Shown here: positions 1-64,000 of the stretch, in pieces
How the letters are laid out: each line of letters begins with the position of its first letter
How positions within the stretch are numbered: the first letter of the stretch is position 1
Assembly: GCA_002720855.1 (NCBI GenBank)
Contig: PBIN01000005.1
Coordinates: 1 to 64,000 of the forward strand
DNA length: 64,000 bases
Origin: Rhodospirillaceae bacterium
Lineage (GTDB): Bacteria > Pseudomonadota > Alphaproteobacteria > MPNO01 > UBA2964
Reading direction: 5' to 3'
Made by a program: the position numbers and the translations under genes
The notes under the pieces: generated by a model
What the model was told of the DNA's origin: nothing
Seen by the model: the letters and a program-made list of their open reading frames with translations, nothing else
Database searches by the model: none

Positions 1-432
1 AGCTGCATCCTCTTTTGGGGCAGCGTCCTCCTCTGGGGCAGAGTCTTCCGATACCGCTTCGACGTTTTCGTTTTCACGGTCATCGCGACGGCTTCTTTCG
101 TCACGGGAACTTTTGTTTTTCATCATTACGGAAGGTTCGTCGCTAAGTTCGTCGACCCGGATTGTCATCAGCCGCAGGACGTCTTCGTGCAAACGTAAAT
201 TACGTTCGAATTCCTTGACGGCTGCAGCAGGAGCATCCAAGGCCAGCATTACGTAGTGGCCTTTTCGGTTCTTTTTAATTCGATAAGCAAGACTCTTCAG
301 GCCCCAATATTCAGTCTGTGCAACTTTACCGCCGCCTTCGGTGACGAACTCCGACATGCTCTCTGCCAGCGCCTCAACTTGAGACGCTGAAATATCAGGT
401 CGTGCGATGAACACGCTCTCGTAGTAAGGCAC
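1..432 (-). CDS. rpsF: 30S ribosomal protein S6 (3' end beyond window)
   Basis: S6 is a small-subunit protein that binds 16S rRNA with S18 in the platform. The reverse strand reads 144 codons without a stop up to the window edge, so the C-terminus is missing. The N-terminus (MPYYESVFIARPDIS) and the later YWGLKSLAYRIKKNRKGHY stretch are typical of S6. The start is GTG at 432-430, preceded by a GAGGAG ribosome binding site. After residue ~104 the protein runs into a charged Arg/Asp/Glu tail with the repeats PEEDAAPKEDAA, the kind of acidic extension common in alphaproteobacterial S6. It is divergent from fabD. rpsR and rplI would be expected just outside the window (inference). Confidence 0.95.
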   Translation of the reverse strand, partial: MPYYESVFIARPDISASQVEALAESMSEFVTEGGGKVAQTEYWGLKSLAYRIKKNRKGHYVMLALDAPAAAVKEFERNLRLHEDVLRLMTIRVDELSDEPSVMMKNKSSRDERSRRDDRENENVEAVSEDSAPEEDAAPKEDAA

Positions 433-617
433 GTTCGAAAACTCCTCGTTTATGCCAAATAGCCAATGCGAAGACCGGCTAAAAAGTACTTAAAAATCAG
501 CCATTTAGAAAATGACATCCCAAAATATCGCTTAAATCGAATATTTGGGTATTTCAGGGCGCGCATATATACACGATTGGGGCCTATACGCAAGCATATG
601 AAATGCCTTTCGGTCGC

Positions 618-645
618 TTGACAGTTCGGTGCTCTCCGCTATCAC
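618..645 (+). promoter_or_regulatory. Candidate sigma-70 promoter for the fabD operon
   Basis: A perfect -35 hexamer TTGACA (618-623) is followed after 16 bases by TATCAC (640-645), four of six matches to TATAAT. This places transcription start roughly 35 bases before the fabD ATG. It lies in the 254-base gap between the divergent rpsF and fabD genes. Support is by sequence match only. Confidence 0.45.
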
Positions 646-686
646 TCTCCTTAGTTCCGCGACCGGTTTGAAGGAGAAATAGATAT

Positions 687-1628
687 ATGACAATCGCATT
701 GGTATTCCCGGGCCAAGGGTCCCAGGCTGTAGGTATGGGGACGGATTTGGCCGAAGCATTCCCGGTCGCGCGCGAGACTTTTGAAGAGGTCGACGAGGCA
801 CTCAAACAAAATTTATTTAAGATCATGTCTGAAGGCCCCGAAGAAACCTTAACGCTTACTGAAAATGCCCAGCCGGCGCTAATGTCGGTTAGCATTGCTG
901 TTATGAGGGTTCTCGAAAAAGAGGGCGGCTTTGATATTTCAGCGGCTGCATCTTGCGTTGCGGGACATTCTCTCGGGGAATATTCGGCGTTGTCAGCGGC
1001 CGGAAGTTTCACTCTCGCAGATACAGCCCGATTATTAAAAACCCGTGGTCAGGCAATGCAGGAAGCTGTACCGGTCGGTGAGGGCGGTATGGCGGCGCTA
1101 TTAGGGGCGGATTTACAGACTGCAACAAAATTGGCTGATGCTGCGGCAGAAGGCGATGTTTGTTCGCCGGCAAATGATAATGCTTCAGATCAGGTCGTGA
1201 TTTCGGGTGCGGCGGCAGCTATAGATCGCGCGGTCGCTTTGGCGCCAGATCACAACATCAAACGTGCAATTCCTTTGCAGGTAAGCGCGCCGTTTCATTG
1301 CAGTATGATGGCGCCGGCCGCCGATGTTATGCAGGGCGCGTTAGCCGAAGTTGATGTCGCACCACCCATTGTGCCATTGATTGCTAACGTAACCGCGAAA
1401 GCCGTGCAGGAGCCCGATACAATCTGTCGTCAGCTGGTAGAGCAGGTTACGGGTTTGGTGAGGTGGCGTGAATCGGTTTTGCAAATGAAGGAAGACGGTG
1501 TCGACAAGCTGGTTGAGATCGGATCGGGAAAAGTCCTCGCCGGTCTCGTCCGACGGATCGATCGAGAAATTTCGGCTGTTTCAGTTTCCGACCCCGAAAG
1601 CGTCGAGAGTTTTCTCGCTTCCCAATAG
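687..1628 (+). CDS. fabD: Malonyl-CoA:ACP transacylase
   Basis: FabD moves malonyl from CoA to the acyl carrier protein, making the extender unit of type II fatty acid synthesis. The 313-residue length is normal for the family. GQGSQ is at 9-13, the nucleophile is Ser95 in GHSLGEY, Arg120 is the conserved malonyl-binding Arg, and His204 lies in the APFHCSMM motif. The ATG is preceded by AAGGAG eight bases upstream. It is the first gene of a same-strand run fabD-fabG-acpP-fabF-mltG. Confidence 0.97.
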   Translation: MTIALVFPGQGSQAVGMGTDLAEAFPVARETFEEVDEALKQNLFKIMSEGPEETLTLTENAQPALMSVSIAVMRVLEKEGGFDISAAASCVAGHSLGEYSALSAAGSFTLADTARLLKTRGQAMQEAVPVGEGGMAALLGADLQTATKLADAAAEGDVCSPANDNASDQVVISGAAAAIDRAVALAPDHNIKRAIPLQVSAPFHCSMMAPAADVMQGALAEVDVAPPIVPLIANVTAKAVQEPDTICRQLVEQVTGLVRWRESVLQMKEDGVDKLVEIGSGKVLAGLVRRIDREISAVSVSDPESVESFLASQ

Positions 1629-1651
1629 CAGTTTTGAAAGGGATTTAGCAC

Positions 1652-2389
1652 ATGTTCGATCTAACGGGACGTTCTGCACTGGTCACTGGCGCTAGTGGTG
1701 GAATTGGTGGCGCAGTTGCATCCGCTCTGCACAAGCAAGGTGCATCCGTTGCATTGACCGGGCGTAACGAAGAGGCGCTCAATGCGCTGGCGAGCAGTTT
1801 AGGCGAACGCGCGTACGTTTTGGTTGCAGATCTATCGGATAACGCGGCGGTCGATGGCCTTATTGGCGACGCTTGCGAATTGATGGGTGGTCTGGACATT
1901 CTTGTTAATAATGCTGGCCTTACGCGCGACGGTCTTACCATGCGTATGAAGGATGACGATTGGAATCAGGTGCTTGAAGTCAATCTCACGGCTGGTTTCC
2001 GCCTCGCGCGAGCAGCATTGCGTGGCATGATGAAGGCGCGATATGGCCGTATCATCAATATCACGTCTGTAGTCGGCCAAATGGGAAATCCAGGGCAGGT
2101 AAATTATGTAGCCTCCAAGGCAGGAATGACGGGGATGAGCAAAGCTCTTGCCGCAGAAGTGGCCTCCCGAGGGATAACTGTAAACTGCGTTGCACCCGGA
2201 TTTATTTCTACCGCAATGACCGAAGCGTTGAGTGATGACCAGAAACAAGTCATGTTGGATAGAATTCCCGTGGGACGTTTTGGCGACCCTTCTGACGTCG
2301 CCAACAGCGTTACTTTTCTGGCCAGCGAAGAAGGTGGTTACTTGACAGGACAAACTCTGCATGTAAATGGGGGCATGGCGATGGTATAG
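1652..2389 (+). CDS. fabG: 3-oxoacyl-ACP reductase
   Basis: FabG is the NADPH-dependent reductase of 3-ketoacyl-ACP in fatty acid elongation. This 245-residue classical short-chain dehydrogenase has the cofactor motif TGASGGIG at 12-19, NNAG at 86-89, and the catalytic Ser139, Tyr152 and Lys156 (YVASK). The C-terminal YLTGQTLHVNGGM is typical of FabG. It starts 23 bases after fabD, before acpP, which supports FabG over the many other SDR enzymes. Confidence 0.96.
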   Translation: MFDLTGRSALVTGASGGIGGAVASALHKQGASVALTGRNEEALNALASSLGERAYVLVADLSDNAAVDGLIGDACELMGGLDILVNNAGLTRDGLTMRMKDDDWNQVLEVNLTAGFRLARAALRGMMKARYGRIINITSVVGQMGNPGQVNYVASKAGMTGMSKALAAEVASRGITVNCVAPGFISTAMTEALSDDQKQVMLDRIPVGRFGDPSDVANSVTFLASEEGGYLTGQTLHVNGGMAMV

Positions 2390-2497
2390 GCCAGTATCGC
2401 GGTCCATTCCGGACTGTGCTGAAGGGCCCGATTCGACTTAAAATTACGGATTATTATTTGCCTTAAAGGTTCATCAATTTAACGAGGGAAAGCTGGA

Positions 2498-2737
2498 ATG
2501 AGTGATATCGCGGAACGCGTCAAAAAAATCGTCGTAGAACATCTGGGAGCAGATGAAGATAAGGTTACGGATAGTGCCAGCTTTATCGAGGACTTGGGAG
2601 CGGACAGTCTCGATACCGTTGAATTGGTTATGGCATTCGAAGAAGAATTTGACTGTGAAATTCCGGATGATGCCGCTGAGAATATTCTGACGGTTAAGGA
2701 CGCAATTTCATTTATCAGTGAAAACTCAGACGGTTAA
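2498..2737 (+). CDS. acpP: Acyl carrier protein
   Basis: This 79-residue acidic protein carries growing acyl chains on a phosphopantetheine arm. The attachment site is Ser37 in [19 protein letters not shown] precedes the ATG. The 108-base gap after fabG is longer than others in the operon and may hold an extra promoter for this very abundant protein, although I could not identify one confidently. Confidence 0.98.
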
Positions 2738-2809
2738 GTCGCTAGCATAAAATTGTGGACCGCTTGGGAGCCGTCGGGTGTGTTTAGGTAAAACAACTGT
2801 ATGTACTGA

Positions 2810-4072
2810 ATGAGACGTGTCGTAATCACCGGCATTGGTATGGTCAGTCCTCTGGGCTCTGGTGCAGAGACCAGTTGGCAACGACTGGTGAACGGTGAAT
2901 GTGGGATTGATAAGGTCGAATCCTTTGACGTCTCAGACCTGCCTGTCAAAATTGGCGCTGAGGTACCACTGGGTGAAGAATCTGATGGGTGCTTTAATTT
3001 CGACAACTGGGTTGACGCCAAAGACCGCCGCAAAAACGATAATTTTATAATTTTTGGCATCGGTGCGGCTTCGCAGGCAATTGCGGATTCTGGCTGGCAG
3101 CCTAAAGACGAAGAGGAGTGCGCCCGAACGGGCGTAATGATCGGGTCGGGGATAGGGGGGTTGCCGGGCATTTATGACGCCTCTGTTGCCTTATTCGAGA
3201 AAGGGCCGAGGCGCGTTTCTCCATTCTTCATTCCTTCTACATTAATCAACCTGGTTTCAGGCCAGGTTTCCATCCGTTATGGCCTCACTGGGCCCAACCA
3301 CGCAGTTGCGACAGCGTGTTCCACCGGCGCGCATTCAATCGGCGATGCTGCCCGGCTTATTCAGTTCGACGATGCCGATGTCATGATCGCAGGTGGTGCT
3401 GAAGCAGCCATTTGTCGTATTGGAATCGCAGGTTTCGCTGCTGCACGTGCCCTTGCAAACAAATTTAACGACAGTCCCAAGGAAGCTTCACGACCATGGG
3501 ATCAGGACCGTGATGGATTTGTCATGGGTGAAGGCGCAGGTGTGGTTGTGCTTGAGGAGCTTGAACACGCCAAGAAACGCGGCGCAAAAATTTATGCGGA
3601 AATTGTGGGGTATGGCCTTTCAGGCGATGCCCATCATGTTACTGCACCGGCTGAAGATGGTGCCGGGGCAACACGGGCGATGAAGATGGCCATCAAAAGA
3701 GCCGGGGCCAATCCAGAGGATATCGACTACATCAATGCCCATGGCACGTCGACGCCACTTGGGGACGAAATTGAACTCGGAGCCGTAAAACGCTTATTTG
3801 GCGAGCATGCATATTCATTGTCGATGTCATCAACCAAATCCGCAATTGGCCACCTGCTTGGCGCAGCAGGTGCGGTAGAAGCTGTTTTCTCAATCCTGGC
3901 TATTCGCGATGGTGTGGCGCCCCCGACTTTGAATTTGCATAATCCTTCCGAAGGGTGTGATATCGACCTTGTGGCACACTCCGCGAAGGAACGCCCAATT
4001 AAGGTCGCGATGTCGAATTCTTTCGGGTTTGGCGGTACCAACGCGACTCTCATTTTCAAAGCAGTATCCTGA
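2810..4072 (+). CDS. fabF: 3-oxoacyl-ACP synthase II (KAS II)
   Basis: FabF condenses malonyl-ACP with acyl-ACP. At 420 residues it has the thiolase-fold Cys-His-His triad: Cys170 in ATACSTGAHS, His312 in NAHGTSTPLGD and His349 in KSAIGHLLGAAG. The N-terminus MRRVVITGIGMVSPLG is standard. It ends in TGA only two bases before mltG, and this use of TGA shows TGA is a normal stop in this genome. Confidence 0.97.
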   Translation: MRRVVITGIGMVSPLGSGAETSWQRLVNGECGIDKVESFDVSDLPVKIGAEVPLGEESDGCFNFDNWVDAKDRRKNDNFIIFGIGAASQAIADSGWQPKDEEECARTGVMIGSGIGGLPGIYDASVALFEKGPRRVSPFFIPSTLINLVSGQVSIRYGLTGPNHAVATACSTGAHSIGDAARLIQFDDADVMIAGGAEAAICRIGIAGFAAARALANKFNDSPKEASRPWDQDRDGFVMGEGAGVVVLEELEHAKKRGAKIYAEIVGYGLSGDAHHVTAPAEDGAGATRAMKMAIKRAGANPEDIDYINAHGTSTPLGDEIELGAVKRLFGEHAYSLSMSSTKSAIGHLLGAAGAVEAVFSILAIRDGVAPPTLNLHNPSEGCDIDLVAHSAKERPIKVAMSNSFGFGGTNATLIFKAVS

Positions 4073-4074
4073 AG

Positions 4075-5073
4075 ATGATGCGGCGGACCGTCGTCCGCAT
4101 GCTCCTCGTTCTGAGCGCAATTTTTTTAATCTTCGGGACGGCGACTTTTTTGATCGCCAAAGATCATTTTTTGCGTCCGGGGCCTCTCCAGACCTCAATG
4201 ACCATCATCATCGAGAGGGGGGGAGGTGTTGGCAAAATCGCCGCATATCTCAAAGATGCGGGGGTTATCGAGAACGCAGTGCTGTTTCGTCTCGGCGTGC
4301 GTTATGAGGGTTTAGCCTCGAAACTCAAAGCCGGTGAGTATGTTTTTCCTGCGCATGCAAGCATGCGTTCCGTGGCAGCGATAATTGCTTCAGGCAAAAC
4401 AGTTAAGCGACGTCTCACTATCGCTGAGGGCTTGCTTGCAGTTCAAATTAAAAAAATTGTACTGGCCGTGCCTGGCCTAACGGGAGAGGTTCCTGAATCA
4501 TATTGGCAGGATGGTACGCTTTTGCCAGAAACCTATTTCTATTCGTATGGCGATAGCCGTCTTTCCGTAATTAAACGGATGCAGGAGCAGCTAAAGAAAG
4601 TGCTCTCTCGTACCTGGGCGCAGCGTTCGACCTCGGTACAGCTGAAATCGCCAGAAGAGGCATTGATACTCGCTTCTATTATTGAAAAAGAAACGGGTAA
4701 AGCATCTGAACGTGCTCATATTTCAGGCGTGTTTCACAATCGGCTTCGACGACGAATGCCGTTGCAATCTGATCCCACGGTGGTTTATGGCGTCACGAAT
4801 GGGAAGAGGGTTCTCAATCGTCCCCTTACGAAAGCGGATTTGCGTACGCCTTCGCCATACAACACTTACCTGAACAATGGATTGCCACCCGCGCCAATCG
4901 CAAACGCCGGATTGGCGGCAATTCGCGCTGCGGTAATGCCAATAACAACAACCGATCTCTATTTTGTTGCCGATGGCAAAGGTGGGCATGCTTTTGCGCG
5001 AACGCACAGAGAACACAATCGAAATGTTGCGAAATGGCGTAAAATTCAACGGAAAGTCCGCGACAGAAAATAG
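4075..5073 (+). CDS. mltG: Endolytic murein transglycosylase (YceG-like)
   Basis: MltG cleaves nascent peptidoglycan strands at the outer face of the inner membrane and is thought to set glycan chain length. The 332-residue protein has one N-terminal membrane segment (about 8-28), a LysM-like region, and a YceG domain with LLPETYFYSYGD near 149-160. The catalytic Glu lies in SIIEKETG (Glu204). Two adjacent ATG codons (4075, 4078) are possible starts. It is tightly coupled to fabF with a two-base gap. Confidence 0.94.
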   Translation: MMRRTVVRMLLVLSAIFLIFGTATFLIAKDHFLRPGPLQTSMTIIIERGGGVGKIAAYLKDAGVIENAVLFRLGVRYEGLASKLKAGEYVFPAHASMRSVAAIIASGKTVKRRLTIAEGLLAVQIKKIVLAVPGLTGEVPESYWQDGTLLPETYFYSYGDSRLSVIKRMQEQLKKVLSRTWAQRSTSVQLKSPEEALILASIIEKETGKASERAHISGVFHNRLRRRMPLQSDPTVVYGVTNGKRVLNRPLTKADLRTPSPYNTYLNNGLPPAPIANAGLAAIRAAVMPITTTDLYFVADGKGGHAFARTHREHNRNVAKWRKIQRKVRDRK

Positions 5074-5162
5074 TGCAAATTGACAAAAGAGATTTCGCCC
5101 ATTAAGGGCAATACCGAGGCGGCCCGTGGACAATATCCACCTATGGCCGCGATTTCGATTAA

Positions 5163-5276
5163 CTTGAGGAAATCATTAAAAAAGAAGCTGAAGCCGCGAC
5201 GGAGCAAGTTATGGAGATAGCGACAACATACGGCATGGATGTTATCGCCGCGCTCGCCATTTTAATTGTCGGTTGA
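5163..5276 (+). pseudogene. 5' remnant of mscS, cut off by an in-frame TGA
   Basis: In the same frame as the downstream channel ORF, this stretch encodes a good N-terminus for an MscS channel, with YGMDVIAALAILIVG matching the first transmembrane helix. It stops at TGA (5274-5276), exactly where a hydrophobic residue of TM1 is expected; a TGG-to-TGA change would explain it. No ATG, GTG or TTG precedes it in frame except ATG 5211. An ATG at 5143 lies in another frame and would need a one-base shift near 5160. The 5' part therefore carries a nonsense codon and possibly a frameshift. Confidence 0.7.
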
Positions 5277-6005
5277 ATGATTGCCGGTTGGGCCGGTCGC
5301 AAAACTAGGTCTCTTCTGTCGAAGTCCGGGAAGGTTGACGAAACACTTATACCTTTCTTGAGCAGTATCGTCCGTTACATCATTTTGATTTTCATGATCA
5401 TCGCGGTACTCGGGAAATTCGGTGTCCAGACTGCAAGTATCATTGCCGTCCTCGGTACGGTTGGTTTGGCTGTCGGGTTGGCCCTGCAGGGGACGTTGTC
5501 GCACTTTGCTGCTGGGGTAGTTCTTCTGATTTTGCGTCCCTTTAAAATAGGCGAAGTTATTGATGCTGGAGGAAAGGTCGGTGCAGTAGAAGAAATTGGC
5601 CTGTTTGCAACAAACCTCAAAACCGCAGATGGCATATTTGTTTACGTTCCAAATGGCTCTTTGCTCGGCGCTGCAATTACTAATTTTTCGCGCAATGCCA
5701 CACGCCGTATCGATATAACTGTTGGGATTTCCTATACCGACGATATTCCGAAATCGCTCTCTGCAGCGCAGGCATTAATGGACTCTGACAGCCGAATATT
5801 AAAAGATCCAGAGTCGCAAACGATGGTGATGTCGCTTGGCGATAGCGCGGTCAACATTCATATGCGTTGTTGGACGACTGGTGACGATTACTGGGATGTC
5901 CTGTTTGATCTTAACAAGGGTATCAAAGAACGATACGACGCAGAGGGTATATCGATCCCGTTTCCGCAACGCGACATTCATATTGTCGAACATAAGAAAG
6001 ACTAA
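5277..6005 (+). CDS. mscS: Small-conductance mechanosensitive channel, N-terminally truncated
   Basis: MscS channels open under membrane tension to release solutes during hypo-osmotic shock. From the ATG directly after the TGA, 242 residues remain: part of TM1, TM2 (about 28-46), the pore helix TM3 (about 50-85, AVLGTVGLAVGLALQG) and the cytoplasmic beta and alpha/beta domain ending FPQRDIHIVEHKKD. E. coli MscS has 286 residues, and most of TM1 is lost here. The rest is well preserved without further stops, so the break is recent, a sequencing error, or bypassed by reinitiation at TGAATG. Without TM1 a normal channel is doubtful. Confidence 0.75.
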   Translation: MIAGWAGRKTRSLLSKSGKVDETLIPFLSSIVRYIILIFMIIAVLGKFGVQTASIIAVLGTVGLAVGLALQGTLSHFAAGVVLLILRPFKIGEVIDAGGKVGAVEEIGLFATNLKTADGIFVYVPNGSLLGAAITNFSRNATRRIDITVGISYTDDIPKSLSAAQALMDSDSRILKDPESQTMVMSLGDSAVNIHMRCWTTGDDYWDVLFDLNKGIKERYDAEGISIPFPQRDIHIVEHKKD

Positions 6006-6034
6006 ACGGTATATACTCCTTGGTCGCGGCGGGA

Positions 6035-6796
6035 TTATTCCTTTTCCGCGACCTTTGGCATCAGCCGATCTGAAATGGAAGGCGGCAGGCTGCCAAAAAG
6101 CCATGCCAGAAAATACATTCGCCACGGAAATGCGATGCGGGCGGCGTTCTTTTCCAATCCGCGTTGTATGATTTTTGCTGCTCTTTTGCCCGACATCATA
6201 AGGGGCATCGGGAATGGATTGTTTGCCGTCATACGGCTTTCAACGAAACCGGGGCAGATTACGGACACCTTGACCCCCTTTGGTGCGTAACGTCCCCGCA
6301 ATCCTTCTCCCCAAATGCGAACCGCGGCCTTGGATGCCGCGTAGGCTGGGGTGCCGGCAAATCCTCGAAAAGACGCCAGGGAACTCATAATTGCAACCTG
6401 ACCGGATCCACGTTTTTCCATAAATTCCAGCGCTGGCAAAACTGTGTGAAGAACGCCGTTGATGTTGGTTTCGAAAATTTTATATGCCGCTTCCGAACCT
6501 TGACCCGCGCCGTCCGCTCCACCAGCTATGCCGGCATTTGCGATGACGAGATCGAGTGGCATTCGCCCGCTAATGTCAGAAATCCAATTCGAGACGGCAA
6601 CTCTTTCGGTCACATCGATAATTTTTGTTTCTACTTTCGCACCGTGTCCCTCGCATTTGATGGCAATTTTTTGGAGCCGTTCAGCATCTCGGCCAGATAG
6701 AGCCAAGAAGGTGCGGGGCTTCGCATAAGCAATAGCAAGCGCGGCTCCAATCCCACTTGATGCTCCCGTGATAAGAACTGATTTGTCTATTTCCAT
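6035..6796 (-). CDS. SDR family NAD(P)-dependent oxidoreductase
   Basis: This 253-residue classical short-chain dehydrogenase has TGASSGIG at 10-17, NAG at 87-89, Ser138/139, and Tyr152-x3-Lys156 (YAASK). The C-terminal part (AARIAFPWRMYFLAWLFGSLPP) resembles the membrane-associated tails of SDRs related to DltE/YqjQ. The substrate cannot be read from sequence. It lies on the opposite strand between mscS and yicC, splitting the usual mltG-yicC neighbourhood, and its start faces yicC across about 86 bases that must hold both promoters. Confidence 0.85.
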   Translation of the reverse strand: MEIDKSVLITGASSGIGAALAIAYAKPRTFLALSGRDAERLQKIAIKCEGHGAKVETKIIDVTERVAVSNWISDISGRMPLDLVIANAGIAGGADGAGQGSEAAYKIFETNINGVLHTVLPALEFMEKRGSGQVAIMSSLASFRGFAGTPAYAASKAAVRIWGEGLRGRYAPKGVKVSVICPGFVESRMTANNPFPMPLMMSGKRAAKIIQRGLEKNAARIAFPWRMYFLAWLFGSLPPSISDRLMPKVAEKE

Positions 6797-6882
6797 TTAC
6801 GCCTCGGTTGCTGGCCTTGTTGGCTAGGGCACCCGCGATTATAGTGCGCGCTCAAAACCGAATTCTACGTTACGGGGTATTT

Positions 6883-7770
6883 GTGACCGTATCCAGTATG
6901 ACGGGGTTTGCCCGGGTCGAAGGTACAGAGGACGGCTATAGCTGGGCCTGGGAAGTTCGCAGTGTGAACGCCCGATCACTCGATGTAAGGATTCGACTTC
7001 CATCGGGTATGGACCGGCTGGAAGCTGGAATAAGGAAAAAAGTTTCCGACAAATTAAATCGTGGAAATATATCCGCGACGCTAGTGATTGCCCGCCCCCC
7101 ACGAAAACAAGAAGTCGTCATAAATTCTGAAATACTTGAACAAGTCCTTTCCATTTCTAACCAGATGAGTGAATCCGATGATATCGCACGACCCCGCGTT
7201 GACGGGTTGTTGTCTGTACGCGGCGTTATTGAACTTCAGGAAGAGGAAGAAACCGACGAAGAAAAGACAAAGCTTGATGCAGAAGTAGAAAAAGCATTTG
7301 AGGCCGCACTCGACGGCCTTGTCGAGAACAGAGAGTCTGAAGGTAAACGGTTATTGGACTCTATCATCAGTCACCTGGACGAAATAGCCGGTTACGTTGA
7401 CGATGCCGCCAATATTGATGCTGCACAACCTAAAGCGATTGCAAATAAATTGCGTGAACAGGTACGCGATCTTGCAGGTGAGGTTTCGGGAGTCACCGAA
7501 GACAGGTTGGCCCAGGAGGTCGCTTTGCTGGCAACCAAGGCAGATATTCGCGAGGAATTGGATCGATTGTCTGCCCATGTCGCGGGCGCACGGGATTTGT
7601 TGGCGGCGGGTTCACCGGTTGGCAGAAAACTGGATTTTCTTTGTCAGGAGTTTAACCGCGAGGCAAATACCGTTTGTTCGAAGTCCTCCGATTTGGATTT
7701 GACCCGTGTCGGCCTCGAGTTGAAGGCGGTTATCGAACGTCTCCGTGAACAAATTCAAAATATAGAGTAG
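6883..7770 (+). CDS. yicC: YicC family endoribonuclease
   Basis: YicC proteins are conserved endoribonucleases; the E. coli member affects degradation of small RNAs. This 295-residue protein has the family N-terminus SSMTGFAR, a central acidic linker (EEEETDEEKTK), and the C-terminal DUF1732 signature GRKLDFLCQEFNREANT. I chose GTG 6883, which has GGGG six bases upstream and gives VTVSSMTGFAR; a TTG at 6808 would add 25 residues foreign to the family. gmk follows at 12 bases, the usual pairing. Confidence 0.92.
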   Translation: MTVSSMTGFARVEGTEDGYSWAWEVRSVNARSLDVRIRLPSGMDRLEAGIRKKVSDKLNRGNISATLVIARPPRKQEVVINSEILEQVLSISNQMSESDDIARPRVDGLLSVRGVIELQEEEETDEEKTKLDAEVEKAFEAALDGLVENRESEGKRLLDSIISHLDEIAGYVDDAANIDAAQPKAIANKLREQVRDLAGEVSGVTEDRLAQEVALLATKADIREELDRLSAHVAGARDLLAAGSPVGRKLDFLCQEFNREANTVCSKSSDLDLTRVGLELKAVIERLREQIQNIE

Positions 7771-7782
7771 AGCAGGGGTTAA

Positions 7783-8421
7783 ATGGCTTCCAACAAAATA
7801 GCACGGCGTGGTTTGATGTTGGTGCTTTCTTCGCCTTCGGGCGCAGGAAAGACAACGATTTCCCGAATGCTTCTGGAACGCGATCCCAATCTATCGATGT
7901 CGATTTCAACGACGACGCGCCCTATACGGCCGGGTGAAGAAGACGGGCGGGACTATTTTTTCGTTGATCCAACCGAATTCAATTTGATGGTCAACCGGCA
8001 GGAATTCTTGGAGCATGCAAAGGTGTTCGGGAATTATTATGGAACTCCGCGGGCGGCTGTAGAATCAGCTCTTTCATCTGGTTCGGACGTTATATTCGAC
8101 ATCGACTGGCAAGGCGCACAACAACTCGGACAGGCGGCAAGAGAAGACCTTGTAAGCGTTTTTATTTTACCGCCCTCTACCGAAGAACTTGATCGACGGC
8201 TACACAGTCGAGCGCAGGATACCGACGATGTTGTAGCGGCTCGGATGGCGAAAGCTCCGGATGAGATGAGTCATTGGGCGGAATATGATTTTATTGTCGT
8301 CAACGAGGATATCGAGAAGAGTGTTGCGCAAGTTCAGGCGATACTTGCAGCTGAACGATTGCGACGGCAAAGGCAAATAGGGCTAACTGAATTCGTCAAA
8401 CGTTTACAGGAAGGTTATTAG
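7783..8421 (+). CDS. gmk: Guanylate kinase
   Basis: It phosphorylates GMP to GDP with ATP. The 212-residue protein has the P-loop SSPSGAGKTT at 16-25, the GMP-binding stretch STTTRPIRPGEEDGRDYFF, and FDIDWQGAQQL. AGCAGGGG precedes the ATG. Its last bases overlap the end of the convergent rsmA by four bases. Confidence 0.97.
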   Translation: MASNKIARRGLMLVLSSPSGAGKTTISRMLLERDPNLSMSISTTTRPIRPGEEDGRDYFFVDPTEFNLMVNRQEFLEHAKVFGNYYGTPRAAVESALSSGSDVIFDIDWQGAQQLGQAAREDLVSVFILPPSTEELDRRLHSRAQDTDDVVAARMAKAPDEMSHWAEYDFIVVNEDIEKSVAQVQAILAAERLRRQRQIGLTEFVKRLQEGY

Positions 8422-9284
8422 CAGTGGTCTGCATCGATGGTCGATCGATAGACTTCAGAAATTTTACAAAAATCTTCCACCGCTAATGTTTCCGCCCGGG
8501 CCTTGGGATTGATACCGGCGCTTTCCAATAAACCATCCGGATCTGAATGAAGAGATTTGAATGCACTGCGAAGCATTTTTCGACGCTGTCCGAAAGCAGC
8601 TGCAGTCACTTTCTCCAGTGTCTCAAAAGACGCAGGCGAAAGAGGTTTCGACCGTGGTGTTAGTCTGACAACAGATGACATGACATTTGGTGGCGGGACG
8701 AATGCGCGTGGCGGGACAGAAAACGTAACTTCGACGTCGCATAACCACTGAGTTATGACGCTAATCCGGCCATATTCTTTTGATCCGGGGATAGCTTTGA
8801 GTCTGTCAGCGACTTCTTTCTGGAACATGAGTGTCATCGAATCGATGACGCGGGCCTGACGAAGCCAGCCGATTAGTAGCGGAACAGAAATATTATAAGG
8901 CAGGTTTGCAACGATCGTAATTGTATCGTTCGTCGGCAATCGATTGAGATCAAACTTTAAAGCGTCTTCTTCAAGAACGGTGAGTCGGTCAGAATGAAGC
9001 TCACCAAGACTTTTGAGCGCCGCTACGCATCTTTTGTCACGTTCTATTGCGTAAACATGTTGTACATCAGTTCCGAGAAGTGCACGCGTTAATCCACCCG
9101 GACCAGGACCAACTTCGATTACGGTTTTATTCGACAAATCTCCGGCTGATCGCGCTATTCGGTCAGTCAAATTGAGGTCGAGAAGAAAATGTTGCCCTAG
9201 TGACCGGCGGGCTCCTAAGCCGAATTCGGCGATAATGTCGCGCAACGGCGGTAAATTTTCATATTTCTTAGTGTCTCTGGTCAC
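8418..9284 (-). CDS. rsmA: 16S rRNA (adenine1518/1519-N6)-dimethyltransferase
   Basis: RsmA (KsgA) dimethylates two adenosines in helix 45 of 16S rRNA late in 30S assembly. The 288-residue protein shows LGQHFLLD (29-36), the SAM-binding EVGPGPGGLT (57-66), and the catalytic NLPYNIS (127-133). The start is GTG, its first four bases overlapping the pdxA stop (GTGA), so translation is probably coupled. The pdxA-rsmA pair is conserved in many Proteobacteria. Confidence 0.96.
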   Translation of the reverse strand: MTRDTKKYENLPPLRDIIAEFGLGARRSLGQHFLLDLNLTDRIARSAGDLSNKTVIEVGPGPGGLTRALLGTDVQHVYAIERDKRCVAALKSLGELHSDRLTVLEEDALKFDLNRLPTNDTITIVANLPYNISVPLLIGWLRQARVIDSMTLMFQKEVADRLKAIPGSKEYGRISVITQWLCDVEVTFSVPPRAFVPPPNVMSSVVRLTPRSKPLSPASFETLEKVTAAAFGQRRKMLRSAFKSLHSDPDGLLESAGINPKARAETLAVEDFCKISEVYRSTIDADHC

Positions 9285-10303
9285 GTTGTTTTTACGCTAT
9301 TATGCCGGTGTGCCGCCATTTCATGGGCAAGGTTTAGCGCAGCGATAAAACTTCCCGGGCTTGCCTTGCCGGTACCCGCAATATCAAAAGCGGTACCATG
9401 ATCTGGCGATGTTCTGACAATCGGCAAACCGAGTGTAGTGTTGACACCACTGTCAAAGTCCAGGGTCTTTGAAGGTATAAGTGCCTGGTCATGATACATG
9501 CACACTACTGCATGGTAATTTTTCCGATTAGTTTCATGAAACAGTGTGTCAGCTGGGTATGGTCCGCTAACATTGAGACTGGCGTTACAGAGTTTTTCTA
9601 TTGCAGGGGAAATAATCTCGATCTCTTCGGTGCCAAGGTGGCCATCTTCGCCCGCATGAGGGTTAAGACCGGCAACTGCAATATGTGGATGGTCGATTCC
9701 AAAACCATTGCGGAGTGACGTCACTGTTGTTTCGATACATTCGACCAACGAGGTAACGGACAGCGCGTCAATCGCGTCTCGGAGAGAAAGATGAATTGTC
9801 GCTGGTACAACGCGTAAGTTGGGCGACACAATCATCATAACCGGTGACCTCTCCGCTTTGGTCTGTGCAGCGAGATATTCGGTATGACCGGGATACGCGA
9901 AACCGGCATCATAAAGTGTCGGTTTGTGGATCGGGTTTGTTAGCATTGCGCATGCTTCACCTCCCAAGACGGCTTCGATAGCCCGGTCAATCGAACGAAC
10001 AACCGATGGCGCTGACAAAGGGTTTGGCTCCCCGGGAGCAACGTCGGTGTCCAATTTTTCCTCGAGAACAGGAAGCGCCTCGGTGAATTTGTCCTTGGTC
10101 TGCTGAGGGTCAGTAATACTGTGAATGTCGATGTTCAGATTGAGCTGCCGGGCAATCCGCCGAATTCTGTCTGAGTCGTCGATCAGAAAAAACGAACGGC
10201 TTGGTTTGTCGTGGAGTTCGTCCCAAGCTTTTAAAACGATTTCGCCGCCGATACCGGCTGGATCACCCATGGTAACAGCAACGGGCAGGTTCTCAATTGT
10301 CAT
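9281..10303 (-). CDS. pdxA: 4-hydroxythreonine-4-phosphate dehydrogenase
   Basis: PdxA oxidises 4-phosphohydroxy-L-threonine in pyridoxal 5'-phosphate synthesis. The 340-residue protein has MGDPAGIGGEI at the N-terminus, the metal-site histidines in GHTEYLA and AGLNPHAGEDGHLG, and the C-terminal YHDQALIP...TSPDHGTAFDIAG signature. It lies 17 bases downstream of surA in the order surA-pdxA-rsmA, as in E. coli. Confidence 0.96.
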   Translation of the reverse strand: MTIENLPVAVTMGDPAGIGGEIVLKAWDELHDKPSRSFFLIDDSDRIRRIARQLNLNIDIHSITDPQQTKDKFTEALPVLEEKLDTDVAPGEPNPLSAPSVVRSIDRAIEAVLGGEACAMLTNPIHKPTLYDAGFAYPGHTEYLAAQTKAERSPVMMIVSPNLRVVPATIHLSLRDAIDALSVTSLVECIETTVTSLRNGFGIDHPHIAVAGLNPHAGEDGHLGTEEIEIISPAIEKLCNASLNVSGPYPADTLFHETNRKNYHAVVCMYHDQALIPSKTLDFDSGVNTTLGLPIVRTSPDHGTAFDIAGTGKASPGSFIAALNLAHEMAAHRHNSVKTT

Positions 10304-10320
10304 GCCGAGAAGTCCGGCGG

Positions 10321-11619
10321 TTAAACGCGAAGATCGACAACCGCAGCGCTACGGAGATCGCGCATATAGCGGCGGACAAGTACCGCGAGGCGTTCCTGGG
10401 TCAGACGGTCTTTGATCTGTTCAGCCGTAGGTAGGTTTGCCTCAGGTAATTTCTTGTCACAGATCATGAATATCGAAATTCCGCTTGGTGTTCTCACCGG
10501 AGCACTTGCCTTACCAACTTCTAGCGCCTGTACAACGCCGCGTATTGGTTTCCCCAGCCGGCTAATCTGCATATTGCCCAACAAAATCTTACCACTGGCA
10601 TTGGCCTGCTTGCCCATAGGGACCATGTCTTCACAGCCGACGACAGTCTCACTTAAAAGTTTTGCCAAGTTCGTTTGAACCTGAACATCCTCCTGGGAAC
10701 TGTTTTGCGGTAGCGGGAGTTTTATTCGTCTGAGGTCTACTGTGGCCTGATCGGGTGATGGCTCTAGAACTTTTCGCTTTGCCCGCAACCAATAAATTTG
10801 AAAACCCGAAATAGTTCGAACAGGGCCGACAACATCGCCCTCTTTCATTGTCGGAACGATGCGCGCCAGATTCTCGTTTAAAACGCTTTCCTGAAGCCAA
10901 CCCAAATCACCACCTGTTGATGCTGTTGGCGCCGCCGAAAATTGCCGAGCGACCGCCGCAAAACGGGCGCCGCCTTTTAACTCATCGGATAATCTCTTAG
11001 CTGTTTTTCTAACCGTGGATTCTTGATCAGGGTTATCTACCGGAAGAAAGAGTTCGGAAACTCTGTATTCCGTTTGGCCTTTACGCTCTTTTAGTCTTTG
11101 TAATACCTCCGCCACTTCTTCATCGCTAATCGTGATTCGCGGCAAAAGCCTGCGGCGGACCAGTTTCGACCATGCGATCTGGGCTCGAATACGGAAAAAA
11201 ACGGCCGATTGCGGAAGTCCTTTCTGGCGAATAAATGAGGTGAAGGTGCCGGGTTTAAGTTTGTTCTGTTTTTCTATGTTCGACATTGCTGATTGCATGT
11301 TTCGTTTGGAAATCGAAACATTGCGCTTCTTTGCTTCCTGCAATTGCAAGCGTTCATCTATCAACGTCCGCAATACCTGCCTCCGCAATCTTCGCTGCAA
11401 CCGGCGTGTTGGGCGGAGACCAGATGATGCAATCACGACATGCAATCGTGCTTGCAGGTCAAAAATTGATACCACGTCGTCATTAACAATTGCCGCAATG
11501 CGCTGCACGCCTTGAGCATGGCTGGGGGTTACCGAAAATGCTAACCACAAAGCCAGGCATACAGGTGTCAATGCGAATGTCTTGATGGCGCGCATCAAGG
11601 GTTTTGGTATTTTGTTCAT
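10321..11619 (-). CDS. surA: Periplasmic chaperone / peptidyl-prolyl isomerase SurA
   Basis: SurA escorts outer-membrane proteins such as LptD through the periplasm. The 432-residue protein has a signal peptide (about 1-36, cleavage near SHA-QG), a SurA N-terminal domain (IAAIVNDDVVSIFDL onwards), and a parvulin domain at about 183-282 with the QFSAAPTASTGGDLGW motif. Unlike E. coli SurA, a second full parvulin domain is not evident; the region after 290 is a divergent C-terminal part. It sits directly downstream of lptD, its likely client. Confidence 0.92.
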   Translation of the reverse strand: MNKIPKPLMRAIKTFALTPVCLALWLAFSVTPSHAQGVQRIAAIVNDDVVSIFDLQARLHVVIASSGLRPTRRLQRRLRRQVLRTLIDERLQLQEAKKRNVSISKRNMQSAMSNIEKQNKLKPGTFTSFIRQKGLPQSAVFFRIRAQIAWSKLVRRRLLPRITISDEEVAEVLQRLKERKGQTEYRVSELFLPVDNPDQESTVRKTAKRLSDELKGGARFAAVARQFSAAPTASTGGDLGWLQESVLNENLARIVPTMKEGDVVGPVRTISGFQIYWLRAKRKVLEPSPDQATVDLRRIKLPLPQNSSQEDVQVQTNLAKLLSETVVGCEDMVPMGKQANASGKILLGNMQISRLGKPIRGVVQALEVGKASAPVRTPSGISIFMICDKKLPEANLPTAEQIKDRLTQERLAVLVRRYMRDLRSAAVVDLRV

Positions 11620-11662
11620 CTCGCAGAATTTAACGGCGATGGACGGTTTTGAACAGAGTATA

Positions 11663-13828
11663 TCAGTTACTGGTTTCGACCTCGCCCAGATTCTTGAATA
11701 TCAATCTAATGAAAATTGCATCGGATGGACGGACGTCGCGATCCTGCGTGAAAGTCCTGGTAAAACTCACTTTCATCGTAAAACAGTCGTCGCATTCATA
11801 AGTTAGGCCGATGTTGTGATTTAGCGTACTTGAAAGCTGCATGTCGCGGCGTGTGGAGGCATTGATTGACCATGATTTCGTGATTTGCGAAGAGAATCCG
11901 TAAGTTAGCTCTTCTCGGTCAGCGAATTCGCCCGAACCGGAACCTTCGTCAAAGAATGTATAATTTGCGCTTAGGGTTAGCGCCTGAGGACCGGCGCGGA
12001 GTGATACTTCGTTACGACGGGCCGAAAAATCGTCCTTATCCAACCGAAACCGATATTGAAGCTTTACTGGCGTAGAGGGCTGAATAGAAATTCTGCCAAC
12101 GATATCGGAGAAGTAATCATTCAGCCCTGAGTTCGCTGAAAAATCACTGTTTCGTCTCAGTCGATAACTCTGCCCAATAAATCCGTCGGAATAGCCCTTT
12201 TGGCCAAATATTCCCAATCTCAGACCATAGTAAATTCGCTGCCCGCCTTCGACCCTATCTAAACCGGTGAACCTGTCACGGCTCAGCAAATTTGTATCGT
12301 CGAACTCGATATCTTGGCTGTCTTCATTCGAAATTTGACCGGGGTTACCGCCATTGGGTGCGATCTGAAACCCTGCAACAGGTTCAACAATTTGTGTGAT
12401 TTTTCCAGCAGAACGGGAAAACGGAAACCGCCAATCCATACCCAACCGCGGAAAGATACGGCCGGTAAAATCCGTTGATGTGACGCCGGTAGCTTTGCCC
12501 TGTTCTTGAACGTCGCTGGTATAATAGGCGTCAGTTTGGAGAGAGGCATAAAGATGATAAATTTCTCCCGTCCGAGCTACATGCGGTAGCTCCCAGGAAT
12601 TTATCAGCGACAATCGCCTGCTATCCGCGCCATCGCTTCTTGTCAGAGATAGTAAGTTGGCGTCGAAAATCCATCTTGCGTCGCCTTTGCCGAGCGGCGT
12701 TATGGCATTAAAATCCAAAAGCGGAGCGACCAAGGGTGTCGTTCCTGGGTCATCGTCACTTCTCAGCCCTCGCCAATGATATGCCTTGGCTGAAGCATAG
12801 TTCTGGCCACGAAAGCCTTCGACAAAGGCATGGTTGGTCAAGGTATCGACGCCGGAAAAATCATACCTTTGGAGATAGGTATCATCAGAGGTTAGTTGGG
12901 TCTCCACTCCCGCACGCCAGGTATTACTCAGATCGGCCCTGAAATCAGAAAAGAAATGGCCGCGAAACCCTTCGTCACCAGATTGTTTGGTTCCATAAGT
13001 TCCGCTGCCTGTAACTTTTAATTCGGCGTCCACAAACCTTTGTCTATATTCGCCTGCCAGGACCACGCCTTCGTCGGTGGTGAATTTCGGACTGAAAGTC
13101 GCATCTTTGTCGGGCGCAATGTTGAAGTAATATGGGGTCTCCAGTACTGCGCCCAATGTAGACTCTGAGCCGTAGCGGGGAGCAAGAAAACCGCTCCTGC
13201 GTTTAACTGTTGGATCTGGGTGGACAAAATAAGGAGTGTATAAAACGGGAATACCAAAAAACTCCATAAAGGCATCCCGATATTCAATACTTTGCTCCGT
13301 CTTATTGTGAACAACGTTAACTGCTTTTATTTGCCAAAGCGGAGTTTGGGATTTCGTCCCACAGCTTCTGCAAGGTGAGTAAACTGCTTTGCGGAGCTCC
13401 GTGCGGTCTCCGCCGACCCGGCGTCCTCCCACCGCTGCCATGCGAGCTTCGTCGATCATCAGGATACGAATGTTTTTGACAATGCCGTCTTTGAAATCAC
13501 CGGTAAGCTCAACATGATCGGCGAAGACGACGTCGCCGCTCGATTCCATTAGGACGACGTTCCCGGATGCGGTAACAATATCCTGTCTTTGATTATAAGT
13601 GACGGAGTCTGCGCGTAGGACCCGTTCTCCCTCCACCATTTCTACTGAGCCAGTCGCAATCACCAAGCCCAGTTCTCGCTCGTGCCGCAAGCGGTCGGCC
13701 TTAAAAAGTTTGTTCCCCATATTCTCTGTTTTTGTCGGTGTCTGCGGTTGCACAAATTGTGCGCCCGTTGGTACGCTGGGCACTAAAAACAGAAGACTGC
13801 AGAAAATAGCTGTCGAAAAAATGCGCAC
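11663..13828 (-). CDS. lptD: LPS-assembly protein LptD
   Basis: LptD is the outer-membrane barrel that inserts lipopolysaccharide into the outer leaflet. At 721 residues it has a signal peptide (cut near TGA-QF, residue 23), an OstA/LptA-like beta-jellyroll (about 40-180), then a long aromatic-rich beta barrel. Cysteine pairs C153/C156 (SPCRSCG) and C679/C682 (ECDDC) fit the inter-domain disulfides of the family. The start is GTG, four bases after lptG, in the operon lptF-lptG-lptD-surA. Confidence 0.95.
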   Translation of the reverse strand: MRIFSTAIFCSLLFLVPSVPTGAQFVQPQTPTKTENMGNKLFKADRLRHERELGLVIATGSVEMVEGERVLRADSVTYNQRQDIVTASGNVVLMESSGDVVFADHVELTGDFKDGIVKNIRILMIDEARMAAVGGRRVGGDRTELRKAVYSPCRSCGTKSQTPLWQIKAVNVVHNKTEQSIEYRDAFMEFFGIPVLYTPYFVHPDPTVKRRSGFLAPRYGSESTLGAVLETPYYFNIAPDKDATFSPKFTTDEGVVLAGEYRQRFVDAELKVTGSGTYGTKQSGDEGFRGHFFSDFRADLSNTWRAGVETQLTSDDTYLQRYDFSGVDTLTNHAFVEGFRGQNYASAKAYHWRGLRSDDDPGTTPLVAPLLDFNAITPLGKGDARWIFDANLLSLTRSDGADSRRLSLINSWELPHVARTGEIYHLYASLQTDAYYTSDVQEQGKATGVTSTDFTGRIFPRLGMDWRFPFSRSAGKITQIVEPVAGFQIAPNGGNPGQISNEDSQDIEFDDTNLLSRDRFTGLDRVEGGQRIYYGLRLGIFGQKGYSDGFIGQSYRLRRNSDFSANSGLNDYFSDIVGRISIQPSTPVKLQYRFRLDKDDFSARRNEVSLRAGPQALTLSANYTFFDEGSGSGEFADREELTYGFSSQITKSWSINASTRRDMQLSSTLNHNIGLTYECDDCFTMKVSFTRTFTQDRDVRPSDAIFIRLIFKNLGEVETSN

Positions 13829-13832
13829 TGAG

Positions 13833-14927
13833 CTATCCGTCTTCCAAGTGAAATAACAAGCCCGCGCCTAACAGGCATCCGACCGTAGCGGGGCTCCATG
13901 CAGCTAAAAATACGGGCAACCGTGACGAAAGGCCAAGCGCATACGCCACGTCAGTTGTGAAATAAATCAGTACTCCTGTTGCGACACCAACGATGACGAT
14001 GCCTGTAGCACCACCGCGACGCGCCGGCCTCATGGTAAATCCAGCCGCAAATAAGATCATAGCGCAAAGCAATGCAGGGTCTGCCAGTTGAGAATGCCAA
14101 TACAACCGGTGACGTAGTCCCGAAAATCCCGCTTTCTCCAATATTTCTATAAAGCCAGGTAATGCCCAAAAAGACATTGTTTCGGGTTTCGCGAAGCTGT
14201 CCTGGATGTTTTCCAGAGTTAAGTTCGTTGGGATAGATAAATTAGAAACCGTCTTAAGCGGCTTTTCAGGCGCTGTAACGCGTACATTCTCTAAATGCCA
14301 CTGGTTGATTCCCAGTGTCGCAGCATCTGCATCCAGCCGTGAAATGAAGTTTTCTGTGCCACGAAATTGAAAAATGATAACTTTCTGCAGCGACATTGTT
14401 GAAGGGGTGATTTTTGACGCGTGAAGAATGTAATTGCCGCCGGGCATGGGTTGACGTAGCCAGAGACCCTTTCCAGAGATGGCCGCGAGGCTGTGATCAC
14501 CTTTAAAGTATCTAGCTTCCAACTGCTCGTATTTAAACATCATTGCCGATGCGAATGGGCTGTACACTGTTATTTTAACGACGCCAATCAATGCTGCGAC
14601 AACGAGAACGGGTGTTAAGAACTCCCAGGCAGAAACGCCCGACGAACGTGCTACGACTAATTCATGATGCCGATTCAATCGCCAGAACGTCATCATGCCG
14701 CCGAACAAAATTGTAAAGGGAATTGCCTTTTGTGCGAGGTGAGGAAGTTTGAATAACACCATCGCCATTACGTCTGTTATTGCGACGTTTTTCAAACTGG
14801 CGGTTCGTCGCGTAATTTCTATCGTGTCAAACAAACCAATTAGGGCAACGAGAATTAGGAAAATCCCAAACCACCATGTCAAAAATTGCCTGCTGATATA
14901 CGCAGCAAAGGTCGGATGAACACGCAT
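13833..14927 (-). CDS. lptG: LPS export permease LptG
   Basis: LptG and LptF are the membrane subunits of the LptB2FG ABC exporter that extracts LPS from the inner membrane. The 364-residue protein has an N-terminal membrane helix, two more before a periplasmic beta-jellyroll (about 125-250), and three C-terminal helices. KLPHLAQKAIPFTILFGG and LNRHHELVVARSSGVSAWEF are YjgP/YjgQ family hallmarks. Its start overlaps the lptF stop by one base (TAATG). No ATPase gene (lptB) lies in this window. Confidence 0.94.
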   Translation of the reverse strand: MRVHPTFAAYISRQFLTWWFGIFLILVALIGLFDTIEITRRTASLKNVAITDVMAMVLFKLPHLAQKAIPFTILFGGMMTFWRLNRHHELVVARSSGVSAWEFLTPVLVVAALIGVVKITVYSPFASAMMFKYEQLEARYFKGDHSLAAISGKGLWLRQPMPGGNYILHASKITPSTMSLQKVIIFQFRGTENFISRLDADAATLGINQWHLENVRVTAPEKPLKTVSNLSIPTNLTLENIQDSFAKPETMSFWALPGFIEILEKAGFSGLRHRLYWHSQLADPALLCAMILFAAGFTMRPARRGGATGIVIVGVATGVLIYFTTDVAYALGLSSRLPVFLAAWSPATVGCLLGAGLLFHLEDG

Positions 14928-16063
14928 TACGAAACGCCGGTTTCTGCGCCTGCAGCATCATGCGGCGGGCCGCGTTTTATTTTGCTGCGAATTCCGAGAT
15001 CGCTCAAAAACCAAGTGCTGATAATGATAGGAAGGATAGGAATGACATACATCAAAAAAGCGAATTGAGGGGCTTTCACGCCCAGGTTCTTAACGCCCAA
15101 ATGGCTTGTTTCGATAATTATAACAAATCCCACGGCCGCAAGAATTCGCCACAGTTGGCCTCGACGATTAAAACTTCCACCCAGTAATAATGCGAGTCCT
15201 ATCAGCGTGAACGCCAGCGGAAATAGCGGCGCTGTCAGTCTGTGATGACCCTCCATAATCAGTTTGTTATAGACCCATTTGTCATTGGGGTTTGGTTTGA
15301 ACAAAGTCGTCAAATAGCGCTCACGCGGTTCTCGCCAACGCGTAATAGAGTCTTTTGCGATGGTCCCTATATCGAAAGAGTACCGGTCAAAATAGAGTAA
15401 TGACAGGCGACCGTCAGTTTCGTCGACATGCTGTCGGTTACCGTTAACCATTACGACACGAGGCCCTTTTTCGCTTGCAACGATAACGCCACGTTCGGCC
15501 ATCATGGTGACCGGGCTCTTTGGTGACCGGGCATCGTGAATAACGATCCCTGAAAGTTCCCCTTCACTTGTTTTGTCACGTATATAAACAGTGACACCTT
15601 TCATTACCGGATTAAAAACCCCTTCTTGAAGAAGGATTGTCGGCAATGAGTTCCGCAGCGAAAACTGTAAATCCTTAAATTCGCGATATGACGCCGGAAT
15701 CAAATAGGTGGTTAGCGCATAACAAAAAAGGGTTACCAGCGTGGCCAAAATTATTGCCGGTCTCGCAATCATAAACTGGCTGCAGCCGCCGGCGCGAAGA
15801 ACGACAAGTTCGCCGTCTACCAGAAGGCGGTTGTAGGTAAACATTATCGACGCAAAAACCGCGATTGGCAGGATTACGGCGAAGAACGTCGGCAAAAGTA
15901 ACAGGGTAAAGTATACAAACAGCGGTATCGACAAGCCCCTGTTCACAATCATTTCTATAAATCGTAGAGACTGCGTTAGCCAGACCACGCACGTGAGTGT
16001 GGTGGCAACAAAAATCGTTGCTACGAAGAGCTGACGAAATATATACCGGACAATTCTTTTCAC
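14927..16063 (-). CDS. lptF: LPS export permease LptF
   Basis: This is the partner of LptG in the LptB2FG exporter. The 378-residue YjgP/YjgQ protein has six predicted membrane helices around a periplasmic domain; LLLPTFFAVILPIAVFASIM and the loop LVDGELVVLRAGGCSQF are the coupling region. The start is GTG at 16063. It is the first gene of the reverse-strand lptF-lptG-lptD-surA-pdxA-rsmA run; the 84 bases upstream probably hold the promoter. Confidence 0.94.
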   Translation of the reverse strand: MKRIVRYIFRQLFVATIFVATTLTCVVWLTQSLRFIEMIVNRGLSIPLFVYFTLLLLPTFFAVILPIAVFASIMFTYNRLLVDGELVVLRAGGCSQFMIARPAIILATLVTLFCYALTTYLIPASYREFKDLQFSLRNSLPTILLQEGVFNPVMKGVTVYIRDKTSEGELSGIVIHDARSPKSPVTMMAERGVIVASEKGPRVVMVNGNRQHVDETDGRLSLLYFDRYSFDIGTIAKDSITRWREPRERYLTTLFKPNPNDKWVYNKLIMEGHHRLTAPLFPLAFTLIGLALLLGGSFNRRGQLWRILAAVGFVIIIETSHLGVKNLGVKAPQFAFLMYVIPILPIIISTWFLSDLGIRSKIKRGPPHDAAGAETGVS

Positions 16064-16147
16064 AGCTTAACTATAGTCCAGTAGCAAACACAGTGTCATA
16101 AGAAAGCGCACCGAAATTCGCCTCTGTTGAACAATATTGCGGCTTTG

Positions 16148-17068
16148 TTATGGCTCAGGTAGCGCCAGGTAATACATTCTTTTTGTCTCACGCCGCCCTC
16201 GACAAACTGAATCCAGTATAATTCCGCAAACCATAGATATAAATGCAAGGACCATTATTCCCGTGGTGAGAATGGCCGTTGGCAAGCGTGGTACAAGTCC
16301 CGTCTCAAAAAATGTCACCAGAAGCGGGTATGCCAGCAGAAGCGATACGGCTGCAAGTATGACGAAGATCGCGCCAAAAAACTTGAATGGCCTTACTTCC
16401 TTAAATAAGAAAATAATCGTCGCCATGATTCGCATGCCATCACGCCAGGTATTCAATTTGCTTGTCGAGCCCTCGGGCCTGGCTTGGTATGGCGCTTCAA
16501 CTTCGCCAACAGGCATTTTCATCTCAAGTGCGTGAATTGTAAGTTCGGTTTCAATCTCAAAACCGGAAGCCAAGGCTGGAAATGATTTTACAAATCTTCG
16601 AGAGAATGCCCGATATCCCGATAGGATATCTGTAAACCGGTGACCAAATAGCCAGCCCACGAAACCGGTAAGTGTTTTATTGCCGGCACGATGGCCACGA
16701 CGATATGCATCACCTTGTTCTTCTTCCAAACGCGTTGCTACGACCATATCGAGATTATCGCGTTTGATGAGGTCCACCATTTCAGGCGCTTTTTTGGGGT
16801 CATACGTAGCGTCACCGTCAACCATAATATAGATATCGGCGTTCACGTCAGAGAACATGCGACGGACGACGTTTCCCTTTCCGGGCATAATCTCGCACCT
16901 GACAATAGCGCCAGCTTCTGCAGCTATCTTACTGGTTTGATCGGTAGAATTGTTGTCATAAACGTAAACCTGGCAGTCAGGGATTGCCGCGTGGAAGCCT
17001 TCTACGACTTCGGCAACGGTTGCTTCCTCATTTCTGCAGGGAACAAGTATAGCGATACGATCTGACAT
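16148..17068 (-). CDS. Family 2 glycosyltransferase, DPM1/undecaprenyl-phosphate type
   Basis: Such enzymes load a sugar onto a polyprenyl phosphate at the cytoplasmic face of the inner membrane. The 306-residue protein has a GT-A domain with PCRNEE (10-15), DNNST (38-42), the metal-binding DGD (84-86), and LSGYRAFSRRF, followed by two C-terminal membrane helices (about 228-255 and 265-290). With the polytopic protein just upstream it could form a donor-synthase and transferase pair that modifies an envelope glycan; this pairing is inference. Confidence 0.87.
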   Translation of the reverse strand: MSDRIAILVPCRNEEATVAEVVEGFHAAIPDCQVYVYDNNSTDQTSKIAAEAGAIVRCEIMPGKGNVVRRMFSDVNADIYIMVDGDATYDPKKAPEMVDLIKRDNLDMVVATRLEEEQGDAYRRGHRAGNKTLTGFVGWLFGHRFTDILSGYRAFSRRFVKSFPALASGFEIETELTIHALEMKMPVGEVEAPYQARPEGSTSKLNTWRDGMRIMATIIFLFKEVRPFKFFGAIFVILAAVSLLLAYPLLVTFFETGLVPRLPTAILTTGIMVLAFISMVCGIILDSVCRGRRETKRMYYLALPEP

Positions 17069-17118
17069 AGCCGGTTATTTACTCTCTTTTTTTGATTTTG
17101 CCGAATTCATTTTCGATT

Positions 17119-18996
17119 TTAATCTCTAGGAGGATGTGGCCAGGAACGTTTAATCGCCCAACCGTCTGAATGCCGCTCCAAAAGATACGACTGATTGGGC
17201 CGAACGGGAGCTGCGACAAGTTTGGTAATTTCCGGCGTTAAATCGTAAATCCAAATATGTGTCGGCTTTGTTTGGTTCAAACGTTTAATTAGATTTTTGT
17301 AGAATGGTTTGTCGCGTGCCGTCATTTCAGCGACGATAGGGGCAGACCGATATAGACCGTAGCGCATTATCATCTGATACCGACCATCCGTATCGAATTC
17401 AGCCAATAGTAATTTGTCGTTAGGCGATAGGCTTGCCCGTAAATTCTCTGCAATCATCCGGGCATAAATAATTCGGGGCTCCCGATCGAACCGGAATTTT
17501 TTTGCCAATACAATTGGTGCTGCAAAAACCAATACGATGGCTAGTCCCGCTACTGCACTCGGAATTCGGCAGCGCTCACAACGGCGCCAGCCATGGGCGA
17601 GAACGCACGCCGCGAATACCAGACAGACGCCGCCAAGGTGGGTGTTATATCTCCAGTAGGAAGCTGCCCTCAGGCCTTCCCCTTCAGTGAACGCACCCAA
17701 ATAGGAAGAGAACAGAAAGCCGTTGTAACACAGAAACATCGTCGCACAGATAATGGTCAATCGATGAAACGCGGTTCGGGGGTGCCTTAAAAAGACAAGT
17801 GCTGAAATTGTTGCCACCGTCATCACGCCAAAATACCCGCCTTTTTTCGACGCTATCAAAGACATCCGGGTAAGGATTTCGTCAGCCTTGTCCCACACCC
17901 AAGCTTCAAGGGGACGAAACGCGTGTTCGCCGCCACTAATATTGAAGGAAACGTATAGCCTCCAAATCACGTAAACAGCGAAGGGTAGGATGATTAGTCG
18001 AGGACAAATCCGCAGGACGGCTCGGAAGGATATCGTCCGATCCAATATGGCCAATATCCCTATGGATATGAGGAGCGACAACAGGAAAACGAGATTTACC
18101 TGTTTGAGTGTAATTGCCGCTGTTATCGCGAGGCTCGCCTGCCAAGCGTAGTTGTTTGCTGATTGATCGTCATTTCCTGACATCGCGTTCAGCATCAACC
18201 ACACCATGATGCTTGCAACACCAACGGTAATAGTCGTTGGGAGGTCTGCATAAGAACTCAGGACCAATCGCGTCACATAAGTTGGGCTGAACGCGGTGGC
18301 GATAAGTATGGCGAGAGCGCAAAAAGCCCAACCGGTTTTGACGGCTTTGAGTTGATCCGGTGACGGGCAGATTCCGACAGGGTCTGTTTTGCACTGCGCA
18401 ATCGCAACAGCGATACGGGCAACGAGCAAACCAAAACTCATTACCAGAAGGATATTGAATAGCGATGTGGCATTCTCGACGATGCTGCCGGCGATTTTAC
18501 TGGTCAGGTAGGTGATTAAAGCGACGCCATATGGGTAAGCGGGAAATGTTGAGTGGCTTTTTGGTAATGACGCGTTTGGAAAGGCATCGTGTTCAATAAG
18601 GAATCGTGCGTTAGGGAGCCAATGCGTTAGATCGTCCCATTGAGACGGAATCATAGCGGCCGCAAGAAACATCATTGGCAAAATTAGAAGTATCGCACGC
18701 CAAGCTCCGGGTGCCCCTATTCGGCCAGCACGTTTCACTATGAAAATCAACGCAACGATCGACAGACCGGCAAATCCGATCGCGATAATCGTGAAAGGCA
18801 GGATCTGGAGGGATCCGATGATCGTAAATAGGGAGGAAACTGCCGCCCAGCCATAAATGAGGTCGGCCTCGGGCATGCGTTTTTTTCCGCCTGTTACCGC
18901 GCCAACAGCGGCAATTGCCAATGCTAGACACAGAAGGGCAGCAAACCCGATCAGCTGAGCGGGTGATGCGGAAAAACTATTTATTATAGCTGTCAT
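17119..18996 (-). CDS. Large polytopic membrane protein, GT-C-like glycosyltransferase candidate
   Basis: The 625-residue protein has about a dozen hydrophobic helices and a C-terminal soluble tail (about 520-625). An acidic pair follows the third helix (SQWDDLTHWLPNARFL), as in the first periplasmic loop of GT-C transferases that use polyprenyl-phosphate sugars. No family can be named with certainty. Its position 50 bases upstream of a DPM1-like enzyme supports a lipid-linked sugar transferase role. Confidence 0.6.
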   Translation of the reverse strand: MTAIINSFSASPAQLIGFAALLCLALAIAAVGAVTGGKKRMPEADLIYGWAAVSSLFTIIGSLQILPFTIIAIGFAGLSIVALIFIVKRAGRIGAPGAWRAILLILPMMFLAAAMIPSQWDDLTHWLPNARFLIEHDAFPNASLPKSHSTFPAYPYGVALITYLTSKIAGSIVENATSLFNILLVMSFGLLVARIAVAIAQCKTDPVGICPSPDQLKAVKTGWAFCALAILIATAFSPTYVTRLVLSSYADLPTTITVGVASIMVWLMLNAMSGNDDQSANNYAWQASLAITAAITLKQVNLVFLLSLLISIGILAILDRTISFRAVLRICPRLIILPFAVYVIWRLYVSFNISGGEHAFRPLEAWVWDKADEILTRMSLIASKKGGYFGVMTVATISALVFLRHPRTAFHRLTIICATMFLCYNGFLFSSYLGAFTEGEGLRAASYWRYNTHLGGVCLVFAACVLAHGWRRCERCRIPSAVAGLAIVLVFAAPIVLAKKFRFDREPRIIYARMIAENLRASLSPNDKLLLAEFDTDGRYQMIMRYGLYRSAPIVAEMTARDKPFYKNLIKRLNQTKPTHIWIYDLTPEITKLVAAPVRPNQSYLLERHSDGWAIKRSWPHPPRD

Positions 18997-19177
18997 CTGT
19001 GAAGGAAAGTCCGCCTAACTGTGTAGTTACGTGTCATGCAAAATTTCGCCGGACACCAAGACAATTTATCAAATCGCGTCGAATCGGGCCAAAACGGGTT
19101 TTCTTTGACGTCCCCCTTGGTAGAGTGCAGAAAGCGGATATCTGCTGACACAATTTAATAAAGTTCGGAGAACAAAA

Positions 19178-20680
19178 ATGCGCGTGACCTTTGCAAGCCC
19201 CGACCAAAAACGTACTGGAGCCTACGTTGTTTTTGCGATGGATGGCGGAAAATTATCGGCGAGCGCCGGTGATCTCGATAAAGCCACTGGGGGCGGTCTG
19301 AAGCGCGCTCTGAAGAACAGTAAATTTAAGGGACGTCGTGGGCAAACATTAACGGTTTTGGGACCGCGAGGCGTCAAAGCAAGCAGAATTGTGATATTGG
19401 GGATTGGTAAGCCCAATAAACTTGACACTTTGGCTGCCCAATCTTTGGGCGGGGCGATATATCGCATCCTCGGTGGTTCAGGCGATAAGTCTGCGTCCGT
19501 TCTTCTCGATACGATAAAAGGCGTGAAATTAGGTGGTGCGGAGTTTGCGGCCAATCTTGCTTTTGGTTGTCATCTCCGAAGCTATCGTTTTGACAAATAC
19601 CGGACGAAAGAAAAGGACGACGATAAGCCGTCTTTGAAATCCGTGGCGGTTATGCTGCGTGATGTGGCGGGCGCCAGACGCAGATTTTCTCCACTGCGAA
19701 ATATCGCCGATGGAGTGTTTTTCACCCGTGATTTAGTGTCTGAACCCGCGAATGTAATCTATCCGATTAGTTTCGTTTCGCGCCTGCGGGCGCTCACCAA
19801 GTTGGGTGTGAAACTTCAGGTTTTAGACGAAAAACAGATGAAGAAACTTGGTATGGGCGCGCTTTTGGGTGTAGCGCAGGGTAGCGCCAATGCGCCGCGC
19901 CTAGTCGCAATGCGTTGGAACGGAGCTCCAAGAGCCAAGGACAAAAGGCCCATTGCTTTCGTTGGCAAAGGCGTGACGTTTGATACCGGCGGCATTTCCA
20001 TCAAACCGGCAGGTGGTATGGAGGACATGAAGTGGGACATGGGCGGTGCAGGCGTCGTATCCGGGGTTATGCATGCTCTTGCTGCCCGAAAAGCCAAGGT
20101 AAACGCTGTTGGTATTGTAGGTCTCGTGGAGAACATGCCATCAAGCACCGCGCAGCGACCAGGAGACGTGGTGAAGACTATGTCCGGCCAGACCATTGAA
20201 GTAATCAATACCGATGCAGAAGGTCGACTGGTTTTGGCAGATGCCATGTGGTGGTGCCAAAAGATGTTCAAACCTCATACGATTATCGATTTGGCGACCT
20301 TGACCGGGGCTATCATAATTTCCCTCGGGTATCATCACGCGGGATTGTTTGCGAATAATGACAAATTGGCGGAACAACTTACTGAAGCCGGTAAGGATAC
20401 TAACGAAGCTGTCTGGCGGATGCCCTTGGGAGACGCATATGACAAACAGGTACGTTCACAAATTGCAGACATGAAGAATGTTGGAGGACGGGACGCTGGT
20501 AGCATTACGGCTGCGCAAATTCTGCAACGCTTTATTCAAAAAGATGTTGCCTGGGCCCATCTGGACATTGCCGGGGTAACTTGGTCAAATTCCGATTCTG
20601 CAACGGTACCGAGGGGAGGAACCGGTTTTGGTGTTCGTCTCCTGGATACACTTGTTTCGAAGCACTACGAAGGCAAGTAA
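19178..20680 (+). CDS. pepA: Leucyl aminopeptidase (M17)
   Basis: This is a cytosolic two-metal aminopeptidase that releases N-terminal residues from peptides. The 500-residue protein carries the complete M17 active site: Lys264 and Asp269 (GKGVTFDTGG), Lys276, Asp287 (KWDMGGA), and Asp346, Glu348 and Arg350 in NTDAEGRLVLADA. A CGGAG site precedes the ATG. It is followed at 12 bases by holC, the classic pepA-holC pair. Confidence 0.97.
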   Translation: MRVTFASPDQKRTGAYVVFAMDGGKLSASAGDLDKATGGGLKRALKNSKFKGRRGQTLTVLGPRGVKASRIVILGIGKPNKLDTLAAQSLGGAIYRILGGSGDKSASVLLDTIKGVKLGGAEFAANLAFGCHLRSYRFDKYRTKEKDDDKPSLKSVAVMLRDVAGARRRFSPLRNIADGVFFTRDLVSEPANVIYPISFVSRLRALTKLGVKLQVLDEKQMKKLGMGALLGVAQGSANAPRLVAMRWNGAPRAKDKRPIAFVGKGVTFDTGGISIKPAGGMEDMKWDMGGAGVVSGVMHALAARKAKVNAVGIVGLVENMPSSTAQRPGDVVKTMSGQTIEVINTDAEGRLVLADAMWWCQKMFKPHTIIDLATLTGAIIISLGYHHAGLFANNDKLAEQLTEAGKDTNEAVWRMPLGDAYDKQVRSQIADMKNVGGRDAGSITAAQILQRFIQKDVAWAHLDIAGVTWSNSDSATVPRGGTGFGVRLLDTLVSKHYEGK

Positions 20681-20692
20681 TTACCGCCCAGA

Positions 20693-21148
20693 ATGACCGA
20701 AATCGGGTTTTATCATCTAACAAGAACGCCACTTGAACATGCCTTGCTAAAGCTGTTGGAGAAAGCGACCGCGGCTGGGAAACGGGTCGTTGTACGAACC
20801 AGTTCCGACGAAAGACTCTCCTTTCTCAACGGCGCGCTGTGGACTGTTGATGCGGCATCTTTTCTGCCGCACGGCTCTGAGAAAGAGGGCAATCCATCAC
20901 AACAACCAGTTTGGTTGACGACAGATACGAATAATCCCAACGACGCTGAAGTGCTCATTCTCACCGACAGCGCAGAATCCACCTCCTATGAAACCTACGA
21001 GCGATGTTTGGAGATTTTTGACGGCAATAACGAGGTTGCGGTAACGGCTGCTCGGGAGCGCTGGAAGAATTATAGTGCAGTGGACTGCAACCTTACCTAT
21101 TGGCAGCAAACCGAAAGTGGCGGCTGGAAAAAGAAAACAGAACAATAA
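20693..21148 (+). CDS. holC: DNA polymerase III chi subunit
   Basis: Chi links the clamp loader to single-strand binding protein. The 151-residue protein begins EIGFYHLTRTPLEHALLKLL and contains GKRVVVRTSSDERLSFLNGALWT, both characteristic of HolC. The pepA-holC order is conserved in Proteobacteria and supports the call. Confidence 0.92.
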   Translation: MTEIGFYHLTRTPLEHALLKLLEKATAAGKRVVVRTSSDERLSFLNGALWTVDAASFLPHGSEKEGNPSQQPVWLTTDTNNPNDAEVLILTDSAESTSYETYERCLEIFDGNNEVAVTAARERWKNYSAVDCNLTYWQQTESGGWKKKTEQ

Positions 21149-21198
21149 GTAGCAGAACGGTTTATAGAACCATATTTCGATTGCGATGTACGAGATGG

Positions 21199-21227
21199 TT
21201 GCGGATAGGATTTTGAGAGTATATAAG
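21199..21227 (+). promoter_or_regulatory. Candidate promoter for ndk
   Basis: TTGCGG (21199-21204), a 17-base spacer, and TATAAG (21222-21227), five of six matches to the -10 consensus, lie about 35 bases before the ndk ATG in the 114-base holC-ndk gap. Confidence 0.4.
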
Positions 21228-21262
21228 GCCGCCGCCGTCAAAAATTTGAAAGTGTCAGCCCA

Positions 21263-21685
21263 ATGGCTATTCAAAGAACCTTATCGATCATTAAACCCGA
21301 CGCCACGCGTCGAAACCTGACCGGACAAATCAATGCCAGGTTCGAGGAGAACGACCTTAGAATTGTCGCGCAAAAGCGCATACATATGACCCGAAGTCAG
21401 GCCGAGGGATTTTACGCCGTCCATGCAGAACGGGCATTCTTTGGCGACTTATGTGATTTTATGTGCTCCGGCCCAGTTGTGGTCCAGGTTCTGGAAGGCG
21501 AAAACGCCGTAACGGCCAATAGGGACATTATGGGTGCTACGAATCCTGCGAATGCTGACGAAGGCACAATCCGCAAGGATTTTGGTGAATCGATTGAGGC
21601 AAACTCAGTGCATGGATCGGATTCTCCCGAAAATGCTGCTATTGAGATTGCTTTTTTCTTTAGCCAGACGGAATTAGTCGGCTGA
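21263..21685 (+). CDS. ndk: Nucleoside diphosphate kinase
   Basis: It transfers the gamma phosphate of ATP to NDPs through a phosphohistidine. The 140-residue length is normal. The active His117 is in [10 protein letters not shown], and [16 protein letters not shown] and [19 protein letters not shown] are family signatures. A terminator-like hairpin lies just downstream. Confidence 0.98.
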
Positions 21686-21695
21686 GGTTTTGATC

Positions 21696-21719
21696 CTGCG
21701 GTTTATCTAACCGCAGTTT
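21696..21719 (+). terminator. Hairpin after ndk
   Basis: CTGCGGTT (21696-21703) and AACCGCAG (21709-21716) form a perfect 8-bp stem with a 5-base loop, followed only by TTT. It sits 10 bases after the ndk stop, between convergent genes, and is plausible as a weak intrinsic terminator. Confidence 0.6.
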
Positions 21720-21730
21720 GCATCTCTAAA

Positions 21731-21859
21731 TCAGAGTAGGAACAACGCCATCAGTGCAACGATGGCCAGGACAGCTACTGTTCCTATGAACATAAATATT
21801 GAAAATCCTTTCCATCCCTGTTTGGCTTGTTCAGAAACGATTTCGTTTACATCTGACAT
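21731..21859 (-). CDS. Small aa3-type cytochrome c oxidase subunit IV
   Basis: The reverse strand encodes a 42-residue protein: a short polar N-terminus (MSDVNEIVSEQAKQGWKGF) followed by one membrane helix ending MALFLL. The layout, with Trp-x2-Phe just before the helix, matches the bacterial aa3-type oxidase subunit IV family (COX4_pro_2), a one-helix accessory subunit known mainly from Alphaproteobacteria. The ATG has CGGAG upstream. It stands alone between ndk and purN, away from any cox genes. Confidence 0.72.
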   Translation of the reverse strand: MSDVNEIVSEQAKQGWKGFSIFMFIGTVAVLAIVALMALFLL

Positions 21860-21936
21860 TATTTTCACTCCGGCGATCACACTCTGAATTTTTCTCTAAC
21901 GCCAAATTATCGCCGCTACAAGAGTTTGAAAAGTCT

Positions 21937-22596
21937 CTAATCAACGTCGTCAGTTGGATTAAGAAAAGCGACTCCTGGTGCTTCGGCGCCCTCTATCAAT
22001 ACCCTTTCACCCACAATTTCGATTTTGCCTTGGGCGATTAATGACAAGGCCAACGGATAGCAACGGTGTTCTGCAATTAGAACACGCATGGCAAGGCTTT
22101 CAGGATCGTCATCTGATAATATCGGCACAGCAGCCTGAACTATGATCGGGCCAGAATCCATTTCGGCGCGGACAAAGTGAACAGTGCAACCAGTAAATCG
22201 AACACCTTCTGCAAGCGCGCGTTCATGCGTATCAAGACCTTTAAAAGCAGGAAGCAGGGACGGGTGAATGTTGATGAGCCTGTCCTGCCAGTGGTCGACA
22301 AATGATTTTGTAAGGAGACGCATAAAACCGGCGAGGCATATCATCTCAACCTGATGGTTCTCGAGGGTTTGAGTGATCTCTTTTTCAAACGATTCTCGAT
22401 CGGCGAACTTTTTGTGATCGATTGTCGTTGTAGGGATACTGGCTTCCGCTGCGCGGTCCAGGCCTGCGGCGCCCGGAACGTTCGAGATTACCAGGACAAT
22501 TTCCGCTGCGGCAGCATCTGTTTTGCAATAATCGATCAGGGCCTGCATGTTTGAGCCACGCCCCGAAATGAGGACAGCGGCTTTTAGCTTCGCCAT
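21937..22596 (-). CDS. purN: Phosphoribosylglycinamide formyltransferase
   Basis: PurN formylates GAR with 10-formyl-tetrahydrofolate in purine synthesis. The 219-residue protein has SGRGSN (11-16) and the catalytic Asn109, His111 ([12 protein letters not shown]) and Asp147 (EMDSGP). It overlaps the end of purM by 13 bases, so the two are probably translated in a coupled way. Confidence 0.97.
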
Positions 22597-23606
22597 GCTG
22601 TTTCCCAGTTCGAAATCAATACCTGCTCCTTGCTGTCTTTTTCGGTAACAGTTCCGATTTGATAGACATTTTCACCGGCCTCCGAAAAGACCTGTGCGGC
22701 GGCTTGGCTGTTTTCAGGGTCTACAATGGCTATCATCCCGATTCCGCAATTGAAGGTCTGGGCCATTTCGTCGGGGGCAACGTTGCCAGCCTGGGAAAGC
22801 CACTGGAATAGTTCGCCAATCGGCCAGCTCGCCCCATCGAGATGAACGCCAAGGCCGTTCGGTAAGACTCGCGGAATATTTTCTGTAAACCCGCCACCGG
22901 TAATGTGAGCAAGCCCCTTTAGAAGACCGGCTTTGTGGCAAGCCAGACAGGATTTTACATAGATTTTTGTGGGGGTAAGCAATGCAGAGCCTAATGTCAC
23001 GTCATCGAATGGAGCTCTGTCACCGTAATCAAGTCCGAGCTCGTCCACGATATGTCTGACAAGAGAGTAGCCGTTCGAATGAATTCCGCTTGATCCCAGG
23101 CCCAAGACGATATCGCCTGCTGCGATTTTTCTGCCATCAAGAATTTCGTTGCGCTCGACGGCACCGACAGAAAAGCCAGCGAGGTCGTAATCATCGCCAT
23201 GATACATTCCCGGCATTTCAGCCGTTTCGCCGCCAATGAGTGCACAACCGGCTAATTTGCAGCCTTCCGCAATACCCTTGATTACTATCTCTGCATGATC
23301 AGGGCGCAGGGTAGCCGTCGCAAAATAATCAAGAAAAAATAACGGTTCAGCACCTTGAACGATGAGATCGTTGACGCACATTGCAACGAGATCGATGCCA
23401 ACGCCGCTGTGGTCGTCGGCAAGAAGAGCGACCCTCAATTTAGTCCCGACGCCATCGGTTGCTGCAACAAGTATCGGGTCCTTATACTGGGTTGCAGCTA
23501 TATCAAACATTCCGCCGAAGCCGCCTATTTCTACGTCCGCGCCGCTGCGCGCGGTTGCACGAACATGAGGTTTGATGGCGTCGACCAGTGCTGCACCGGC
23601 GTCCAC
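22584..23606 (-). CDS. purM: Phosphoribosylformylglycinamidine cyclo-ligase
   Basis: PurM closes the imidazole ring to AIR with ATP. From GTG 23606 there are 340 residues with DGVGTK (51-56), CVNDL (77-81), [12 protein letters not shown] and the [12 protein letters not shown] motif. The conserved N-terminal stretch YKDAGV is encoded just upstream in the same frame, but no ATG, GTG or TTG precedes it before a TAA at 23660-23658. An ATG at 23655 is one base out of frame. The true start is therefore unclear: GTG 23606, a rare ATT start, or a frameshift in this assembly. Confidence 0.93.
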
Positions 23607-23680
23607 ATTGACTCCGGCATCTTTGTAACTACGGCTGTTAATAGCTTTCTCGCATACTTAAAAACAGATAGTCTAAGACT

Positions 23681-24826
23681 ATGACATTGCCTCGGTGTTA
23701 CGTGAAGATACTTGATCCCATGTCGTTTGCAACGTCTGCACTCCGAGGAATAATAACAGTCCTTGGTATAGCGTTTGTCGCGGTTTATGCGGGCTTCGCG
23801 GCGGCTCAAACTGGTTCCGTTTATGCTGTTGGGTCGGTTGCCGTTGATGAAACAGCCGAATCAGCTGCGACCGCTCGCGACATCGCCTTAAAAAAAGGAC
23901 AGGTATTGGCATATCAACGCTTGTTGGACCGGATCGTTCCGGCAAACGATAGGTCCAAGTTGTCTCCTTTACCTGAAGCGCAACTCCTGCAGCTGGTCTC
24001 GGGTATCGAAGTCACTAAAGAAAAAACGTCATCTGTGCGCTATCTCGCAAAACTCGTCGTACGATTTAATCCGTCTGCTGTCAGAAGTTACTTGCGAAAT
24101 GCCGGTATTCAATTTGCTGAAACCGAGAGTAAGCCGTTAATCGTTTTGCCGGTTTTTCGTTCTCAAGCCACCCAACAGCTTTGGGATGCGAGTAATCTAT
24201 GGCTCAGGGTTTGGCGCGAATTACCACTTAGCGATGGCTTGATTAATCTGATTGTTCCTGAGGGGGCGACTGCGGATATCGCCGAAATAAGTGCTGAACA
24301 AGCCGTTGAGGGGAATGACGAGAGAATAAAGTCCATATCCCAGCGGTATGGCGCAGCGGTTGCCCTGCTTACGATTGCAACCGTTAAACAAAGCCACGGT
24401 GAAAAAATTGTGGAAGTTTCCACGAGCAGGCTCGATCCGGGTGGAGCTGACCAAACATCTGTTCAAAGCTTCGTGAGCAATAAGGAGATCAGTCTGCAAG
24501 AAGTTTTAGCAGGTGCTGCGGCAAATCTGCGTCGGGAAATTGAAGAAAACTGGAAGCTGGATAATTTGATTCGATTTGACGACCGTCGTGAGCTTCTGGC
24601 CGAGGCAAGTTTGCGCGGTCTTCCGGAACTAATCTCGTTACAGAAAAAACTTGAAGAAGTTTCGCTGATAAAAAAAGCGGAACTTGTCAGGCTATCGCTA
24701 AGCGCTGCGCTAATCCGCCTTCGATATCTTGGCAGCCCCGAGCAATTAAAGTTGGCATTGGCACAACACGATATGGCGTTGACGCAGGGCTCAGTCTATT
24801 GGAAGTTGCAAGCATCAAATCAATGA
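23681..24826 (+). CDS. DUF2066 domain-containing exported protein
   Basis: This 381-residue protein of unknown function has a signal-anchor or signal peptide (hydrophobic up to VYAGFAAAQT) and the DUF2066 pattern VDETAESAATARDIALKKGQ...RLLDRI. The same family lies next to purM and hdaA in many alphaproteobacteria. A second in-frame ATG at 23720 gives a more usual signal peptide and may be the real start; neither has a good ribosome binding site. It diverges from purM with only about 75 bases between the starts. Confidence 0.8.
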   Translation: MTLPRCYVKILDPMSFATSALRGIITVLGIAFVAVYAGFAAAQTGSVYAVGSVAVDETAESAATARDIALKKGQVLAYQRLLDRIVPANDRSKLSPLPEAQLLQLVSGIEVTKEKTSSVRYLAKLVVRFNPSAVRSYLRNAGIQFAETESKPLIVLPVFRSQATQQLWDASNLWLRVWRELPLSDGLINLIVPEGATADIAEISAEQAVEGNDERIKSISQRYGAAVALLTIATVKQSHGEKIVEVSTSRLDPGGADQTSVQSFVSNKEISLQEVLAGAAANLRREIEENWKLDNLIRFDDRRELLAEASLRGLPELISLQKKLEEVSLIKKAELVRLSLSAALIRLRYLGSPEQLKLALAQHDMALTQGSVYWKLQASNQ

Positions 24827-24899
24827 GATGACCACCAACCCGGTCGTTTTTGTTTGGTTAAATTGAGTACGCGCGGCAGATAAATAGAAGTTCCAAAAG

Positions 24900-25454
24900 A
24901 TGAGTCTTCCCAATCTCATTTCACTTGCACGGCTCTTGGCTGTGCCGGTTATGATTTATCTGATTTTGAACGGATACTATTTGGCGGCGTTCGGTCTTTT
25001 TGTCGCGGCAGGAGTCTCGGATGCCGTTGACGGCTATATCGCGAAAAAAATGGGGCAGGCGACTGTCTTAGGGAGTTATCTGGACCCGTTGGCGGATAAG
25101 GCCCTGCTCGTCGGTGTGTATGTCACATTGGGACACGCCGAATTGCTGCCGACCTGGCTTGTTATCCTAGTCGTGTTTCGGGACATTTTGATAGTCGGAG
25201 GCGTCGTATTGCTTCATATCTCGACCAACAATGTGAAAATGCATCCGCTTATCGTGAGTAAAATTAATACGGTGGCGCAGATTGTGTTGGTGGTAGTTGT
25301 CCTGGCAGACCTAGCGTTTCCGCAACTCTCATGGTCGTTGCTCGTGATGCTCATGATATATTTTGTTACCGCTACGACTTTGGCGTCCGGCGGCGCCTAT
25401 ATTGTTAGCTGGGGTAAGAATGTGGACAGTAAAAACGGAAACGACTTGCAATGA
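24900..25454 (+). CDS. CDP-alcohol phosphatidyltransferase family protein
   Basis: This 184-residue integral membrane enzyme has the CDP-OH motif D41-x2-D44-G-x2-A-K-x8-G58-x3-D62-x3-D66; the usual Arg after Ala is Lys49. Family members join a CDP-activated lipid to an alcohol such as glycerol 3-phosphate. Substrate cannot be assigned; PgsA-like and cardiolipin-synthase-type members are both possible. It overlaps the next gene by four bases (ATGA). Confidence 0.85.
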   Translation: MSLPNLISLARLLAVPVMIYLILNGYYLAAFGLFVAAGVSDAVDGYIAKKMGQATVLGSYLDPLADKALLVGVYVTLGHAELLPTWLVILVVFRDILIVGGVVLLHISTNNVKMHPLIVSKINTVAQIVLVVVVLADLAFPQLSWSLLVMLMIYFVTATTLASGGAYIVSWGKNVDSKNGNDLQ

Positions 25455-26536
25455 CACCGGAAAAGCAGACTAGGTTTTGGCTGATCGGATTCGCGGTATT
25501 CTTTGCGGTAATATGGCTTTTAAGCGAAATATTGTTTCCCTTTGTTGCTGGGATCGCCCTTGCCTATTTATTGGATCCGCTTGCAGACAAACTTGAAAAT
25601 TGGAAATGGCCTCGCTGGGTTGCCGCCGGGGTTCTGACGCTTTTGGCGGTTTTGTCCGTTGTGGCGCTTATGTTGTTGGTCATCCCCCTGTTACAAAACC
25701 AGCTTGTTGAACTGTCCGGTCGCATTCCGCAATATCTTGAAACGCTCAGAGGCCAGGCCGCTGATTTGCTTGCAACCATCCAGTCTCAGCTTTCGGATGC
25801 AGACATGGGTGCACTGAAACAGAAAGTTAGCGGCGCAGCCGGCCCCGACATTATTGCCTGGGTTGGTGGTGTCCTTGCTAAAATCTGGGGCGGCGGCGTT
25901 GCGCTTCTGAACCTTTTATCTCTCTTGGTTATTACGCCGATCGTTATGTTTTATCTCCTGCGGGATTGGGACCGGATCGTTGGAACCGTCGATGGTTGGC
26001 TGCCACTCCGCCACGCTGAAACGATAAGACAACAGGTTTCGCAGATAGACGAAGTATTGGCGGCTTTTGTTCGCGGCCAGATGACAGTTTGCATCCTATT
26101 GGGTGTGTTTTATGCGGTGGCGCTGACTCTCGTTGGCCTGGATTTTGGGTTTATAATCGGCTTCGGTACAGGCCTTATCTCTTTCGTTCCCTATTTTGGA
26201 ATGCTTGTGGGGTTTGTTGCGGGCATCGGTGTTGCAATCGCCCAATTCGGCGAACTAACTCCCATACTGCTGGTTGCGGCAGTCTTTGTAATTGGTCAGT
26301 TCCTCGAGGGAAATTTCATCACACCAAAACTGGTGGGTGATAAAATTGGATTACACCCTGTATGGATAATATTTGCTCTACTCGCAGGTGGTGCCCTTTT
26401 TGGATTTACAGGAATGCTCCTCGCAATACCTGTTGCCGCTGTCATAGGCGTTGTTGGCCGATTTGGAATTTCAAAATATAAATCCAGCTCAGCTTATCTC
26501 GAAGAAACTAAGACAGAGAATTCCGGTGATGGCTGA
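25451..26536 (+). CDS. AI-2E family transporter (PerM-like permease)
   Basis: The 361-residue membrane protein has about eight helices with the family features YLLDPLADKLE near the N-terminus, GVFYAVALTLVGLDFGFIIGF, and the C-terminal LEGNFITPKLVGDKIGLHPVWIIFALLAGG. Relatives include TqsA and PerM, but substrates vary. It sits between a phospholipid enzyme and hdaA, an order repeated in other alphaproteobacteria. Confidence 0.9.
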   Translation: MTPEKQTRFWLIGFAVFFAVIWLLSEILFPFVAGIALAYLLDPLADKLENWKWPRWVAAGVLTLLAVLSVVALMLLVIPLLQNQLVELSGRIPQYLETLRGQAADLLATIQSQLSDADMGALKQKVSGAAGPDIIAWVGGVLAKIWGGGVALLNLLSLLVITPIVMFYLLRDWDRIVGTVDGWLPLRHAETIRQQVSQIDEVLAAFVRGQMTVCILLGVFYAVALTLVGLDFGFIIGFGTGLISFVPYFGMLVGFVAGIGVAIAQFGELTPILLVAAVFVIGQFLEGNFITPKLVGDKIGLHPVWIIFALLAGGALFGFTGMLLAIPVAAVIGVVGRFGISKYKSSSAYLEETKTENSGDG

Positions 26537-27215
26537 TCGCCGTCAGCTAACGCTTGATTTACCATTTCGACCGGCATTTGGTCGCGAAGACTTTTTTGTA
26601 GCGGATTGTAACCGCGAAGCACTGGCATTCCTGGATCTGTGGCCAAATTGGCCTACGCCGATGGCATTTCTATGTGGGCCCACTGGGTGCGGTAAGAGTC
26701 ACCTGGCAGCGGTGTGGCAAAAACAGTCTGGGAGTGCGGTTCAGGACCAGGTGAAATTTTCTGAAGCAATTTCCTTGGTCGATAACGACAGACGACATTT
26801 CGTCGTAGAGTTTGAGAACGCCGTTGCCGACGAACAAAGTCTGTTTCACTTTTATAACCGGGTGGCGGAGGTTAACGGGTCCATTCTTGCGACCGCGACC
26901 ATCGCGCCTGCGCGATGGAATATCAGTCTTCCCGACCTTGCGTCACGATTGCGCACCGCGCCGGTTCTTAATATCGGAATGCCTGACGACGCCCTTCTGG
27001 AGGCTGTTTTGATCAAGTTGTTTAGTGATCGTCAGCTTCGTGTTGAGCCGGATGTCGTGGGGTATTTGCTTAAACGTATGGACCGCAGCCTTGGGGCAGC
27101 AAGAAAACTGGTTGAATTGCTGGATGATATGGCTTTGGCACAACATCGAACAATTTCAGTCCCATTTGCGCGCAAGATTCTTGAAGCAGGTCTCTCACAA
27201 AATGAGAGTCCCTAA
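26529..27215 (+). CDS. hdaA: DnaA-homologous regulator HdaA
   Basis: HdaA with the sliding clamp promotes ATP hydrolysis by DnaA and prevents over-initiation of replication. I start it at ATG 26529 (228 residues), overlapping the preceding gene by 8 bases; a start at 26451 would add unrelated sequence. QLTLDLPF at residues 6-13 is the beta-clamp-binding motif, and GPTGCGKS at 50-57 is the Walker A loop. The rest follows the DnaA AAA+ fold and lacks the DnaA DNA-binding domain IV. Confidence 0.9.
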   Translation: MADRRQLTLDLPFRPAFGREDFFVADCNREALAFLDLWPNWPTPMAFLCGPTGCGKSHLAAVWQKQSGSAVQDQVKFSEAISLVDNDRRHFVVEFENAVADEQSLFHFYNRVAEVNGSILATATIAPARWNISLPDLASRLRTAPVLNIGMPDDALLEAVLIKLFSDRQLRVEPDVVGYLLKRMDRSLGAARKLVELLDDMALAQHRTISVPFARKILEAGLSQNESP

Positions 27216-27216
27216 A

Positions 27217-28368
27217 TTATTCAATTTCAACGACCTGAAGCGTCTTTCCTGCAACGGTTAAACTAATTTTTCCATTTTTTAACGCGATCGCGTCTTCACC
27301 AAAAATTTTACGTCGCCAACCCTGAAGTGCTGGAATATCCGCATTGTCGTTTCGGGCCAACTCCTCGATATCATCCGAATTGGCAATCAACTTTTGTGCG
27401 ACGGAGTGTTCTTCACATTTCATCTTTAAAAGCACCTTCAGCAGATCTGCTGTAGGCCCCGCCTTAGGCAAGTTGTTACGCTGTTTAGGAGCCGGCGGAC
27501 AATCTTCTTTGGGGATCGACAAGCCTCGTGCAACAGCGGACAGTATTTTCTCGGCGGTTTCGCCTTTGGTCTGGCCACCATGCAGACCGCGCATGTTTTT
27601 TAAATCTTCGATTGATTGGGGTTTTTGAATTGCGAGTTCTATAAGTGCATCGTCTCGCGCAATTCTGTTACGCGGAACGTCTCGGCTCTGAGCTTCTTTT
27701 TCACGCCAGGCTGCTATTTCCCTGAGGATTGCAAGCAACCGGGGTTTTGGATTTCGGACTTTTAAACGCTTCCATGCGTTTTGAGGTTCGAAGCTGTAGA
27801 GCGCTGGGTCGAGGAGAGCGGCAAGCTCTTCGGCAACCCATTCTTCTCGGTCATTTTTTTGAAGTAATTCAACTAGTTTTTCATACACGATCCGAAGGTG
27901 GGTAACGTCTGCGAGTGCATAGTCCAATTGCTTTTGCGACAGCGGTCGTCTTTGCCAGTCCGTAAAACGCATGGACTTATCGATTCTTTGGCCGGCAAGC
28001 TGGGAGACAAGGGTTTCGTACCCAACAGAATCACCGAATCCACACACCATTGCCGAAATTTGAGTATCAAAAACCGGCGCGGGCAATTCTCCCATAAGAC
28101 GAAAAAGTATTTCAAAATCCTGCCGAGCCGCGTGAAAAACCTTCAACAAATCCGGTTTGCGCATCAAATCCAGCAACGGTCCCAATTCAAGGCCATCTGC
28201 CAGAACATCTATTGCCGCTTCTTCTTCCGGTCCGCCCACCTGGATAAGACAAAGGCGTGGCCAATAGGTCTTGTCCCGCAGAAATTCTGTATCAACTGTG
28301 ACGAAATTTGTATTGGCCAGACGATCGCAAAAGCCCGCCAAAGCTTCATTATCTGAAATTAGAGACAT
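27217..28368 (-). CDS. rnd: Ribonuclease D
   Basis: RNase D is a 3'-5' exoribonuclease that trims tRNA precursors. The 383-residue protein has the DEDDy residues Asp26 and Glu28 (VDTEFL), Asp84 (HAARQD), and Tyr150 and Asp154 (LDYALADV), then an HRDC domain (about 205-285). I chose ATG 28368 (MSLISDNEAL); GTG 28383 is an alternative adding five residues. It is convergent with hdaA, one base apart. Confidence 0.94.
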   Translation of the reverse strand: MSLISDNEALAGFCDRLANTNFVTVDTEFLRDKTYWPRLCLIQVGGPEEEAAIDVLADGLELGPLLDLMRKPDLLKVFHAARQDFEILFRLMGELPAPVFDTQISAMVCGFGDSVGYETLVSQLAGQRIDKSMRFTDWQRRPLSQKQLDYALADVTHLRIVYEKLVELLQKNDREEWVAEELAALLDPALYSFEPQNAWKRLKVRNPKPRLLAILREIAAWREKEAQSRDVPRNRIARDDALIELAIQKPQSIEDLKNMRGLHGGQTKGETAEKILSAVARGLSIPKEDCPPAPKQRNNLPKAGPTADLLKVLLKMKCEEHSVAQKLIANSDDIEELARNDNADIPALQGWRRKIFGEDAIALKNGKISLTVAGKTLQVVEIE

Positions 28369-28502
28369 TGGAGTGCTATACACAAAATTCGGGACCGGTG
28401 AAAGAATTGGCTGCGATTAATTTGCATAAATCCTTGACAAGACACATCATTCTGTGGCCATTCCCCGCAGATTCGGCGTTTATCGGCCTGGCGGGGAACT
28501 AA

Positions 28503-30287
28503 ATGCATCGATACAGGACACACAAGTGCGACGCGCTACGGATGGCGGATTCGGGAAATACGGCCCGGCTTTCCGGTTGGATTCATCGTAAACGTGACCA
28601 CGGGAATCTTCTTTTTGTGGACGTGCGCGACCATTTTGGCATTACGCAGTGCGTCGTTGATGTTTCGAGTCCTGTATTTCCCGAAATCGAAGCGTTGCGT
28701 CTGGAATCCGTAATCTGTGTGACAGGAGAAGTCGTTCGGCGAAGTGATGACACAATTAACCCTAGCCTACCGACAGGCGAGGTTGAACTTGTCATTGCCG
28801 AATTAGAATTGTTGGGGCCAGCGGCGCAACTACCGCTTCAGGTAAATTCTGATCAAGACTATGGCGAAGAGACTCGGCTCCGTTACCGGTTTTTGGACCT
28901 TCGTCGAGAACGTCTACACCGTAACATTAAACTTCGTTCCGACGTTATTTCCAGTATTCGGCGCCGTATGACGGATCAGGGCTTTACCGAATTTCAGACC
29001 CCGATTTTGACATCAACCTCACCTGAGGGCGCGCGTGACTTTCTGGTGCCCAGCCGCCTGCATCCAGGAGATTTCTATGCGCTGCCGCAAGCACCGCAGC
29101 AGTTTAAACAGCTCATTATGGTCGCGGGGTTTGACAGGTACTTTCAGATTGCTCCCTGCTTCCGGGATGAGGATGCTCGGGCAGACCGATCACCTGGCGA
29201 ATTTTATCAACTCGACATCGAGATGTCGTTCGTTACCCAAGACGATGTTTTTGATGCAATCGAACCGGTGCTGCATGGCGTTTTTGAAGAGTTTGGCGAT
29301 GGCAAACCTGTAACGCCTTTGCCGTTTCCCCGAATTCCATTTGCTGAGTCCATGCTGAAGTATGGCAATGATAAGCCCGATCTGCGGAATCCTATCGTAA
29401 TGACAGATGTAACGGATATTTGGGCAGGAACCGATTTCAAGATTTTTGCGTCCGCGATCGAAAAAGGGTCAGTGGTAAGAGCGATTCCGGCACCCGGTGC
29501 GGCTGAAATGCCACGCAGCTTTTTTGACAAGCTCAATGATTGGGCGAGGGCCGAAGGCGCGGGTGGATTAGGTTACATCATCTTTGGTGACGGCGAGGGA
29601 AAAGGACCGATCGCAAAGTTTCTCGACGGTGACCGCACGGGGCGTCTCAAAGAGATCGCCGGTGTTGGCGATGGAGATGCCGTATTCTTTGCATGCGGAC
29701 CAGAAGCCGAAGCGTCAAGATTTGCAGGCATAGCGCGGGATCGCATTGGCTCGGAACTGGGCATCGTTGATGAAGATCGTTTCGATTTCTGTTGGATCGT
29801 TGATTATCCGATGTACGAATTGGATGAACGAACCCGGAAAATCGAATTCAGTCACAATCCATTTTCGATGCCGCAGGGTGGTCTGGAGGCGCTCGAAAAC
29901 CAGGACCCCTTGGATGTCAAAGCTTATCAATACGACATCGTTTGCAACGGTATCGAGCTGTCGAGTGGTGCAATTCGAAATCATTTACCTGACATTATGT
30001 ACAAGGCCTTTTCGATCGCGGGTTATGACCAGAACGAAGTAGAAACCCGCTTTGCCGGTATGCTTAACGCCCTTAAATTTGGTGCCCCGCCTCACGGCGG
30101 CTCCGCGCCCGGTATAGATCGGATCGTAATGTTGTTGGCGGGCGAGCAGAATATTCGCGAAGTGACCATGTTCCCCATGACCCAACAGGCACAGGATCTC
30201 ATGATGGGGGCGCCCGCATCAGTGGATGAGGAGCGTTTGGAGGAGTTGCATATAAGGGTCGTATTGCCTCCTGAGAAAGATGGCTAA
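28503..30287 (+). CDS. aspS: Aspartyl-tRNA synthetase
   Basis: This class IIb synthetase has 594 residues: an N-terminal OB fold ([18 protein letters not shown]), motif 2 ([20 protein letters not shown]), a bacterial-type GAD insertion, and motif 3 ([13 protein letters not shown]). Many alphaproteobacterial enzymes charge both tRNA-Asp and tRNA-Asn; the gatCAB genes at 51-55 kb would convert the mischarged product, an inference supported by their presence. GGGGAAC precedes the ATG. Confidence 0.97.
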
Positions 30288-30319
30288 GTCTGAATTTCCT
30301 TACAATTTGTCAATAAAAT

Positions 30320-30351
30320 CAAACCTTTGTTGATGGTTTGTTGTTGTTTTT
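30320..30351 (+). terminator. Candidate terminator after aspS
   Basis: CAAACC (30320-30325) pairs with GGTTTG (30335-30340) across a 9-base loop, followed by a T-rich run ending TTTTT at 30351. The stem is short and the evidence is moderate. Confidence 0.4.
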
Positions 30352-30384
30352 AAAATAGTAATTTTGTCAAATGGGGTTGAAAGC

Positions 30385-31017
30385 ATGAATTCGAAGACGA
30401 CTGCTCTAAGAATTTTATCCATATTTTCATTGCTCTCTTTTCTGGCGGGTTGTGCCGTGCCGTCCACGCTCAATCTTGCTGGTTATGCAGTAGAAGGGGC
30501 AACTTTCCTGCAAACGGGAAAATCGGTTTCTGATCATGCCGTGTCGGCGGTCACCGGCCAAGATTGCCGATTAATACGTGGCGTTACCAAGGGGACTCTG
30601 TGTAAGAAAAGTGAAGATGCTCTTGAAAACCAAGTCACTAAAGAAAACAGCAAGTCAGGAAATGACCGGCAAGCGAAAAATGGCTCCCGAAATGATAAGA
30701 AGCATCAGCAATCGGCAAAGCTCAATCAGAAAGTTACGTCTTCGAAATGGATTGTCGTCGTCGGTACGTTTCCCGATTTACTGATGGCAAAAAAATCTGC
30801 CACCGCATTTGCACCGCTAAAGACCCTTATCGTAACCGCTGTTGATGACGGCGAGGTTATTTATAGGGTTACGTCGATGCCGTTTGACATTGCTGACGCC
30901 GAAGACATGAAAGATAAATTTGTCGGCAACGAAAACCCACACGTTTCGCTGGCACCCGTTTGCCCGCAGTGGATGCAAGATGACAAATGTATCGTGATTG
31001 ACCACGAAGTAGGTTGA
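30385..31017 (+). CDS. Lipoprotein with a SPOR-like C-terminal domain
   Basis: The 210-residue protein has a lipoprotein signal with lipobox LAGC (20-23), a Cys-containing middle section, a highly charged low-complexity linker rich in Lys, Asn, Gln and Ser, and a compact C-terminal domain (SKWIVVVGTFPDLLMAKKSATAF...YRVTSMPF) resembling SPOR repeats that bind denuded peptidoglycan. I use ATG 30385; a TTG at 30364 adds seven residues before the signal. The precise function is unknown. Confidence 0.72.
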   Translation: MNSKTTALRILSIFSLLSFLAGCAVPSTLNLAGYAVEGATFLQTGKSVSDHAVSAVTGQDCRLIRGVTKGTLCKKSEDALENQVTKENSKSGNDRQAKNGSRNDKKHQQSAKLNQKVTSSKWIVVVGTFPDLLMAKKSATAFAPLKTLIVTAVDDGEVIYRVTSMPFDIADAEDMKDKFVGNENPHVSLAPVCPQWMQDDKCIVIDHEVG

Positions 31018-31048
31018 TGACTGCCGGGTGACGAATCATTTCAAACCT

Positions 31049-31756
31049 CTATTCTGCAGCGGATTTGGTTGATTGAAAGCCTGACTGCTTGCGGCGTTTA
31101 TTGTAGTACATCGCCATGTCGGCCCGATGGATAAGATCTTCTACGGTGTCATGTGGGCCATACGGCTCGACACCGATACTTACTTCCAGACTAATATCCT
31201 TGCCGCGATAAACGGTTCCTGCACTGTCCAGCATCCACTGGATTGTACGCATCCTGCGGGCGCCATCTTTCCACGACGTGTTTACAAGAACGACGCCAAA
31301 TTCATCGCCGCCAAGGCGGCCAATAACATCAATTTCGCGAACTGAGTTTTTAAGTGCCTGAGCCGCACATCTCAATAGATCGTCTCCGGCCGTATGACCA
31401 AACTCGTCATTAACGGCTTTCAGATTGTCGAGGTCACAATACCCAACGACACCTGTTTCTCCATAGCGGCGTGCTCTGGCGATGACACGATCAAATTGAT
31501 TTTCAAAAACCCGGCGGTTTGGCAGCTTTGTTAGAGGTTCAGTAGAAGACAGATTTTCGAGTTCTGCAATTCGCTCCCGTTGAGCAGCAATTCTTTGCTC
31601 GCTCTCCGCTGCGTATTGGAGCGCGCGTTCAACAATTGTTTGCTCGCGCTGGTCTTCATTATTCGGTAGATCCCGAACCAGCTCTTCTGAAAGAACGCCG
31701 ATCTTCTTCAAGAGTACCGAATCGCTCGCTAGATGAGGCGTCATGAATGTATCCAT
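31049..31756 (-). CDS. Diguanylate cyclase (GGDEF)
   Basis: It makes cyclic di-GMP from two GTP. The 235-residue cytoplasmic protein has a short N-terminal region with a coiled coil (about 35-70), then a GGDEF domain: EPLTKLPNRRVF, CDLDNLKAVNDEFGH, and GGDEF at 149-153. The inhibitory I-site RxxD (Arg140-Asp143) sits five residues before GGDEF, so product inhibition is likely. No recognised sensory domain is visible, and the enzyme may be controlled through coiled-coil dimerisation. Confidence 0.93.
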   Translation of the reverse strand: MDTFMTPHLASDSVLLKKIGVLSEELVRDLPNNEDQREQTIVERALQYAAESEQRIAAQRERIAELENLSSTEPLTKLPNRRVFENQFDRVIARARRYGETGVVGYCDLDNLKAVNDEFGHTAGDDLLRCAAQALKNSVREIDVIGRLGGDEFGVVLVNTSWKDGARRMRTIQWMLDSAGTVYRGKDISLEVSIGVEPYGPHDTVEDLIHRADMAMYYNKRRKQSGFQSTKSAAE

Positions 31757-31881
31757 TAAAATAGCCCGTATTTCGCGAAATAGTCATATACACAAGTAGC
31801 TTGGGCTATATATATGCAAGTAACATGCCATAACTAAATCATGTAAAATCAATAGCTTATAATATTTTTGGTGGTGTTAAG

Positions 31882-31904
31882 ATTGCCTTGTCGGCAATTT
31901 TTTC
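31882..31904 (+). terminator. Intrinsic terminator without an obvious upstream gene
   Basis: ATTGCC (31882-31887) and GGCAAT (31893-31898) form a 6-bp stem with loop TTGTC, followed by a run of T (31898-31903). It points along the + strand, but the genes on either side diverge, so no annotated transcript would use it. Confidence 0.45.
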
Positions 31905-32008
31905 CGCCGGCGCTGCAGAATTAGCAGTGATGCTTTGCGCCGTTAATTAGCACATGAGATACTAGGGCAATTACAGCAGAGCACCGACGTGCCCAATCAA
32001 AATTCAGG

Positions 32009-32833
32009 GTGTTATCGTTGTATCGGAAAACTCTTAATGTCGCCCTCATCAGCATCTTTATCGCTTGGTCTTCAGGCGCTTGGGCTGTTGAATTCGCGGC
32101 GCATAGAGCGCTTTACCGGCTCACCTTGGCTTCGGCTCCGGCATCTGGAGGCATCGTTGGCGTTAATGGCGAAATGGCGGTTGATTGGCAAAACGCCTGC
32201 AGCGGCTGGACTTTCGATTATCGGTCCATCATCGATATTCTAAAGACTGAAGAAGATAATGTTCGGCTAGCGACATCTGCGACAACCTGGGAGTCAGCCG
32301 ACGGACGTCAGTACAATTTTGATGTTCGACATACGACGAATGATACCGAGAAAGAGCAAATTTCCGGAATTGCCCGTATGCCAAAAACGGGGCAACCCGG
32401 GCAGGTGGAATTTGTAAAACCCAAAAAGAAACAATTGAAACTACCAAAAGGTACATTGTTTCCGATCGCTCATTCATTGGCGATTATGCGGGCAATGGTT
32501 AAAGAGAATTCACCGGCAATTGTTTCGCGAAATGTTTTTGACGGTATGGACGCAACAGGCCTCTATTTGGTCAATGCAGTAATCGGGAAAGCCCGCGCCG
32601 CTGGTGGCTCAAAAATAAAGTTGCCAGGCGCGATGCGGGGAAAAAAGCACTGGCCTGTCGGATTGGCGTATTTTCAGCATGGGAGTGGCAAATCCTTGCC
32701 TGACCATGAAATGAAAATGGCGGTTTATGAAAACGGTGTTGCCGATAAATTTCTAATGGATTTTCAGGAATTCGTTTTACGTGCGGATTTGGTACGGATT
32801 GAGCTTTCTAAGAAAATACACTGCAAGGAGTAG
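32009..32833 (+). CDS. eipB: EipB family cell-envelope integrity protein (DUF1849)
   Basis: EipB-type proteins are periplasmic spiral beta-barrels needed for envelope integrity in Brucella. The 274-residue protein has a signal peptide (about 1-26, AWA-VE), the family start AAHRALYRLTLASAP, Cys64 in NACSGWTFDYR, WESADGRQYNF, and a C-terminal Cys272 (IHCKE), the pair that forms the conserved disulfide. The start is GTG 32009; a TTG at 32018 is possible. Confidence 0.82.
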   Translation: MLSLYRKTLNVALISIFIAWSSGAWAVEFAAHRALYRLTLASAPASGGIVGVNGEMAVDWQNACSGWTFDYRSIIDILKTEEDNVRLATSATTWESADGRQYNFDVRHTTNDTEKEQISGIARMPKTGQPGQVEFVKPKKKQLKLPKGTLFPIAHSLAIMRAMVKENSPAIVSRNVFDGMDATGLYLVNAVIGKARAAGGSKIKLPGAMRGKKHWPVGLAYFQHGSGKSLPDHEMKMAVYENGVADKFLMDFQEFVLRADLVRIELSKKIHCKE

Positions 32834-32840
32834 GGTGGTG

Positions 32841-33767
32841 TCAGCAGTCCGGTGGCCAAAGCCAGGCAGCGCCCCTTACACCACTGGAATCTCCGTGTTT
32901 GGGTGGTTCAAGGGAAGTACTGACTTGGTCGGAAAAACACCAGTGCTGCCATAACTTTGGAACCGTCTCGTATAGCCTGAAGACATTTGACAGACCGCCA
33001 CCGAGGACGACGACATCTGGGTCAACAATGTTGATGACACCTGCCAGCGCGCGTGCAAGATGACCCTCATAAGACGACAAAACTGAATCCGCCGCTTTGT
33101 CATCGCAGGTGAGACGCTCAATAATTTCAGGTGGGTCTATTTGGACCCCACTTTGTTCGAAATAGCTTTTTGCAAACCCGGGGCCAGACAAATACGTTTC
33201 GATACAATTTAATTTCCCGCAATAACAGGTTCTTCCTGTCCGGGCAGGATCGTTTTGCTTCGAATTTTCATCGAGATATTCTAGCGGTAGCGGCGAATGC
33301 CCCCATTCACCTGTTATTCCGTTCAAACCCTCGATCAGTTCGCCGTTTACACATAAACCTCCGCCTACACCGGTCCCAATGATGACCCCAAAGACAATAT
33401 TGTGTCCTGCACCTGAACCATCTGTTGCCTCTGAAAGTGTGAAGCAGTTTGCATCGTTGGCGATCCGCACCGGACGTCCGAGCAATTCTTCTAGATCCTG
33501 TTTAATAGGGTTGCCTATAAGCCAGGTCGAGTTTGCTCCTTTTACAAGCCCTGTATGTGGAGAAATGGTTCCGGGAATTCCGATCCCGATTGTCCCCTTT
33601 TTACCCAAGCTCAATTCGAGGGCGTCGACACCCTCCTTGAGTGCCACCAAAGTATTCCGATAACTGTTTTGCGGAGAGGATATACGGTTGCTGGCGAGGT
33701 TGGTTCCATCGTCTTCAAATGCCGCAAATTCGATTTTTGTCCCGCCTAGATCAACGCCTATCCGCAT
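32841..33767 (-). CDS. ROK family sugar kinase (fructokinase/NagK type)
   Basis: The 308-residue protein has the ASKHA phosphate loop DLGGTK (6-11), the ROK signature IIGTGVGGGLCVNGELIEGLNGITGEW (about 130-156, read in parts), and a zinc site CYCGKLNCIE. ROK kinases phosphorylate hexoses such as fructose, glucose or N-acetylglucosamine; the substrate is not resolved. It diverges from divK across 161 bases. Confidence 0.88.
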   Translation of the reverse strand: MRIGVDLGGTKIEFAAFEDDGTNLASNRISSPQNSYRNTLVALKEGVDALELSLGKKGTIGIGIPGTISPHTGLVKGANSTWLIGNPIKQDLEELLGRPVRIANDANCFTLSEATDGSGAGHNIVFGVIIGTGVGGGLCVNGELIEGLNGITGEWGHSPLPLEYLDENSKQNDPARTGRTCYCGKLNCIETYLSGPGFAKSYFEQSGVQIDPPEIIERLTCDDKAADSVLSSYEGHLARALAGVINIVDPDVVVLGGGLSNVFRLYETVPKLWQHWCFSDQVSTSLEPPKHGDSSGVRGAAWLWPPDC

Positions 33768-33928
33768 TTGTGCCGCATTCTATTGAATATTTGCTCTATT
33801 GCGCCCCAATTGTTAACAAGGAACGAGTTGGCGCACCGACGATCACAGGTTGTTAACCTTTTTACATCAAACTTCGGTTTGTAAATGTATGCCTTTAAGC
33901 CTAATGGGTCGAAGTATTAGTTGACGAA

Positions 33929-34303
33929 ATGAGCACAGAAAATAAAAAAATTCTCATAGTTGAGGACAACGAGCTAAACATGAAACTTTTTCATGATTTG
34001 CTTGAAGTCCATGGTTATGAGACCTATCAGACCAAAGATGGTCGAGAGGCTCTTGATCTAGCGCGTGCTCACCGACCGGACCTGATCTTAATGGATATCC
34101 AGCTGCCCGAGGTATCGGGGCTGGAGGTCACAAAGTGGATTAAAGAGGACGATGATCTTCGGGACATTCCCGTCATTGCCGTTACAGCATTTGCAATGAA
34201 AGGCGACGAAGAGAAAATTCGAAATGGTGGCTGCGAGGCTTATATCGCAAAGCCGATTTCTGTTTCGACATTTCTTGAGACGATTGAAAAAGTTATCGAC
34301 TGA
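33929..34303 (+). CDS. divK: Single-domain response regulator DivK
   Basis: DivK is a phospho-signalling protein that controls the CtrA pathway and asymmetric division in alphaproteobacteria. The 124-residue receiver domain has the acidic pocket Glu12-Asp13, phosphoacceptor Asp56 ([13 protein letters not shown]), Thr in VTAFAM, and Lys in AKPIS. It is followed at 26 bases by pleD, the order found in Caulobacter, which settles the name. Confidence 0.93.
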
Positions 34304-34329
34304 GAAAATTGCCGGAGCTCTGACAAAAG

Positions 34330-35787
34330 ATGTCCGCACGTGTCCTCGTCGTTGATGATACCCCTGTAAATGTCAAACTTCTCGAAGCGAAGCTGCTTGT
34401 TGAATATTACGAAGTCCTGACCGCCTGCGACGGTCCCTCTGCTCTCGTCATCGCCGAAGATACCATTCCAGATATTGTTCTGCTTGATGTCATGATGCCG
34501 GGGATGGACGGTTTTGAGGTTTGTAGCCGATTAAAAAGCAATCCTGTGACGGCGCATGTACCGGTGGTTATGGTCACGGCGCTAAACGAGGTTAAGGATC
34601 GTGTCCGTGGGCTTGAAGTCGGCGCAGACGATTTTCTGACAAAACCCGTAAACGATGTTGCGCTCTTTGCGCGCATTCGCTCGCTGGTACGCCTTAAACG
34701 CGCCAGTGACGAATGGCGGGCCCGTGAAGCCACGGCAGTTGAGCTTGGCGTTACGAGCGCTGCGGACACCGAAGTGGACCAAGATGCGCCGGGCTCGATC
34801 TTGATCGTCTCCGAAGGCATGTATGATTGCGCGTTGGTAGAATCTACGTTATCGGAACAAGGACATCGTGTGGAAGTGGCTCAAACCGATGAGCAAGCGC
34901 TTTCAATGGCAGGATACGGAAAATACGACCTGGTCTTGGTAAGTGACGGTAATCGAGAAGGTGACGCGCTCCGGCTTTGTTCCCAAATGCGTTCTGAACC
35001 CGAGACACGGCATCGCCCAATTCTGATAGTTGTACCGGATAATTCCGATGATCGGCTTGCGAAGGCGTTGGAGCTCGGCGTCAACGATTATCTTGTGCGT
35101 CCGGTCGAACGCGACGAGTTAATCTCTCGATCCAGAACACAAATTCGCCGGCGACGCTATGAGGAGAGGCTGCGTGAGAACTATACAACAAGTGTAAATG
35201 CTGCGGTAACGGATAGCCTGACCGGGATGTATAATCGGCGGTATCTGGAATCCCATTTCGAACGGATCAGAAGCCGGCTCAAAGATGCGGGAAAACCAAT
35301 ATCCGCATTAGTGCTCGACATTGACCACTTCAAAAAAGTCAATGATACCCATGGTCATGAGGCAGGAGACGAAATCCTTCAGGTTGTTGCGCAACGTATC
35401 CAGAGTGATTTGCGCGGTTTTGATACTGCGGTTCGATTTGGCGGAGAGGAATTCGTTGTCCTGTTACCAGATTCTTCCCTTGCTTCGGCGGAGGCAGCGG
35501 CGGAAAGATTGTGTTTGCTGGTCTCAGCGGAACCTATTGCCGTATCTGGTATCGAAACCAAACTCGACGTCACCGTAAGTATCGGCGTCGCGAGTATGGT
35601 TGCTGGAGATGGCGACCTGGAGGAATTGCTTCGTTGTGCCGATGCAGCACTCTACGAAGCAAAACGGACGGGGAGGAACAAGGTTGTGACGTCGTCGGAG
35701 AAATCTCCTTCATCAGCTGACAGGGCCGGACAAAAATCCCTATACGCTGTCCCGACACAGCAATCCGCTGAGAACGCCGTACGCTAA
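34330..35787 (+). CDS. pleD: Response regulator / diguanylate cyclase PleD
   Basis: PleD makes cyclic di-GMP when phosphorylated and drives polar morphogenesis. The 485-residue protein has REC1 (acceptor Asp53 in LLDVMMPGMDG), REC2 (about 155-275) whose acceptor position is Ser205 rather than Asp, and a GGDEF domain with TDSLTGMYNRR, GGEEF at 371-375 and I-site Arg362-Asp365. A degenerate REC2 acting as a dimer adaptor is as in Caulobacter PleD. It lies in an apparent operon with divK. Confidence 0.94.
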   Translation: MSARVLVVDDTPVNVKLLEAKLLVEYYEVLTACDGPSALVIAEDTIPDIVLLDVMMPGMDGFEVCSRLKSNPVTAHVPVVMVTALNEVKDRVRGLEVGADDFLTKPVNDVALFARIRSLVRLKRASDEWRAREATAVELGVTSAADTEVDQDAPGSILIVSEGMYDCALVESTLSEQGHRVEVAQTDEQALSMAGYGKYDLVLVSDGNREGDALRLCSQMRSEPETRHRPILIVVPDNSDDRLAKALELGVNDYLVRPVERDELISRSRTQIRRRRYEERLRENYTTSVNAAVTDSLTGMYNRRYLESHFERIRSRLKDAGKPISALVLDIDHFKKVNDTHGHEAGDEILQVVAQRIQSDLRGFDTAVRFGGEEFVVLLPDSSLASAEAAAERLCLLVSAEPIAVSGIETKLDVTVSIGVASMVAGDGDLEELLRCADAALYEAKRTGRNKVVTSSEKSPSSADRAGQKSLYAVPTQQSAENAVR

Positions 35788-35812
35788 ATTCATTTCCTTC
35801 CTGGTCAGCTGG

Positions 35813-35846
35813 AAAAAGAAAAGCCGCCTCAATTTCTTGGGCGGCT
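35813..35846 (-). terminator. Intrinsic terminator of rpmG
   Basis: On the reverse strand AGCCGCC (35846-35840) pairs with GGCGGCT (35828-35822), followed by TTTCTTTTT. The hairpin also lies at the end of pleD, so it may slow transcripts from both sides, but the T-run favours the rpmG direction. Confidence 0.7.
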
Positions 35847-35868
35847 CGGTATCTCCATTATCGGAAAT

Positions 35869-36036
35869 CTATTTAATTTTAGCTTCCTTAAACATCACGT
35901 GTTTCCGTACAACCGGATCGTATTTGCGCATTTCCACCTTATCCGTAAGGGTTCGCGGATTCTTACGTGTTACATAGTAGAAACCGGTATCTGCGCTGCT
36001 AACCAGTTTAATTTGTATCGAGTTTGCTTTAGCCAT
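35869..36036 (-). CDS. rpmG: 50S ribosomal protein L33
   Basis: This is a 55-residue large-subunit protein beginning [20 protein letters not shown] and ending [10 protein letters not shown] start at ATG 36036, with GGAG upstream; the longer form from 36051 adds five non-family residues. The four-cysteine zinc ribbon of C+ L33 forms is absent, so this is the C- type. A strong terminator follows. Confidence 0.96.
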
Positions 36037-36131
36037 CGGTTGCGGCTCCATACGCTAAAATTTGCAGCGCGCACCATAGTGCACAATTGCGACCTGTCAA
36101 GCTGTGAGAACACCCTAACAGCATCGTTGCA

Positions 36132-37688
36132 TCAGTGTTTCGCCAAATTCGTCGGCGGGTGCGCGATCGCGCTAAGGTATAATTCGTTATTCTTTAACAA
36201 TAACTTAGCGGTTTCTAGGTCGTCTGTCGGCCGAACCGAAGAGGGTGGGCAGTCCAACTTGCGTTCTTTTGAATAATGCGGAGTGGCGCTATTGGGCTGA
36301 TATCCACTTTGGACGGCCATTAACTTTCTGGTGCCAGTGGTCAGAGCCGACTTCAAATCTTCAATTCGTTCGCGTGTAATATTCGTACAAATGACCGGGA
36401 CAATACCCTGTCTGTCGAGTGTTTGGCCTGATGGTGCCAATATGCGTGCCCACGTTAAGTGATATTCAGCGGCATTGGGCAGTCGTACTATGGTTTGAAC
36501 AGTTCCCTTTCCATAGGAAGTCGAGCCAATTACCGCAGCACGACCTGAATCCCTTAGAGCGACGGCGACTATTTCTGCTGCAGATGCAGAACGTCCATTG
36601 ATCAGTACGACGACCGGTAATCCCTTGAGGACTTCACCTGGCGTTGCATCGAAAATTTGATTACTTTCGGGATGCCGCCCTTTGGTAGAAATAATTCGGC
36701 CGTCGACCAAGAATAAATCGGCTACTGCAATTGCTTGATCAAGAAGGCCACCGGGATTGCTGCGAAGATCCAGGACAAGACCCTTGAGATCTCTTCCCAT
36801 TTCACGGGCGGCTGACACAACAGATTTACGAAGCGCACCGATCGTACCCTGATTGAACGATTTTATTCTAATGATCGCGGTGCCGTCCTCATAACGGGCT
36901 GATACGCTTTCTCTAATTACGTGGTCGCGTACGACTTCCAAATCCAATGGCTTTTCAACGCCTAGCCGCTCTATGCGAATTTGCACCGGTTCGTATACTT
37001 TTCCGCGCAATAATTTTGCGACGCGGCTGATCGACAATCCAAGTATAGATTTCTCATCAACATGTGTGATGCGGTCGCCTTCAAGCAATCCCGCTTTAGC
37101 CGCCGGATTATTGGGCGAAACGCTTTGAATGAGCACGTGTTCACCAATAAGTTCGATAACAATGCCGATCCCGCCGAATCCATCTCGGGTCGCGCGGCTG
37201 CGGCCGGCGGCTTCTGACGGAAGATAACGCGAATACTGGTCGGCATTCTTTATAATCCCTGCGAGTAAAAGATTGTGTGTCTCTTTGTCAGACAAATTTC
37301 CGATGGAAGGAGAGCTTTCCCGTGCCTGGTTCACTAGTTTTATCGTGACATCCGCCCAACCATTGATGTCATCTTTTTCAGGAATTTCTTCACGGGATAC
37401 AACTGTGCCATCGACGGTCAAGGAGATAACACCGCCTTCCTGTCTTAGATTGGATGAATTATCGGTGGCAACCAGATTGTGTAACCCTTTCATCGACATC
37501 TTGTTGGGCGTAAGTGGTGAAATATAACGGTCGGCAAGATTCTCGTAGGCAACCACAAGCAAGTTACCAAAATCCAACTGCTTTTGAGTTTCGACTTCAC
37601 TCGCGCAGCCCGTAAGAAGGAGAAAGGCGGTCACCAGAAGAGGTATCCCTCTCTTTCGCGAATTATATCTCGTTCCGATGATCGACAT
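36132..37688 (-). CDS. S41 family carboxy-terminal processing protease, lipoprotein
   Basis: This 518-residue protein has a lipoprotein signal with LTGC at 25-28, a PDZ domain (about 165-245), and the S41 catalytic region: LVLDLRSNPGGLLDQAI, Ser in NGRSASAAEI, and the general-base Lys394 in SYGKGTVQ. ATG 37688 with GAGGA upstream fits the signal peptide; an in-frame GTG 37748 would add 20 residues. Its lipid anchor differs from the usual soluble or TM-anchored CtpA, and periplasmic processing of envelope proteins is the likely role. Confidence 0.87.
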   Translation of the reverse strand: MSIIGTRYNSRKRGIPLLVTAFLLLTGCASEVETQKQLDFGNLLVVAYENLADRYISPLTPNKMSMKGLHNLVATDNSSNLRQEGGVISLTVDGTVVSREEIPEKDDINGWADVTIKLVNQARESSPSIGNLSDKETHNLLLAGIIKNADQYSRYLPSEAAGRSRATRDGFGGIGIVIELIGEHVLIQSVSPNNPAAKAGLLEGDRITHVDEKSILGLSISRVAKLLRGKVYEPVQIRIERLGVEKPLDLEVVRDHVIRESVSARYEDGTAIIRIKSFNQGTIGALRKSVVSAAREMGRDLKGLVLDLRSNPGGLLDQAIAVADLFLVDGRIISTKGRHPESNQIFDATPGEVLKGLPVVVLINGRSASAAEIVAVALRDSGRAAVIGSTSYGKGTVQTIVRLPNAAEYHLTWARILAPSGQTLDRQGIVPVICTNITRERIEDLKSALTTGTRKLMAVQSGYQPNSATPHYSKERKLDCPPSSVRPTDDLETAKLLLKNNELYLSAIAHPPTNLAKH

Positions 37689-37755
37689 CCGTTTCCTCAA
37701 AAAGCCGTACGAACGTTTAAAGACTTTGATACCACATGATTTTAGCACAAATTTG

Positions 37756-39975
37756 CTAACGCCGCCTTTTCCTCTTGATTTTCATCTTAACGGATTTTTT
37801 ACGTCCACGCCCAGATCTGTTCTTCGATCCGTTCTCCGTATTTTGTGCCACAGGTTCTGCGAGAAGCCCCCCGGTTGCCAAATTGGCCTCGAGCAGTCGA
37901 ACCATCATGGATTGTCCTAGGTAAAATCCCTTTGTTGACCCATCCAAGAACAGGCCTCTACGATTTGAATCAAAGCGATAATAGCCATCTCCCAAAGACG
38001 AAACGGGTACAAGGGCGCTGGCACCGGTTTCAACAAATTCAACAAATAGCCCAAATCGTTCAACACCGGTAATCCGGGCACTGAAAAGTGCGCCTTCCTG
38101 ATTCGCCAGAAATGTTGTCGCCAACCTATCGAAAGCGTTCCGTTCGGCAGACATTGCCCGTCTTTCGGTCATCGAAATATGATCTGCTAGTTCAGGAAAA
38201 TTATCGGCGGCTTCACGATTAATGCCGTCATCGCCGAGCTTTAGCGCGCCGATCAGTGCTCGATGAACCAGAAGATCTGAGTATCGCCGGATCGGTGATG
38301 TGAAATGGGCATAACGGCGCAGCGCCAGTCCAAAATGGCCGGTATTATCGAGGCTGTATCTGGCCTGAGCCTGGCATCGTAAGATTGCGTCTTGGATACC
38401 CAAACTGTCCGGCCGGTTCTGCGCTTTTCGCAAAAGGCTGGCGAAATGTCGTGGCCGAACAGCCTGACCTCCCGCCAGATTCAAACCCAAAGTTTTAAGA
38501 TATTTCCGAAGTGCCACTAAACGATCGGCCGCTGGCTCATCATGTATGCGATACATACAGGGCATATTCATAGATTCCAGCGTTTCAGCGGCGCAAACAT
38601 TAGCGAGAATCATGAATTCTTCGATGAGACGGTGGCTATCCAATCGCACGCGTTTCTCAATTCCCGATATTTGCCCCTGATCGGACACTGAAATCTTGCG
38701 TTCGGGTAAGTCGAGATCGAGCACGCCGCGATTTATTCTCGCGCGCTCCAAAGTATCAAAAGCACCGTAAAGGGCTCCTACCAAATCCGGTTCAATTGGC
38801 AGTTCCTTGTTATAGGTTTCATCGCGTATGGCTTGTAGCTGGTTGTATGAAAGGCGTGCCGCCGACCTCATCATACTGCGGTGAAATTTATGACTTAGCT
38901 TTTCTCCCCGGTCATTGATCAAAATCTCAACCGAGAGGCACGCCCGGTCTTCATCTGGCACAAGAGAACACCAACCATTTGACAGAGCCTCGGGTAACAT
39001 CGGCACAACGGCGTTCGGAAAATAGACAGAATTACCGCGTTCTCGTGCACTTTTGTCTAAATCATCTTCGGGTCGAACGTAGGCGGAGACATCGGCGATT
39101 GCGACGATAATGTGCCAACCGTCATCTTTTTCGTTTCTTTCCGCCCACACGGCATCATCAAAATCGCGGGCCGTTTCATCATCTACGGTGACAAGAGGGA
39201 TGTCCCGCAGATCCAAACGGTCTTCGAGTGCAATGGGTCCTGATTCTTCTGCTTGCCGCAGCGCATCTTTCGGAAAACCTGTCGGAATATCATGTTGAGC
39301 AATAATTGCATGAATAATTGCAGACGGTACCGTAGATCTGCCAAAGCTCTTGATGACCCTGGCAAGGGGCAGTCCGTGTTCTCTGCCAGTAAGTAGCTCG
39401 CATTCGACAACGTCGCCATCTTCAGCACCCGCGGTATCACGACTGTTGATCAATAAATTGGATTTGAAATGTCGGTCTCCAGGCTCAACGATCCCGCTAT
39501 CGGGTTGACGTCGAAAGATACCAATTACATTAGATCGCCTTTTTTCAAGCCTTTTGATCACCCGCGCTTTATAGCCGTCCCGTATTGTCTCCAGGCGAGC
39601 CAGAACACGGTCTCCGATGCCGGGTGCCGGACCTTTTAAATCTCGCATATTTAGATGAATACGGATCGAAGAGTTCGCAAATTTTCTATCGACTGGACGC
39701 AAAACCGGGTCGCCATCCTCATCGATGCCTTTGACTTCGAGTACTGAAACAGATGGGAGGCGGTCGTTGGCCATATAGCGTCTATTGCGCCCGCGCTGAA
39801 TTTTTCCAGCGCCTGCCAATGTCTCTAACATTGCGCCAAGCGCTCGACGGTCGGATGTTGCCAATTTGAAATGTCTGGCCAACTCCCGCCGTCCCAGGGG
39901 TCGATTACTTTTTTCAATGAGTTCAAAAAGAGCTTCCTCTGTAGGAAGCGCGCCACTCTTTTTTCTGTCCGCCAC
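37756..39975 (-). CDS. rnr: Ribonuclease R
   Basis: RNase R is a processive 3'-5' exoribonuclease that degrades structured RNA. The 739-residue protein has an N-terminal winged-helix domain, cold-shock OB domains, an RNB domain with IPLVTVDDETARDFDDAVWA and the metal-binding Asp cluster, HFTSPIRRYSDLLVHR, a C-terminal S1 domain, and a basic Lys/Arg tail. The start is GTG 39975, 12 bases after topA. Confidence 0.95.
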   Translation of the reverse strand: MADRKKSGALPTEEALFELIEKSNRPLGRRELARHFKLATSDRRALGAMLETLAGAGKIQRGRNRRYMANDRLPSVSVLEVKGIDEDGDPVLRPVDRKFANSSIRIHLNMRDLKGPAPGIGDRVLARLETIRDGYKARVIKRLEKRRSNVIGIFRRQPDSGIVEPGDRHFKSNLLINSRDTAGAEDGDVVECELLTGREHGLPLARVIKSFGRSTVPSAIIHAIIAQHDIPTGFPKDALRQAEESGPIALEDRLDLRDIPLVTVDDETARDFDDAVWAERNEKDDGWHIIVAIADVSAYVRPEDDLDKSARERGNSVYFPNAVVPMLPEALSNGWCSLVPDEDRACLSVEILINDRGEKLSHKFHRSMMRSAARLSYNQLQAIRDETYNKELPIEPDLVGALYGAFDTLERARINRGVLDLDLPERKISVSDQGQISGIEKRVRLDSHRLIEEFMILANVCAAETLESMNMPCMYRIHDEPAADRLVALRKYLKTLGLNLAGGQAVRPRHFASLLRKAQNRPDSLGIQDAILRCQAQARYSLDNTGHFGLALRRYAHFTSPIRRYSDLLVHRALIGALKLGDDGINREAADNFPELADHISMTERRAMSAERNAFDRLATTFLANQEGALFSARITGVERFGLFVEFVETGASALVPVSSLGDGYYRFDSNRRGLFLDGSTKGFYLGQSMMVRLLEANLATGGLLAEPVAQNTENGSKNRSGRGRKKSVKMKIKRKRRR

Positions 39976-39987
39976 GTTGCTGGCAGA

Positions 39988-42585
39988 TCAGGAGTCGGCT
40001 TTGGCCTTTGCGGCCTTTTTACGAGAAGATTTTTTCTTGGCTTTTTTCTTAGCCTTTTTCTTGCCCTTCTTTCCTTTTGCAGCGCGCGCGGCTAGAAGCT
40101 CCACAGCCTGTTCAAGGCTAATAGACTCTTCTGTCTCGGATTTGGGAATTGAGGCGTTAACGCTGCCATGCTTGACGTAAGGCCCATAGCGCCCCTTAAA
40201 CACGCCGACTGGTTTCCCATCATCGGGGTGAGCACCGAGGTCGCGTAAGGCGGTTGCTGCGCCGCGCCGCTTTGCGGGCTTTTCCTTAATGATGGTGACA
40301 GCGCGATTGAGTCCAATGGACAAAACGTCCTCATCCGGCCCGAGCGATGTGTAGCCGGGGCCCATTTTTAAATATGGCCCATATCGTCCAATACCCGCCT
40401 GAATCATTTCACCAGACTCCGGGTGCGGCCCGATATCCCTGGGCAACGCGAGAAGTGCGAGGGCTATCTCTAACGTTACCTCCGTTGGAGAAAAATTCTT
40501 GAGAAGCGTCGCGCGCTTTGGTTTCTGTTTGCCTTCCGGTTCGCCGAGCTGGATGTAGAATCCAAAAGGCCCCTTGCGAAGGGTCACATCCTTTGCTGTT
40601 TCGGGATCAATACCAAGTAACTTTGGCAACGACATGCCGGCGATTTCGTCATCTTCGGCACTCGCGACCGAAAGTGGTCTTGTATAGTTGCATTCGGGGT
40701 AATTGCTGCAGCCAATAAAAGGACCGCCTTTGCCAAGTTTTAGTCCGAGGCGACCATCGTCACAGGAAGGGCACACGCGAGTGTCCGAGCCATCTTCGCG
40801 GGGTGGGAAAAAGTGAGGACCTAAATCAGCATCCAGCGTGTCTATGACGTCTGAAATTTTGAGATTTTCGGTTCCTTTTACTGCTTCGTAAAAAGCATCC
40901 CAGAAGTCGCGAAGGACCTGCTTCCAGTTCGTATCGCCGCTGGCGATACGGTCGAGGCGATCTTCGAGATCAGCCGTAAAATTGTATTCGACATACCTTT
41001 CAAAATAACCGGATAAAAATGCAGTAACCACTCGGCCGCGATTTTCCGGTTCGAACCGCTTGTTTTCCAATCGAACATAATTTCGGTCCTGCAGAACTGA
41101 AATTATGGAAGCGTATGTCGACGGTCGGCCAATCCCCAACTCTTCCATTTTGCGAACCAGGCTTGCTTCGGTGAAGCGTGGCGGTGGCTTGGTAAAATGT
41201 TGTTCCGGCCTGACTTCGCCGGTGGTCAGGGGTTCCCCCTCTGTTACCCGGGGTAGAATCTTCTGCGATCCATCATCATCATCCGATGGGTCGTCGCGGT
41301 CCTCTTGGTAGAGCGTCAGGAAACCGTCAAACACAATGACCGAGCCTGTAGAACGGAGGACCGTTCTGCGATCCGCTGTCGAAGAGTCGATTGCAACTTG
41401 TTCTAGGGCTGCTTTTTGCATCGAGCTTGCCATTGCCCGTTTCCAGATAAGTTCATACAAGCGGCGCCCGTCATCGTCCAAATAAGACGACATCTCCTTT
41501 GGCAAGCGGGAAAAATCGGTCGGACGAACAGCTTCGTGGGCTTCTTGTGCGTTTTTCGAGCGGTTGCGGAAGACATTGGGTGTATCTGGCACATATTCAG
41601 CGCCAAATTGTTGTCGAATGAGATTGCGACTTGCGGTAATGGCTTCTTGCGCCATCTGATTACTATCTGTCCGCATGTACGTGATCAAACCGACTGTTTC
41701 ACCACCAATATCAACGCCTTCATAAAGACGTTGTGCGATACGCATGGTTCTTGCTGTGCCAAAGCCCAGTTTTCTGGAAGCTTCCTGTTGCAGCGTCGAG
41801 GTGGTGAATGGTGGTTGTGGATTTCGAAATACCGATTTTCGTTCAATCGATGTTACCCGGAAGTCACCGGATTTAACGGCATCCGCACCACGCTCTGCCG
41901 CGGCCGCATTGGCCAACGAGAACCGGTCAAGTTTCTCGCCATCAAGGTGTGTCATTCGCGATGTCATGACGCCGCCTTGCCTGGTGGTAAAATCTGCTTC
42001 GATCGACCAGTATTCCTGCGGGACAAATTTCTCTATTTCGCTCTCGCGTTCGCTAATGAGTCGCAACGCAACGGATTGAACCCGACCAGCGGAACGGCTA
42101 CCGGGTAGCTTGCGCCATAGGACAGGGGACAATGTAAAGCCAACCAAATAATCAAGCGCACGTCGCGCGAGATACGCTTCGATCAGACCGTGATCCAGTC
42201 CACGAGGTTCCTTGAGCGCCTGGAGAACGGCATCTTTCGTGATTTCATGAAAGACAATTCGCTTTACGTTTACGCCGTCGAGTGCGTTTCGGCTTTCAAG
42301 AACTTCTTGCACATGCCAGGAGATCGCTTCGCCTTCCCGGTCAGGGTCGGTGGCGAGATAGAGATGATCTGCGCCCTGCGCCGCGTCGATAATCGCTTTT
42401 AGATGTTTCTCTGAATCATCGCCGACCTGCCACAACATATTGAAATCCTGATCAGGATCGACAGAGCCGTTCTTGGGCGGCAGGTCCCGTACATGTCCGT
42501 AGCTTGCCAGCACGGTGAAATCGCTGCCCAAATACTTGTTTATGGTCTTTGCCTTGGCCGGCGATTCTACTACGACAACGTTCAT
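39988..42585 (-). CDS. topA: DNA topoisomerase I
   Basis: TopA relaxes negative supercoils. The 865-residue protein has a TOPRIM domain (Glu8, DPDRE at 80-84), active-site Tyr303 in ITYMRTDS, one four-Cys zinc ribbon (CPSCDDGR...GCSNYPEC), further degenerate C-terminal repeats (GRYGPYLKMG, GRYGPYVKHG), and a strongly Lys-rich tail (GKKGKKKAKKKAKKKSSRK) that should bind DNA. The repetitive Lys codons make a low-complexity stretch at 40010-40085. Confidence 0.96.
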   Translation of the reverse strand: MNVVVVESPAKAKTINKYLGSDFTVLASYGHVRDLPPKNGSVDPDQDFNMLWQVGDDSEKHLKAIIDAAQGADHLYLATDPDREGEAISWHVQEVLESRNALDGVNVKRIVFHEITKDAVLQALKEPRGLDHGLIEAYLARRALDYLVGFTLSPVLWRKLPGSRSAGRVQSVALRLISERESEIEKFVPQEYWSIEADFTTRQGGVMTSRMTHLDGEKLDRFSLANAAAAERGADAVKSGDFRVTSIERKSVFRNPQPPFTTSTLQQEASRKLGFGTARTMRIAQRLYEGVDIGGETVGLITYMRTDSNQMAQEAITASRNLIRQQFGAEYVPDTPNVFRNRSKNAQEAHEAVRPTDFSRLPKEMSSYLDDDGRRLYELIWKRAMASSMQKAALEQVAIDSSTADRRTVLRSTGSVIVFDGFLTLYQEDRDDPSDDDDGSQKILPRVTEGEPLTTGEVRPEQHFTKPPPRFTEASLVRKMEELGIGRPSTYASIISVLQDRNYVRLENKRFEPENRGRVVTAFLSGYFERYVEYNFTADLEDRLDRIASGDTNWKQVLRDFWDAFYEAVKGTENLKISDVIDTLDADLGPHFFPPREDGSDTRVCPSCDDGRLGLKLGKGGPFIGCSNYPECNYTRPLSVASAEDDEIAGMSLPKLLGIDPETAKDVTLRKGPFGFYIQLGEPEGKQKPKRATLLKNFSPTEVTLEIALALLALPRDIGPHPESGEMIQAGIGRYGPYLKMGPGYTSLGPDEDVLSIGLNRAVTIIKEKPAKRRGAATALRDLGAHPDDGKPVGVFKGRYGPYVKHGSVNASIPKSETEESISLEQAVELLAARAAKGKKGKKKAKKKAKKKSSRKKAAKAKADS

Positions 42586-42667
42586 GGCAACTCAGTTTCT
42601 TGCAAAATTTACTGTCACGTCTCCCGTGAGCTGACGGATGCTATCTCCAATTTGGTTGCCGGATCGT

Positions 42668-43792
42668 TTACGAAATTAACGAAACCAGGTTCCCAGGATG
42701 GCGTTCCAATCGCCCTGCGAGTTCCAACTCGAGGAGAACCGTCAGCACGACGGCGGGTGACAATTGGCACTCGCGAAGCAGTTCGTCAATACTTACCGCA
42801 ACCGGTCCCAACATTCCGTAAACATGATCTCGGGCCTCAGACGTCTCATTTTCTGGGAGTTCTTTTGGCACGGTTGGCAGCGGTTTCACGAAATTCAGCG
42901 ATGCCTGTACCGTCTTCAACATAGGAGAAATCTGCGAAATTATGTCCTGCGTTGTTTCCGTCAATGTTGCGCCATCACGCAAAAGACCATTGGTTCCTTT
43001 GTGGCGGGGGTCGCGCGGCGAACCGGGGACAGAAAAAACTTCCCGCCCCTGTTCCAAAGCCATACGTGCGGTAATCAGTGAGCCTGAACGCAATGCTGCT
43101 TCTACCACTAGAACGCCGAACGATAGCCCTGAAATCAATCTATTACGCGGCGGAAAGTGGCGCGCAGTAGGCGTCGTACCGAACGGCTGTTCACTGATTA
43201 TTGCGCCGGACTGGACAATATTTTCGTATAACGGCTCATTCTCTCGCGGGTATACGATATCGATTCCTCCAGCAACGACCGCAATTGTTCCGCTTTCAAG
43301 AGCGCCTTCATGGGCGGCGGTATCTATTCCCCGCGCGAGGCCTGACGCGACAATCAATCCCTCTTTTCCGAGTGCGCCTGCGATTTCGCGGGCGAAAACC
43401 CGTCCCGCCGCTGAAGCATTTCGTGCGCCGACGATCCCGATGGAAGGTTTGTTCAGCAGGCTTGTGTCACCCAACACCTGAACTATTGGCGGGGGGTCAT
43501 GAATTGTGGATAGGGACTGCGGGTAGTCCGGCTCGCAAAGCGCGATCAATGTGCCGCCGTGTTCCTCAACTATGGAAATCTCATCCTCAGCTTCGAATTC
43601 AGGGATAATATGGATAGCGCGTTTTTTACCGCCACGGCGTGATAACTCCGGTGCCGCATCAATTGCTTTGGCAGCAGATCCATATCGTTCGATTAGGGAA
43701 CGAAAAGTGGCAGGGCCCACATTTTCGCTGCGAATCAGTCTGAGCCAATCTCGGCGTTCTTCGCGTGAAAGTGTACGGGATTCGTTATCCAT
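42668..43792 (-). CDS. dprA: DNA-processing protein DprA
   Basis: DprA loads RecA on incoming single-stranded DNA during natural transformation. The 374-residue protein has an N-terminal helix-hairpin region, the Rossmann-like DprA core (IGVVGARNASAAGR-type start, SGLARGIDTAAHEGAL, VAGGIDIVYPRENEPLY), and a C-terminal winged-helix domain (VSIDELLRECQLSPAVVLTV). It lies between plsY and topA, the usual alphaproteobacterial context. Confidence 0.95.
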   Translation of the reverse strand: MDNESRTLSREERRDWLRLIRSENVGPATFRSLIERYGSAAKAIDAAPELSRRGGKKRAIHIIPEFEAEDEISIVEEHGGTLIALCEPDYPQSLSTIHDPPPIVQVLGDTSLLNKPSIGIVGARNASAAGRVFAREIAGALGKEGLIVASGLARGIDTAAHEGALESGTIAVVAGGIDIVYPRENEPLYENIVQSGAIISEQPFGTTPTARHFPPRNRLISGLSFGVLVVEAALRSGSLITARMALEQGREVFSVPGSPRDPRHKGTNGLLRDGATLTETTQDIISQISPMLKTVQASLNFVKPLPTVPKELPENETSEARDHVYGMLGPVAVSIDELLRECQLSPAVVLTVLLELELAGRLERHPGNLVSLIS

Positions 43793-43818
43793 TGGCCCAA
43801 TACATTATATGAGCCCAG

Positions 43819-44463
43819 CTAACATCCGCCGTCATTGGCGGAGTAAGTATCGGCTTTGGCACCAATTTTACTTTCCTGACCTGTTAACAGCCGTTTGATG
43901 TTTTGGTAGTGCTTTATCCAGATAAGGATCGATATCACGGCGTATAGTTCAACCAGCTGTGGCGTTGCGAACCACCAGGCGGCGAGGGGAGCAGCGACAG
44001 CGCCCAAGAGCGCTGCGAGCGATGAGTATCGAAGTAACGCTGCTGCGAGTAACCATACAGCAAGCGCGATTAGCCCTACCTGCCAAGATAGTGCGAGGAT
44101 TATGCCGACTGCAGTTGCGACGCCTTTGCCACCTCTAAATTTGAGCCAAATCGGAAATAGATGACCAAGAAATGCGCCTAACGCCGCGACGACGGCAATG
44201 TCAGGGCCAAACTGCATGCCAATGAGTGCAGCGCACGCACCTTTTAATATGTCAGCCGTCAAAGTGGCTGCAGCGATTCCTTTTTTTCCGGTTCTAAGGA
44301 CATTTGTTGCACCGATATTGCCTGATCCGATATCCCGAATGTCGCCAATACCCGACATTTGGGTGAAGATAAGACCAAAGGGGACTGAGCCAATCGAATA
44401 GCCGCCAATAAACGCCGTTAGTATGTAAGGCCAGGAAAACTCCCAACTTATTGGATCGATCAC
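43819..44463 (-). CDS. plsY: Acyl-phosphate:glycerol-3-phosphate acyltransferase
   Basis: PlsY makes lysophosphatidic acid from acyl phosphate, the first membrane step of phospholipid synthesis. The 214-residue protein has about five helices and the three family motifs: GSVPFGLIFTQ...DIRDIGSGNIGATNVLRTGKK (read in parts), LGHLFPIWLKFRGGKGVATA, and SSLAALLGAVAAPL. The start is GTG 44463. It is first in the reverse-strand run plsY-dprA-topA-rnr. Confidence 0.95.
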   Translation of the reverse strand: MIDPISWEFSWPYILTAFIGGYSIGSVPFGLIFTQMSGIGDIRDIGSGNIGATNVLRTGKKGIAAATLTADILKGACAALIGMQFGPDIAVVAALGAFLGHLFPIWLKFRGGKGVATAVGIILALSWQVGLIALAVWLLAAALLRYSSLAALLGAVAAPLAAWWFATPQLVELYAVISILIWIKHYQNIKRLLTGQESKIGAKADTYSANDGGC

Positions 44464-44720
44464 GTCAATTTCCTTTGGTCAGTCATCTGGATTCATCCGT
44501 AAAATGGAGCATTCCTTTCTAAAGGGCTCCACGTTGAGCAGCAAGCTTATCGCTTTCAGAGAAAATTCGCATTTTTGAGACAGAATCCGATAAAAAAACT
44601 ACACATCTGCGCACGGGTCGACTAAGATATCTCTGTAACTAATCGTCGACCTAAAATGGTCGGCAAAAGATAAATAACAGGCCTCAACTGCAATGGTTGG
44701 GGTTATGGGGGGACATAAGG

Positions 44721-45035
44721 ATGAATTTCGATCCGAGTAATCGGGAGATGACGAATATCGCCACTGTTGCTGGCGAAGTTACCCTGTTCCGTGCGGTGAT
44801 TGCCCGCGCTTTTCACGATGCCCTTAATCGCAGGGGGATTAACGGCGAAACTGCTGATAGTGAAGCGCGCGAAGCCAGAATTTTGCGGGAAGAAGCACGC
44901 GAATGGCTGCTGACAGATAGCGTTGATTTTCGGCGAATTTGTCAGTGGGCTCTGTTGGAGCCTGAGGCGGTCAGAGATTCCGCCGTAAGAGCGATTGACT
45001 CTTGCGACGCTGGTGCAAACAGGGTCGCGGCGTAA
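44721..45035 (+). CDS. Conserved-looking 104-residue protein of unknown function
   Basis: I do not recognise a named family. The protein is soluble and mostly helical, with an Arg/Glu-rich centre (EAREARILREEAREWLL) and a motif DFRRICQWALLEPEAVRD of the kind seen in small phage and alphaproteobacterial proteins. GGGGGG lies nine bases before ATG 44721. It has a long 257-base upstream region and a strong terminator ten bases after its stop, so it is an independent transcription unit. Confidence 0.65.
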   Translation: MNFDPSNREMTNIATVAGEVTLFRAVIARAFHDALNRRGINGETADSEAREARILREEAREWLLTDSVDFRRICQWALLEPEAVRDSAVRAIDSCDAGANRVAA

Positions 45036-45044
45036 GATCAAGAT

Positions 45045-45074
45045 AAAAAAGCGGGCCTTTGAGCCCGCTTTTTT
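45045..45074. terminator. Bidirectional intrinsic terminator
   Basis: AAAAAA-GCGGGC (45045-45056), a six-base loop CTTTGA, and GCCCGC-TTTTTT (45063-45074) form a perfect inverted repeat with A and T tracts on both sides. It serves the 104-residue gene on + and overlaps the stop codon of the metalloprotease gene on -. Confidence 0.9.
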
Positions 45075-45858
45075 ATCGTCCTGCTTTGAGGATAGAAATC
45101 AGTCGGGAGAGTTCGGCGGCAATTTGCCGATCTTGACTGGACGGTGTGCGCGGTGCCAATGCGGCACGTCGTAATTTCTCCAGTTTGAAAACGGTTGCGG
45201 AAACATCTCCGCGAATTAGCGACGCATCAAATTTTACAATTCCCGATACTGCGAATTGGCGGTTTAACGGCCCTCGTACATAATAATATTGTGGAAATGA
45301 AGCATATGGCTGGCCGGTCCTGAAATGATCCATTTCATGCCTCGTCACCTCTCGGTGACGTCGCTGCAATTGCTCCATTAAAGCGATCTCGCGGGCGGTC
45401 AGCCCTCTCGTATCAACGGCGGCCCCAGATTTTTTTGCCCGCGCTTCATCTCTCAATATTGAATCAATCTCGATTTGTTGGCGGTGAGCGCGAGATTGGT
45501 GGTCTGCCCCATTCTGTAAATGGTCGAGCAAATGTGTATTGTATCCGTGATGTTTGGAAAGTCGCGGTGTGATGCTCTTTGGACGTTTTGCCTCGATGTT
45601 AGGCGAAGGCGAAGGTGGAGTGGTAATAACACTTTTCGGGATATCCACCTTTTCAGTATCCGCGGGACCAATTTGGATTATCTTGCCGTCGCTACCGCGT
45701 TTCAATCTTCCAATTTCCGCGGGAGACGGCGGCAATCCCTGTTTTTGCAGTTCGTTTGCTTGCTCCTGGCCCAAAGCCGGCAAAGTTGGCGCAATACAGA
45801 TTAGTAAATAGATAATTATTGAAGGGACGACGCGCGCAGCCCAATCGGTCAGGTGCAA
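45073..45858 (-). CDS. SprA-related putative metalloprotease, exported
   Basis: The 261-residue protein has a signal peptide (about 1-30, PALG-QE), a Pro-rich low-complexity section, and a C-terminal SprA-related catalytic domain (about 150-255): HEMDH at 174-178 is an HExxH zinc site, followed by YYYVRGPLNRQFAVSGIVKFD and LRRAALAPRTPSSQDRQIAA, which are family marks. The start codon is TTG, and a shorter start is possible. The substrate is unknown. Confidence 0.78.
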   Translation of the reverse strand: MHLTDWAARVVPSIIIYLLICIAPTLPALGQEQANELQKQGLPPSPAEIGRLKRGSDGKIIQIGPADTEKVDIPKSVITTPPSPSPNIEAKRPKSITPRLSKHHGYNTHLLDHLQNGADHQSRAHRQQIEIDSILRDEARAKKSGAAVDTRGLTAREIALMEQLQRRHREVTRHEMDHFRTGQPYASFPQYYYVRGPLNRQFAVSGIVKFDASLIRGDVSATVFKLEKLRRAALAPRTPSSQDRQIAAELSRLISILKAGR

Positions 45859-45871
45859 TTGCGAAGGATAT

Positions 45872-46531
45872 CTATTCAGCGGCTTGCGTATTGTTTGTTG
45901 GAAGGTAGTTATCCTCGATGGTTCTTTTATTCATTGAGAATACGCTTTCCACGGTTGTGTAATCTTTATACCCAAGTCGAGCAATTACCTTCATTTTAAG
46001 CGTATCAACCAACCCGTCATCGGTGATGTAGTCGTCATTGATATGTACGCCGACGACCCGGCCAAACACGACATGGTGGACTGACTCTGGCGCATGGCCG
46101 GGTAGAACCACCGTTTGATGGTATACACATTCGAAATGTGCCGGAGATTCGGCCACGCGCGGCGGTTTGACCTGTACAGAAGGGGCCGGCGTTAACCCAA
46201 CCTCGGCAAGCTCATCAACATCTGGGTCTGTAATCCAGCTGGAATCATTCATCTTATCTTTCGTGTCATAAGTCGCGATGTTGAAGACGAATTCTCCCGT
46301 TTCCTCTGCATTGATTACTGAGTCCTTCTTCGTGCCGTCTTCCCGGGACCCACCCGAAAACAAAACGAATGGCGGGTTATAGGATAAGCCGTTGAAGTAA
46401 CTAAACGGTGCAAGATTTCCAACGCCGTCTTTGCTGATTGTGCTTATCCATCCAATTGGTCGCGGTACTGTCAGGGCTTTGATGGGATTGAAGGGAAGAC
46501 CGTGATCGTTTTTATCTGCGTCGAAATACAT
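45872..46531 (-). CDS. Flavin reductase family protein (FMN-binding split barrel)
   Basis: The 219-residue protein begins with the family pattern PFNPIKALTVPRPIGWISTIS and has APFSYFNGLSYNPPFVLFS and FVFNIATYD, the FMN-binding split-barrel core. Such proteins reduce FMN/FAD for a partner monooxygenase or act as flavoprotein oxidoreductases. No flavin-dependent monooxygenase is next to it; the oxygenase in this run (48549-49370) is of the iron/2-oxoglutarate type. Confidence 0.87.
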   Translation of the reverse strand: MYFDADKNDHGLPFNPIKALTVPRPIGWISTISKDGVGNLAPFSYFNGLSYNPPFVLFSGGSREDGTKKDSVINAEETGEFVFNIATYDTKDKMNDSSWITDPDVDELAEVGLTPAPSVQVKPPRVAESPAHFECVYHQTVVLPGHAPESVHHVVFGRVVGVHINDDYITDDGLVDTLKMKVIARLGYKDYTTVESVFSMNKRTIEDNYLPTNNTQAAE

Positions 46532-46599
46532 TTATTTGCCCGGTTGATTGAACTTGGCTGTATTAGACAGCGCGGCAGCCGGTTTGAAAAGGTGGAATG

Positions 46600-47529
46600 C
46601 TATTGCGCGACAAGAGGCGCGATATAGGCAAGAACCGGTGGGAGCGTTATAGCCGCCAATATCGTTTGAACCGACAAAATGGCAGCCATTAACGGTGCGT
46701 CACCGCCCATTTGACGGGCCAGTATATAAGAAGCCGGAGATGCCGGGGCACCGCCATACAGGACGACAATTGCTAGCGGAAGCCCGGTTATTCCAAATTG
46801 ATGGCAAAGAACGATGGCGACAATTGGCATGACGCAAAGCTTCAGAAGAACAGATGTACTTATTGCTACTATGCGGGACCGATCGAGCACGATTACCAGT
46901 CCGGCACCGATGCATAATAAGGCAATCGGTAAGGTTCCCCGATCAAGTATCGAGAGGAAAGTCATCAGCCAATCCGGCATCGGAATAGAAAGTGTGTTGA
47001 TTGCCCAGCCAATCGCGCAGCCGATGATTATCGGATTCTGAATGAGTTGCACTGGAACGCGCGCCCAATTGGGTTTTCCCGAACCGGCATAGGCGGAAAT
47101 AAAAGGAACCAGGGACGTGTTGATAAAGGGCATCATGACCGCAAGAAAATAAGCACATAGGGCGACACTTTGTGGTCCATACAAAGCATCGCCTATAGCA
47201 AAGCAGATATAGGCATTGATGCGCGTTGCCCCTTGTAAAACTGAAGTGTAGGCAGGGCCGTCTATTCGTAATATTGGCTTAATAATAAGCGCGAGAACGA
47301 TCATACAGGTGCCAAGAGAGAGAATCGTCAGCGCCATTGGCCCGACGGGCATTGTTGAAAGGTCGGATTCGGTGATGCTCCGGATGATAAGCGCCGGCAA
47401 AAGTACGTAATAGGTAAGCTTTTCCGCAGGCGCCCAAAACGCATCTCCGGGGAACCCTGTTCTCTTAAATACGTAGCCAGCCACGATAAGCAAAAAAATC
47501 GGCAAAATCGTAGTAGCTATCGCAAGCAT
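46600..47529 (-). CDS. AEC family transporter (auxin efflux carrier-like)
   Basis: The 309-residue membrane protein has about ten helices. The N-terminal LPIFLLIVAGYVFKRTG and the C-terminal YGGAPASPASYILARQMGGD are typical of the AEC/MdcF group, which moves organic acids such as malonate or malate. It is in the same orientation as the oxygenase, dehydrogenase and reductase around it. Confidence 0.88.
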   Translation of the reverse strand: MLAIATTILPIFLLIVAGYVFKRTGFPGDAFWAPAEKLTYYVLLPALIIRSITESDLSTMPVGPMALTILSLGTCMIVLALIIKPILRIDGPAYTSVLQGATRINAYICFAIGDALYGPQSVALCAYFLAVMMPFINTSLVPFISAYAGSGKPNWARVPVQLIQNPIIIGCAIGWAINTLSIPMPDWLMTFLSILDRGTLPIALLCIGAGLVIVLDRSRIVAISTSVLLKLCVMPIVAIVLCHQFGITGLPLAIVVLYGGAPASPASYILARQMGGDAPLMAAILSVQTILAAITLPPVLAYIAPLVAQ

Positions 47530-47616
47530 GGAGACAGGAACTTTCCTAGCTATTTAGTTTCAAGCGATTTGATTTATGCCCTTGTTATCGCCCGGCTGGC
47601 GATGGTGCAAGTTTCG

Positions 47617-48546
47617 TCAGTAACCCGCTTCGCGATCAACAAGCTGAAGGATAGGTTCTCCTGCCCGAAGCCGTCGGACATTTTCAGCGATTTGCGGAGC
47701 AATACTGGCAGGCCGCGTCTTGCGTGCGGTATGTGGCATCAATGTGATTTTTGGATGTGACCAGAATGGATGTTCGCTAGGCAACGGTTCTTGCCGATAG
47801 ACATCAAGGGTAGCGCCATTGAGATAACCCGTGTCGAGCGCCTCAATTAAATCGGCATCGACGACGTGTTGGCCACGGCCAATATTGATGAAGTTGGCCC
47901 CCTTCGGCAGCATCGAAAATGTTTTTGCACAAAGAATGTCTTCTGTTTCTGCTGTCACCGGCAGGACATTGATCAGAATTTCGGTTCTTGCGAGAAATTT
48001 GCTAAGCGCATCGGTGCCGTGAAAGTTCTCAATTCCCTCGGTGGAATTTGGCGTGCGAGTCCAGCTCGCAAGTTGAAACCCAATGTCGCGAAGTAGAGTA
48101 GCGCAAGGCGTCGCAATAAGACCCATACCCATAATCCCGACACGACGCTCACACGCCTCCAAAACTTCGGGTTTCTCCCAGACACCCTTGCGTTGATTTT
48201 CGACAAAAAAGGGCATGTTGCGATGATGCCGCAGGACGTGCAGCAGCACATACTCGGCAATCATACGATCGCCATTGAGATCGCCCGCGCGAGCAACGGG
48301 AATGTCCGCCGGCAATTCGGGATCAGCCAACAAACTATCAACCCCGGCCTGTAGTCCTATTATAAGCTTTAAATTTGGTAGACGGGCAAAAACGCCAGGC
48401 ACCTTATGTGCGAACAGCGCAACATCAACCTTTGAAAGGTCATCGGCTTCGATATTGGTTTTCAGATCTTCGTTCGGCAGGGCGTCTTTTATTGGTGTAA
48501 TCCACCTGTCAGGTGGGCCTATTGTGGACGCCAGCAGAATACTCAT
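47617..48546 (-). CDS. D-2-hydroxyacid dehydrogenase (glyoxylate/hydroxypyruvate reductase A-like)
   Basis: This NAD(P)H-dependent enzyme interconverts 2-oxo and 2-hydroxy acids. From ATG 48546 (309 residues) it has the dinucleotide loop GIMGMG (137-142) and the catalytic Arg224 (NIGRGQHV), Glu253 (RQEPLP) and His272 (MPHTA). A longer start at 48618 would run into the preceding gene. It begins two bases after the PhyH-family gene, a strong sign of shared function. Confidence 0.9.
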   Translation of the reverse strand: MSILLASTIGPPDRWITPIKDALPNEDLKTNIEADDLSKVDVALFAHKVPGVFARLPNLKLIIGLQAGVDSLLADPELPADIPVARAGDLNGDRMIAEYVLLHVLRHHRNMPFFVENQRKGVWEKPEVLEACERRVGIMGMGLIATPCATLLRDIGFQLASWTRTPNSTEGIENFHGTDALSKFLARTEILINVLPVTAETEDILCAKTFSMLPKGANFINIGRGQHVVDADLIEALDTGYLNGATLDVYRQEPLPSEHPFWSHPKITLMPHTARKTRPASIAPQIAENVRRLRAGEPILQLVDREAGY

Positions 48547-48548
48547 TT

Positions 48549-49370
48549 TTACTGTTCGTACGGCGCCTTCATAGAGGTCCGATACCTTTCCCACGCGACA
48601 TCCAGTGCTGCCAAGCATTCCGGATCCATATGTTCTTTGGCTTCAATGTCCGGTGCCCAATGTCCGAAATTATCCTCTCCGCGAACCAGCGTGCCCGTGG
48701 CTCCCTCAAATTGAGTCTGCCGGACATGTGGTGCACAGATGTGAATTGCATATCCTATACGAGGCATATTCGAAGGGTTAGGCATCGAACTATGGACGGT
48801 CTTATTGTGATGAACCGACATTTCCCCGGCACGCAATTCCAAATCGACGACCTCATTTTCATCCACACCTTCGATCGTTTGACCGCGTGCGAGGAGATTA
48901 TCAGGATCGAAAGTTTCAACATGCTTCATTACGGCATCGCCTTCATGTGAGCCAGGGATAATGCGAACGCAACCGGTTTCGCGGGTGCTGTCGGAGAAGG
49001 CCACCCATGCCGTAATCGATTCCGCCGGATCGAATCCGTAATATGTGGAGTCCTGATGCCAGGATACAAACCGGTGGTCGTTAGCCTTCTTTGTAAAGAA
49101 GCTCGAGCCCCAAACAACAATGTCCGGGCCGATCAAATCTTCGATGGCATCGAGGATTTTGCTGTTTCGGGTAAGCTTGGTCAGCCAGGGAAACGGAAGG
49201 TGCGCTTTGATACGAAACTTACTTTGCGCTTCACACCCAATCTCCTGTTCAAGGTCTTCAAACTTTCTACGGAAGTCATCAGCCTCTTCGGCTTCGATTA
49301 CCTTGATAGGTGCAATCGCCCCTTGTGTATGATAGCGATCAACTTGTTCATCTGTGAGCAGCTTTGGCAT
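48549..49370 (-). CDS. Phytanoyl-CoA dioxygenase (PhyH) family protein
   Basis: This is an Fe(II)/2-oxoglutarate oxygenase that hydroxylates its substrate. The 273-residue protein has the iron triad His105 and Asp107 (WHQDSTYYG) and His193 (NKTVHSSMPN), plus the 2-oxoglutarate Arg204. It starts with an excellent GGAGG site. Substrate is unknown. Coupled to a 2-hydroxyacid dehydrogenase it may open a short catabolic route in which hydroxylation creates the dehydrogenase substrate (inference). Confidence 0.9.
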   Translation of the reverse strand: MPKLLTDEQVDRYHTQGAIAPIKVIEAEEADDFRRKFEDLEQEIGCEAQSKFRIKAHLPFPWLTKLTRNSKILDAIEDLIGPDIVVWGSSFFTKKANDHRFVSWHQDSTYYGFDPAESITAWVAFSDSTRETGCVRIIPGSHEGDAVMKHVETFDPDNLLARGQTIEGVDENEVVDLELRAGEMSVHHNKTVHSSMPNPSNMPRIGYAIHICAPHVRQTQFEGATGTLVRGEDNFGHWAPDIEAKEHMDPECLAALDVAWERYRTSMKAPYEQ

Positions 49371-49497
49371 ATTTTCCTCCGCAATTTTTCTTCGATGATT
49401 TTTTTAAAGAATGACAGCGAATCCACTTTCCGCCAAGACAAGTGTTTAATAGGTTCGCAATAAAATTTCGGCGTATGCTGCATCCGGGGAGGCAAAA

Positions 49498-50790
49498 TTG
49501 GCTGACGACAAAAAGTCTAAAAAGGGGTCCCTGCGAGTAAAATTGATCTCGCTTGGCGCAGTCGTATGTGCGTTGGTCGTCCCGATGGTGGTTTATCTCG
49601 CCTACGACCTTATAAAGACAAAGATGTCACCATGCGGTGAAATTTTTCAACAGACCGCCAACACTTTCGAAAGTGAAATTGAATTTCTTAAATCAAAGGG
49701 AAAAATTGTACTCGGAAGTAATAAGGTAGCGGAACTCACAGAACGCGCTCAGATGACAGCGATCAATATGGAAACCTGCTGCATTGTATTTGGCGCAGGC
49801 AAACGTGATCCTGAGAAATTTCTGCAATGCAAGGCATCAGCCCGAGAATATGATTCCAATTTAAAGAAGGTCGTCTCCGCCGTTAAACAGGCGGTTGCGG
49901 CAGAATCGGAGAAAGCCTCATCAGCGATCAGCAAAGCGCGCCGTGAACTGGACGCCGTGGTCAAAGAAACGCAAAAAGTTTCGAAAGATTTCAACAAGCA
50001 ACTGATTCAGGCGAAGAAAAACCAAGTTTTGGAAGAGCTAAAAAATACCCCGCCTGCGGAAATCAAAATTGAGGCCCAAGAGAAAGAACCCAACAGCGAT
50101 TTATTAAATACAAATGCGATCAACCTGGGCAAATGGGTGACTGCGGCAATCAACGCAAATAACGATGCGGACTTTTACGCGTTTGTGACTCCGAAGGAAC
50201 ATCGTGATTGGATCGCTGTCGAATTGGAAAACCGATCTACGTCTTTACGACCAAAGCTACAGCTTTTTAATTCTGAAAAGAAATACTTGGACGAGCGATA
50301 CAATGGTACAAATGGCGCAAATCTTTCGTATCGTTTTGTTGCCGCGCCCAACACCAAATACCTTCTAAAAGTTGCCAACTACAACAATCGTTCGCGCGGT
50401 GCCTACTTGGTTCGTGTGGTGCCAACGCAATTGTACGATAGATTTGAACCCAACGAGACAATTCTCCTCGCAAAGCCAATCTCACTTGCAACACCGATAC
50501 AAGCCAACTTAATGGATCGGGGTGATATTGATTATTTCAAGATTTCCACCGGAACCAAATCGGGGACGCTGACGGCAAGGCTTGAAAACCGTTCGACCAC
50601 CTTGCGTCCAAAACTGCAGATATTTGATGCTGATAAAATTTACCGGGCCGAAATTTATAACGGCACGCGGGGTGCCAACCTGTCGCTCATCCGGAAAAAC
50701 GTCAAAGCAGGTCAGTCCTATTTCATCCGGGTTGATAATTATAATAATAGGTCTGCAGGAGATTATACGCTGACAGTTTTTGTGAAGTGA
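49498..50790 (+). CDS. Membrane-anchored protein with two repeated PPC-like beta domains
   Basis: The 430-residue protein starts at TTG with GGGGAGG upstream. It has one N-terminal membrane helix (about 13-37), a Cys-containing helical region, a long coiled coil (about 120-180), and two homologous domains at about 200-306 and 317-428. The copies share ENRST-S/T-LRPKLQ-L/I-F, YNGT-x-GANLS and NYNNRS-x-G-x-Y, and resemble bacterial pre-peptidase C-terminal (PPC) domains. The beta domains are probably periplasmic. Function is unknown; no protease domain is present. Confidence 0.75.
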   Translation: MADDKKSKKGSLRVKLISLGAVVCALVVPMVVYLAYDLIKTKMSPCGEIFQQTANTFESEIEFLKSKGKIVLGSNKVAELTERAQMTAINMETCCIVFGAGKRDPEKFLQCKASAREYDSNLKKVVSAVKQAVAAESEKASSAISKARRELDAVVKETQKVSKDFNKQLIQAKKNQVLEELKNTPPAEIKIEAQEKEPNSDLLNTNAINLGKWVTAAINANNDADFYAFVTPKEHRDWIAVELENRSTSLRPKLQLFNSEKKYLDERYNGTNGANLSYRFVAAPNTKYLLKVANYNNRSRGAYLVRVVPTQLYDRFEPNETILLAKPISLATPIQANLMDRGDIDYFKISTGTKSGTLTARLENRSTTLRPKLQIFDADKIYRAEIYNGTRGANLSLIRKNVKAGQSYFIRVDNYNNRSAGDYTLTVFVK

Positions 50791-50798
50791 TTTTTTAT

Positions 50799-51302
50799 CT
50801 AGTCCCAACTATCCGGATTTTGCCCGTCTGATTGACCAGCTTTGTTGGCAAGGAAGTCCAGTGCACCTTGCAAAATATATGCTGCCGCCATCTTGTCGAC
50901 ATTCTCCGCCCTCTTGGCACGCGACATATCTGCTTCGAGCATTGTCTTCGTTACAGCGACTGTAGACAGCCGCTCGTCCCAAAAGGCCATCTCCATATCA
51001 AAATGCGCTTCAAGATTTCGACCGAACTGGCGAACAGACTGACATCGCGGACCCTCCGTGCCATCCATATTCACCGGAAGACCGATAATCAAGGCGGCGA
51101 CTTCGTGCTCAACGCAGATATCCAGAAGCTCCGTCGCCGTATTCGAAAACTTTTTCAGGATTAATGTTTCCATCGGTGTGGCGACAGTTCGCGAAAGATC
51201 AGACAGGGCCAACCCCACAGTTTTTTCTCCAACATCGAGTCCAAGCAATCGCCGGTTGGGCGGCAGGAGATTTGTAAAGTCTATAAGCTTGCGAACCGTC
51301 AT
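50799..51302 (-). CDS. ruvX: Putative Holliday junction resolvase / pre-16S rRNA nuclease
   Basis: YqgF/RuvX is an RNase H-like nuclease linked to processing of the 16S rRNA 5' end. From ATG 51302 (167 residues) it has GLDVGEKTVGLALSD with Asp23, IIGLPVNMDGTEG, DERLST (109-114), and the C-terminal Asp136 in VDKMAA. The longer reading from 51461 adds 53 residues foreign to the family. It diverges from gatC, an order common in alphaproteobacteria. Confidence 0.92.
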   Translation of the reverse strand: MTVRKLIDFTNLLPPNRRLLGLDVGEKTVGLALSDLSRTVATPMETLILKKFSNTATELLDICVEHEVAALIIGLPVNMDGTEGPRCQSVRQFGRNLEAHFDMEMAFWDERLSTVAVTKTMLEADMSRAKRAENVDKMAAAYILQGALDFLANKAGQSDGQNPDSWD

Positions 51303-51424
51303 GACCGGTGCTACCTTCCGCGCGCTCAAATTTGGGTGAATTTCGGCAAAAAGCTGCGGCTTTTCATCGAATGACCTCGGTAAAAGAGACACCCCTGAAC
51401 CATTTGCTTTGAGACGAATACGCC

Positions 51425-51715
51425 ATGTCGGTTGACAAATCCACCGTGGCTCGCATTGCACAGCTAGCCCGTATTAAGGTTCCTGAAGAAGATCTCGACG
51501 CGCTTGCCGACGAATTGTCAAAAATTGTCGGTTGGGTCGAGCAGCTCGATGAGGTTGATACCGAAGGTGTTGCGCCAATGGCGTCGACTGCGGAGGGCAC
51601 CGTTTTGCGGCAGCGCGATGACGTCGTTACAGATGGTGATTGTCGTGATGACGTCCTTTCGAACGCTCCCGAGAGCGAAAAAGGGTATTTCGTTGTGCCG
51701 AAGGTGATCGAGTAA
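51425..51715 (+). CDS. gatC: Asp-tRNA(Asn)/Glu-tRNA(Gln) amidotransferase subunit C
   Basis: GatC is the small subunit that holds GatA and GatB together. The 96-residue protein has the usual start [15 protein letters not shown] and the C-terminal [12 protein letters not shown] pattern. Its stop overlaps the gatA start by one base (TAATG). Confidence 0.95.
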
Positions 51716-53187
51716 TGGCCTCGCTTACCGATCTAACTTTGACAGAGGCACAAACCGGTCTCGCTTCCGGTGACTTTTCATCAAAGGAATTGACCGAAGC
51801 ACACATAACGGCGATCGAGGGTGCGCGCGATCTTAATGCGTTTGTCATCGAGACGCCGGAACGCGCCATCGAAGATGCCGAAAGGTCAGATAAACGTCGT
51901 GCCTCCGGAGAGGTTGGTGGCATTGAAGGGTTACCGATTGCAATTAAAGATTTGTTTTGCACCAAAGGCGTTCAGAGTACGGCTGCGTCGAAAATGCTTG
52001 AGGGCTTCGTACCACCCTATGAATCCACGGTAACGGCGCAAATGGTTGAAGCAGGCATGGTGATGCTTGGAAAAACCAATCTCGATGAGTTCGCGATGGG
52101 CTCGTCGAACGAGACCAGCTATTTCGGTCCGGTGGTAAATCCCTGGAAGCGGAACTCCGATGACCAACCGCTCGTGCCGGGCGGATCATCAGGCGGTTCA
52201 GCGGCGGCAGTTGCGGCCCGGCTTTGTCTTGCAGCGACGGGAACGGATACGGGTGGATCAATCCGGCAACCGGCATCTTTTTGCGGCATCGTCGGAATGA
52301 AGCCGACTTATGGACGATGCTCGCGCTGGGGTATCGTCGCATTTGCATCGTCGTTGGATCAGGCAGGGCCGATGACCCGTACGGTAAGAGATTCAGCGCT
52401 GCTCTTGCAGTCGATGGTCGGGTTTGACCCGAAAGACACCACGTCGGCCGACGTTCCTGTCCCTGATTTTCAGGCCGCGCTGGGTCAGGATATCAAGGGC
52501 TTGAAAATTGGTATCCCCAGCGAATATCGCCTCGACGGAACTGATCCCGAAATTTTGGGGCTCTGGGATCAGGGAATTAAGTGGCTTGAAGAGGCCGGTG
52601 CAGAAACAGTCGAGGTCAGCCTGCCCAGAACAAAATATGCGCTGCCTGTCTATTACATTATCGCACCTGCGGAAGCGTCATCGAACCTCGCTCGCTATGA
52701 CGGCATGCGTTACGGGCTGCGTGTGGAGGGGGACACCCTCACAGACGTTTATGAGAATACGCGCGGTGAAGGATTTGGTGCCGAGGTACGCCGCCGGATT
52801 CTGATGGGGACCTATGTCCTTTCCGCAGGATATTACGACGCTTATTACATCAAAGCCCAGAAAGTCCGAAAACTGATTGCCGACGAGTTTTCGGTAGCGT
52901 TTGAACAGGTCGATGCGATCCTGACGCCAACGGTTCCGAGCGCCGCTTTTGCCCATGGTGAGAAAAGCGATGATTTGCTGGCAATGTATCTCAACGATGT
53001 CCTGACAGTGCCGGCAAGCCTCGCCGGTCTTCCGGGAATCTCCGTCCCGGCCGGGTTGTCGTCCGATGGACTGCCATTGGGATTGCAGCTGATCACCAAG
53101 GCGTTCGATGAGGAAACGCTGTTCCGCGTAGCTGATGTTATCGAGCAATCGGCCAAATTTACCGGGCGGCCGGATATGAAAGCGTAG
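51715..53187 (+). CDS. gatA: Asp-tRNA(Asn)/Glu-tRNA(Gln) amidotransferase subunit A
   Basis: GatA releases ammonia from glutamine for transamidation of mischarged tRNA. The 490-residue amidase-signature protein has the Ser-cis-Ser-Lys triad: Lys78 (IAIKDLF), Ser158 ([10 protein letters not shown]) and nucleophile Ser182 ([10 protein letters not shown]). It is translationally coupled to gatC. The presence of GatCAB implies an indirect route to Gln-tRNA(Gln) and/or Asn-tRNA(Asn). Confidence 0.97.
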
Positions 53188-53194
53188 GCCCGTC

Positions 53195-53518
53195 ATGCGT
53201 TATCATTTTTGGTATGTCCTCATTCATATCGGCCTTGGCGTTGTCGGGTATCAGTATTTCACCTTCACCAATATTGGCGGAATTTACGCGTTCGGCGCGG
53301 CGCTAATCGTTCAGGCCTATGCTATTTACGAAATTCATCGCGATGCCAAACCGAAGTTCGATGCCTCGCTCCAGTCTGCGGAGAGTTTTAGGGCTGCTGA
53401 GGAGATGAAAACGGATTACCGCAAGCGCTTGGGACGCCTGTGGCTCACACGGTCTTGCATGTATGCGCTGTTAACATTGCTATCGACGATGGCGGTGCGC
53501 GGAGGCGTAGAACAATGA
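53195..53518 (+). CDS. Small membrane protein between gatA and gatB
   Basis: The 107-residue protein has two hydrophobic helices at the start (about 5-22 and 26-44), a charged cytoplasmic middle ([13 protein letters not shown]...[12 protein letters not shown]) and a third helix near 85-100. I know no function. It lies 7 bases after gatA, and its stop overlaps the gatB start (ATGA), so it is translated as part of the gat operon. Confidence 0.75.
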
Positions 53519-54975
53519 GTGAAAAAAATCTGATAAAGGGACAGACGGGCGATTGGGAGGTCGTAATCGGGCTTGAAGTCCATGCGCAGGTGATCGCCGA
53601 AGCAAAACTGTTCTCGGGCGCCGACACATCATTTGGTGCGGAACCGAACGAACAGGTCTCGCTGGTTGATGCGGCGATGCCTGGAATGCTGCCGGTCATC
53701 AACAAAAAGGCCCTAGAGCAGGCCGTTCGCACCGGTCTCGGCATCAAGGCTCAGATCAACCGGTTTTCCGTTTTTGACCGGAAAAACTATTTCTATCCCG
53801 ACTTACCGCAGGGTTATCAGATTTCTCAATTCAGCGATCCTATCGTAGGTAAGGGCGAGATCGTCATCGATATGGAAGACGGTGAAAGTCGCACGGTAGG
53901 AATTACACGTATTCATCTTGAACAGGACGCTGGCAAAAGCGTCCATGATATGGACCCCATCAGCACTTATGTCGATCTGAACCGTTCCGGTGTACCACTA
54001 ATGGAGATTGTCTCTGAGCCTGATCTCCGGTCAGCAGACGAAGCGGCGGCCTATCTTACGAAGCTGCGGGCAATCCTCCGCTATCTCGGGACCTGTGACG
54101 GTAATATGGAGCAGGGCAGTATGCGATGCGATGCCAATGTGTCTGTTCGTAAGCCCGGTGACGACCTTGGCACACGTTGCGAGATTAAGAATGTAAACTC
54201 GATCCGATTTGCCGCACAGGCCATCGAATATGAAGCGCGCCGTCAGATCGAAGTGATTGAGGGTGGTGGCACGATAGATCAGGAAACACGACTTTTTGAT
54301 GCCAATAAAGGTGTGACGCGGTCGATGCGTTCCAAGGAAGAGGCGCATGACTATCGTTACTTCCCCGATCCGGACCTCTTGCCGGTTAATCTCTCGGAAG
54401 AGTTCGTTGAAGAAATTCGCGCGAGCCTGCCCGAACTTCCTGACGAGAAAAAAGATCGTTTTGTTTCTGAGTTCGGTCTGTCGGCCTATGACGCAGATGT
54501 TCTTGTCGCCGAAAAGGCGATAGCCGAGTACTTCGAAGAAGCGGCCAAAGGTCAGGATGCCAAGACCGTCGCCAACTGGGTGACCAGCGATCTGTTCGGT
54601 TATCTGAATAAAGAAGGGCTGGAAATTTCAGAATCGCCTGTTTCCGCCAAACAATTGGGTGCATTGGTTGGTCTGATATCCGATAGCACGATCTCCGGCC
54701 GAATTGCGCGGGATGTGTTTGCCGAGATGTGCGCCAGTGGCAAAGACCCCGGCGATATTGTTGAGGAAAAAGGTCTGAAGCAGGTCTCGGACTCGGGCGA
54801 GCTGGAAGGCATTGTCGATGAGGTGATCGCGAAAGGTACAGCTCAGGTCGAGCAATACAAATCTGGCAATGAAAAAATTATAGGCTGGTTTGTCGGACAA
54901 GTGATGCAGGCGACAAAAGGCCAGGCCAACCCGCAAATGGTCAACGAGATTCTACGCAAGAAGCTCACCGATTAA
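53515..54975 (+). CDS. gatB: Asp-tRNA(Asn)/Glu-tRNA(Gln) amidotransferase subunit B
   Basis: GatB phosphorylates and amidates the misacylated tRNA. From ATG 53515 (486 residues) it has the signature [36 protein letters not shown] and the C-terminal YqeY-like tail domain. A GTG further upstream (53440) lies inside the preceding gene and is rejected. Four-base overlap with the small membrane protein gene. Confidence 0.97.
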
Positions 54976-55250
54976 TCTCCGGTCTTAGGTTTTTCACCCT
55001 TCACTTCATCGAAAATCCGCTTAGCTGCACGGCCAGCAAACCGTCCGGGCTCATTTGTCGGTCGGGTTTCATCGGCAATTTTCTTAATATCGTCGCGGGT
55101 GTTTTCAATGCGTGGCTTCGCTGCCGACCAGGCAGCTTCGGCACGCGGTTTGATTTCCTCGCGATAGGTTTGTGCTGCCTTTTTCTGCACACGTTCATCC
55201 GACGCTATTCGACGCGCGGCATGAAACAGAAGAGTGCGTAATATGGGCAT
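54972..55250 (-). CDS. Small charged helical protein of unknown function
   Basis: The 92-residue protein is rich in Ala, Arg, Glu and Lys and predicted to be almost wholly helical ([23 protein letters not shown]). No family is recognised. It converges on gatB with a four-base overlap of the stops. Codon use looks normal for the region, which supports it as a real gene. Confidence 0.65.
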
Positions 55251-55384
55251 GGTGAATCTAGTTTAACGCAACAAAATTCTAATCGTTAGGAATTTCCCGC
55301 CAGAATCCCGTTGAGTTCGACAATTTCTCGTCTCATCATGATGATCAACAAGCCAGTTGGTTAAACAATTCGCAGGGGAAAATC

Positions 55385-56104
55385 ATGATCGATCTCTACA
55401 CGTGGGGCACGCCGAACGGCCATAAAATCCACATCATGCTTGAGGAGACAGGTCTCGACTACACAGTTCATCCTGTAAATATCCGGGCCGGCGAGCAATT
55501 TGAAGAGGACTTTCTTTCTTTTAGCCCCAACAACCGGATCCCGGCAATGATCGACCGCGATGGCGAGGGTGGCAACGAAATTTCTGTCTTCGAATCTGGC
55601 GCTATGCTGATCTATCTTGCCGACAAGACCGGCCAGTTTATGCCGTCTCTCGCTGACGACCCCGTCGGACATTATGACGTACTGCAGTGGCTAATGTTCC
55701 AAATGGGAGGGGTGGGGCCGATGTTTGGCCAGGCAGGTCATTTCCGTAACTACGCCCGCGAACGGGCTTCGGAGGAAGAGCTTCAATACGGGATTGATCG
55801 ATATACGAACGAAGCCCATCGGCTTTACGGAGTTCTCGATCGGCAACTTGCAAAGCGCGATTACCTGGCGGGCGATTATTCGATCGCCGATATGGCGGTT
55901 TGGCCTTGGTGCATGGCACCTGATCGGCGCGGCGTCGATCCTGCCGATTTTCCCAATGTTTTGCGCTGGTTTGATACCATTAATGCGCGGCCAGCGGTTC
56001 AAAAGGCTGTGCAGGTCCTCGAAGTGGAATCCCAGCGCCCTGCTGTTCATGACGAAAAATCATGGTCGATCATGTTCGGCGACCGTCAGTTTGGAAAGGC
56101 TTGA
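55385..56104 (+). CDS. Glutathione S-transferase family protein (first of four)
   Basis: The 239-residue protein has a thioredoxin-like N-terminal domain with TPNG (9-12), IPAMIDRDG, and FESG (69-72), which bind glutathione, and a helical C-terminal domain. MFQMGGVGPMFGQAGHF and GDYSIADMAVWPW place it with the YghU/YfcG/Ure2-like group, whose members use Thr/Asn and often show disulfide reductase activity. AGGGGA precedes the ATG. It is closest to the copy at 63093. Confidence 0.92.
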   Translation: MIDLYTWGTPNGHKIHIMLEETGLDYTVHPVNIRAGEQFEEDFLSFSPNNRIPAMIDRDGEGGNEISVFESGAMLIYLADKTGQFMPSLADDPVGHYDVLQWLMFQMGGVGPMFGQAGHFRNYARERASEEELQYGIDRYTNEAHRLYGVLDRQLAKRDYLAGDYSIADMAVWPWCMAPDRRGVDPADFPNVLRWFDTINARPAVQKAVQVLEVESQRPAVHDEKSWSIMFGDRQFGKA

Positions 56105-56155
56105 TCGTACGACCATATCTCATTGGTGGGCAGCCTACGTTAGGGACGGTCACAA

Positions 56156-56716
56156 ATGTCGGATGATCAATCTGGTTTCAAAGAGCTATTTTATTTTGCG
56201 ACGTTCGCAGTTGCTTTTGCGATCACTTATATCTACGAGACGGCGCTTATCTTTAATGTGTGGGCTTTAGCATGGCTTGTGGTGAGCTTTTTTAAGGAAA
56301 TCAATATTCCGTTGCCCAATAAATCGAGATCTTCTTCTCTTGTAGTTTTGACAATTATTGTTGCCGAATTTTCTTGGTTTTATTTAGAATTTTCGAGCGC
56401 GCAATATATACACAATATCGGCGTTTTGGGCCTTGTTGGGATGCTGACCATTATCGTCATGTATGTCCTTGTCAGGTTCTTGAAATTTGAATCGCATCGA
56501 GGGCCTCTATCGGTGGATTCAGATCAGGATACCGTTGCATGGGGCGTGATGGCTGTTTTCATTTTTGCCTTTAGTGTTGAAGAGGTCGCAGGTGCCATTC
56601 AAAACAGTCAGCCATTCAATTTTTCTGATTCCATTTCGATTTGCGCTTTACACGCATGCATCCTAATGGTTGTCGGAAATCTTTCTATGCTAGTGTATCT
56701 GACGCCTGAGCGGTAA
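56156..56716 (+). CDS. AT-rich polytopic membrane protein of unknown function
   Basis: The 186-residue protein has about five hydrophobic helices and no motif I recognise. Its codons are markedly AT-rich (many TTT, ATT, TTG and AAT) compared with the GST and TauD genes on either side, suggesting recent acquisition. It begins 51 bases after the first GST gene. Confidence 0.6.
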   Translation: MSDDQSGFKELFYFATFAVAFAITYIYETALIFNVWALAWLVVSFFKEINIPLPNKSRSSSLVVLTIIVAEFSWFYLEFSSAQYIHNIGVLGLVGMLTIIVMYVLVRFLKFESHRGPLSVDSDQDTVAWGVMAVFIFAFSVEEVAGAIQNSQPFNFSDSISICALHACILMVVGNLSMLVYLTPER

Positions 56717-56901
56717 TTTCCAGCCCGCCCTCTTGGCATTACTCGTGACGATAGCATTCTTGATTGTGGCTGGTAGCGCCGCCCGCAATTCGCGGGGTTG
56801 GAGATGGTTGACCAAAGGTCGGAGCTTCCCAATCTGTTCCTGCGATAAAAATGTGGTAATCTCAGCTTGATACATAGCGAGCCAACCGTCTTGAGGTTCT
56901 C

Positions 56902-57768
56902 ATGGCAACAATAATGGACAGCATGACCGTAAAGCCGCTCTCGGACGCGCTTGGCGTTGAGGTGTCGGGTGTGAATGCCGCAGACCTCGGCGAAGCGACC
57001 TTCAAAGAATTACGCGAAATATTTCACGAGAATCTGGTCGTCGTTGTGAAGGATCAGGATTTGTCACCGGCTGAGCAAACAGAATTTGCCCAACGGTTTG
57101 GCGAAATCCAATATCACATTTCGCCGGAATATTTGATGGATGGTCAGCCCGAGGTGATGATCCTGTCCAATGAAAAGGAAGACGGGAAGTTTATTGGCCT
57201 CCCCGATGGCGGTAGCGAATGGCATTCCGACCATTCCTATGTCGATCAGCCGACGGGCTACACCATGTTGCACGCGATCAAGGTTCCTAAAGACGGTGGC
57301 GACACTGAATGGACCAATATGGTTAAAGCCTATGAGACACTGTCCGACGAGATGAAAGAACGGCTTGAAGGTGTCATAGGCATACACAGCTTCAACCGAC
57401 TGAAAAACCAACGGCTGACGGTGCCGGTACGCCATATGAACGATCCTGACTATTACAAGCGCTCGCCACCGGATGCGTTCCATCCGATTGCGCGCACCCA
57501 CCCTCATACCGGCAAGAAAGCGCTTTATATTTCGCCGCGCTTTACCATCGGCATCAAGGATATGGATGATACAGAGGCGCAGCCGCTTCTCGACAAATTG
57601 TTTGCCCATATTAAAAACCGTGATTTCATCTATCGTCATCGCTGGACAGAGGGTGATTTGTTGATGTGGGACAACCGGACGACTCTCCATCTCGCATTGC
57701 TTGGTGTACCGGAAGGCCAGGCGCGGCGGATGCACCGCACGACAGTTTTGGGGGAAATCCCTTTTTAG
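56902..57768 (+). CDS. TauD/TfdA family Fe(II)/2-oxoglutarate dioxygenase
   Basis: The 288-residue enzyme has the iron triad His108 and Asp110 (EWHSDHSYVD) and His263 (DNRTTLHLAL), and the 2-oxoglutarate Arg279 (MHRTT). The family hydroxylates sulfonates, aryloxyacids, carnitine precursors and others, and sequence alone does not give the substrate. It converges on two MFS transporter genes and lies within the GST cluster, so uptake and oxidation of a shared compound is possible. Confidence 0.91.
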   Translation: MATIMDSMTVKPLSDALGVEVSGVNAADLGEATFKELREIFHENLVVVVKDQDLSPAEQTEFAQRFGEIQYHISPEYLMDGQPEVMILSNEKEDGKFIGLPDGGSEWHSDHSYVDQPTGYTMLHAIKVPKDGGDTEWTNMVKAYETLSDEMKERLEGVIGIHSFNRLKNQRLTVPVRHMNDPDYYKRSPPDAFHPIARTHPHTGKKALYISPRFTIGIKDMDDTEAQPLLDKLFAHIKNRDFIYRHRWTEGDLLMWDNRTTLHLALLGVPEGQARRMHRTTVLGEIPF

Positions 57769-57780
57769 GCTGAATTAGGC

Positions 57781-59115
57781 CTAATCGCCGGTTTCCTGTT
57801 CTCTAATGCTCGGCGAGAAATAGACCCAGATCGCCAACAATCCGAGAGCGAGCACGCCCACGATACCCACTATGTAAAACGCGTTGGCCAGCCCGCCGAC
57901 AGACTCCATTTGCGACAAAGCCCCCATGCCAGGTGGCACGAGGACGCCCCCAAAACGGTTGAATGATATGCGCAGGGCCGTGACACGTCCCTGTAAATGC
58001 GGGGCGACATTTCGCGCCAGGATAACCATCATGAGCGGCAGGTTTAAACCTTGTGCAAAGCCGCGAACGCAAATACCGCCGAGGAGTGCAAGGAACAGCA
58101 AGGTTCCGAAGTTTGTTCCGAAAATCGGTGTTATGGCGATTGCCGCGACGGATATAGCCACCATGAGAATAAGCAGCCAATGGGCAGCATATTTTTTCAT
58201 CAGTGGCCCAGTGCAAAGGGCGGCTATTGCAGAAGCCCCGTTTGCGGAACCAATAAGCCATCCAATTGTGCTGCCGTCGATACCGACCTGTTTATCGAGC
58301 CACACAACATAAAACGACGTTTGGACGCCGGAACCGGTTTGGCGCATCACCGTTGCCATAATCACCATGGCCACAGCCGGTATGAGGAGCAGACGGAGCG
58401 TTTCCCCATAGCTCGATTGTTTTTTCGGTGTCGCCTGTTCCTTGAGAATTTCTTCGGATTGTTTTAGTTCTTCACTGGCCTTCCGAGTGGCTTCCCTTGT
58501 GTCCGGCAGAAACGACGCTGCGATCATGCCACCGCAAATCCAAATGGCGAGAAATATGAACCCGCCCCAAGGACCCCAAATATCCCACGCATAACCAATT
58601 GATGGTGGTCCGAAAAAACCGCCGAGCCGGGCGGTGAAGGTCATACGGCCAGCATAAACCGGTTGCCCTCTCATTAATTGCCCGACGAGGGTTTGGCTTC
58701 CTATCCAAGCCGTTGCCTCTGCCCAGCCGGAAATCATCTGCACGAGAATGATGGCGAGGATTAAATTCAGCCCTGGGTTTTTGAGACCCGCTCCCATTTC
58801 GATGCCGAAGTATGGTGCAATTGCGGGATAGGCGATCGCCGACAATATACCGGCAAATCCAAAGCCAATTATGACCCGTTTGGTGCCAAAATTATCCATC
58901 ATCGATCCCGCATAGACCGACATGGAAATGGTCAGGAATTGCCGCGACGCGAGTATAATTCCGACCAACAGCCCCAGATTTTCATCAATGAGAGAAACCA
59001 CCAAAAGGGCGACAATGGTTGTCCCCATTGACTGTACATTGCCGTTGAAAAATGCCGTGCCGTATACCGCGGCCTGCATTTTGGTCGAATATTTTTGCGT
59101 GGCGTCTGTGCTCAT
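57781..59115 (-). CDS. MFS transporter (first paralog)
   Basis: The 444-residue protein has 12 predicted membrane helices, with a long charged central loop (about 210-240, rich in Glu and Lys) between helices 6 and 7. Landmarks shared with the next gene are YGTAFFNGNV at the N-terminus, GSMMDNFGTKRV in loop 2-3, WIGSQTLVGQLMRG, and VMRQTGSGVQTSFYVVWL. Substrate unknown. Twenty-two bases separate it from the second MFS gene. Confidence 0.9.
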   Translation of the reverse strand: MSTDATQKYSTKMQAAVYGTAFFNGNVQSMGTTIVALLVVSLIDENLGLLVGIILASRQFLTISMSVYAGSMMDNFGTKRVIIGFGFAGILSAIAYPAIAPYFGIEMGAGLKNPGLNLILAIILVQMISGWAEATAWIGSQTLVGQLMRGQPVYAGRMTFTARLGGFFGPPSIGYAWDIWGPWGGFIFLAIWICGGMIAASFLPDTREATRKASEELKQSEEILKEQATPKKQSSYGETLRLLLIPAVAMVIMATVMRQTGSGVQTSFYVVWLDKQVGIDGSTIGWLIGSANGASAIAALCTGPLMKKYAAHWLLILMVAISVAAIAITPIFGTNFGTLLFLALLGGICVRGFAQGLNLPLMMVILARNVAPHLQGRVTALRISFNRFGGVLVPPGMGALSQMESVGGLANAFYIVGIVGVLALGLLAIWVYFSPSIREQETGD

Positions 59116-59137
59116 TAACTCCGGCCGATGGAACCGA

Positions 59138-60385
59138 TCACGATTTGAAAGCGTTGGATCGTACCATCCAGAGCACTGTTAGCGCCAATCCGGTTAAGCC
59201 AATAACGCCGACAATGTAAAAACTTTCTTCAGGTCCCAGCAATTCCCACATGGCACCCATAAAAAGCGGGATTAAACCCGAGGCTATCCGATTGGTTGTT
59301 ATCCGAAGAGCAACGACTTTCCCCCTTTCGCCGGCCGATACGGCCTGCATGCCGATCGACATCATAAGCGGCATGTTCCAGCCCTGGGTCAGCCCGCGCA
59401 GGCAGATGACACCGAACAGAATGAAATAGATCTTCCCTACAACTGGCAGTGAAACAAAATCGTTTCCGAATAGGGGCGTGCCCGCCATGATGACAACCGA
59501 AAGCCCAATCGTAATGACAAGAAGCCAGGGCGGGCTTATCCAGCGTGTGACCCACCCGATGGTCAGTGATGAAGAGGCGGCAACGACATGGCTGCATCCC
59601 AGCATAAAACCGATTTCGGCCGCGGTAATACCAATCTGGTTCAACCAAACCGGATAAAACGACAGCTGAATTCCCGAACCGGTTTGTCGGACCAGCGTAA
59701 CAACGGCAATGAGCAGAACCGCGGGTATCGCCAGCATTCTAAAAGTGGCAGCGTAGTCACTCCAGCGCGGCAGCACAGTCCAAAGGCTGGTTTTTTCACT
59801 TTGGGTGGCAGGTTCTTCAGGCTCGGCTTCCGGGACGAACCAACCCGCCAACCAACCGCACGCAACCCACAAAGCCATAAAATAAAATCCCGCTTCCGGG
59901 CCATACTGATGCCAGGCAATACCAGCCAGCCAGGGACCCAAAAATCCTCCCACCCTCAGCGAGAAACTCAAACGCCCAGTGTATACAGTATGGCCTTTCA
60001 TCAGTTTTCCGACGAGCGTCTGACTGCCGACCCAGCCAAGAGATTCCGCGAGACCGCTGAGCATTTGCAAAGCGATCATCATCGATAGAAGCGGAAACGA
60101 TGGAAATGCGGCCATTGAGGCAATGCCAATCGCGCCGAAGATCAGCATAATGCGCCGCGGGCCAAACCGATCCATCAACGCCCCGCCATGTATAGACAAA
60201 AGAACAGGCAGGCATTGTCGCGACGCAACGACCAAACCAACCAAAAACCCCTTGTCTTGACCAAATACGATAACGGCCCACAACGGCATGAGGATGCCGG
60301 TCAAAAGATAGACATTGCCGTTGAAAAACCCTGTGGCATAGATCGGCAATTGCAGCCGCCAGGGATAGGTTTCTGGGGTAGTCAT
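59138..60385 (-). CDS. MFS transporter (second paralog)
   Basis: From ATG 60385 the protein has 415 residues and 12 helices. It is a clear paralog of the preceding MFS: IYATGFFNGNVY, GALMDRFGPRRI, WVGSQTLVGKLMKG, LVRQTGSGIQLSFYPVWL. The start overlaps the stop of the broken third copy by four bases (ATGA), so this frame was built as an operon. A longer reading from 60466 is out of keeping with the family. Confidence 0.9.
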   Translation of the reverse strand: MTTPETYPWRLQLPIYATGFFNGNVYLLTGILMPLWAVIVFGQDKGFLVGLVVASRQCLPVLLSIHGGALMDRFGPRRIMLIFGAIGIASMAAFPSFPLLSMMIALQMLSGLAESLGWVGSQTLVGKLMKGHTVYTGRLSFSLRVGGFLGPWLAGIAWHQYGPEAGFYFMALWVACGWLAGWFVPEAEPEEPATQSEKTSLWTVLPRWSDYAATFRMLAIPAVLLIAVVTLVRQTGSGIQLSFYPVWLNQIGITAAEIGFMLGCSHVVAASSSLTIGWVTRWISPPWLLVITIGLSVVIMAGTPLFGNDFVSLPVVGKIYFILFGVICLRGLTQGWNMPLMMSIGMQAVSAGERGKVVALRITTNRIASGLIPLFMGAMWELLGPEESFYIVGVIGLTGLALTVLWMVRSNAFKS

Positions 60386-61644
60386 TTGGCGTCTTCGCGG
60401 AAGGCGGGAGATTTGTTGAGCCAATAGATGATGGCAATCGAAGTAAAAGCCGCAATCGTAATACACACCATCTCTGAATGTTGGTCGCCCAAACCTAGTA
60501 ATACGCTTGCTTTAAACCCGTAAACTGCTCCAACGAATAGATTGACAAACAGATATTGGATGGCGAACGCCCGCCCCATTTGACTTTCATCCACAATTCG
60601 AGAAATCAAAGAAAGAATGACGACGACAACTAGGTATGGAAACAATCCTACCACAGCGTTGCCAATTAGAAATTCAATCCATCCTTCGGAAAGAGAATAC
60701 CGAATTGCTACCATTGATAAAATAAGCGCTAAACAAATGTAACCGGTCTGTTTCGGAGAAAAATTGAATTTCCATACGCAAATTAATAATAAACCGATGC
60801 AGGCGACCCCCCGACCCTGAGAACCCAATGAGAAATGAATTCAACAGTGGAGAATCAACAAACGAATTCATAAAATCGCTCGGAAACAAATTTATCCGTG
60901 ACGCGATGTCAGTGGCTATCGACTTGAGCGTCAAAATCGTAATGACGAAGACAAGGGGACCCAATGCCAGTAATTTTATGGCGTCCAAATGTTCGCTGAA
61001 CGTCGGCAAAAAATTCCACCATTTTTCTAATCTTTTGGGCTTCGTTTCTAAGGAATCAGTTGGCTTACCCAGCAGAATTTTTTGTGCGGAAACTATCAAT
61101 CCGAGCGCTGAAATCAAAACGCAAGCTGATACGCGAATATCGCTATTACCAAATACGAGCGAACTATGAGCGATTTTTAGGAACAAAATATTACCAAGCA
61201 ATAACGCGATGAAACAACGCGCGAAATAGTAGGTATTTCCGGCGAGTATGCGGGCAATGAGGTAATACAACGACAACGTGATTCCAACTATTGCAACTGC
61301 GTAAAGACCCGAAAGTGTTGCGATCAGCCAAAAATCATCGGCTACAACAATAGCAGGTGCAGTCACAATCGAAACGAGTGAAAGACAGTTTAAAATTTTG
61401 CGCGCATCGGTTCGGTCCAGGCAAACGCCAATTTGTATTACAAAAAAGAGCGGTATCCAGGCCGTCGCAATTATTAGTCCAACAGATTCAATGGGAGAAA
61501 AAAATCCTGCTTAATTCTTAAAACAGAAAACATAAAATTCGGAAACACTGAGAGCCCGCCCGCAAAAAATGCACAGGCGTAGATCGGCAATTGCAGCCGC
61601 CAGGAATAGGTTTCTGGCACGGATTGTTTGTCGGTTTCTGACAT
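60382..61644 (-). pseudogene. Third MFS paralog, broken by two frameshifts
   Basis: From ATG 61644 the frame encodes an MFS N-terminus almost like the second paralog (PETYSWRLQLPIYACAFFAGG) and fails near an A7 run (61498-61504). The middle, about 225 codons to around 60815, continues in another frame with helices matching the paralogs (LIIATAWIPLFFVIQIGVCLDR). The last 148 codons (GSQGRGVACIGLLLICVW to the end) return to the first frame near a C6 run (60807-60812). The whole span is a multiple of three. It is AT-rich and divergent. Confidence 0.75.
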
Positions 61645-61777
61645 CAGCCAAAGAAGTAATGGCGCCGGAGCGCGAAGCTGTCAGCATGATCCTGAGCAGC
61701 CGGACTCGCAAGTGGGGCTGGACGATTTCCGCTCATAGGCTTATGTCGGACGGACGTACCAGCAAGGGCGGGGGGAA

Positions 61778-62413
61778 ATGATCACATTATATAGCAAGGC
61801 GACATCGAATGGCCGCAAGGCATCGATCATGCTCGAGGAAACTGGGTTGGAATACACGGTTCGGCCGATGGCGCTGGAGAAAAAAGAACAAAAGGAAGAC
61901 TGGTATCTCGCGATCAATCCAAACGGGCGTGTGCCGTGTATTGTCGATGATGACGGGGCGGGTGGCGATGAGGTTTCTGTTTTTGAGTCAGGGGCGATCC
62001 TGCAATATCTCGCAGAAAAGTCTGGCAAATTTCTGCCCAAGGAAGGCGCTGCAAGGATAGAGACCCTCAACTGGCTCTATTTTGCTGCCGGACATATCAC
62101 GCATACGGGATTGTGCGTTCATTGGCAGGTACGGAACAGGGACGCAGGAGAGGAACACGCACATCTGGATATGTGGCAGGAGGAAAACAATCGGGTCTAC
62201 GGTGTCCTCAATCGCGGGCTTGAAGGGCGAGGCTATCTCGCTGGCGACATTTCCATCGCCGACTTTGCCGCTTACCCGTGGATTTACAGATACGATATGC
62301 AGGAGATTGAATTGGATCGCTACCCGAATGTGAGAGATTGGCTGGCAAGGGTAGGGGAAAGACCCGCTGTGCAGCGCGGGCTCCAAATCCCGCCGCGGGA
62401 TGATGGGTTTTAA
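61778..62413 (+). CDS. Glutathione S-transferase family protein (second of four)
   Basis: The 211-residue protein has TSNG near residue 10, VPCIVDDDGAGGDEVSVFESGAI in the thioredoxin-like domain, and YLAGDISIADFAAYPW in the helical domain. The C-terminal loop HITHTGLCVHWQVRNRDAG differs from the MFQMGG type of copies one and four, so substrate preference probably differs. GGGGG precedes the ATG. Twelve bases separate it from the next GST. Confidence 0.91.
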   Translation: MITLYSKATSNGRKASIMLEETGLEYTVRPMALEKKEQKEDWYLAINPNGRVPCIVDDDGAGGDEVSVFESGAILQYLAEKSGKFLPKEGAARIETLNWLYFAAGHITHTGLCVHWQVRNRDAGEEHAHLDMWQEENNRVYGVLNRGLEGRGYLAGDISIADFAAYPWIYRYDMQEIELDRYPNVRDWLARVGERPAVQRGLQIPPRDDGF

Positions 62414-62425
62414 TCGGGCCTGGCA

Positions 62426-63058
62426 ATGATTGATCTATATACAACCAGCACGCCAAACGGACGAAAAGTCTCGATCCTGCTTGAGGAATGCGGTTTCGAG
62501 TACACGACTCATGTCATCAACATTCGCGACGGCGATCAACACGACCCCGCCTACAGAGCAATCAACCCGAATGAGAAAATTCCGGCCATTATCGATCAGG
62601 ATGGTCCCGGCGGAAAACCGATACGTGTCTTCGAGACCGCCGCTATCATGCAATATCTTGCGGGTAAGTCGGGCCGTTTTATGGGCAACGATGAGATAAC
62701 CAGAACAGAATGCCAGCAGTGGCTGTCGCTTGTAACAACCGGATTGGCGCCAACATTTGTCCAGGTGTTTTACTGGACAGAGTTCGCCCCCAACGCGACG
62801 ACGGAAGAAGTAACCGCCTTTGGAAAGCAGCGATACCGCAATGAAATGCAGCGTCTCATCGGTGTGCTCGATTTTCGCCTTCGCGAATATGAGTATCTCG
62901 CAAAGACCTACACGATTGCCGATATGGCGGCATACCCATGGATCGACAGGCATGAGTTTTTTGAGTTCTCACTCGATGATTTCGTTGGCGTCCGCAACTG
63001 GTATAATCGTCTATCGAAACGTGCCGCGATCCAACGTGGTATAAAGGTACCAAGCTAA
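62426..63058 (+). CDS. Glutathione S-transferase family protein (third of four)
   Basis: The 210-residue protein has TPNG (9-12), IPAIIDQDGPGGKPIRVFETAAI in which FETA replaces the usual FESG, and KTYTIADMAAYPW. The FETA change removes the Ser/Gly pair that normally holds the glutathione gamma-glutamyl group, so binding may be altered. It is in tandem with copies two and four at intervals of 12-34 bases. Confidence 0.91.
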   Translation: MIDLYTTSTPNGRKVSILLEECGFEYTTHVINIRDGDQHDPAYRAINPNEKIPAIIDQDGPGGKPIRVFETAAIMQYLAGKSGRFMGNDEITRTECQQWLSLVTTGLAPTFVQVFYWTEFAPNATTEEVTAFGKQRYRNEMQRLIGVLDFRLREYEYLAKTYTIADMAAYPWIDRHEFFEFSLDDFVGVRNWYNRLSKRAAIQRGIKVPS

Positions 63059-63092
63059 ACCGGCACACGAAGTGCCAGAACAAGGAAACAGA

Positions 63093-63719
63093 ATGTACGA
63101 TATCTATAACTGGCCCACTTCAAATGGCCGCAAAATCAACATCGCGGTCGAGGAACTGGAAGTCGAATATAAAATTCATCCCATCGCCATCGGCAAAGAC
63201 GATCAGTTCACGCCAGAATTTACCGCCCTTAATCCCAATCAGAAAATTCCGGCTGTGATCGATCAGGACGGACCGGACGGGAAGCCGTATGTCATGTTCG
63301 AGTCGGGCGCGATCCTGATGTATATGGCGGAGAAGCACGGCAAGTTGCTGCCCACTGATATGGCAAAGCGATATGAAGTCATTCAATGGCTGATGTTTCA
63401 GATGGGTGGGGTCGGGCCGATGTTTGGACAAACGCATCATTTTCGCCGGGCCGCGCCGGAAAAGGTGCCCTACGGCATCGAACGCTACACCAAAGAATGC
63501 CGCAGGCTATGGGGCGTTATGGATGGGCGGTTGGCTGACAATGAATGGTTGGCAGCGGGAGAGTTTTCAATCGCCGATATCGCGGTTTTCCCTTGGACCC
63601 TGCGTTATGAATGGCAAGGCGTTTCACTGGATGAATTTCCAAATGTAAAACGCTGGTATGAAGCCATTGATGCTCGGCCCGGTGTGCAACGCGGGCTGGC
63701 GGCGCAGGTGCCCGGCTAA
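63093..63719 (+). CDS. Glutathione S-transferase family protein (fourth of four)
   Basis: From ATG 63093, with AAGGA six bases upstream, the protein has 208 residues; GTG 63072 is a less likely start. It has TSNG, IPAVIDQDGPDGKPYVMFESGAI, QWLMFQMGGVGPMFGQTHHF and GEFSIADIAVFPW. The long stretch MFQMGGVGPMFGQ is identical to the first GST gene 8 kb away, suggesting these two are the closest pair. Confidence 0.92.
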   Translation: MYDIYNWPTSNGRKINIAVEELEVEYKIHPIAIGKDDQFTPEFTALNPNQKIPAVIDQDGPDGKPYVMFESGAILMYMAEKHGKLLPTDMAKRYEVIQWLMFQMGGVGPMFGQTHHFRRAAPEKVPYGIERYTKECRRLWGVMDGRLADNEWLAAGEFSIADIAVFPWTLRYEWQGVSLDEFPNVKRWYEAIDARPGVQRGLAAQVPG

Positions 63720-63728
63720 ACTGGATGA

Positions 63729-63751
63729 GCCGCCCTATAACGGCGGGCGGC
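63729..63751. terminator. GC-rich hairpin between convergent genes
   Basis: GCCGCCC (63729-63735) and GGGCGGC (63745-63751) form a 7-bp stem with a 9-base loop just after the fourth GST stop. No T tract follows directly, so termination is plausible but unproven. Confidence 0.35.
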
Positions 63752-63767
63752 ATCGCCCGAAAATAAA

Positions 63768-63992
63768 TTAGTGGTGGGTTGGTGTGGCCTGAACGTCGTT
63801 AGCAGCGGCGCGCGGGCGGCCGCGTTTGCGAAGTGGCTTCGCTGTACCCTGCATATCCATTAGTTCGCCACGGCAGTTTTCGAGATATTTCATTTCGCGT
63901 GCGTCTTCGCGATCCAAAACCTGAAGTGTACTGATTTTGATCTCCACAAGATCGATCAGGTTTTCAATGGATTGCTTGGAAAGTGACATCAT
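63768..63992 (-). CDS. Small protein with AT-hook-like C-terminal motif
   Basis: The 74-residue protein has a helical N-terminus (SKQSIENLIDLVEIKISTLQ) and a basic KRGRPR segment at 56-61, the core of an AT-hook that lies in the minor groove of AT-rich DNA. The start could be either of two adjacent ATGs at 63992 and 63989; GGAGAAG lies upstream at the very window edge, favouring the second. Function is unknown; a DNA-associated role is inference from the motif alone. Confidence 0.68.
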   Translation of the reverse strand: MMSLSKQSIENLIDLVEIKISTLQVLDREDAREMKYLENCRGELMDMQGTAKPLRKRGRPRAAANDVQATPTHH

Positions 63993-64000
63993 GCTTCTCC

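What the first reader, a model, noticed from the sequence alone, without database searches (positions are those of the whole stretch)
5163..6005. mscS interrupted by a TGA at the centre of TM1 with an immediate ATG restart
The frame upstream of TGA 5274-5276 encodes TM1 of an MscS channel (AALAILIVG), and the same frame continues for 242 intact codons. TGG (Trp) to TGA is the simplest change. TGA is a normal stop elsewhere (fabF), so recoding is unlikely. The ATG directly after the stop (TGAATG) would allow reinitiation, and a possible second lesion lies near 5160, where the best upstream ATG (5143) is out of frame. It is a fresh pseudogene, a sequencing error, or an unusual two-part channel.
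Basis: partly seen in the sequence, partly recalled or inferred. Interest (0 to 1): 0.6.

Follow-up and report, generated by a model that had tools for sequence, protein, structure and literature searches.

The report
Freshly broken salt-shock channel gene
In this bacterium a gene for a pressure-release channel appears to have recently lost its start signal and gained an early stop, and several close relatives have damaged or lost the same gene, so it is most likely an ordinary case of gene decay caught early.

Summary
The TGA at 5274-5276 is real and in frame, inside the first transmembrane helix of a small MscS channel. Best reading: a recent pseudogene. The three congeners in which the gene is recognisable have TGG there and an ATG start aligned with window ATT 5175-5177. 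So the second lesion is a lost start codon, not a frameshift near 5160. The ATG after the stop is an ancestral Met codon, not an evolved restart. Both sides of the stop still look strongly conserved as protein, so the damage is young. Of 57 frames compared in the window, mscS alone was found broken, which argues against sequencing error. TGA is a normal stop here and prfB is present. The genus shows a series: intact (G007), point lesions (window), 269-nt deletion (G002), and no mscS between mltG and SDR (G005, G006, G008). MscL was found in 0 of 9 genomes of the genus, several incomplete. One detail deserves a test: of the four genomes compared, only the window has a good Shine-Dalgarno site before in-frame ATG 5211, hinting that the start shifted before the stop arose. 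A split, reinitiating channel is not excluded but unlikely.

The parts
5078..5088 (+). AAATTGACAAA block, the longest identical stretch in the mltG-mscS gap; looks like a -35 element
   Evidence: identical in the window and the three aligned congeners; promoter role inferred
5166..5171 (+). GAGGAA, Shine-Dalgarno of the ancestral start, kept in the window
   Evidence: alignment; duplex energy -5.6 in the window and in all three congeners
5175..5177 (+). ATT at the ancestral start codon: lesion 1
   Evidence: ATG in G007, G002 and G003
5175..5273 (+). 33 codons of the former N-terminus with the first half of TM1
   Evidence: 76-85% identical to the three congeners; PF05552 when read through
5201..5213 (+). 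GGAG + 6 nt + in-frame ATG 5211-5213: possible replacement start site
   Evidence: duplex energy -5.8 in the window; +0.4, +0.4 and +1.1 at the same site in the congeners, where G003 has ATA instead of ATG; use inferred
5274..5276 (+). TGA in TM1: lesion 2
   Evidence: TGG in 3 of 3 congeners; W 17, F 3, L 2 in the 22 of 23 loci examined that cover it
5277..6005 (+). 242-codon remainder plus stop: second half of TM1, TM2/TM3, beta domain, C-terminal domain
   Evidence: PF21088, PF00924, PF21082 above cut-off; 89% identical to G007

Best explanation
This is a young pseudogene of a small MscS-type mechanosensitive channel in a bacterium whose named congeners are MAGs titled Alphaproteobacteria. 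Two point lesions stand in the way of the full-length product: the start codon is ATT where congeners have ATG, and a Trp codon of TM1 is TGA (both shown by alignment). Any protein started at ATG 5277 would lack half of TM1, so it should not make a normal channel (inferred). The genus seems to be losing this channel, plausibly because its way of life rarely meets sudden dilution (inferred; habitat not tested).
For: Two lesions relative to 3 of 3 congeners. An orthologue with an open frame of 291 codons and the same gene order exists (G007). Protein conservation is alike on both sides of the stop: G000-G007 pN 0.068 and pS 0.537 in 32 codons upstream, 0.064 and 0.772 in 241 codons downstream, so both halves were selected as protein until recently. 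Other inactivations in the genus: a 269-nt deletion in G002, window 5697-5965, leaving 147 codons after the aligned Met; and no mscS match between mltG and SDR in G005, G006 and G008. G009, of another genus, has mscS next to SDR, so presence is probably ancestral. MscL in 0 of 9 genomes of the genus, own included.
Against: Relaxed selection is not visible. Window-only amino-acid changes are 4 of 131 downstream codons (other lineages 3 of 130, 1 of 128, 4 of 131) and 3 of 26 upstream codons (others 2 of 25, 0 of 23, 3 of 26). That fits a young lesion but also a gene still in use. The ribosome-binding site at ATG 5277 (-2.3) is weak but not out of range: 14 of 37 approximate gene starts in the window score weaker. 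ATT can start translation weakly in E. coli (recalled). No reads, RNA or protein data; the lesions are seen in one assembly only. MscL absence is from assemblies of which several are incomplete.
Confidence: 0.86

Rival explanations
1. Base-calling or assembly error: the organism has an intact gene.
For: The gene still looks selected. The window starts at a contig end, 5 kb away. The assembly is unverified.
Against: Two independent substitutions in one gene. Of 57 non-overlapping frames matched to G007, three show an in-frame stop: mscS, aspS (the stop lies before its ATG) and an antisense shadow of a gatC-like frame. Three frames were matched over less than 0.9 of their length: one runs into the window end and two proved open in the window. 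So mscS alone was found broken. A second random hit falls in the same 0.83 kb with a chance near 1.3% (inference, 831/64000). By contrast the G003 assembly, which does look error-prone, has four frame-split genes in 11 kb.
Confidence: 0.07
2. Two-part channel: a 21-codon (ATG 5211) or 33-codon (ATT 5175) leader ends at TGA and ribosomes reinitiate at the adjoining ATG to make a TM1-truncated 242-aa protein with a function.
For: TGAATG adjacency. Good Shine-Dalgarno at ATG 5211 in the window only, of four compared. The 242 codons are intact and conserved. Start-site strength at 5277 is within the range of other genes (14 of 37 weaker).
Against: Met 5277 is ancestral and its upstream duplex is much the same in all four (-2.1 to -2.3), so nothing at the restart was selected. 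None of the 22 loci covering the column has a stop there. TM1 is cut in its middle.
Confidence: 0.05
3. TGA is read as an amino acid or read through here.
For: The frame is open on both sides.
Against: TGA ends 17 of the 56 matched frames whose stop lies in the window, or 16 of 55 without the antisense shadow frame. RF2 (prfB) is present above cut-off. The start lesion would be unexplained.
Confidence: 0.02

Closest known systems
   Same: 89% identical over 242 residues, same order fabF-mltG-mscS-SDR-yicC-gmk
   Different: window copy has ATT for the start codon and TGA in TM1
Recent pseudogenes by nonsense and start loss in lineages losing a function (general knowledge)
   Same: point lesions, near-complete sequence, relatives with partial or total loss
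   Different: no detectable sequence relaxation yet; possible start shift before the stop
MscS (YggB) of Buchnera (PMC3246468, passages seen)
   Same: a small MscS in a host-associated bacterium with a reduced transporter set (whether the window's organism is host-associated was not tested)
   Different: the passages state that the four Buchnera strains keep MscS, so loss is not the rule in symbionts

Membership tests
MscS channel family | TM2/TM3, beta and C-terminal domains | tested here: met
   PF21088, PF00924 and PF21082 above curated cut-offs
MscS channel family | complete TM1 in one open frame | tested here: not met
   TGA 5274-5276 inside TM1
Pseudogene | inactivating changes relative to orthologues at the same locus | tested here: met
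   start codon and TM1 stop against three congeners
Pseudogene | relaxed selection after inactivation | tested here: inconclusive
   no excess of window-only amino-acid changes; lesion too young or gene still used
Pseudogene | no functional product | not testable with these tools
   no expression data
TGA recoding | TGA not used as stop | tested here: not met
   17 of 56 frames end in TGA, one of them an antisense shadow; prfB present

The most novel reading that the evidence does not exclude
After the original start was lost, the gene switched to ATG 5211 by gaining a Shine-Dalgarno site (a GAG codon where the three congeners have CAG), and the later TGA turned it into a leader plus a reinitiated, TM1-truncated channel that is still made and selected.
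Probability: 0.05. Interest if true: 0.5.

Novelty: new member of a known kind. Interest (0 to 1): 0.2.

Why it matters
It is one more recent pseudogene, but it sits in a graded series within one genus: intact, point lesions, partial deletion, gone. With MscL found in 0 of the 9 genomes of the genus, the genus could be used to ask when and why bacteria can do without small osmotic safety valves, and whether a start-site switch can come before final inactivation.

Tried and rejected
Frameshift near 5160 and ATG 5143 as start: rejected, because the congener alignment from the ancestral start to the stop has no gap and the shared start aligns with 5175. A second intact copy elsewhere in the genome: not found. 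The only other match is a 773-codon frame at 28% identity; PF00924 likewise gives two matches, this gene and that frame. Other premature stops in the window: two candidates dismissed (aspS; antisense of a gatC-like frame). Two frames with low coverage are open in the window. G003's one-base insertion was not counted as a biological lesion, because fabF, SDR and yicC are also frame-split in the same 11 kb. The tree from five concatenated proteins leaves the place of the window's lineage open. IQ-TREE puts G000 outside the other congeners with support 63 and groups G005, G006 and G008 with support 87. FastTree groups G000 with G002, G003 and G007 (0.983). So I claim only at least three inactivations (window, G002, mscS-less group). 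In the listings of six paper searches (one search had no hits) I saw no paper on MscS loss in this lineage; two papers were seen as passages. In the Shine-Dalgarno survey the 37 start coordinates are approximate and at least two are not start codons, so the contrast across congeners carries the argument. In one search I gave 23 of the fetched loci; left out were duplicates of the same records, low-identity paralogue loci, most loci and a few others. The alignment was in the wrong orientation and was discarded. No structure prediction was run. The start codons of the other window genes were not checked one by one.

Full report
What is there. The frame 5163-6005 carries TGA at 5274-5276, then ATG at 5277 and 242 codons before TAA. 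The 242-aa part matches the MscS families PF21088, PF00924 and PF21082 above cut-off. When the stop is read through, PF05552 (conserved TM helix) is matched across it.

Relatives. A search of 97 genomes gave an orthologue with an intact frame in a congener (G007, 89%, open frame 291), two damaged ones (G002, 92% over residues 1-143; G003, split at about residue 130), and more distant ones at 59% and below. The first is, as I recall and did not confirm, from the sponge Mycale hentscheli. The alignment with these three shows TGG at the stop in 3 of 3, and ATG in 3 of 3 where the window has ATT 5175-5177. The Shine-Dalgarno GAGGAA before it is kept (-5.6 in all four). In 23 loci chosen from those fetched, 22 cover the stop column, with W (17), F (3) or L (2). 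The ATG after the stop aligns with ATG in all three congeners, so it is an ancestral Met codon.

Age. Between the window and G007, pN is 0.068 and pS 0.537 in the 32 codons upstream, and 0.064 and 0.772 in 241 codons downstream. Downstream synonymous sites are saturated while the protein is conserved on both sides of the stop. Window-only amino-acid changes, counted where the three others agree, are 4 of 131 codons downstream (other lineages 3 of 130, 1 of 128, 4 of 131) and 3 of 26 upstream (others 2 of 25, 0 of 23, 3 of 26). The lesion codons themselves are outside these counts. If the gene had been neutral for more than a few percent of its branch, more changes would be expected (rough inference, no model fitted). 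The damage is young, or the gene is still used.

Error or real. I matched G007 frames of 100 codons or more to the window and kept 57 non-overlapping ones. Three contain a stop in the alignment: mscS; aspS, where the stop lies just before its ATG; and an antisense shadow of a gatC-like frame on the other strand (gene names recalled). Three are matched over less than 0.9 of their length. One (112-438) runs into the window end; the other two (31430-31768 and 45076-45735) are open in the window, and the first is short only because the G007 frame joins pieces of two genes that are separate here. So mscS is the only gene found broken, and it bears two lesions, which random error would rarely place together. 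I did not check the start codons of the other genes one by one.

Genetic code. TGA ends 17 of 56 matched frames whose stop lies in the window, one of them the antisense shadow, and prfB is present, so TGA is a stop here.

The genus (9 genomes held, own included). mltG is followed by mscS and then the convergent SDR gene in G000, G007, G002 and G003. In G005, G006 and G008 (two copies) mltG is followed directly by SDR with no mscS match (loci L068-L071). G001 and G004 gave no mltG match and no close mscS match, but are 72% and 67% complete. G009, of another genus, has mscS next to SDR, so presence is probably ancestral. G002 has lost 269 nt, window 5697-5965, and 147 codons remain from the aligned Met, the last few out of frame. 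G003's insertion is probably an assembly error, as three neighbours are also frame-split. MscL was found in 0 of 9 genomes of the genus and 1 of 13 of the family, with the control ringing in 10 of 14. The window's genome keeps one other MscS-family gene, with a 773-codon frame.

A possible earlier step. At in-frame ATG 5211 the window alone, of the four compared, has GGAG six bases upstream (-5.8, against +0.4, +0.4 and +1.1 in the congeners). If the start was first lost at 5175 and replaced by 5211, the gene could have stayed in use until the TGA arose, which would fit the lack of relaxed selection. It rests on one substitution and may be chance.

Verdict. Most likely an ordinary recent pseudogene in a genus that is losing this channel. 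A two-part channel would need reinitiation at a site that hardly changed (-2.1 to -2.3 in all four; 14 of 37 approximate starts in the window are weaker) and a function for a protein missing half of TM1. Nothing in the relatives examined supports it.

Noticed in passing
L034 (G003) 3216-8173: Four genes (fabF, mscS, SDR, yicC) are frame-split in 11 kb of one public MAG, which looks like uncorrected indel errors.
   Followed up: partly
window 30364-31768: In G007 one 192-codon frame joins the start of the gene at window 31768 (minus strand, diguanylate-cyclase-like by recall) to the end of the gene at 30364-31017 (plus strand). The two are separate and convergent in the window, so G007 seems rearranged or misassembled here.
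   Followed up: partly
window 5078-5088: AAATTGACAAA is identical in the window and three congeners while most of the intergenic gap has drifted; a likely -35 element. The aligned -10 region differs in the window.
   Followed up: partly
L037 and L040: Two MAGs titled Bacteroidetes encode an MscS 53-54% identical to this one, closer than many alphaproteobacterial copies: gene transfer or mis-binning.
   Followed up: no
L035 (G009), between mltG and mscS: About 2.5 kb lies between mltG and mscS in the outgroup genus where the window has about 0.1 kb.
   Followed up: no
G000:C14:175650-176312: Only other MscS-family gene found in the genome, in a 773-codon frame; each of the other 12 family members searched also has a match in a long frame of 769-890 codons.
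   Followed up: no
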